NCBI GenBank assembly: GCA_009602725.1
Contig: WELB01000027.1
Coordinates: forward strand, 777,106-819,773
From: Spirogloea muscicola
Lineage: Eukaryota > Streptophyta > Zygnematophyceae > Spirogloeales > Spirogloeaceae
Length of the DNA stretch: 42,668 nucleotides
Direction: 5' to 3'
Positions within the stretch are counted from its first letter, which is position 1; every line of letters begins with the position of its first letter. Below, piece after piece: positions 1 through 42,668 of the stretch. A model generated the notes under the pieces. It searched no databases. It was not told the DNA's origin and saw only the letters and a program-made list of their open reading frames with translations. Made by a program: the position numbers and the translations under genes.

Positions 1-293
1 ACCCCCCCCCCCCCCCCACCGCCCCCCCGCTTTCTCCACGACCCCTAAAAGTAGCTTAATGAAGACGAGCTTGTCTATGAAGCGGTGCCGTTACAAAGGC
101 ATAAGAACAGATAGGTGATTAAGGGGAGCCAGAAGGGCACCTACTTCAAGCCTGTGAGGCATTGCTGCTCCAAGTATGCAATATTCACACTTCAGATATT
201 ACTAGATGGCCCTGCTTCATTGGTCAAGCTCGAGCTGCCTTCTGACAGGTACCTGCTTCTCTACAAGTGCAGGCTGAAGCACTAGAACTGCTG

Positions 294-4067
<3,774 letters not shown>

Positions 4068-4068
4068 N
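4068..4068. other. Single N joining two headless genes
   Basis: One unknown base lies exactly where citrate synthase (minus) and PPT (plus) both lose their 5' ends. Both frames run up to it uninterrupted. No promoter, 5'UTR, start codon or targeting peptide exists for either gene. I read it as a collapsed gap or misjoin. Confidence 0.8.
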
Positions 4069-4069
4069 G

Positions 4070-6598
4070 CTCTTTGGCCTCTGGTACCTCTTCAACATCT
4101 TCTTCAACATCTACAACAAGCAGGCGAGTGTTCAACTCTCGCCACTGTCTTTGGTGGAGACGGGCTGCTCTGTAGCAATGCAGGTCCCACCTGCCACCGA
4201 GGAAGGCACTAGGAACGTGGCTTTTGCCGCCACCATCGTTAGGCGCCTCCAGGGATGCAGCATCAGCACTTGTGACACTGTGGATTGTGGCCAGCTGATG
4301 GCAGCTGCCTTGGCCATGTTGCGACGCGCCGTGTGCTGCTTGTTGCAGGTCCTCAAGGCCTTCCCATACCCTGTCACCATCACGGCGCTCCAGTTTGCGA
4401 TCGGCACGGTCGTGGTGCTCGTCATGTGGATCACGGGCCTGTACAAGCGGCCGCAGATCACCCAAGAGCAGGTGGGTCAGACCAGACTTAGATGGGACTG
4501 CTCGATCAAGCCTCCGCCTTCAGTCATGCTATGGCCACCCAGACTTCGAGCTGCCTTAGGACATGCAGAGCACCTGTCACACCATCTGCACAACGGTAGC
4601 CTGGGCTATTTTGCTCACATCGACAGAGCCTTCTGGTAATTATCAAGTCCAGCAGAGGGTCCTTCACCATCCAATGAGCTCTGCTTGTGACGCTTGAAGG
4701 TGGTTGCCATCCTTCCGCTGGCCGCAGTCCACACCCTGGGCAACCTGTTCACAAACGTGAGCTTGGGCAAGGTGGCGGTGTCATTTACGCATACTATTAA
4801 GGCGCTCGAGCCCTTCTTCTCGGTGCTCCTGTCTGCGATGCTGCTGGGCGATGTAAGATGCCCAACTGCCCCCTTTGTGTGATCCTCCTCTTTCTAAACG
4901 TACCTCAGTGCTTCTTTATCTTGCTAGTCCTCCGAAAAGTCACTGCCTGCTCTGCGTGCTCATTGCAAGTACTGCTGCACCTTGTATGGCAGTCGCCGCA
5001 CCCATGGGTCATTGCTTCTCTCCTTCCGATCGTGGGCGGTGTGGCCCTAGCCTCCGCCACAGAAGCTTCATTCAACTGGTGAATACGAATGCATACTCTC
5101 CTGAAACACTACACCAGTATATTCACAAGCCAAGGCATATCGTTATCTGCAAGTCAAAGAGGCTATTGCATGTGTTGTCATGCTGTTGTGAAGGATAGAG
5201 TAAGATTATCGTACTACATGGTCTGAGCTGTCCAGATCAGTTTCCACGTTGCTTCTGCTGAATGTCACTCATATGAGCACTGCTTGAAGATGAACCCCAC
5301 TGGTCTGCTAACACTTGGGGCAGAGCGTAACTGCAGGGCTGGTTTCCTAAGTGCCATGGCCTCCAATCTCACTTTCCAGTCTCGGAACGTTCTTAGCAAG
5401 AAGCTCATGATCAAGAAGGATGTGAGGCGAAGTGCTCAGTTGTCTCATGCACTTGTTCTCCCTATTCACGAACATTTAAGTCATGCTTGAGTGTGGCAAA
5501 TGATTTTTATCGTAGGCATGAGTTGCATTGGCAGTCAGCACTGGGATGTAATTTGGGCATATTTTTAACACCCTTTGTCCTGAAATATCCTTCTTGTGCA
5601 GAAGGATGCACTGGACAATATCAATCTCTTCTCTGTCATCACCATCATGTCCTTCTTCCTCTTGGCTCCTGTTGCTCTCCTGGTTGAAGGCGTCAAACTA
5701 ACCCCAGCTTACCTTGAGGCTGCAGTACGAACTTCTCTACGACTCAAACCTGCTCCGGAGCGCCTCTCATGTTTGCATCTTACCATTGATTAGCTCGTAG
5801 CATATCCTAGTCTTCTGGAAGATTGATGGCTGAGATGGCTGAGATGAACGATGCTGTCGTTGTAACAGGGACTGGATGTGAAGACAATAATGACGCGAAC
5901 ACTGATAACTGGACTGTGCTTCCATTCCTATCAGCAGGTACTACTACGTCAAGTCAACTGTAACAATGTGGCATGACTTTGTGCTCTCTGTTTGTAGCAC
6001 TGACAAAAGTTGGCATTCTTGTAGTGATTATATTTTACATACTGCTGTATATGAAAATTCTTGTCCAATGTTCTGGTCCGGTAGTGCTGCGCTTCAATGT
6101 GAAATAGAAGAACAGCATTCGTCCGTTGAGCTGCGCTTCTTAATGAAACGACATTATGCTTGCTTGTGGCAGGTATCATACATGATCCTCCAGAGGGTAT
6201 CTCCTGTGACTCACTCTGTTGGCAACTGTGTCAAGCGCGTGATTGTCATTGTGACCTCGGTCCTCTTCTTTCGCACACCTGTCTCCACAATTAATGGGAT
6301 TGGTAAGTCCACACCTCCGACCCTCTTGGTTGCTTGCTACCACCAACCACTGAGTCTCATGACCTCAATCTAGTGATGAACAGGAATGATGTTGTTGATC
6401 TCAACAGCAGTCATTCAGCTGAGTCAACAGAAGATCTGGACTCGAAGAAGCCTCAAGGCACTTCTCTATCGGGCCTTCACTAACATCACAAGTATGTACC
6501 TTGCAACAGGTACGGCAGTGGCACTGGCAGGAGTTTTTGCCTACTCACGGGTGAAAGCAGTTCTTAGTCCCCCCAAAGTTGCACCTAAAATAGCCTAG
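4070..6598 (+). CDS. PPT: Plastid phosphoenolpyruvate/phosphate translocator, 9 exons seen, N-terminus missing
   Basis: Inner-envelope antiporter exchanging phosphoenolpyruvate for phosphate (triose-phosphate translocator family). Exons: 4070-4123, 4349-4471, 4700-4852, 4993-5078, 5337-5421, 5602-5724, 5869-5937, 6173-6302, 6510-6598 (TAG). They give 303 codons in one frame. The first intron has a GC donor (CAG|GCGAGT); the rest are GT-AG. Seen: [18 protein letters not shown] at the start of the transporter core, [54 protein letters not shown], and [16 protein letters not shown] followed by [11 protein letters not shown]. The last two fit PPT better than the triose-phosphate or glucose-6-phosphate translocators as I remember them. 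A family protein has a 70-100 residue transit peptide; here it is lost at the N at 4068. It lies head to head with citrate synthase. Confidence 0.93.
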
Positions 6599-7562
6599 TG
6601 CAGCCTACAGCAGCTTACAGCAGCGAACAGTATCTGGAAGTAGCACGGTCCGAAGAATTTGGTACCAGGGCTTAATGTCGAGCTGCTACTACAGAGTAGG
6701 TAATTTGCGACCAGTGTTGGGAAAATTAGCATGTGTGTCCATCCGCTTCAACTCGGATGCTGTAAGCCTGAGTAAGTCAACCCACACGTGACAAGCAAGA
6801 CATGTGATTGACGTATCTCTTGCCTGCCTAACAAGGCTTTTACGGGTGGAGCTTATGATTCTCGTTGTCGTTGGAGCCGTGGCCTTCAGTCCGTTGTTGG
6901 CTCTGTGGCAGTCTCGACAGGCCTTCTGTGCTAACCGCATCAAATCGTTGTATTTGTAAACGGTGTAATAGATGTGCTTGATTGTGTTGGGAGCCTCTCG
7001 GGAGCAGGGCGGGAAGCTCCCGCTTGTTTCCGGCTAAGTTGTGGGGCCGGTAACGGCGGGAGGGGGGTCCCCGGTCGGTGGGGGGCCGCTAAGAGCCGAC
7101 CGGGGCCCCCGTTAAGGAGGGGGAAGGGGTGGGGGCAGGTGGAGCCCTCTCCGCACCTCGCGGCGCGCGTGGCGGCGGCAAGTGCGGGGGGGCCCATCCC
7201 CTCCTCCCCTCCTCGGCCCCCTCTCCCCTCAGACCGCCCATCCGCTTACCGTGCGGCTCCCTTCATGGCGCCAACCCCACCCCTCCATCTCCCCCTGGCG
7301 ATCGGGCCAGCGCCGCGGTCCTCGACGCTCGCCTCGTCGCCGGCGGCGTTGGCGGCGGCTGCGGCGGCGGCGGCGGCGGCGGTCGCGGCGCTCGGCGCGG
7401 CCCTGGCGGGGGGTTCTGCAATGGCCCACTGCGGAAGCGCAATGAAGTGGAAACGAGGCCCCCGTCGGCTGCCTCACCGTCTACGCACCGCGCGCCTTTC
7501 TTCGTCTGGGCACATGGTGGACTGGTAGCCGCTACCGCCGCACCGCCGTCGGCAGGGGGTCA
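6599..7562. other. Gene-free stretch, GC-rich, with a stable hairpin
   Basis: The PPT 3' flank to about 6960 holds nothing recognisable. From about 7000 to 7500 the sequence becomes strongly GC- and CGG-rich, with long open frames that look like base-composition artefacts. At 7066-7109 GGTCCCCGGTCGG and CCGACCGGGGCCC form a nearly perfect 13-bp stem around a 17-base loop. No gene is supported. Confidence 0.5.
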
Positions 7563-8222
7563 GGGCCGCGCAAACTGCTGACCTGCGCGTCCGAGCGCGC
7601 TTCGCGGCCGTGGTCGCCAAGGCCGCCTACACCACCGCCGTGCTGCGGCTCCCCGAGGCCGACCTGCGCGGGCGCGCGAGACTCCAATCGGCCTCCTCCC
7701 CGGGGGCAGCGGCGTGGCTTCAGGCCCTCCCCATCAATGACGCCCTCACTCTCCCCGATGAGGTCTTTCGCACTGCCGTCCACCGGCTCCTGGGACTGCC
7801 GCCTCCATGTCTCCAGGGCGTGCGTCAGTGTGTATGCGGCGAGCGAGGGGCCGAGTCTGGGGAACTGGCCGCTCATGTTCTGCGCTGCGCCCACGGCCGC
7901 GAGCGGACAGCGGCCCACGACCGCCTCCGCGATGCGATGTACGGCATCCTGGTGGAGGCTGGCTTCTCGGTGTCAGCGGAGCACTCCGGCGTCATGCCGC
8001 TTCAGGAAAGGGCCGACGGTCTCCGCGCCCGTTGCGTAGACCTGGTGGCCACCCCACAGGTCGGCGGGCCACGTCTTCTCCTGGACGTCATGACCACCGA
8101 CGCATACGACCGCTCACACCCAGCCCAATGTGCCACCAAGGCTGGGTATGCGGTCGCCTGCGCCGCTCGGGCTAAAGAGCTCAAGTACGCCGACCATCCG
8201 CGGGAAGAGTTCTTCCCATTGG
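7563..8222 (+). mobile_element. LINE C-terminal fragment with CCHC and endonuclease-like domain (subfamily 2)
   Basis: An open frame encodes the end of a non-LTR retrotransposon polyprotein. In order: a region before the finger (PGAAAWLQALPINDALTLPD, then FRTAVHRLLGLPPP), a CCHC cluster (CVCGERG, then HVLRCAHG), and a restriction-enzyme-like endonuclease signature (CVDLVATPQVGGPRLLLDVM, matching the R..D....D pattern of R2-like and Dualen-like elements), then KYADHPREEFFPLA. The reverse transcriptase part is missing, so the copy is 5'-truncated. It stops abruptly at 8222, where related copies continue VDVHGALGS, because other repeat sequence follows. Family placement rests on remembered domain patterns. 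Confidence 0.7.
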
Positions 8223-9050
8223 CATGAAGCTCATACCCAAATGTCCCAGTTGGTCAGAATGCAAGCCTTGGAACTGCCCGGTATCCGGCAAGTTTTAGAC
8301 TTCAAGGATAACGCAGATGATATTGTACCTGCTCGTAGCTCCACTCAGAAAGCTGCTACAAATGCCGACATTTCTATCAGAAGTTCAGTATATACCAATA
8401 TCCATTATGCTTAAAGCAGGTGCCTCAAGCATTCTGGTAAGCAGCATATTGGTGGATGCTGAACTTTTGTTAGGTGTATCGGCGCTAGTAGCAACTTTCT
8501 TAGTGGAGCTACCAGCAGGTAAAACACTATCTGCATTATATTTTATCCTAAAACTGGCCGGATATCGGGCATTTCCAAGGTGTGACCAACTTCCACCTCT
8601 CCTCTCTCCAAAGGGTTGCGAGATGAAGAGCTTGGCAAAACTGCAGCATGAGCAATAAGGTTGGCACCATGAGCATACCCGTCATAGGTGTCCATCTCAT
8701 CTTCCTCATTTTAGATATCTTGCAGATTGTATTCCTCATCCTCCTGCAAACCATATGCTTTGGAAAGTGCACTTAAGACGACTTCAGTCTTGCTTAGCTG
8801 TTAAGCTAGAACAAGCTGCTCAGTCAATCTGCCTTGCCATCTGATCATACATACAGTCATGACTATCAGTCGACTTACTGGTAGATAACACCCTTTCCAA
8901 AGCTATCTTGTTTCTCAATGCTACAGGCATCTTGTCAGATAATCTCTTCCAACACTGGTGTTCTACATGCCTGGGTCTAGAACAGAATGCACACCTAGCA
9001 CCAGTGGTCTGATGCAAAGACGTGCAAACGTTTTTGAGATGGCCTTTTCA
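8223..9050 (-). mobile_element. Fossil of an LTR-type retroelement, Gag zinc-knuckle region
   Basis: On the minus strand, 8820-9017 encodes a CX2CX4HX4C zinc knuckle (CAFCSRPRHVEHQC), as found at the end of Gag in copia/gypsy-type elements. Sequence downstream of it towards 8430 has the acidic, low-complexity look of a Gag-Pol linker. I see no reverse transcriptase, integrase or terminal repeats. It is a broken fragment, apparently old, and abuts the LINE piece at 8222. The family call is weak. Confidence 0.4.
8246..8600. repeat. Fold-back inverted duplication, arms about 170 bp
   Basis: The left arm (about 8246-8420) is the diverged reverse complement of the right arm (about 8425-8600). For example the 33 bases at 8267-8299 match the complement of 8549-8581 at 30 positions, and GGTAGCTCCACT in the right arm mirrors CGTAGCTCCACT in the left. 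The turn lies near 8422. It duplicates part of the neighbouring retroelement fossil. Confidence 0.75.
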
Positions 9051-9199
9051 TTACCACACCCATGACAATCTATGACTGGCCGAGCAAATAAGTCTCTGCT
9101 GAACGCGCAACACCCAAGCACTCAATTTAAGTCCTGGAAATGACTTTAGACCAAGCGGTCCCGAACCAATAGATATACCTGGTCCGTAACCAATTGAAA

Positions 9200-9310
9200 G
9201 TAAATCGAAGCGGAACAAGGGCCAAGCCCAGCCTGTCTAATTCGAGTCGGGAGCCAAGCCCAGCCTATTTACTTCAGATCGGGCGCCAAGCTCAGCTTCG
9301 GATTGGGTGT
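9200..9310 (+). repeat. Imperfect tandem repeat, about 33 bp x 3
   Basis: The core GCCAAGCCCAGCCT occurs twice and GCCAAGCTCAGCTT once, each preceded by a TCGGG or CGGAAC-like stretch and followed by a TTCGAGT or TTCAGAT-like stretch. Spacing is about 30-35 bases. Confidence 0.6.
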
Positions 9311-10377
9311 CCAAGCAAAGATGCCGTATGCACTCTTGCAAGGAACAGAAAGGTGCTGCATGTATGCAGCACCGTCAGAGCAAAGCAAGGCAATGCTTGT
9401 CAATTGCTCTCACGATACACAAGGTCATGGTCCTTTGTGGCATACCGAGTGTGGTCCGTTCTTACATGCCAGGCGCCGGTAGCTTCTTGGAGGTACGGCT
9501 CTCTAGCGGCTACTGCGCTTGACACCTGTGCCCACGCCTTCTTGGCGAGACACTGAACGCGCGCGCTACGCTCACTTTTGTAACAGCAGCGCGGCGGCGG
9601 CGGCAGCGGCGGCAGGAAGGAAGTTGGAAGTGGGCCACTTGGCTCATCTGATCCCCCAGGCCTCTTGGCCAGTGTGACCATAAGACACTCCTACCTCTTA
9701 CCTGCCATTTCCCCACCACTGCCTAGCTAATTTCCCAGGGCTTGTCGAGGTAAATCACACCTTTCGACGCGCTTTCGTGGGATCTTTCGGGAGTTGAGCG
9801 GCAATTGAAGCGAGCTGGGCGGCAATTGAAATCCGAGCGCTGACGCCATGCAAGACTGGCACTAGAGTGAGTCCAAACGAGACTTGGGCGGTAGACTTGA
9901 CATCTTTCCTGACCTAAACGGGGTGGAGGTCCCGCGCTCACGACTCTCATCAAACCAAGCTGACAGATGACCTGTCTCCAGGATCCACGTGCGAAGCCAC
10001 CTCCGCATGTCTTGTCAGCACCGACACCGAAATCGTTCACCGACGTGACGGTGCACAACAGCATCCCGTCTCTTCTGCACACACCGTGGAGCTAACCAAA
10101 TAAAGAAACAGCTCTTCCAGTGTCAGGCAATGGCTGTGAGAGGCCAGCCCAAACATTGACGATAGTCTGAGAAGGCGGAAGGTGCAGAATATACGAACTT
10201 AATCTCCTTAACTTTTTCGAGTGGACGCTCATAGTCTTTCTAATCGGCAATAGCAGAATCAGCTTAGCAAGAGGGCAAAGAAGTGTCGCCCTGTTGGACC
10301 TGGAGGCAGCAGCCAAGGCGCGGCCTGCCCGCAAGTGGATGGGCAATGCTGCAGCAAATGCCAAGGAATGCTGCAGG
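9311..10377. other. No gene seen
   Basis: No recognisable exon. A 12-bp direct repeat (GCGGCAATTGAA) occurs twice near 9799 and 9819. At about 10090-10160 there is a minus-strand copy of the short hairpin repeat described for 28.1-30 kb (GGCTGTGAGAGGCCAGCCC). Confidence 0.45.
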
Positions 10378-10590
10378 AAAAGGTATCGTGTATTTGAAAC
10401 AAATGAAGGCCATAAAGGCCAAGTACGACGCAAGCACATCTTGACATCACCCACAGCAGATTGACCCGAGTAACCACGGGTCAATACATGTAGGTCGCTA
10501 ATCGATGCCTAAATATTAGATGGCAGATTCGAAGCCCTTCTACCACCAACTAGAGCTGGCCCAGCTTTCTGGTGCAAAGCATTAGCCTGA
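10378..10590 (-). mobile_element. LINE 3' end (subfamily 1), 5'-truncated
   Basis: The minus strand carries the last codons of the LINE frame (ISDLHVLTRGY-like) and its 3'UTR: ACGGGTCAAT-type motif after the stop, CAGATTGACCCG in plus orientation, then GGCCAAGTAC and the end motif read as AATACACGA. The same end occurs at 15817-16110, 16173-16840, 27769-28090 and 30172-30240. Confidence 0.7.
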
Positions 10591-10689
10591 GCACCCTGCA
10601 GAAAGGCCGAGGAGATGGCAGGGAGATGGCATGGCCCATCATGTACACCCGAGCAAGCTAGCCCGACCTTGATAAAGTCCGTCATGCCT

Positions 10690-11040
10690 ACTCATACGGG
10701 GGCTGGAGGTTGTCTCCGTGCGCGGCATGCTGACCTCGTCGCCATAACGCCTGAAGGGGTCTCCGCATCATCGTAGACGTCGTGACTACTGATTCCGTCG
10801 AGTCCGCCAACACCACCAATCGGCGGCGGAGGCAGGGCACGCGGTTGGCAAGGCTGCTGGTGGTAAAAGAGCGCTTGTACGCGGACCACCCTGCTGGCAG
10901 CGTTAAAGGGGGGCTGGCATTGGAAACAGCTCTTCCATATTGACAACAATGACCAGAGGCTATTGAGCACCCACTCGCTGACGTCTTGGAGACTGTATTC
11001 TGCTTTTTGCGCCCTCCGCCTCTTTCAGACCTTGTCCAAT
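10690..11040 (+). mobile_element. LINE endonuclease-domain fragment and 3'UTR (subfamily 2), broken
   Basis: Pieces of frame read RHADLVAITPEG and then IIVDVVTTDSVESANTTN, the endonuclease signature seen at 7563-8222, followed by RLYADHPAG. The reading frame shifts between these pieces. A 3'UTR tail with CAGACCTTGTCCAATTCC and GGGCTGGCC follows to about 11040, like the tail after the copy at 21.9 kb. Confidence 0.55.
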
Positions 11041-11164
11041 TCCTTGGGCTGGCCACAGCTATGCACGTGGCTACAGCGACTGGGGATCCAAGGAAGCGCG
11101 TCCAATTGAGAGCAGGGGCTGTGAGAGGCCAGCCCAAAGAATGGAAAATTTTGAGTAGCCCCGA

Positions 11165-13440
11165 GTCAGCAGCTGCAAGTTCGAGTACTTTGCAGCTAGA
11201 ACGAGGAGAAGGAGCTCTTCAAGAAACAGGTGGTGGAGCTGCGGGCGCGGTTGCGATTGCGCGGGGAGGACTGGCAGGCAACAAGCACGAGGGCATAACG
11301 TGGTCGGCATTGCAACGATTGTGAAGGAAATGTGGTGCAATACTTGACACCCATTCCCGTGATCTCGACCTCCCCGCCCACAAAGTGCTCTTGCAGTTGG
11401 ACAGCTAGGGTGGCTCTCGTGCTCCTCCCCTAAGGCTTACTCTCTCTTCATCGACAAAGTATTGTCCGGCATGCTGGTGTCCACACTTACGAGCAGACTG
11501 TATGTAGGCTTGGACTCGATTCAGGACGACCGACCAGCCTCCTGACCCGCCTGAGCTGCTCCCACGCAGGTGATGGTGGCAACACAGCGGTGTGAGAAAT
11601 TTGCACGCGAGCAGCTGGAGGAGCTCCGCAATCAGTAGCCCTGTGACAGTGGACTACTTGCAAATTGATACACCTGAAAATTGGCCACATTGGCCGCTGG
11701 GTTCCGCATTGGGGACTGGCTGGGCCCGCTGTGGCATAGAGGCCAGACGACCTGACGTAAGGTGGCCGGGCGGCTGCGGCGATGGCATGAGTGGCGCGAC
11801 CTGGACGAGGCTGCAAGGGCAAGGGCTTTGGATGGCTTCGGGCTCAAATCCTGGAGCATGGCATCCAGGGGTATGCCATGCGTGCTGTCGGCAGTGATGC
11901 TACATTGCAAGGTGCGCCTGCAGCTACTGACGGTGAGAAGTTGAGCCTGTTGTGGCTGCTCTGCACTTACAATGCGGAGGCAGCGTACTTCGACGAGGGC
12001 GTCCGGAGCAGCCAGCGCAAGCTCCTCCTGTTGGCGATCGGCAAGCTCGTCCAGCCGGCATACACGGCCACGGTGGCTCACCACTGTACGGCTGCGCTTG
12101 TTGCTTTCAAGGAAGCAGTGGACTGGCAGCTCGCCACAGACAATGACGTGCCATTTGCCGAGGCTGCAAATGCCGCAATGAGGGCGGCGGTCGAACGCTT
12201 TGACGCCAAGATGGATGATGTGCATGTCAGCCAATTCGGCTGGGATACAGCAAAGTTGCGCAGGCGCCTCTTGCGTGACTTGCACGCGCATGTAACAGCC
12301 ATGCGCTGGCAGAGGCTCGCTGCCATCGCCAAGGAGGCCGAGGTGCGAGTGTTTGCGACTCACCATATCAGCTGGCAGCCAAGGGCTGGCATCCGACACC
12401 AAAAAGCATCATAGCATGTTGAGCGCTTCTGACAGAGATACTTGCATCGCCACAGGCCAACTTGGTGCAGGCGATCATGGACCCTTGCAGAGTGCTCCTC
12501 AAGGAGGGTACATCGAAGACACTGCGCAAGCTCCTGCAGCTAATTACGCAGACTGAGCACAAAATCTGCAGGCTATCTTTGTGGCCGCAGTTCGACTTAC
12601 AGGGTGCCTTGTGCTGGGGTGTGCCATGTGGCAGCAGCTCCTAGTCACATTTGGCACTCCGCACTCATGTACTTGCAGTTTCAGATTATCAAATTTAGCA
12701 GAAGCTCACGGTATGCTGGATCTGAAAGCCTGAACTGCTGACAACCTCAGTAAAACAGAGGCTGAGAAGAGTCTCCTCAAGGTGGTGAAGGGGTACACGT
12801 TGCAGAGGAGCGAGGCCGAGCAGATGATGGCAGCGCTGGCAGCTGCTGGGCGGGAGTGCATCAGGCAACGTGCACGGGAGGCAGCCAATGATGCCCTGAT
12901 CGCATGGTGCACAGGTGGGCAGTCTAGAGATCACGAAGACCCAGGGGCCCTGTTCTCATAGCGATTGGAGCTCGTCTGCTTTGACTGACGTACTGTGCCA
13001 TTTGACGCCTCTGTGTTAGATATCAGTTGGCATTTCGGTGGGATGGCAACCTTGTGCAGCCAGTCTGGCATGGCAACAGATACATTTGGTCGCTACAAGG
13101 AATGCGCGTGCAGCGGTGGACTGCCTGGACCTTGTTTGCTGGAGATGATGGAAATGCAGGGCAACAGGACACGAAGGCCTTGGCTACAGGATACTTGCAC
13201 AGCTTTGCAGTGCTAGTCAGGCTGGAGACAGTCAGAATCTGGTACATGTATCTGACAGTCAATGAATGCCCTCTTCAGGCTGTGCGTGTCCTGGCCGTGA
13301 CAGCAGCTGTGCATCTCAGTGGAGAGCAGCAGCATCCGGACACGATCGAGGCCACGCTGCTGTCGTAGCTTGCTCCCAATAGCGCCTTCGCCGGCGCCAC
13401 TGCGGACCCCTTGGCCTTGTTGTCGAGGGACAGGGTACGT
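11165..13440 (+). pseudogene. SEY1/RHD3 copy A, truncated and broken, introns kept
   Basis: Matches exons 9-16 of copy D (30778-35636) in order. Exon 9 remnant from 11165 (KELFKKQVVELRA) loses frame soon after. Exon 10 at 11571-11636 (VMVATQRCEKFAREQLEELR). The exon 11 acceptor CAG has become CAT near 11790. Exon 12 at about 11976-12343 is fully open and contains [13 protein letters not shown] and [10 protein letters not shown]. Exon 13 lies near 12452-12550, exon 14 near 12755-12912, exon 15 near 13017-13112 and exon 16 near 13279-13366. The GTPase domain and the membrane hairpin are absent, so no working protein is possible. Retained introns show copying at DNA level. It is more diverged from D than C is in exons 13-16, so probably the older duplicate. 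Confidence 0.85.
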
Positions 13441-14000
13441 CAGTAACGCCTGAGCTGCCTGCCTTTACCTCACTGTCTTCCTTCGGAAGCTCTGACAGTG
13501 AGGTGATAGCAGGCAGCTCAGCGTTACCGTCCCATGAATGACAACAAGGCCAAGGGAGCCGCAGTGGCGCCGGCTGGGGCGCTGTTGGGAGCACACCACG
13601 ATAGCAGCGTGGCCTCGATCAGTTCTGAATGCTGCTGCTCTCCACTGAGACGCACAGTCACGGCCAGCGTAGCCAGAGCATGAAGAGGGCAATCGATGAC
13701 TGTCGAATACATGAACCTGATCCCGCCTGTCTACTCCTGATAAGCACTGCGAAGCTGAGGCGAGTCTCCTGCAGCCAGGGCCTACGTGCCCTGAGTCCCT
13801 ATATCGGCACAGCATCTCCAGCAAACAAGGTCCAGGCTGCCACCGCTGCACGCGCGTTCCTTGTAATGGACCAGACGTATCTGTTGCCATGCCAGACTCG
13901 CTGCACAAGGTTGGAATCCAACTTAAACGCCTGACACAAATGCTTCAAACGGCACAGTACGTCAGTCAAAGCAGACAAGCTCCCATCACTATGCGGACTG
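12955..14000. repeat. Large inverted duplication, arms about 500 bp
   Basis: The left arm (about 12955-13477) is mirrored by the right arm (about 13494-14000) around a 16-base spacer at 13478-13493. CACTGTC at 13471-13477 pairs with GACAGTG at 13494-13500, and GCTTTGACTGACGTACTGTG near 12980 is mirrored exactly near 13960. Arms differ by substitutions and small indels, so this is an old event. It contains SEY1 copy A exons 15-16 and their introns. Confidence 0.85.
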
Positions 14001-14250
14001 GGCCCCTATGTCTTTGTTGCGAAGTGAGAGGAGCTTGCGCTTGCTGCTCCGGACGCCCTCGTCGAACTAAGCTGCCTCCGCCTCGTACCTGCAGAGCAAC
14101 CAAAACGGACTTAACTCCCCAGCGTCAGTGGCTGCAGCCGTATCTTGCAACGTAGCATCACAGACGGCAGCACGCATGCATACTCCTCGATGCAGTGCTC
14201 CGGAAATATCATATGCCTGACGCCCGAAGCCATCCGCATCCCTGGCCCGT
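13500..14250 (-). pseudogene. SEY1/RHD3 inverted fragment (A-prime)
   Basis: The minus strand carries exon 16 sequence (LATLAVTVRLSGEQQ, then IEATLLS), exon 15 remnants near 13850-13930, and at about 14060-14250 the end of exon 11 plus the start of exon 12 (RYEAEAA). Exons between 12 and 15 are deleted. It is the right arm of the inverted duplication plus an extra piece. It ends near 14250, inside what should be the 5' part of the RsmE gene. Confidence 0.75.
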
Positions 14251-15815
14251 CGCCGCCGCCGCAGCTCCAGCAGTCTGCGGCGGCGGCGACGGCGGAGGCG
14301 ACGGCACGGCAGTGGCGGCGGCGGCGGCAGCGGCGGCCCCGGACGCGGTGCGTGGCGGCCTGCCCCGCTTCTTTGCGCCGGACCTGCCGTCCTCCGAGGT
14401 CCGTCGTGCCGCGCCTTGCCCGTAGATGGCGCGCGCGACTGCCGGCGACCGCGCCGTCGTCGCCGTCGTCGTGGTGGTGGGACAGCATCGCTTCTCTGGG
14501 GTCGGCCTCTGAGCGGGTTCCCGCCTGCGCAGGGCGGCGTGGTGGCGGTGGGCGGCGGCGAGCTGTGGCACATGGCCAAGGTGCTGCGGCTGACCGTCGG
14601 CGACAGGTGCGCCGCCGCCGCTGCTGCAGGCTGCAATGACTGACCTCAAACCCCAAACCCCTACGGTCCTACACAGCTACGGTCCTTAACACCTATCTTC
14701 CAGCCCCACCAACAGTAGACCAACTCTCCCCGCGCTCGCTCGGCCTCGGCAAATGCCCGTCTCGATAGTGCAGATAAGACTATATATCAGCATTCAGACC
14801 ACAAGCGCTCTGGGGGTTCTCTTGCTAATGTGTCAATCCATATATCAGCCCATAGCTGCTAATCCCGCTGCCATTTTCGCTGCTCCTCGTGCTGAGAAGC
14901 TGCAGCTCACTGGTGTCGGCCAGATCTGCAGCCTTGCATCTTGAGCGACTGGCAAATTTCAGCACATGCCTATCTTCTTCACGAGTTAAATGGAAGGCCC
15001 TGTGAGCGAGCTTGTCCTCTGGTCTGCGTGCAGGGTGGAGCTCTTTGATGCCCGCGGCGCCCTTGTGGAGGCCAAGATACTGTCAATGGACAAGACGACG
15101 ACCGAGCTCGCAGCCATCGGCTCCTCCATCAGAGTCCCCTGGGCCGGGCCAAAGTGGTCTGTGGGAGTCGCATGTGGTATGCGGCCACAAACTGCCTCTC
15201 CTTGTCTCGCCCACATTGATAGAACCCTGTACAATCTGATCAAGTCTGGGAATGGCCATGACGCACGTCCCAGCCATGCTGCTATTTCTGAGCCTGACGA
15301 AGCAGACCAGCACCGACAGGTACTCTGAAGGGCGGCCGAGCAGATTGGCTGGTGGAGAAGTGCACGGTGAGACCCGCTGCTTGCTCCTACGTTGGCAACA
15401 CCATGAGTCCTACTCGGTCTATGATATAGGATTCCATTGTGAAACATGCAATTCCTTTTTGCTCTGCTTGTCGTGCCTGCTGGAGCAGTCGCTTCCAGCC
15501 CGCTTAGCGCACCATGGCAGCTGCTGGGGTTGCTAATCTCCTGGCAGGAGCTGGGGGCTGCTGCACTCGTTCCGCTGCTGACAGAGCGCTCCCCGCGGGC
15601 CGCGGAGAGCCGCATCGACCGGTGGCAGCGGGTGGCGCTAGCGGCTGCTAAGCAATGTGCACTACCGACACTCCTAATCTCATACATGAGATTAGGAGGC
15701 TGCACTTGCCAAGTTATTATAATTGTGTGTCCGTCTTTTCGTGCCTCATCGTCACAATTTCGCGCTGGGCAGGTCAGAGACTGCATGGCCTTGACATCTC
15801 CGAGCCCGTCCTCCT
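14195..15815 (+). CDS. RsmE-type 16S rRNA m3U methyltransferase, partial, 3' end missing
   Basis: RsmE methylates a uridine of small-subunit rRNA (U1498 in E. coli) with S-adenosylmethionine; a plant-like nuclear copy would serve an organelle. Exons: up to 14398, 14533-14606, 15034-15176, 15320-15366, 15548-15656, 15773-15815. About 206 codons with agreeing phases. Seen: LPRFFAPDLPSS (N-terminal PUA-like start), GGGELWHMAKVLRLTVGD, RVELFDARGALVEAKI, the plant-like GTLKGGRADWLVEKCTELGA, VPLLTERSPRAAE, RWQRVALAAAKQCQRLHGL. The frame is cut at the N at 15816, so the knot that binds S-adenosylmethionine is missing. The start is uncertain: the in-frame ATG at 14195 lies in sequence shared with the inverted SEY1 fragment. 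Alanine/glycine-rich codons before LPRFF could be part of a transit peptide. Confidence 0.82.
15671..15698. repeat. Perfect 13-bp hairpin in an RsmE intron
   Basis: CTCCTAATCTCAT and ATGAGATTAGGAG are exact reverse complements separated by AC. It lies 15 bases past the donor of the intron 15657-15772. No protein frame explains it. Confidence 0.8.
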
Positions 15816-15816
15816 N

Positions 15817-16110
15817 TGTTTCCGGCTGAGATGGGCTTGCCAGCTGCATATCTGTTGCTCTTGCGACGACGAGTTTCTGCCTGTTTGCAGCGTGCTCAGG
15901 CTAGTGCCTTGCACCAGAAAGCTGGGCGAGCTCTAGTAGGTGGCAGAAGGGCGCCGTTCCTGGCATCTAGTATTCATGCATCGAGTAGTGACCTTTATGT
16001 TTTGACCCGTGGTTATTGAGCGGGTCAATCTGCTGTAGGTTATGTAGATCTTTAGATGTGCTTGCCTTTGTACCTGGCCATTTGGCCTACATTTTCTTTC
16101 TAATACACGG
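15817..16110 (+). mobile_element. LINE C-terminus and 3'UTR (subfamily 1), 5'-truncated
   Basis: After the N at 15816 the frame reads MGLPAAYLLLLRRRVSACL, then ALHQKAGRALVGGRRAPFLA and SSDLYVLTRGY with TGA at about 16017. The 3'UTR runs to the end motif AATACACGG at 16110. SEY1 5'UTR-like sequence (CCCACGGCCCACGCCCG, then CGG repeats) follows directly. Confidence 0.8.
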
Positions 16111-16154
16111 TCACCCCACGGCCCACGCCCGTCCCCGGCGGCGGCAGCGGCGGT

Positions 16155-16172
16155 GAGATGGCGGCGGAGCCG
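16155..16172 (+). promoter_or_regulatory. SEY1 copy B start-codon region, left copy of a target duplication
   Basis: GAGATGGCGGCGGAGCCG follows a CGG-rich 5'UTR like that of copy C. The ATG at 16158 begins MAAEP. The same stretch, with one extra GGC, recurs at 16843-16861 after the inserted LINE. Confidence 0.65.
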
Positions 16173-16842
16173 GCGGGCTTGATGCGCGACGCCGGCTACC
16201 GAGCGGTCGTGGAAGTCAACAATATCATGCCTATCACCACGGACGCCCAGGGACGTCATCATCGCCGCACACTTGACATTGTGGGCGTGCAACCTGGTGG
16301 AGGACCACGGGCCCTGGTCGACGTTGTTGTTTCGGAGGCATTCAAGGGCCCAGCATCGACACACATCGCTAGGCATGCAGTGGGCGCTGCAGAAGAAAAA
16401 AAATTTGCGGTACTACTCCGATTACCCCCAATGCGATCAGCTCCTGCCAGCGGCAATCGACATCTATGGCTGTCTGGGTCCTCGCTTCCACACGCTCCTT
16501 CAAAACATCGCCAATCTAGGCTACACTCGACATGCAGATGTGTATCCGGCTAAGATGGGCTTGCCAGCTGCATATCTGTCGCTCTTGCGACGACGAGTTT
16601 CGGTCTGTTTGCAGCGTGCTCAAGCTAGTGCCTTGCACCAGAAAGCTGGGCGAGCTCTAGTTGGTGGCAGAAGGGCTCCGTTTCTGGCATCTAATATTCA
16701 TGCATCGATTAGTGACCTTCATGTTTTGACCCGTGGTTATTGAGCGGGTCAATCTGCTGTACGTTATGTAGATGTTTAGATGTGCTTGCCTTTGTACTTG
16801 GCCATTTGGCCTACATTTGTTTCTTATACACGGAATGTTTAT
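16173..16842 (+). mobile_element. LINE endonuclease domain to 3' end (subfamily 1), inserted at the SEY1 copy B start
   Basis: Begins inside the endonuclease domain (LMRDAGYRAVVEVNNIMP), then RRTLDIVGVQPGGGPRALVD with VVVSEAF (R..D......D signature), RYYSDYPQCDQLLPAAIDIY, GCLGPRFHTLLQNIA, and the C-terminus SISDLHVLTRGY with TGA at 16741-16743. One frame change falls in an A-run near 16398. The 3'UTR ends in ATACACGGAAT near 16836. Both flanks carry the SEY1 start-codon sequence, consistent with a target-site duplication of 16-19 bp. Confidence 0.8.
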
Positions 16843-16843
16843 G

Positions 16844-19290
16844 ATGGCGGCGGCGGAGCCGGTGCAGGTGATTAGCCGTGACGGGAGCCTGGACGGCGCG
16901 GCGCTGGAGGCCTTTGATAGCGAGGCGCGGCTGCCCGAGGCCGGCATCGACAACGTTGTCGTCACCATCGTGGGGCCTCGGAGCAGCGGTGCGCCCCGCG
17001 CGCCCGCCGCCGCCGCCGCCGCCGCTGGCTGAGCTCAGCTGAGCTGCGGCGGCGGCCGCGGCGCAGGCAAAAGCACGCTGCTCAACCACCTCTTCGGCAC
17101 GTCCTTCCGCGAGATGGACGCCTCCGCCGGCAGGCCGGCGCGGCGCTCTCCCTCTGCCCGCTGGCTTTCACACCTGGCTGGCCTTTACAGCCGCTCTTAA
17201 GTATCAGCAGTCGTGTTTCTGCCTGCCCTCCTCCACTCCTCTTCTTGTCCCATTGCCTCGTCGAGCCCCCGTTGTCGGATGCCATCGCCGCCTGACAGTG
17301 CGTCTACGCGCTGCAGGAGGCCGACGACGGTGGCCGTATGGCTGGGCCTGGCGGCGGGCATCTCGCCTCCCACAGTGGTGTGCGACATTGAAGGCACCGA
17401 CCACAGCGGCGTGGCGAGGTGCGCCGCTTCCACCGGACAGCTGTCCAGCTTGCTATTGTGCCGGCAACTGCCAGCAAGGTCGCTTCCTTGCGGCTGCGGA
17501 AGGAGGCTGCTGCTGGGTGGTGGCGGGCCGGACCTGACGCTCCATCGGTGCCGCGAGTGCCGTGGCCGGCTCTTTGCAGGACGACGAGGCGTTCGAGAAG
17601 CTGAAGCGCTCTTTGCACTCGCCGTCTCTGACATCGTCATTGTCAACATGTGAGTGCCCGCCCGCTCTTGTGGCAGGTATTCCAAGCGAATTATACTGGT
17701 GCTGTCTGGGCCTCCGGTCTCCGCAGGCCGTCCCTGCTTGCGCTTCATCGGCACCGGCTCTATGCCCCGTGTCGTCCTAATGAGCTGACACTGGCAATCC
17801 CATGCCGCTCTTGCTGCTGCAGCAAGGTGGTGCCACAACCTTGGACGCGAGCAGGCCGCCAACAGGCCCGTTCTCACCACAGCTGCCAGCAGTGCTGAGG
17901 CTAGCGCGGGCGCTGGCGAGCAGGTGCTGCTGCGGCGCTTCACGCCGCACAATATCACACTGCTCTCATGTCATCCGGACAAGGCGAAAGTGCGCCGCCA
18001 GCACCGCAGCCTCTTATGCCTTCTTGAGCCTGCCCTGCAGGTGCCATTGCTGCCTGTCCTGCATGCTTGACCCGTGTCTAACAACGCCTGCCAGGTATGC
18101 CGCCCGTTCAGACGCCAATGGAGATGCTGGAGCCAATCATGAGTGGCGACATCCAGAAGGTCAGCCCTAAGCAGCCACCTGGACAACTGTCATCGTCTGC
18201 GCAGCTGCTTTTGCAAGAGCTGCCCGCGCCGGCGCTGCTCGCTACTCGTGGCTTTTCTCTGGTACTGCCTGACTGCCGGCTGCAATCCACCATGCTGCAG
18301 ATCCGTGACAGCGTCGTGAAGCCCGACCCCTATGCAGCTGTGCGGCTCAGTAAATTCTTCAATGTGAGCAGTCTCCGCACGCGCCACTTCCGCCTGAAAC
18401 TATGCCTGCTGCCACCCAGGGCAGAGCAGCCGAGGTTGACCTGCACTCTCGCCCATCCCCCGCAGGTGGAGGTGACGGCGCTGTCCAACTTCGATAAGAA
18501 GGAAGAGCTCTTCAAGGAGCAGATGGTGGAGTTGTGGACGTTAGGTATGTCTGATAAGACTTTGCCGATGAGGAGAGATTTAGCCTTGGGGGGAAGGAGC
18601 ACGAGTGCTACTCTAGCGGTCCAGCTGCAAGTGCACCTTGTGGGGGCAGAGGTCAATTCGCGGAGTTGTGACTTCGAATATGGCACCACATTACCTGCAC
18701 ACTTATGGCGAATGCTGACCCCGGTATGAGTTTGTGCTGGTCTCCTGCCAGCCCTCCCAGCGCGATCACAATCTACAAAAGAGTCGCGCCGGGAGGGCTG
18801 GCAGGAGACCAGCACAAGCTTGTACACGGGTCGGCGTTCGCCACGTGTGTGCAGAAGATGTGGTGCTACATTCTTACCACCACGCCCACAAGCTGCACTT
18901 GCAGCTGGACAGCTAGTGGCACTCGTGCTCCTTCTCCCCAAGGCTAACTCTCTCCTCATCGGCAAAATCTTATCAGACACATTGATATCCACGTACGAGC
19001 ATACTGTCAGAAGGCTCGGACTGAAAATGTAGACGACAGACCAGCCTCTTGACCCACCTGAGCTGCTACCATGAAGGTGATGGTGTAGAAACTCACAAGT
19101 GGTGTGAGGTTTTACACGTGAGTAGCTGCAGGAGCTCCACATCAGCAGCTCGTTTTGGTGAATAACCTGCGCATCACTACATGAAGGTTTGCCACAGTGG
19201 CCGCTTGGGAATTAAATTTTGGTAAATAGCAGGGCCTGCCATAGAGGTCACACGGCTTGCGGCTGCGGCCATGGCATGAGTCGTGTGACC
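16844..19290 (+). pseudogene. SEY1/RHD3 copy B, broken, introns kept
   Basis: Exon 1 at 16844-16988 encodes MAAAEPVQVISRDGSLDG and ends GPRSSG at the P-loop; exon 2 at 17067-17133 continues [19 protein letters not shown]. The intron after exon 2 has a GC donor, as in copies C and D. Exon 3 (about 17312-17420) has altered SQTTQ residues and lacks one base after IEGTD. Exon 4 near 17580-17650 also lacks one base. Exons 5-8 follow at about 17824, 17932, 18106 and 18298-18363 (TPMEMLEPIMSGDIQK). Exon 9 starts at 18468 (VEVTALSNFDKKEELFKEQM) and then runs into an inverted duplication. Exon 10 is lost; a remnant of exon 11 stands near 19272. It supplies the exon 1 sequence that copy D hides in its gap. 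Confidence 0.85.
18543..19015. repeat. Inverted duplication inside SEY1 copy B, arms about 230 bp
   Basis: The left arm 18543-18776 and right arm about 18786-19015 are diverged reverse complements around a turn near 18781. GAGGGCTGGCAGGAGACCAG at 18799-18818 mirrors the left arm near 18740-18762, and CTCTCCTCATCGGCAAA near 18950 is mirrored near 18566-18582. Both arms derive from exon 9 and its following intron. Confidence 0.8.
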
Positions 19291-19510
19291 TGGACGGCAA
19301 GTGCACCATGTGGGCGGAAAGGTCAAGATCACAACTGTTGCAACTTTTTCACTGCCATTTTTGCACACATGTCACGTCATTTTTTGCGCTGGTCGCCCGC
19401 CAGCTCCCCTGGCATATTCAAATGTATGAACAATACTCGCAGCTCGACCACCTGTTCTTATTAGAGCTCCTCCTCGAAGTTGGCCAGCGCAGTCACCTCC
19501 GCCTGCTGGG
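19290..19510 (-). pseudogene. SEY1 exon 9 fragment, inverted
   Basis: The minus strand reads [11 protein letters not shown] near 19500, then a stretch with LNMPGELAGDQRK, and the intron motif GTGCACTTGC near 19300. Stops interrupt it. It is attached directly to a plus-strand exon 11 remnant (GACCTGGACGGC at about 19288), so the joint itself is an inversion breakpoint. Confidence 0.65.
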
Positions 19511-19976
19511 AAGGGCGGAGCGCAGGTCAATATGGGCTGCTCATCGCGAGGTGGGAGCAGGCAAAGCTTTTTCTGGCTGGCTTGCTCAGGTGTTCTAATT
19601 TCGTTAATTTGCAGAAGCCAGGGAGAGTAGATTGTAATTTTGCACCTTCTGGCCCTTGCAGACCTTTCTTTCAGTTAGGCTGGCCTCTTACGGCCATCAC
19701 CTTAATCAAGAAGAGCTGTTTGCAATGAGGCCAGAGGCAGGGCACTGCCGGAAGACTCCGATGTAATTAAAGGCCTCATTGTCGGCCGGGGGGAGAAGCA
19801 GGAATAATTTCACTCCTGGCTTCGTGGAAGTTTGGCCTCATTGGCGAGTTTGGCATGTCACCTTTTGGCCCTAATCAGTGCCTTGGCCGTTCTGTTTGCA
19901 TTCGACTGCACTGTACTTGGGCTTGGCAATCCACATTGTTACATACCGGCCTGCTTGTTGACTCGCTGGTGAAATT

Positions 19977-20207
19977 TTGGTGCTTCTGCCAGTTATTCTC
20001 GCTCTCCAGGTGTATGAGTCCGAGGAGCTGCGGCAAATGCTACTTGCATACTTTCCTGCTTTGACTTTGGGCTACAAGATTGGGGAACTTGCCCTAGCTG
20101 CGCCCGCTTGTCACAATAGCAGGACAAAGACAGCTGCATGCTTCGACACTGCGCTTGCCGCGGACGCACTTGGAGCTGGCCTGAAGGTGCTCTTTGGTAC
20201 GGAGTAG
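19977..20207 (+). CDS. Unrecognised possible exon
   Basis: A short open frame reads VYESEELRQMLLAYFPALT and continues GYKIGELALAAPACHNSRTK, TAACFDTALAADALGAGLKV, then LFGTE and TAG at 20205-20207. It looks protein-like (balanced, no low complexity), is preceded by a CTCTCCAG acceptor at about 20009, and would be a terminal exon. I do not recognise the family, and no neighbouring exon is evident on either side. It may be the tail of a gene broken by rearrangement. Confidence 0.3.
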   Translation: MVLLPVILALQVYESEELRQMLLAYFPALTLGYKIGELALAAPACHNSRTKTAACFDTALAADALGAGLKVLFGTE

Positions 20208-21110
20208 AAGGACCCTAAACACATCTTAATACCTGCAAGATATGCCTTTGACTTATTGTTGAAGCACCGCCTACAGCCCCACGATCTGAAATCGGCTTTC
20301 CAGCAAAGCTTCTGTACAGATCACAACCATTGACGAGTTTGATCGTGTTATCAAGTAAGGCCCACACTTGGGACGGGCATCGCTTGCCAGGCACAGGTAG
20401 TCCCAAAGATTGGGCAATAGTCTCACAAGGTCTACAACTTCTACGGATCGCGAACAACGACCAGTTGCCGGCCATGTGATGACTCAGTTTATAGGAATGT
20501 CGAGTCTGCAGCCATTATCAGGGGCTGTTGGAAACTGGCTCTCAGAGCTTGGACCTGTTACGCTCGTCTTTTGCTAGACCCCGGATGCTGATGAGGCAGA
20601 TCCAATGCATGGCCACGCAAACCTGACCATGGAGTTTCTCAATCAACACGGAAGAATAATGTGGTAAAGTTCAAGTTGCATTGCAGCCAAAGGGCTTGAC
20701 TTTCAGCGGCCCTGCCACACTGTGAGCTGGCGGAGCAGGTAAGAACAGGACCACCTGCTTCCCACGCTGAGTACCCGTCAAGACAGGAGTGAATCACCTT
20801 CTTATTCACAAAGCGCTTCATAGAAGCCAGCTGAGTAGACACGGTGAGTTCTGGACTGCAAGACCACAATGCAGAGCCGCAGATTGGGCTGCTCAGGGGC
20901 CCACTTATTAAGCCATAACAGCAGTAGGAAGGCAGATGAGCTGAAGGGAGGGGGAGAAGCTCCGCAAACTTTTATACAGCAGCCACATATCTTTTAGCTA
21001 ACGCAAGCCTGAGGCTGCTGCAGAGAGCATGACCAGCGCGGCGATTTAAGGCAAGGATCTGGCCCTCTGGAGCGGCATGGAGAGATCTGTTCAGTTCCAT
21101 TTAGCATGAC
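20208..21110. other. No gene seen
   Basis: Several short open frames on both strands, none with recognisable motifs or paired splice sites. Composition is near even GC. Confidence 0.4.
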
Positions 21111-21119
21111 ATGAGGCCT

Positions 21120-21985
21120 CCAGGGAGTGGTGCACATTGCATCGACCTCCTGCCACCCTGCCTCAGTGGCCTTCAGCAGTGTGAGTGTGGCGAGCGCAGT
21201 GCAGCCGAGGTGTCTTTGGCGGCCCATATGCTGCGGTGCGCCAGGGAGGGGGTTGGACCGACTCGCACGACTTGCTGCGCAACGCTATGTACGGGATATT
21301 TCTGGAGGCCAGTTACACCGTGGCGCTGGAAAACTCCAGTGTCATGCCCCTGACGGTTGGAGCGGATGGCCGTCTTCACACCAGGCGCGCTGATCTCGTC
21401 GCCAGTGCCTGGGCAGGGGGCTCCGGCTCATTGCCGACGTTGTCAACACGGACTGCATCGACTCCCGGAACGCCCACAACCTCGTCAGCGGAGGCGGGCT
21501 GCGCGGTCCGCCAAGCGGCGGGCGTCAAGCAGCGCAAATACGCCGACCACCCAGTGGGGGGTTAAAGCCGTCCCGCTTGCTGTCGACGTGCACGGCGCTT
21601 CTGGGACGCATGGCTGGACCTTCTCCAGCGCCTTGCGTGGCGTGCAGTGGCCCGCCGCCAAGGGCAGCAGAGCGAGCAGCCTGGCTTAAATGCCGCCGGG
21701 TCCCTTGCGCAAGTCTTCTGGATGCGCTTGGCCATTTCCCCATAGCGGTCCCTTGCCTTGGTTGTTCACTTGCGTGCAGGCCGCGCCTTGGCTGCGGCCT
21801 CCGGCTTCCGTCAGGGCGACGTCTATCGGCCTGCTAGCTATTCTGAATTGCATCTACTGACTAGAGTTTACTCTGTGCCCCCTTGCTGCCGTCTTAGCAC
21901 TTAGTACCTTGCTTTCTGCGCCATCTGGCTCCTTCTGACCTTGCCCATTTCTTTGGGCTGGCCTCTCTCAGCCACCAGTCAATTT
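21120..21985 (+). mobile_element. LINE CCHC-endonuclease to 3'UTR (subfamily 2), degenerate
   Basis: Pieces in order: CLSGLQQCECGERSAAEVS and HMLRCAREG (CCHC), LRNAMYGIFLEASYTVALEN, RRADLVASAWAGG (endonuclease signature), QRKYADHPVGG, VPLAVDVHGASGTH, and GFRQGDVYRPASYSELHLL close to the C-terminus at about 21860. At least three frame changes separate them. The 3'UTR continues to a GGGCTGGCC hairpin copy near 21956. Confidence 0.65.
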
Positions 21986-21999
21986 GGAAGCGCTGTTCT

Positions 22000-22290
22000 C
22001 TCTCTTTGGGGCTAGCCTCTCACAGCCATTGCCGTTAAATGGCTGTTTCCTTCGCAAGCGCTTCCCATTGCGTAGCCCAATCTTGCCTAAGCATCGTACT
22101 GGCTTGATTTGGCGTCCCTTTCATGTCATGCGCGTGCACGCCTTCCTCCTCTACCGCGGCTTCCAGCCCTTATCTGCTGGCCGTGCTTGCTGCCATGCCC
22201 TGGCTGCCGTCTGCGGCTATTGGCAGGGAGACTACAGTCCAGCTGCTAGTATTTCACCTCCCACTTGCTGGTACCAGCCTCTGCACCAAC
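22000..22290 (+). mobile_element. Second LINE C-terminal piece and hairpin copy
   Basis: GGGGCTAGCCTCTCACAGCC near 22008 is a variant of the short hairpin repeat. From about 22120 the frame VMRVHAFLLYRGFQPLSAGR, then ALAAVCGYWQGDYSPAAS, is a diverged version of the LINE C-terminus. Confidence 0.5.
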
Positions 22291-22504
22291 TTCGAAGTGC
22301 AAAACAGAAGTCTATCGCGGTTTGTAAGGTGCATAGTGCGGTTATCTGTAAGGTGCATAATAGCTCAAAAAGGGCTCAACTGTGAGATCACTTAGCGGGC
22401 TGCATTGCCTGCCTCTGCTGATCGTTGAGCCTGCCTGGAATGAAAGAAACAGCGGTCGGTGGTGACAATCTCTTCTAATGTCTGTGGTATGTTGAGTTAT
22501 TTGT
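22291..22504. other. No gene seen
   Basis: Contains a short direct repeat of GTAAGGTGCATA at about 22325 and 22349. Nothing else recognised. Confidence 0.4.
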
Positions 22505-22985
22505 AGTTCCGGTGCTTGCTACCTGCCGCCTCGCGGACCGCATGGCCGCCTCCTCCGCTGATTGGATAAGCACTTCTGAAATGAGAGGAGTCGGTGGCGA
22601 CAGCCTCTGGCTACGGTACGGGGTGTCGGGGTCGGTGCGACGCCCGAGCGGACGTTCAACACAATCTGGAGCCGAAAAGGAAATGGATAAGGGGTCGGAA
22701 AGAAACAGCACTTCCGGAGAGCCCGAACAGGATGGGCCTAGAAAATCCATCCATTGTATGTTCTCTTCTTTTTACTNGTGCAAGCCTGGCCAACAGGTCG
22801 AGCCAGTGGGATCCGAGAGCCCCATGCACGTCCACAGCCAGGGGGACGAACTCGTCGGCAGCCGGGTGGTCGGCGTGCTTGGCCGCCTTGCTGCGAGCGG
22901 CCTTTGCCGCAGCGTGGCCAGCCCGCGAGGCAGAAAGCCCTGGGTTGGAGCGGTCGACCACATCAGTGGTGGATCCTAGGAACAC
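22505..22985 (-). mobile_element. LINE fragments (subfamily 2), interrupted at an N
   Basis: The minus strand from 22960 reads GHAAAKAARSKAAKHADHPA then DEFVPLAVDVHGALGSHW and LDLLARLA, ending exactly at the N at 22777. A second small piece of the same region lies at about 22510-22565. Sequence between 22570 and 22776 is not recognised. Confidence 0.6.
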
Positions 22986-23149
22986 TATGGTAGCGCCGCA
23001 TTCGGCCCCTCCGACCCTTGACCTCTCTCTTTTTTGGATGCCCTTTCACAACTCTCTGTCTTCAACAGCCATTGTCCCCTAATGAAGAGCTCACTTCTAC
23101 TTCCATCGCGTAATACACACTCCGCTCAAGTTGGGGCAGGCGGCCGCAC

Positions 23150-23290
23150 ACCTCCTCAAAGCCCGCCCCCCCCCCGCCCCGGGCCACGCCCGGCAACGGC
23201 GGCGGCGAGATGGCGGCGNCCCGACCCACGCCCGGCTCCGGCGGCTTCGGCGGCTGTGGCGGCGGCGGCGGCGGCGGCGGCAGCGGCGAG
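23150..23290 (+). repeat. Duplicated SEY1 5'UTR around an N
   Basis: CCACGCCCGGCAACGG with GGCGGCGAGATGGCGGCG before the N at 23219 is repeated after it as CCACGCCCGGCTCCGG and GGCAGCGGCGAGATGGCGGC. The two copies of the same 5'UTR and start region may be a real tandem duplication or an unresolved overlap. Confidence 0.6.
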
Positions 23291-26200
23291 ATGGCGGCGG
23301 TGGAGCTAGTGCAGGTGATTGGCCGCAACGGGCGCCTGGACGACGCGGCGCTGGAGGCCTTCGTTAGCGCGGCGCGGCTGCCCGAGGCCGGCCTCGACTA
23401 CGCCGTTGTCGCCATCATGGGGCCCCTGAGCAGCGATACGCCGCGCGCGCCCGCCGCCGCCGCCGCCGCCGCCGGCTGACGCTGTGGCTGAGCTGCGGCG
23501 TCGCAGGCAAGAGCACGCTGCTCAACCATCTGTTCGGCAAGTCCTTCCGCGAGATGGACGCCTCCGCCGGCAGGCCGGCGCCGCGCTCTCCCTCTGCCCG
23601 CTGGCTTCCACACCTGGCTGGCATAGACAGCCGCTCTCGCCTTTACCACGAGCCGCATGCTTCTGCCCGCCCTCCTCCTCTTCTGTTTTCGCCAGTGCCC
23701 TTCTTGAGCCCCCATTACTGGACGCCACCGCCAGCTGATGGTGCGCCCGCGCGCCTCAAAAGCCCGACGACGCTGGGAGTATAGCTGGGCCTGGCGGCGG
23801 CAGTCTCGCCGCCCACGCTCGGGATTGTCATTGAAGGCACCGACAGCAGTGATCGTGGCGAGGTGCGCCGCTCCTGCAGGACAGGTGTCCAGCCTGCTGC
23901 TGTGCCGGCAACTGCCAGCAAGATCGCTGCCGTGCGGCTGCAGACCAAGGCTCCAGCCCTACACAATACCATTTGCTGCAGGGTGGTGGGCAGGCCGGAC
24001 CTGTCGCCTGGTCGGTGCCGCGAGTGCTATGGCCGGCTCCTTGCAGGACACGGTGTTCGAGAAGCAGAGCACGCGTTTGGCACTCCCAGTTTCTGACGTC
24101 GTCATTATCAACATGTTAGTGCCGCCAGCTCGTGTGGTTGAGATGTTCCACGCCGGACACTTCAGAGCTGTCTGGGCATCCGGTCTCCCAACACCGCGCT
24201 TGCTTGCGCTTCGTCGCAACCCGCTCTTTGCCCAGTGTCGTCCCAATGAGCTGACACTGCCATCCCATGCTGCGCCCGCTGCCGCGGCAAGGTGGTGCTT
24301 CAGAGTTGGATGCAAGCAGGCCTCCACCAAGCGCCTTCTCAAGACCATTTCCCAGGTGTGCGGTGCAGCGACCAATGCCGCACCCAGCTGCAAACCTCAC
24401 GACAGATGCCAGCGGCGCTGACGCTGACGCGGGCGCCGGCGTGCAGGTGATGCTGCGGCAACTCATGCCGCGCAAGACCACACTGCTGTTCGTCATCCGC
24501 GACAAGACGGAAGTGCGCCACCGGCCACCGCAGCCTCCGACATCTACTTACGCCCACCCTGCGGGTGCCGTTGCCAAGCACGCCTGTCGTGCGTGCTTGG
24601 CCCGTTTCTGACAACGCCTGCCAGCCTGTGCAGACGCCCTTGGAGATGCTGGACTTGATCCTGCGTGACGACATCTAGAAGTTCAGCCCCCAGAAGCCTC
24701 CTGGACACCTGTCATCATCTGCGCCGCTGCTTTTGCAAGCTGCCCGCGGCCGCGCTGCTCGCCCCAGTGGCTTTCCTCTCTGGCGTTGCCTGACTACCGG
24801 CTGCGATCCACCACCCCGCAGATCTGGGACAGCGTCGTCAAGCCCGAGCAGTATGCAGCGGTGCCGCCGAGCAACTTCTTCAATTTGAGCAGTCCCCTCA
24901 CGCGCCACTTCCGCCTGACTCTTTGCCTGCTGCCAGCCCGCGCAGAGCAGCCGAGGTTGACCTGCACTCCCGTCCTTGCCCGCAGGTGGAGGTGACGGCC
25001 TTGGCCAACTTCAAGCATGAAGAGGAGCTCTTTAAGGAGCAGGTGTAGGAGCTGCGGGCGTGGTTCAGGACTGCGACTGCCCCAGGAGGGCTGGCCGGAG
25101 ACCAGAAAAATGTAGTGGCGGGGGTCGGCATATGCAGAAACTGTGCAGAAAATGTGGTGTGACAATTGCAACAACCGCGACCTCGACATGCCCACCCACA
25201 AGGTGCACTTGCCGCTGGACAGCTAGGGTGGCGCTCGTCCTCCTCCCCTGAGGCCATGTCTCACTTCATCGACAAAGTACTGTCCGGCACGTGGATGTCC
25301 ACTACAAGCATAGTTAAGTAGGCTTGCACTGGACATCTAGGACGACAGGCCAGCCTCTTGACCGGCCTGAGCTGCTGCCACGCAGGTGATGGTGGCAACA
25401 GTGCGGTGTGAGGACATTGTATGCGAGCAGCTGCAGGAGCTCCGTAATCAGCAGGCCTGTGACTGTTTGTTGATGACTTGCGCACTCTTACCTGAAAAAT
25501 GGCCACATTGGCAGCTGGGTTTCGCTTCGGGGACTGGTGGGCCTGCTGTGGCACAGAGGTCACACAACTCAATGTAACGTGTCCGGGCGGCTGCGGTGAT
25601 GGCAGGAGTGGCGCGACCTGGACGAGGCCGCAAAGGCAAGGGCCGTGGATGGCTTCGGGCGCCAGGCGTCAGCCATGTTGGAGCACTGCCTCGAGGGTAC
25701 GCTTTCGCGTGCTGCCATCTACGATGCCCCATGGCAAGTTGCGGCTGCAGCTCTGACGCTGTTGAGCCGGTTCTTGCTGCTCTGCAGGTACGATGCAGAG
25801 GCAGCCTATCAATATGAGGAGGTCCGACGCAGGAAGCGCGAGCTTCTCGTGTCCGAAATCGGCAAGCTCAAGCAGCCGGCATACACGGCCATGGTGGCGC
25901 ACCACCGTACGGCTGTGCTTGTTGCTTCCAAGGAGGCATTGGACCGGCAGCTCGCTACAGAAAATGACGTGCCATTTGCCGAGGCTGCAAATACCGAGAC
26001 GAGGGCCGCGGTCGAACGCTTTGACGCCAAGATGGATGATGTGCATGTCAGCCTGTTGGACTGGGATTCAGCAAAGCCGCGCAGGGAGCTCCTGCGTGAC
26101 CTCGACGCGCATGTGACAGCCGTGCGCTCGCAGAGGCCCGCTTCCACCGCCAAGGAGGCCGAGGTGGGAGCATATGCCGCTCGTTACAGCGGCTGGCAGC

Positions 26201-26334
26201 CGCAAGCTGGCACCGAAAAGCAAAAGCACTAAGGCATGTTGGGCGCTTCTGACGGAAGCATCTGCTTTGCCACAGGCCAACCTGGTGCAGGCTATCTCGG
26301 GCCCCTGCAGAGAGCAACTTCAGGCGGGAGGATA
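23291..26334 (+). pseudogene. SEY1/RHD3 copy C, broken, introns kept
   Basis: Exon 1 23291-23435 (MAAVELVQVIGRNGRLDD, ending GPLSS) has lost its GT donor (GATACG). Exon 2 is 23507-23573, followed by the shared GC donor. Exon 3 near 23762-23860 has a stop where copy D has the tryptophan of GVWLGL. Exon 4 lacks one of two aspartates (QDTVFEKQS). Exon 5 has altered active residues (WCFRVGCKQA for [10 protein letters not shown]). Exon 6 is near 24448-24513, and exon 7 has a stop in DDI*K. The exon 8 donor is changed from GTGAGC to TTGAGC. Exon 9 has a stop. Exons 11 and 12 (about 25610-26152) are fully open. It ends inside exon 13 near 26334. Too many losses for function. Confidence 0.87.
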
Positions 26335-27240
26335 AAAGGTGCATGCGTCTATCCACATCCCTCCAGCAGTCTCAAGCACTTGCTTTGCACCGCTGAGCCC
26401 GTTGCAGCAGCCTCCGGCTGCGTAGCGGGTTGCTCTTCCTCCCCTCAGCTCATATCAATATTGCTGACACGGGTGAGAAAGGGTTCTACCAAAAGAAATG
26501 CGTGTCTACTAAGAGAAAGGGGGTGAGGGCTGTGGAAAGGCAGCTCATCGACACATCTTGGACAAGGTCAAAGGGCCGAAGGTGCTAAAGCAACACAGCT
26601 ATGCAAGTGGCGAAGGTACTAAGAGCGCCTGTTTGCCACGCCTGTGGCTCGGCTAACAAATTGTATGAACACCCTCTGTATGCACCTGGCTGGCTTTTGC
26701 AATTGCTCAATATCAGCAGCTTCTCTTTATATACCTTAGCCCCCCTGGATCTTGGTCATATGTTGTGGCTGGCCTTTCAAGAAGTAAGCTCTGTTAAAGC
26801 TTTGAGGGCTGTGAAAAAACTCAAATAGAATCGACAAGGTCCAAAGGGCCGTAAGGCACATAGTCGAAAGCTACACAGCTATTCAAGTATTTCTTCAGTT
26901 GTGTGTTTCAGCGACTTTCGGCCCCTTCGGACCATGTCATTCCTTTTCGAGCTGGCTTCACACAGCCCACTCCCCCATTGGATGAGTTTACTTCTCTGTG
27001 TGAGTGACTACAAGTGAGTGACTACAGATGGATACTCGTGTTATTGCAAGTCAACAGCACCATTTTCGCCTGAACAGTCTACTGTCTGGTGTGGCCTCCC
27101 ATCCATTTCAAGCGCACCGCGCACCTTCTCTCCTGCTTGTCCATTCTTTTTGGGCTGGCTTTCCCAGCCACCAGTCAATCTGGCCGCGCTTTCTTCTCCT
27201 GCCCACTGCGACGTCGTGTGACTGTGACTGCGACTGCGAC
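26335..27240. repeat. Repeat-rich gene-free stretch
   Basis: Direct repeats of about 100 bp: 26522-26640 and 26795-26890 share GGGCTGTG, ATCGACA, AAAGGGCCG, ACACAGCTAT and CAAGT in that order. A short-hairpin copy sits at about 26935-26995, another at 27145-27195. A 6-bp microsatellite (GTGACT/GCGACT) lies at 27217-27241. No gene recognised. Confidence 0.5.
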
Positions 27241-27765
27241 GTTGGGTGTCAGCTTGTTTGCAGCGAGCGCAGGCTCATGCTTTGCACCGGAAAGCCTCAT
27301 GCTTTGCACCAGAAAGCTGGTCAAGCCTTAGCTGGTGGCAGAAGGGCTTGTCAAATGCCGTCCATTATTCGGGCATCAATCAGCGACCTCTGAGTGCTGA
27401 ATCGTGGTTACTGAGCGGGTTAGCTTAGCAGCAGGTGATGTACAACTGTCAATGTGGTTGCCCTTTGTACCTGTACTCAGTCCCTCTATCACAAATCAAT
27501 CATTCTTATCCCCACTGCGTTGAAGATAGAAGATAGAATATCGCGGCTGCTGATATCGAAAGAGCGGCTGTAAAAGAGAGAATTGGCACTCGCAATGGAG
27601 GCAAGGGCTGCGAAAAGCCAGCCCGAAAAGACTTGATAAAGGTTCGAAGGGGCCAAATAACGGAGGGGCCTAAAGCGCTTAGCAGTAAAAGATGAAAGCC
27701 AGCCAGGTGCAGAGGGTGTTCATTACCATATCAGCGTAGCCACAGGCTAGGCGGACAGGAATTCC
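26605..27765. repeat. Inverted repeat pair flanking LINE debris
   Basis: GCCTGTGGCT, GAACACCCTCTG and CACCTGGCTGGCTTT at 26640-26700 recur as the reverse complement at about 27690-27755. The arms are diverged and roughly 70-100 bp. Confidence 0.6.
27242..27475 (+). mobile_element. LINE C-terminus and 3'UTR (subfamily 1), degenerate
   Basis: GTGTCAGCTTGTTTGCAGCG, then GCACCAGAAAGCTGGTCAAG and GGTGGCAGAAGGGC match the coding tail of the 16 kb copies; GTGGTTACTGAGCGGGT marks the stop and start of the 3'UTR near 27405-27420. An internal 27-base stretch is doubled (ATGCTTTGCACC twice). Confidence 0.7.
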
Positions 27766-27768
27766 GTG

Positions 27769-28090
27769 TATTAGAAACTAATGTAGGCCAAATGGCCAAG
27801 TACAAAGGCAAGCACATCTAAAGATCTACATAACCTACAGCAGATTGACCCGCTCAATAACCACGGGTCAAAACATAAAGGTCACTAATCGATGCATGAA
27901 TGCTAGATGCCAGAAACGGAGCCCTTCTGCCACCAACTAGAGCTCGACCAGATTTCTGGTGCAAGGCACTAGCCTGAGCACGCTGCAAACAGGCCTAAAC
28001 TCGTCGTCGCAAGAGCGACAGATATGCAGCTGGCAATCCCATCTTAGCCGGAAACACATCTGCACGTCGAAAGTAGCCTAGATTGGCAAT
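27769..28090 (-). mobile_element. LINE C-terminus and 3'UTR (subfamily 1), reverse orientation
   Basis: The near-full reverse complement of the piece at 15817-16110: end motif CCGTGTATTAG at 27773, CAGATTGACCCG at 27841, ACCACGGGTC, CTTCTGCCACCAACTAGAGC, and CGTCGTCGCAAGAGCGACAG near 28010. It runs on to CACATCTGCACGTCG near 28068, as in the copy at 16530. Confidence 0.8.
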
Positions 28091-28099
28091 GTTTAGGCG

Positions 28100-29060
28100 G
28101 ACAGGGCGCTCTTAGTAAAGAAGTGCTCGCCCATAGAGAAGAGGTGCTGGCAAAGCGAAGTGCGCGCCCATAGAGAAGAGAGCCGGCAAAGCCAGCCCAA
28201 AAAAGAATGGACAATGTCCAAAGCCAAAGAAAGACTACTCTACCAAACACGACAACGCATTGGGAAGCTCAGTACCCGCGAGTGAGCAACATCAGGTCGG
28301 AGTAGCTCGTGGCCGGGAAGAAAGTGCTCGCCCATTGAGGATAGGGGCTGAAAAAGCCAGCCCAAAAAAGAATGAAGAGAGAGAGGCACTCCGTTGAGAC
28401 CTGGAGGCGGCGGCCAGAAGAAAGTGCTCGCCCAGGATAGGGGCTGGAAAAGCCAGCCCAAGAAAGAATGAACAGAGCACGTCCTGCGCGCCCGTGGACT
28501 GCGTCTGTCTTATTAGTACCTTGTGTCAGCTATAGAAACTTAAATGAGCAGAGGGGAGCTGCTGCAAGCCAGAAAGAGAAGAAGGCGCGCAGTCCGCATG
28601 AATTGAAAGGGCGGCCATCAAACCAACACAATATTCTAAACCCTTGCCGTGGTATGGAAGAGCTTAAAATTAAGAAGAAAGTGCTCGCCCATCGAGGATA
28701 GGGGCTGGAAAAACAAGCACACAAAGAAACAAAGCAGCTACGGATCACTCAGTAACCCCTGCTAAGCAGCCACCAGTCAATCTGGCCGCACTTCTTCTGC
28801 TAAGCAGCCCCAGGTCAGAGACGCTAGGCTCCTGGAAGTAGAAGAAAGTGCTCGCCCCTTGAGGATAGGGGTTGGAAAAGACAGCCCAAAAAAGAATGAA
28901 CAGAGTACGAGAAGGGTGGCCAAGGGAAGCGCTAAGGAAAACAAGCGCACAAAGAAAGAAAGCAGCTACGAATCACTCAGTAACCCCTGCTAAGAGAGAA
29001 AGCGCGGCCAGATTGACTGGTGGCTGGGAAAGGCCAGCCCAAAAGAATGGACAAGGTCTG
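28100..29060. repeat. Cluster of short hairpin repeats (about 48 bp unit)
   Basis: Copies, mostly on the minus strand, at about 28110-28205 (two, in tandem), 28318-28378, 28418-28473, 28677-28730, 28845-28905 and 28990-29056. In plus orientation of the window each reads GAAAGTGCTCGCCC, a variable ATTGAGGATA, GGGGCTGGAAAAGCCAGCCC and AAAAAAGAATG. CTGG and CCAG arms give a 7-bp stem with a 4-5 base loop. Further copies lie at about 10118, 11105, 19675, 21956, 22008, 26940, 27150, 27595, 29372, 29645 and 29948. Confidence 0.75.
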
Positions 29061-29110
29061 AGGGAGCTTGAGTGCGAACGACTAGGACTAAGACATCAGC
29101 CAGGGAACGC
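28740..29110 (-). mobile_element. LINE 3' ends, nested, reverse orientation
   Basis: CAGTAACCCCTGCTAAG at 28751 and 28979 is the complement of the LSRGY-stop end of a third LINE variant. CAGATCAGAGATGCTAGGCT or close variants (EPSISDLRLL on the minus strand) occur near 28812, 29608 and 30068. Hairpin-repeat copies lie between them. Confidence 0.6.
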
Positions 29111-29590
29111 TCAGTAACCTCTAGACAGGAGATGCAGATCCGAGTAGCTAGCTGGTGGAAAGACGTCGCCCTGACGGAAGCGGGAGGCCGCCGCCATAGC
29201 TCGGCCTGCGCGCAAGTGAACCGCGAAGGCGAGGGACCGCTGCATCGAGACGGCCAAACGCATACGGAACACCTGAGCGAGGGACCCGGCTACGTTGAAG
29301 CTGGGCTGCTCGCCCTGCTGCCCGAGGCGGCGGGCCGCTGCACGCCGCGCCAGGCGGTGGAGCAAGTCAAGAAGAAGTGGCACTCCCAATGGGGGCAAGG
29401 GCTGCGAAAAGCCAGCCCAGTCAAGCCGTTTGGAGCCAAAGGCTCCGTGCACGTCCACTGCCAGTGGAACGAACTCGTCGCCCACCGGGTGGTCAGAGTA
29501 CTTCCGTTCCTTCTCGCCCGCCGCTTGGCCGACTGCGTAGCCCGCCTCCTCCGACGAGCGTTTTGCACTGTTGGAAGCAAAGCTGTCAGC
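29111..29590 (-). mobile_element. LINE C-terminal coding piece (subfamily 2)
   Basis: The minus strand reads DEFVPLAVDVHGAFGSKRLD, a short insertion, DLLHRLARRAAARRL, AGSLAQVFRMRLAVSMQRSL, FAVHLRAGRAMAAASRFRQG and DVFPPASYSDLHLLSRGY, ending TGA at 29111-29113. Upstream, another frame carries QSAKRRARRNGS up to about 29590. It is the best preserved C-terminus of this subfamily here. Confidence 0.75.
29372..29425 (-). mobile_element. 54-bp in-frame hairpin insertion with 6-bp direct repeats
   Basis: Between RLD and DLL of the LINE frame there are 18 extra codons (LD-WAGFSQPLPPLG-VPLL) absent from the copy at 22777-22960. GTCAAG occurs at 29366-29371 and again at 29420-29425. The inserted sequence contains GGGCTGGC and GCAGCCC, matching the short hairpin repeat; a near-identical unit lies at about 27592-27640. 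Confidence 0.7.
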
Positions 29591-29950
29591 TGCCTGCTAA
29601 GCAGCCGCAGATCAGAGATGCTAGGCTCCTGGCTTTGAACATTGTCCATTCTTTTTGGGTTGGCTTTGCCAGCCCCTCTTCTCAATGGGCGAGCACCTTC
29701 TCCTGGGAGAGAGTCCCCTGGCCAGAGCCAGAGGCAGCAGCGAGGGCTCTGCCGGCCGCCCGCAGGTGCAGCGCGCGGGACACCGACCGCTGCAGCAGAC
29801 GGCCAAGCGCATCCGGTACACCTGCGCTAGCGACCCGGCTGCAGGAAAGTCCACCGGCTCCCCATGGAAGCGACGGGCGATGGCGTGGCGGGCGAGCTGG
29901 GTGAGCAACTCGAGCCACCGAGCGCCCAACGCCCATGCGTGTCAATCGCC
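29591..29950 (-). mobile_element. LINE C-terminal pieces (subfamilies 2 and 3)
   Basis: The minus strand 29929-29690 reads GARWLELLTQLARHAIARRF, then FPAAGSLAQVYRMRLAV and, after a frame change, HLRAAGRALAAASGSGQG. At 29590-29640 a fragment of the EPSISDLRLLS end is joined. A hairpin-repeat copy (GGGTTGGCTTTGCCAGCCCC) sits between them at 29656-29690. Confidence 0.6.
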
Positions 29951-30240
29951 AGCCCAAAAAAGAATGGACAGAGTACGAGAAGGGGGCCAGGGAAAGCGCT
30001 AAGAAAAACAAGCACACAAAGAAACAAAGCAGCTACGAATCACTCAGTAACCCCTGCTAAGCAGCCGCAGATCAGAGATGCTAGGCTCCTGGAAGTGGGT
30101 CCCCAGGCCAGAGGCAATTGAAATTAGGAGGCTCATACTCTGCTCAGGCAAAAACGAATGCAAAAAGGAAATTTCGTGTATTTGAAACAATCGAAGGCCA
30201 GTATGGCCAAGTACAGAGGTAAGCACATCTTATGACGTAG
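29951..30240 (-). mobile_element. LINE 3' ends (subfamilies 3 and 1), reverse orientation
   Basis: A hairpin remnant is followed by CAGTAACCCCTGCTAAGCAG (LSRGY-stop on the minus strand) near 30045, EPSISDLRLL-type sequence to about 30090, then at 30172-30240 the subfamily 1 3'UTR end (CGTGTATTTGAAAC and GGCCAAGTAC). Confidence 0.6.
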
Positions 30241-30260
30241 CAGCTAGCATCTAGCAGCTA

Positions 30261-30490
30261 CTGGAGCTGCTAGTGGAGTGAGGCAGCAGCTGTGCCAGGA
30301 GGAATGGAGGGGTGGGGGGGAGAAGAGGGCTGGAAGTGCCACGATTGGGGCCTTGACATCCTGTCCTGCTGGAGCTGCTAGAGGAGGAGTGAGGCAGCAT
30401 CCATAGCAGGAGGGATGGGGGGGTGGGGAAGGATGGCCGGAAGTGCCGATGAGGGTCTTGTCGACCTGGCCTGGCAGCAGTGGCAGGATG
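30261..30490 (+). repeat. Minisatellite, 108-bp unit, at least two copies
   Basis: CTGGAGCTGCTAG begins units at 30261 and 30369. Both contain GAGTGAGGCAGCA, a G-rich run, GGAAGTGCC and CTTG-(A/T)C. A third unit appears to start at about 30470 and runs into the N gap, so the gap may hold more copies. Confidence 0.75.
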
Positions 30491-30495
30491 AGGGA

Positions 30496-30629
30496 NNNNN
30501 NNNNNNNNNNNNNNNNNNNNNNNNNNNNNNNNNNNNNNNNNNNNNNNNNNNNNNNNNNNNNNNNNNNNNNNNNNNNNNNNNNNNNNNNNNNNNNNNNNNN
30601 NNNNNNNNNNNNNNNNNNNNNNNNNNNNN
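30496..30629. other. Assembly gap of 134 N
   Basis: It separates the minisatellite from intron 1 of SEY1 copy D. By comparison with copies B and C it should contain the 5'UTR and exon 1 (about 145 bases), so its true length is probably longer than shown. Confidence 0.8.
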
Positions 30630-30777
30630 CACGGCTGACGCCGCACGCTGCCGGCCCGGCGGCCACGCCCGCCGAGCCGCCGGCAATGACTTCCTCCGCC
30701 TCCGCCGCCGCCGCCGCCGCCGCAGCCGCCGCCGCCGCTGCTGGCTGACGCCGCGGCGGCTACCGGTTGTGGCGCAG

Positions 30778-33700
30778 GCAAGAGCACGCTGCTCAACCAC
30801 CTGTTTGGCACGTCCTTCCGCGAGATGGACGCCTTCGCCGGCAGGCCAGCGCCGCGCCCCCCACCGCTGCTCCGCGCTGGCCGGGTCCGGCCATGGAGCC
30901 GGCTGGCCCGCAGCTGACGGCGCGGCGGCCGGCGTGGCCCCGTGGGCGAGCAGGAGCCAGACGACGCAGGGCGTGTGGCTGGGCCTGGCGGCGGGCATCC
31001 GGCCGCCCACGCTCGTGTGCGACATCGAGGGCACCGACGGCCGCGAGCGCGGCGAGGTGAGCGGCAGCTCGGCCTGCTGTGCAGCGGCGGAGCGAGGGCT
31101 GCTGCAGATGGCGAGCCGGTCCTGATGTGCGCCTTTTGCCGCGGCTGTCGATGGGGCCGGCTGCTTGCAGGACGACACGGCGTTCGAGAAGCAGAGCGCG
31201 CTGTTTGCGCTCGCCGTCTCTGACATTGTCATCGTCAACATGTGAGTGCTGCCTGCCACCGTCGTTCACTTTCTACACACTGGACTCTTCACTGCTTCTG
31301 GATATTTGCTTAGTTTGAGCTCACGCTCGCTGGGTCTCAGCCAGCACCCATAATCCATGTTGTTAAAGTGAGCTGACGCAGGCAATTGCCACTGTCGCGA
31401 CTGCTCCTGCTGCTGTGGCAAGGTGGTGCCACGACATTGGGCGCGAGCAGGCCGCCAACAAGCCCCTCCTTAAGACCGTCTTCCAGGTGCGCGGTGCAGC
31501 AATTGAGTGCCGCACTCAGCTGCCACATTTACCACAGACCCCAGCAGCGTTGACGCTGTTTCTGGAGCTGGCGAGCAGGTGATGCTGCGCCTCTTCACGC
31601 CGCGCAAGACCACGTTGCTCTTCGTCATCCGCGACAAGACAAAAGTGCGCCACTTGCAATGCCGTTGCCAACGTGTTCTCAAGCCTGTCCTGCGGTGCAA
31701 TGCTGCCCAGTTGTGCATGCTTGGCCTGTGGCTGAGCCACCAACCAGCCCTGCCGCTGGTGGTGCAGACGCCGATGGAAACGCTGGAGCCAATCCTGCGC
31801 GAGGATATCCAGAAGGTCAGCCTCCGGCCGCCACCTGAGCAAATGTCATTGGCTTCCGCTGGCCAATGGCTGACTGTGCCACTGGCTGACTAGCGCTGCT
31901 CGTAACTCGTGGATCCCCCGTGGCACAGCTCAACGCCGCCACAACTGTTTATGCTGCAGATATGGGACAACATTGCCAAGCCTTCACAATATGCCGCGGT
32001 GCCGCTCAGCGACTTCTTCAACGTGAGCAGTCCCCCACAAGTGTTGCTCAGGAAACCCTTTGCCTGCTGCCACCTTATACACGGCTGACCTTCGCTTCTG
32101 CCCTCGAATGCAGGTGGAGGTGACGGCGCTGGCCAACTTCGAGGAAAAGGAGGAGCTCTTCAAGGCGCAGGTCATGGAGCTGCGAGACCGGTTCATGAAT
32201 TCGGTCGTGCCAGGGGGGCTGGCGGGCGACCGGCGCGGCGTCGTGCCGGCATCGGCATTCTCACTGAGCGCGCAGGAGATGTGGCGCATCATTCGGGAAA
32301 ACCGTGACCTTGACCTGCCCGCTCACAAGGTGCACTTGCTGGCTGGACAGCTAAGGTGGCCCTTGTCCTTGGAGCATGAATGTAGGACAACAGACCGGAC
32401 TCTCGAATGATGTGAGCTGCTGCTATGCAGGTGATGGTAGCAACGGTGCGGTGTGAGGATATTGCACGCGAGCAGCTGCAGGGACTCCGTAATCAGCAGG
32501 TCTGTGACTGCCAAGAGTTTGCTCTTTGATTGATAAGAAATTGCTTCAACGGCCGCTGACTTTCGTTCAACAAACTGCTGGGTCTGCTATGCATGGAGGT
32601 CGCACTACCTCGAGTCTGCAATCACACACTTCGGGCGGCTGCGGTGCTGGCAGGAGTGGCGCGACCTGGATGAGGCCGTGACGGCGAGGGCCGTGGATGG
32701 CTTCGGGCGCCAAGCGTCCGTGATGTTGGAGCACTGCATCGAAGGGTACGCTTTTGCGTGCTGCCATCTGCGATGCTCCATCAATAGTTGCGGCTGCGGC
32801 TCTGACGCTAAGGAGTCAAGCCTGCTCTTGCTGCTCTGCAGATACGATGCAGAGGCAGCCTACTTTGATGAGGGAGTCCGAAGCAGCAAGCGCGAGCTTC
32901 TCCTGTCAGAGATTGGCAAGCTCATGCAGCCCGCATACACGGCCACGGTGGCGCACCACCGTACAGCTGCGCTTATTTTCTTCAAGGAAGCATTGGACCG
33001 GCGGCTCGCTGCGGAAAGCGACGTGCCATTTGCCGAGGCTGCAAATGCCACGATGAGGGCGGCGGTCGAAGAATTTGACGCCAAGCTGGATGATGTGCAT
33101 GTCAGCATATTGGGTTGGGATACAGCAAAGCCGCGCGAGAAGCTCTTACGCGACCTGGAGGCGCATGTTGCAACCCTCCGGTTGCAAAGGCTCGCCGCCA
33201 TCACCAAGGAGGCTGAGGTGGGAGTGCTTGCAGCGCGCCGCAACAGCTGGCAGCTGAAGGCTGGCACCAGGATGGAGAGCCCTGATTCGTGAGGCGCGTC
33301 TGACAGACCAGTTGGCTACTGCCACAGGTCAACCTGGAGCGTGCGATCTTGGACCCCGCTGGAACGCTGCTCGATGCTGGGACGTCCGACACATGGCCTG
33401 CCCTGCGCGAGCTCCTGTCACGAGAGACGCAGAGTGAGCATTGCTCTAGCAGGCAGTCATTTTTGGCAACAGCTTCAACTTGTGTGGCTATTGCTCGAGT
33501 GTACCATGTGGCAGCTCTCTTGCAAGCTCGCACTGTCCTTTGAAGTGCGTGCATCTTCATAGCTTTACAGCTCAGCTCAGCATATACATCACTTACATAA
33601 GTTTGAAGCTCAAAGCCTGACTGAAGACGACCTTGGCGAGCCAGTTGCCGAGAGGAGTCTGGTGAAGTCAGTGGAGGGGTACAAGGTGGAGGAGGGCGAG

Positions 33701-35636
33701 GCTGCGCAAATGGCGGCGACGCTGGTGGCTGCTGGACGGACGTGCATCGAGCGACGTGCACGTGAGGAGGCCAAACAGGCCCTTATTCGTATGAAGGATC
33801 GGTGGGCACTCTGGACACCATAACCCCCCAATCTCAGTGTCTAGAAAGTTCGAGCTTGTCTGCTTTGACTGACACATGTGCTCATTGAGGTGTTTCAAGC
33901 AGATTCAACATGGTCTTTAGCCGGGATGCGGAGTCCATGCCGCGGGTTTGGAAAGGCGACGAGGACATCCGAGCAATCACGCGGGATGCGCGCGCAGCGG
34001 TGGGCTAAGTGGACACTGTTCTCAAATGCTGCCAAACTGAGGCCGTAGTATGTGAAGGCCTTGGCTTTTGAGGTGGTCAGCTTACCAAATATAGAGCAGA
34101 TTTGTGGAAGTAGTCATAATATAGATTTTGAGATCTGCAATTGTGTATGTGACAACTGACGATTGCCCCCTGTAGGCTCTGCGGTTGCTCGCCGTTGTTG
34201 CCGCGGTGCGCCTCAACGAAGAGCAACCGGATACCATAGAGCCTTCGCTTCTGTCACTGCTCTCTGATACGCGTGACAGCACCTCCACCGACACTGCTGC
34301 AGCTCCATCTTCGTCGTACCTCACATCGTCCACGTGGGAGGCGGTGGGTCTGCGATGCAGAGGCTGCTGGTGTTCTGTCATTGCCTCTCCGTTTGAAGCT
34401 GAGAGGGTCTGACGAAGTGATACTCCATGTCACATTGACTTAACATTCACCATTTCAGTCGGCCAGCTGAATGTGCAGCAACTGCATGCTGGCAAGGTGC
34501 AGATGCGGGAGGAGGATGTGCTCTTGTCGCCTGGCCAGTGCCGGATCCTGTGGCGGCAGCTCAAGGCCGAGACAGAGTACACCATCAGCCAGGCCATGGC
34601 AGCGCAGGTGCGCCGGGACACTGGCTAGTGAGGCGCTTGACGGCTGACAGTCATCCTTGAAGTCCTGGGTCTGGGATTTGTGTCAGACATAGGAGGAACT
34701 TCTTTGTCACGTCTCTAGGCTAGGTTTCAGCACATATGAGCTGGCAGAGCTTGCCGATTGCAGACTGAAGCACTTGTTGTTGCTATGGCAGGAGGCAAGT
34801 CGACGAAAAGCCATGTGGCTTCCACCACCGTGGGCAATGGTCGCAATGTTTGTGCTTGGCTTCAACGAGTTCTGTGCTGCACTTGCCTTCCTTTGGTATC
34901 TCACCTTGACTTATAAACTCAAGACTTCAGATGTATACTGAGTCACGCATGTCCACTTGACATGACTATTTTGGTGCCGTGTTGCTCTGTGCAGGGACTT
35001 TGCTTTCAACCCTATCATGTGGTTCGTCGCGGCTGCTGTCATTCTCCTCGGTCGTGCACTACTGAAGCAGATCGACCTCAGGGCAGAATTCCGACACGGC
35101 CTGGTGAGTTGCGCTTGCAGTAAGAATATCTCAAAGTGCCAATCAAAAGCTGCCAGCTTCTGGCTAACTCAATTTGCTCTAGCATTGTCCTAATGTATTA
35201 TGTGCTGAACTCTAAGCTTTAGCAAGACTGTTGGAAGCAAGATATGTGAGGCTGTGATCATCTCAGCAGGCATCAATTTCTGATGTAGCTGCATAAGCAG
35301 CGAGATGGCGAGTCACTCACTTCAATTTGAGCTGCAAGCCAAGATTGCTGATTGGAAGTCTGGGCGTGCCATGGAGTATGGCAGGTGCCTGGCCTGCTGT
35401 CAGTAAGTGCGAAGGTGGTGCCAGCCATGCTCAACGTGCTCAAGCGCCTGGCTGAGGTCAGCGAGGAGCGGTTGCACTTGAACGGCCCCACTCATGAATC
35501 ACCGGTAGCAGCAAGCGAGTTGACATCGTCAATGGGTGCCGTGCTTGACAACCCATTGGCGGCTGGCCAAGGGCCGCTGGATGCTGCGTTGCGGCGCCGT
35601 CCATCGCCTGTGCAGGCCTCCATGGTTACAACCTGA
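30778..35636 (+). CDS. SEY1/RHD3-type ER membrane-fusion GTPase (copy D), exon 1 in gap
   Basis: Dynamin-like GTPase that joins ER tubules (RHD3 in plants, Sey1 in yeast). Nineteen exons: 30778-30844, 30954-31056, 31171-31241, 31423-31486, 31579-31644, 31768-31815, 31960-32022, 32114-32329, 32431-32499, 32654-32745, 32842-33217, 33328-33433, 33609-33801, 33903-33999, 34176-34347, 34459-34607, 34792-34895, 34995-35103, 35385-35636 (TGA). Phases agree throughout, about 805 residues plus about 48 expected from exon 1; RHD3 has 802. Seen: [20 protein letters not shown] (P-loop end), [11 protein letters not shown] (switch 1), [12 protein letters not shown] (G3), VIRDK (G4), [29 protein letters not shown] in the helical bundle, and two membrane segments ([39 protein letters not shown]). 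The intron after its first visible exon is GC-AG. The 33609 acceptor (TGAAG) is the least certain junction. Confidence 0.92.
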
Positions 35637-36849
35637 AGGGGCTTCTGATGGCTGTGCTCAAGACGCTTCTGCAGAGTCAGATGCAGCATGCAAGGTCATT
35701 GGCACGCTCTGCTATATAACTGGTCACAACGGCAAGCCGTCTACTCATCAACTTGGCGCCTTGTGGACTCAGAGACCACCCTGCTGTGGCCTGCTCTACG
35801 TCGTAGACACAGCAGCAGGGCTTGTAGCGCCAAGCTCCTTCTTGAAGTTGTTGGCAGCAGAGGTTTGACGACTAGGGTTTCTGCTCCAGGACCTTGACAG
35901 GAGTGTGCGCTTATGGCAGCAAACGATTGTTGCACTCTATCAGATTCACTCAATTGAACCTCTGTGAAGCTGAAGACAATCAATAGAGCGTAAGAGCAAA
36001 GCATGGCCAGTTGAGAACCTTGTGCTCTATTGTTAGTAAGTCTGCAAACATGTGCAAGGGCTGTGCTTCTGCAAGTTCAAGTAGTTGGCTGGATAGAGGT
36101 TGTACACTGATATATGGCAAGGTAGTCTTTGATAAGGCATCAAGCCATCAAGCCCTCTTGCCATGTCAGCAGCAACACTTGCAGGCAATACTGAGGAGCT
36201 GATGTCTGTAGAGTCAACATCACATTCTGCCTCTTGTGGGCTTAAACCTAATCCATTTTGATCTTAGTTGTGAGGGTATATCTGACTTGTCGTACTCAAT
36301 GTGGTGCTTGCAGATGCCTGGGTCAGCTTGGACCGTCTTAAGTAGCTGCACGATTACAAAATGACCTGTGCTCATTATTTGGATTGGCTTGCACTCCGTT
36401 AGCTAGCAAGCATGCCTTCCCCTCTCCTTTCTGCAAAGCATAGTGGCACTCAAAGTTCTCGCAGCACGTCCTCGAGGGTGCAGGCAGCTGCACTTGAGAT
36501 GGGGTACCTTGAAGGTTACAGGAAACATGCTCCTTCCTGAGAAGAGATGCATGCTCCTTGCTGTAGCAATTGCCACACAGACTAGAGGTGTCCTCTAGCA
36601 TATGGGAATGTCACTCAGCAGTACTTACGGCAAATGCTAGAACTGGTAGGTGTCAAGGCCTAGATTCCTGTCATCCATAACATCCTCAATGTGCCTCGCA
36701 TCCAGGAGTGGCTCCTCCAGAGCAAGGCAGTGGCTACGAAAGGCAGCTCAGACAGGTGTGTGGACGAGTCATCAGAGAGAGGAAATCGCATATATTACAG
36801 CCAATCACTCAGCCAACAAGTGCTACTATGGATGGCAATGCAGTAACTC
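35637..36849. other. SEY1 3' flank, no further gene seen
   Basis: AT-richer than the coding regions. No recognisable exon, LINE motif or long inverted repeat. Confidence 0.45.
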
Positions 36850-37420
36850 CCAGTGACCACCGCAAGCCATGATAAGTAGCTGATGAAAAAGGAGTTGCCC
36901 CGCCAATAATCTGGTGGCATGAAGACACGGCCAGCACGCAGATGCATGGCCAACGGTTGGAAGCTGCAGCCAAGCCGAGGGAGGCACGCGATACGACAGG
37001 GCTAGCGAGCCCTCGGTATTGTTACCTGGCTGCTCGCCCTGCTGCCCCTGCCGTGAGGCCACCGCTTGTCTAGCAAGTCATGGAGGAGGTCATGTCAACG
37101 AGCCCCAAATACCACGAAGAACGTCAACTGCCAGCGGGACAAACTGTTCTTAAAAAACCAGCTCCGCTAGAGTAAGGCTGTGGCTCTGTGTGAGAGAGAG
37201 AATGAGAAGGCAGGCCCTGCAACGACTCCGAGGAGACAGGGCGGGGGAAGCCAAGGAGGCGGTGAACGGCCGCGCACAAGACCTCGTCCGGCATCTGCAG
37301 TGCGCCGTAGAGATGAAGAGTCAATAGTCAGGACGCCGCGCCAGGTGAGGTCGCCGCCCGCAGCCAAGCATGCCCATGCGCGCCCCTGTTCGGGAGGAGC
37401 TGCAACGCGGTCGCGAAGAC
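36850..37420 (-). mobile_element. LINE fragment (subfamily 2), degenerate
   Basis: On the minus strand: YGALQMPDEVLCAAVHRLLG near 37310, a CCHC-region deletion, QFVPLAVDV near 37145, RQGQQGEQPGNNTEGSLAL near 37050, and a degraded C-terminal part down to about 36850. The order matches other subfamily 2 copies; several frame changes and a deletion of the endonuclease core are evident. Confidence 0.6.
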
Positions 37421-37826
37421 CGTCTTGTCAAGCTCGGCCACATTGGCAGCCGAAGGCATTATTGATGACAATGGAAGTCCTAAAAGATTTTGAGGGAACC
37501 AGCTTTGCGAGTGCTGCAAACTATTGTCATGACTTGCCTGGCTCTGGGTGGTACTTGCAATTGCCATTTAGGACAAGTGTGCTACATGATCTACCAAGCC
37601 CCTCTGCAAGCCCCGCATTTGTTGCAGCACTTGTTGGTACATGAACCCTTAAAGAATGATGAACGAAGTCTCAAAAAGTTGCTTCATGATGTGCTTCTAT
37701 TCATAGAGGCAATTGAATTTGCTATCTGCCAGGTTGTGATCTAATATGCACAAAACCTGGCACCAGCGAGAGACATCAGCCATGCTACTACACAATTCTG
37801 CAAGAAGTATAGCTGTCCACCGCAGA
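37421..37826. other. 3' flank of the downstream minus gene, nothing recognised
   Basis: Short open frames only. This is the 3' side of the large minus-strand gene and probably includes its 3'UTR. Confidence 0.4.
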
Positions 37827-40800
37827 CTATTGCTCTGAAATTGCCGCCTTGGCACGAGCGGCTTGCACATCAGAGGCGAACCCTAAGCCCTGGTCGATGG
37901 CAGCATTCAAGTCAATGGCACGGTTCCTAAGGGCCTCGTCCACGTAACGGGCGCCGCCAATGGCAATGATGCGGCTCTCCACATCCTCAATAAGTTGCCC
38001 CGGCGCAAGCGCCAGTTGCCCCTGCCGAAGCACTGTGACCTCGTGGCCCTCATCATTGGCTTCATCAAGAAGCTCCTGCATGGGAAGGCAGATCAAAAGG
38101 TTCAGCTGCCAATAGGACATCAGGTAAGCTTGACAGGCTTCTAAGCAAGAGTGTTGCACCTAAATGCTTTGCAAAGAACAGGGACTTTGCAAGTCACACA
38201 CATTGTCCTGGTGAGCAGTCAGTACAAGCTGAAGGTAACCTCCATCAAGTACAAAATCTTAAATAGAACAATGTCCGCCATGTATGTGTGTGTACACGTG
38301 GAAACAATCTGCAGTTGCGGCCTACATGCAGCACATTTTGCACTGTCTGCAAAAACTACAGCTTCCAGGGCTGATGGGTGCAAGTAGGGCATCAATGATA
38401 CCTGGGGCTTGTGCAGCTGCAGCTCTGGGAAGTCCTCATGATGCTCGTCAGAGATGCTGAGCAGGTTGCGAAAGCGCTCGGCCTCGCGGCGGTCCTCGAA
38501 TGCTACTACATGCAGCCTTGCTGGGCTGTCTCCATCATCGCTGGCGGTCAAGGGGGCCATGTCCAGCGAGTACAACCCGTCTCGTCGCTCCCCATTGGAC
38601 TCCATCTGCAGTGCGATGCACTGCCACACCCCCATGAGCAGCACACTGAACCATCAGATCACACTTTAAGCCTTGCTTTCATGTTCATCAATATCATGGC
38701 AAACATGTAACTATTGCGATCCTCGAAGCATCCATGGGTATTGATGTACCCGGCAGGGAGCAGTGGGCAACATGGTAAGCACAAGTTTGTCCTGAAAGTT
38801 TATCTGACAAATTAATTAGCTGAGAAGACAATGTGCAGGTCCAGCTACACTTACCACAACAAAGGGCAGCCTGAGCCACCAAAGGGCGTCCTCCACCTCG
38901 TCCATCTTGTAATCATGATACTTCTCCACCATCACATCCCTGCCGAAGCGTGCCTCCTGCTCCTGCAGCTTCGCTTTGCCGATGGCAAATGCGTCATCAA
39001 TGTACCTGTGAGTGGCCTCCTCCCCTCTGTCCAGGACTTTGCCAAATGCCTCAACTTCCTCCTCCGTGACCCACCGCTTGAGGTCCTTGCCGACCTCCTC
39101 CATCAGCGACTTAACCTGAATCAAGTTGCAAGGCGTGCGACGTGAGTAAGCCGTGATGGGCCATGATATGCTGAAGCCTTTGCATCCAACAAACTCAAGG
39201 CGAACGATTCTCAACCTGTGAGAAGCGGGCAGTGGAACTCAACTGAGACCGAAAGTCGAGCATCTGACCTGAGGATCGCGCTCCTGGTCATACTTTTGCT
39301 GCAAGCCAGCGGCCCAACGCCGCGTATTCTCCCATGCCGGCCCGCTGCCCGATGAGCTTGCCACAGTGTGGGGCCTGGTCGAGCTTGCAACACCCTCGTG
39401 CCCACGTGCGAGCAAGCTGCTCGATGATTCTTGGAGAGTGTTATTCGCATCTTCTTGACCAGGCAATGTTGTATTTGGCACTTCGCCTTGACTCTGACGT
39501 TGGTCGATGTTGGCGCTTCGGGCTTCGCTCTTGGAATGTGCAGCATCTGACGAGCTATTGGCCTTGCGAGCCGCTGCCTTGTACGTCTCGAGTATGCTCT
39601 CCCGGTCCTTGCGAAACTGCCCCGAAAATGCATCACTTGGTGCCGCATGTTCCCCAGTGGCCTCCCGCAGCCGTGGCCGGTAGTCTTGGGGCAAGTCGTT
39701 CAGCGCCACACCAGCTGCATGCCACGCCACTGAGATCTACTCACTCGCCAGCAATGCACACCATACAGGCTTCCTAGCAGGTAATAACAAGCATGGAACC
39801 CTTTACCAGAAACATTGGTGGCGAATAAGCGATCTGCTGAAAATAACCTCGGCCGTAGTCAAGGTTTGCGACGTGGCTGTTGGCCAAGTCCCGCACGCGC
39901 TCGCCGACGCCAGCGTACTTGGCCTCCAGCCCTGTGAAGAAGCGGCGCTCTGCGGCGGCACTCAGGCCGTCAAAGGGCGGCCGGCCTGCAGCCTCGTTGT
40001 CCCGCACAGCAAACACAATCTCACGCAGCTCGTCGTCCTCCATCCACTCCGGCTTCTCCACAGATCCTCCCTCTATCTCTGTGGCACCCTCGTCCTCCTC
40101 CATGGAGTTCCTGCCTGCCGCTTCACCCGTCCTCCTTCCTGCCTCTGTGTTTGCAGAGCGCTCGCTTTCAATGACCTGCCTCCCACTATGTCGATCAGAC
40201 CGGCTGTTGTCAGACGGCGCCCTGCTGGACCCGGGCGGTTGCGTAGAACTCTGCTCACCATCTGTGGCAACCACACGTGTACACAGAGTCAGGAACCTGG
40301 TAAGCATGAGAACGGGTCAACATTTACATTCCTAGCAGATTTTGTTAGATCTGAGGCTACACATAAGGATAAGCCTAGGCCCAATTTGCCATGGCAGGCA
40401 CCATCGTACAGCTATTCTGGTGGACTTTCAGGGACCAAGGGTGTCATACTGTAGATGGTTAGTACAAATATGGGGTGTAGCGGCATGCAAGAGTACGACA
40501 ACAATAATGACCGCAAGATTTTGAAACTGAAGCTAAGAATGTGGACTTTAGGCTGCGTGGAATAAGAGGGGTATGCTTGACAACCAAGTGCCTTGATGAT
40601 CCGAGGCCGCCTCCGCTGCCGCGTGCTTGCGCTAGGGACTGACGACGATCGGGCTGCGCCGGACTCAGCACCTGCTTCCTGCCGCAGGCTGTTCGCGCCA
40701 TCTGCCTGCTGTCTAGTGCCATCCGAGTCCAGCGACTGCACTGCAGAGTGTCCGAACTGCGGCGATGTTGCTAGCCGCGCCTCCTGTTGCTTCTGCCACC

Positions 40801-42583
40801 GTGCAACCACACGCTGCCTCTCTCGTTGCTCGCGTCGAGCCTGCCGGGCATCTCCACTGTAGCCCTCGCTCGGCGGCAGCTCACCAATATTAGCCTCGGC
40901 ACCGACGGCCTCGTCGAGCGCGGCCTCGGCCGGCTGCCGCTCCTCCAGCTGCCGCAAGAAGGCCTGGTCCTGCTCCTCGCCCTGCGAGCGGCGCGCCGCC
41001 GCTGCCGCGTCCTCCCTTGCACGCGCCTCTGCCGCAACCGCGCGGATGCAGGCCGCCTTTTGCAGGTAGGCAGCATCACGTCCGTCAGGCGATGCTGCTG
41101 CCGGTGCTGCCGTCGAGGCCCGGCCCTGGAGAGCCGTCAGCACCATCCTGCTGCTATCTGCCGAGGTGAGTGCTGTCGCGGGCCTGTGGCGCACCGGCCC
41201 GTAGTCGTCATCGTCACCGTCGCTGAGGACCTCCAGCTCCTCCTCGGCATCTTCGCTGGCCGCTGTTGTTGCAGTCGCTAGAGGCCGCTGGCGGCGACTG
41301 GCCAGAGCCTTGAGCTTGCGCATGCGCAGGACCTCGTCCTCAGCCTCCCGCCGTGCTCGCTGCCGCCGCTTCTTCTCAGCCGAGATGATGGGCAGAGCCA
41401 GCACGATGCCGACCACCATGTAAGAGGTGAGCGCCAGCCCAAGTAGCTTCGCTGACGGGTGCATGCCCCTGGCATCAGGCCCGACTCCAACCCTCGCTCA
41501 GTAGTATACTACGCATGAGTGCCCGCAGCAAGGTGACAGCATGCCATGCTGGACATTGACAACTGTAAGAGGAGTGGCTACTCACGAGCCCGATTGCTAC
41601 GCGGCAAAATCATACCTGGCGGCTCGCCAAGCAGCAAGCAGGGGCTTGGAGAAGCCCACCGACGCCTCCGGAACGTTCGTCACGAACTTGCAGACGCTGC
41701 TCCACCGTGGCGGGTTCACCTGCCACGGTGAGGCAAGCAGCAGCCGTAGGCTTCAGTCACATAGCATGCAATGACTTGGTGTTGCAATTGCTCAAATTAG
41801 CTTCCAGGGCGGTGCAAACCTTGCCAGTGCGGATGTCCTCAGCATAGGCCAGAGCACGAGCCTCCATGTCGGCGGCGCGCGCCAGCTCGTCCGCGGTTGC
41901 ATGCGCAGCCAGCTGCGGCAGGATCCCGCTCCGCACTTGCACCTCCTCTGTGTCCACCGTCACCTGCAGCAGCAATCAATAGGCTCAGCGTAGCCACAGA
42001 CACAGCAGCCAAATCATTGAAGCTCGAGGTCGACGCTAGAAGTACAGGTCCTGGGGTTTGGGGTTTTATGACAAATGCAAGTAGGGCCTAAATCCTAAAC
42101 CTTAAACACCTAAATTAGGGCTGAGCACCAGAAGGAGCCCCGGCGTGCGCATCCCCGTCGCCGTTACCGCCGCCGTCAGCCGCCGGGCGCCCTCACCTGC
42201 TGCACGGCGCCGTCGCGGTCGAGGCGGATGACAAAGACGGCGCCGAGGCCGGGCCCCCAAAGCTCGCGCTCAGCCTCGAGGTGCTCGCTGCGCTCCCGCA
42301 GCTCCCGCAGCGTGCCGTCGCGCAATTTCACCAGCCACGCCGCGACGCTGCCGCCGCCGTCGCGCGCTGGCAGCGAGGCCTCCACGGGCTCCTCGGCCGC
42401 CTCAGCGGCCGCCAGCACCGTTCTCGTCTCCACGTCGACGCCATCTCCGTCTCCGACGCCGCCGCAACCGTACCCGCCGCCGCCGCCGCCGCCAGCCTCC
42501 TCGAGAGCCGCGCCTCCGTCGGGAGCCGCGCCTCCGCCGGGCGTGGCGGTGGCCCGGCAGCTGAGCCGGGGGCGGTGCCGCAT
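37827..42583 (-). CDS. Large plastid-type membrane protein, EMB1703-like (tentative), 9 exons
   Basis: Exons in coding order: 42197-42583, 41820-41963, 41616-41719, 40585-41468, 39807-40261, 39269-39736, 38855-39115, 38402-38620, 37827-38075 (TAG). Phases agree and give 1,056 residues. The N-terminus MRHRPRLSCRATATPGGG looks like a chloroplast transit peptide. Residues about 180-220 read NPPRWSSVCKFVTNVPEAS. One membrane segment lies near residue 225 (LLGLALTSYMVVGIVLALPI), followed by a basic coiled-coil-like stretch (SAEKKRRQRARREAEDEVL) and a long acidic/alanine-rich region. The C-terminal part has DALWWLRLPFVV, GLYSLDM, LHVVAFEDRREAERFRNLL and AAIDQGLGFASD. This order recalls the Arabidopsis EMB1703 group, from memory only; biochemical role unknown. 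The donor at 40584 (G|GTTGTC) is the weakest junction. Confidence 0.75.
42048..42117. repeat. Degenerate interstitial telomere-like motifs in intron 1
   Basis: TGGGGTTTGGGGTTTT is followed by CCTAAATCCTAAACCTTAAA and CACCTAAATTAGGG, all one or two changes from plant-type TTTAGGG/CCCTAAA repeats. They lie inside intron 1 (41964-42196) of the large minus-strand gene. A similar patch (CAAACCCCAAACCCC) lies at 14646-14660, in the RsmE intron. Confidence 0.55.
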
Positions 42584-42668
42584 AGCAGAGCCGCGGAGGC
42601 CGGCCGGAGCTGCATGCAGGCCGGCTGCTAGCGGCGGCAGGCGTCGGAGCGACCGCCGCGACGGCCCC
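42584..42668 (-). promoter_or_regulatory. 5' flank of the EMB1703-like gene, cut by the window edge
   Basis: GC-rich sequence upstream of the chosen ATG (42581-42583). Too little is present to find a promoter; an earlier start outside the window cannot be excluded. Confidence 0.3.

Follow-up and report, generated by a model that had tools for sequence, protein, structure and literature searches.

The insertion and its host reading frame

The window, by which we mean the whole 42,668-nt stretch of Spirogloea muscicola DNA analysed here, carries on its minus strand the C-terminal reading frame of a LINE fragment (29114..29485), which ends in ..LLSRGY followed by a stop codon at 29111-29113. Compared with the C-terminal end of L171, a full-length LINE described below, the frame is 54% identical and contains 18 extra codons. 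A sequence-only reading of the window, which did not mention that the frame lies on the minus strand, had placed copies of GTCAAG at 29366-29371 and 29420-29425, bracketing a 54-base, stop-free, in-frame step. Both positions were exactly right, and the added 18 codons correspond to a gap of exactly 18 residues in BLASTP against the full-length L171. The direct repeat, described there as 6 bp, is in fact the 7-bp AGTCAAG (29365..29371 and 29419..29425). The 54-bp step thus consists of a 47-bp insert (29372..29418, minus strand in the LINE sense) and a 7-bp target-site duplication; a 48 + 6 split is the alternative, as the first A of the right AGTCAAG is ambiguous and may belong to the insert.

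The insert comprises the last 47 nt of the 3′UTR of a sibling LINE, with the 5′ side cut off. Its part at 29399..29418 (minus strand), GGGCTG...CAGCCC, is the recurrent 3′UTR stem of these LINEs. The step had been called a hairpin unit, and a hairpin can indeed be drawn by pairing GGGCTG with CAGCCC; its folding is nevertheless unremarkable, the 60-nt RNA having a fold energy z-score of -0.50, with 65 of 200 shuffled sequences folding equally well. By reading, the 47 bp, whose ends are AAGAAG and CAGCCC, have no terminal inverted repeats. By reading, a GT..AG pair could also be marked out on the plus strand, which is antisense to the LINE frame; the LINE strand has no such pair.

The host LINE is itself a 5′-truncated fragment (28995..29593, minus strand), in which the 54-bp step adds to about 545 bp of native sequence; a 3′ hairpin belonging to this copy lies near 29022-29039. 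It is flanked by an 8-bp target-site duplication, CTGCTAAG, at 28987..28994 and 29594..29601. When the host LINE was removed in silico, the joined flanks matched L171 across the junction at 68 of 73 bases, identifying an outer L171-like LINE copy as its receiver, with the 3′ part at 28841..28986 and the upstream (LINE-sense) remainder at 29602..29632, both on the minus strand. Three layers are therefore present in the window, the 47-bp end within the host LINE within the L171-like LINE, and the host copy, being 5′-truncated and bordered by a duplication, repeats the same event one level up. The hairpins of the insert, the host LINE end and the outer LINE end, at least those traced, are LINE 3′ ends.

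Other repeated sequences were observed in the window. Another C-terminal fragment of an L171-type LINE lies at 7610-8227, and its 150 relatives scored genome-wide showed 83-100% identity, several of them lying in frames some 1,330 codons long that may include gaps. Three reading frames at 11791-12414, 25645-26232 and 32678-33292 are similar by eye, and the one at 11791-12414 matched Sey1_3HB in Pfam (E 7.5e-20); parts of a Sey1/RHD3-like gene therefore seem to occur more than once here.

Filled and empty sites among sister LINEs

The genome (153.1 Mb in 471 contigs) was searched with the 201 bp around the insert, and 40 of the 1,427 candidate places were scored. The step was absent from 37 of them and present in one, the window itself; the other two were uninformative, one (C270) because the left half alone matched and the other (C117) because it has a different copy of this LINE end, a longer one, close by. 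Thirty of the empty places gave split matches whose two parts overlapped, in 30 of 30 cases, by exactly 7 bp, as a single AGTCAAG without an insert would give. The remaining seven matched as single alignments of 147-148 bases to the 201-base query, lacking the step. The window's own flanks, once joined, were 98-99% identical to all six empty sites fetched. The sequence-only reading had proposed just such a comparison, naming the 54 bases in all sister LINEs as the outcome that would make them ancestral; that outcome did not occur, and the sister copy it cited at 22777-22960, a diverged one compared by eye, does lack the step. With 37 of the 40 scored places empty, the 54-base step is an insertion into the window copy and not a deletion elsewhere; both the insertion and its target-site duplication are thus confirmed.

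Two further copies of the same LINE end were seen near copies of the host LINE. At L002:1562-1675, the longer copy noted above (C117), 114 nt of the LINE end abut the same host LINE within a few bases of the point used in the window, with GGTGAAG on both sides and different sequence beyond. At L006:1374-1422, CTGTTGGGAG was seen by eye to flank another very short copy, which lies beside the 5′ junction of a different copy of the host LINE.

The parent LINE family

With up to 3 mismatches allowed, the 47-mer occurred 2,452 times in the genome (1,219 + 1,233), far beyond chance given that the reversed-pattern control gave 0 occurrences; the exact 48-mer, consisting of the 47-mer and the following A, occurred 507 times. 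At locus L104, the identical 47 nt close a LINE 3′UTR of about 145 nt, in the order of a frame ending in ..LLTRTY, a stop codon, the approximately 145 nt, the hairpin and CACTTCTT. The C-terminal frame of the 47-mer subfamily, taken from L010, was 75% identical to the C-terminus of L171.

L171, which belongs to a sibling subfamily of the 47-mer family and not to the exact subfamily, was used as the full-length example. L175 (G000:C18:9800-13900), chosen as the body of the exact subfamily, is mostly N (an assembly gap), and its open frames run through N and provide no evidence. L171 contains a single ORF, an uninterrupted frame of 1,337 codons, and its 3′UTR has the same kind of 3′ hairpin and ends in CTTTCTTC. 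The product generated a hit on the reverse transcriptase domain RVT_1 in Pfam (58.7 bits; cut-off 29.6). Against solved structures, R2 proteins were the sole matches (three distinct sequences at E ≤0.01, best E 9.7e-07), so that the relationship to R2 is drawn from domain and structure-set matches rather than from a tree. No apurinic-endonuclease domain was found in L171 in Pfam. Near the C-terminus, the family alignment consensus contains a CxCG..H..C motif followed by the pattern RPD..DV..K..Y, which may represent a zinc knuckle and an endonuclease; this candidate C-terminal endonuclease region had no Pfam match, and the structure predicted for the 205-aa C-terminal fragment in the window (7610-8224) was of low confidence (pLDDT 55.1). 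At the N-terminus, zf-C2H2_4 scored below its cut-off (E 0.096; 13.9 bits against 27), with C..C..H..H/C patterns visible by eye. Specificity for the 28S rRNA gene was not seen, copies of the 47-mer family lying in many unrelated flanks. Close relatives of the LINE protein in eukprot showed 64-99% identity over 9-34% of the query; their gene names begin with SM000.., a prefix that stands for Spirogloea muscicola. A literature search, not aimed at proving absence, yielded no report of this LINE among the matches listed.

Variation of the copies at their 5′ side

Of the first 100 exact places (30 loci from the genome search and 70 fetched), 98 copies were read, L082 and L085 having been dropped by the offset filter. 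Apart from tail length, the copies start at the same point on the LINE 3′ side and break off anywhere on the 5′ side. Both junctions were usable in 66 copies; in the others the retrieved sequence ended too early or turned to N. In these 66, the 5′ breaks span 47-482 nt continuously, falling at 47-60 nt in 5 copies, 61-80 in 13, 81-100 in 11, 101-120 in 11, 121-200 in 15, 201-300 in 9 and beyond in 2. Copies shorter than 120 nt accounted for 40 of the 66. L101 retains 50 nt and is flanked by a GCTGCAG repeat. A break at exactly 47 nt was found in one of the 98 copies, giving no peak at the base of the hairpin of the kind that a pile-up by enzyme stopping would produce.

Flanking repeats were counted under a rule that anchored them at both junctions. 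Repeats of at least 6 bp were found in 23 of 66 copies, against a mean of 3.0 and a maximum of 8 over 200 rounds with shuffled partners; those of at least 7 bp were found in 18 (shuffled mean 0.97, maximum 4). Under the same rule, 43 of 66 copies had no repeat of at least 6 bp, so that many junctions would be aged, nested, or formed with short or no duplications.

Some copies stop before the hairpin. Of 23 candidate places, 20 were read by eye for such stops. L157 and L167 retain 27 nt between two copies of ACAAGAAT and, sharing the same flanks, probably represent one event; L164 likewise retains 27 nt, bordered by a near-repeat of 17 bases. Most of the other places are point changes and not truncations. 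This series of breaks is the signature of 5′ truncation in target-primed reverse transcription (TPRT) and not of a two-ended unit.

A preferred insertion site in the 3′UTR of sibling LINEs

In the 3′UTR of the 47-mer family, the normal continuation of GTGAGCAGCTACAAAG is GGGCC, seen in 191 + 193 places (384 intact); in 16 + 13 others (29 interrupted), a purine run of the kind that characterises LINE tails comes next instead. Twenty-one of the interrupted sites were read (16 + 5), and all 21 proved to be LINE 3′ ends, from several subfamilies, inserted exactly there. At a control position in the same 3′UTR, a single one of the authors' choice, 1 + 0 interrupted places were found against 217 + 227 intact (1 vs 444). 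These LINEs thus re-insert at one site in the 3′UTR of their siblings. Insertions between GTGAGCAGCTACAAAG and GGGCC were noted at loci L063/L064, L079, L080, L110, L122, L128 and L176-L191. Four of them are the nearest parallels to the insert in the window: L181, a 38-nt insert with a duplication of GCTACAAAG; L183, an insert of about 18 nt from a sibling subfamily that stops before the hairpin; L185, with about 48 nt inserted and a repeat of no more than about 4 bp; and L128, an insert of 105 nt. Both junctions are visible in L181, L183 and L185.

Nine of the 66 junctions abut another LINE tail, an arrangement that could suggest head-to-tail template jumping. Two of the nine were examined further by eye (L128 and L064), and both were sibling insertions into the copy; on the basis of these two, template jumping was set aside.

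Mechanism of the insertion

Taken together, we are highly confident that the 54-base step is a TPRT product of an R2-like LINE with extreme 5′ truncation, and that the open frame across it is coincidental. Counting against this reading are the 43 of 66 copies that lack a flanking repeat of at least 6 bp, and the fact that the full-length example comes from a sibling subfamily. The LINE enzyme would have nicked one strand of the older LINE copy at AGTCAAG, and the exposed 3′-OH end (..CAAG) may have base-paired with the CUU-rich tail at the 3′ end of an RNA from a sibling LINE. The last 47 nt alone, terminal hairpin included, would then have been copied, and joining of this short cDNA to the upper strand presumably left the 7-bp duplication. 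The three targets for which filled and empty forms are available, AGTCAAG, CTGCTAAG and CTACAAAG, all end in AAG, and the corresponding primer ends, ..CAAG in the window, ..TAAG at the host copy and ..CAAAG at the preferred site in the 3′UTR, can all pair with a CUU tail. The hairpin, whose folding energy is not special, may have a role in recognition of the tail.

The frame would be kept by luck in about 1 insertion in 7, by our arithmetic of 1/3 for length and about 0.42 for 18 stop-free codons. Since none of the three LINE layers is shown to be a working gene, the open frame is most simply explained by chance, and it has no visible function because the host copy is itself a 5′-truncated fragment nested in a third LINE.

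The sequence-only reading had taken the step as evidence that a short hairpin unit moves by itself. One very abundant short motif, found in many places and with target-site duplications, is what an independent short mobile element with two fixed ends (MITE-, SINE- or introner-like) would leave, but we consider such an element very improbable. The 47 bp are the terminus of a LINE 3′UTR, and one end alone is fixed; the opposite break is spread continuously from 47 to 482 nt and coincides with the 47-nt point in one of 98 copies. A mobile 54-base unit is also hard to reconcile with copies that stop inside the hairpin or before it and so lack it, and the 47 bp have no terminal inverted repeats. 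An introner was rejected as well, since by reading the GT..AG pair is confined to the plus strand, antisense to the LINE frame. As for ancestry of the 54 bases, with their loss from other copies by deletion between the direct repeats, the single AGTCAAG left behind by such a deletion would look no different; with 37 of the 40 scored sister places empty, and the insert derived from an unrelated part of a sibling LINE, the 3′UTR, that is present at thousands of other sites, its probability is next to nil.

How the cDNA came to be so short bears on a different alternative. Either early stopping of the enzyme or a broken RNA template may have been responsible, and the same structures would result from both. 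The ultra-short copies could accordingly derive from short RNA pieces, namely broken or processed LINE 3′UTR ends used as templates in trans, which would make the tail fragment in effect a non-autonomous template. The abundance of copies below 120 nt (40 of 66 readable), reaching down to about 18 nt, is consistent with this, as is the proposal, in a study of R2 proteins, that templates may be 5′-truncated before cDNA synthesis (PMC11331408). However, no discrete RNA start point is apparent, and early stopping accounts for the copies equally; we regard short-RNA templates as possible, though not the probable source. TPRT by an R2-like LINE, with extreme 5′ truncation, is the reading retained below.

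Relation to known LINEs and significance

The insert shares with the 5′-truncated TPRT insertions of human L1 and other LINEs a common 3′ end, a variable 5′ break, a target-site duplication and the condition of being dead on arrival. Simple 5′ truncations make up 1,094 of 2,068 human- or chimpanzee-specific L1 insertions, and short duplications accompany 5′-truncated L1 copies (PMC2912911). The present copies differ from L1 in having a CTT-rich tail in place of poly(A), and among those read it is common to find a length of just a few tens of nucleotides. R2-type LINEs, which have a C-terminal restriction-like endonuclease, resemble L171 in their single ORF and as its sole solved-structure matches, and the candidate C-terminal pattern CxCG..H..C / RPD..DV..K..Y in the family consensus may also be shared. 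The R2 protein is described as making 5′-truncated insertions (PMC11331408) and R2 as inserting into 28S rRNA genes (PMC13188248, PMC11331408), whereas the family described here is dispersed over many unrelated genomic sites. A stem-loop close to the 3′ end is also present in zebrafish ZfL2, a stringent-type LINE, where it is recognised by the LINE protein (PMC4176376). ZfL2 belongs to another clade, L2, and the stem-loop of the subfamilies here is known from sequence, with a fold energy not above that of shuffles.

The 47-bp insert is thus an ordinary, very short cut-off LINE copy, ordinary in kind. A misleading signal is thereby cleared: the recurring hairpin units appear to be 3′ termini of LINE copies stacked one inside another and not a new class of mobile element. 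The analysis also yielded a useful set of TPRT products, some as short as about 18 nt, whose filled and empty sites can be cleanly told apart, along with a recurrent insertion site in the 3′UTR of a sibling LINE. A broader proposal, that this R2-like LINE group routinely makes TPRT inserts of about 18-50 nt and steers itself to one preferred site in the 3′UTR of its siblings, the 3′ ends serving as both template and target, is speculative and in our judgement rather unlikely. If the short inserts arose from tail-only RNAs, the 3′UTR end would be a minimal non-autonomous template. The short inserts and the preferred site would make it possible to ask how little LINE RNA is needed for insertion, and whether such LINEs can use their own remnants as targets.
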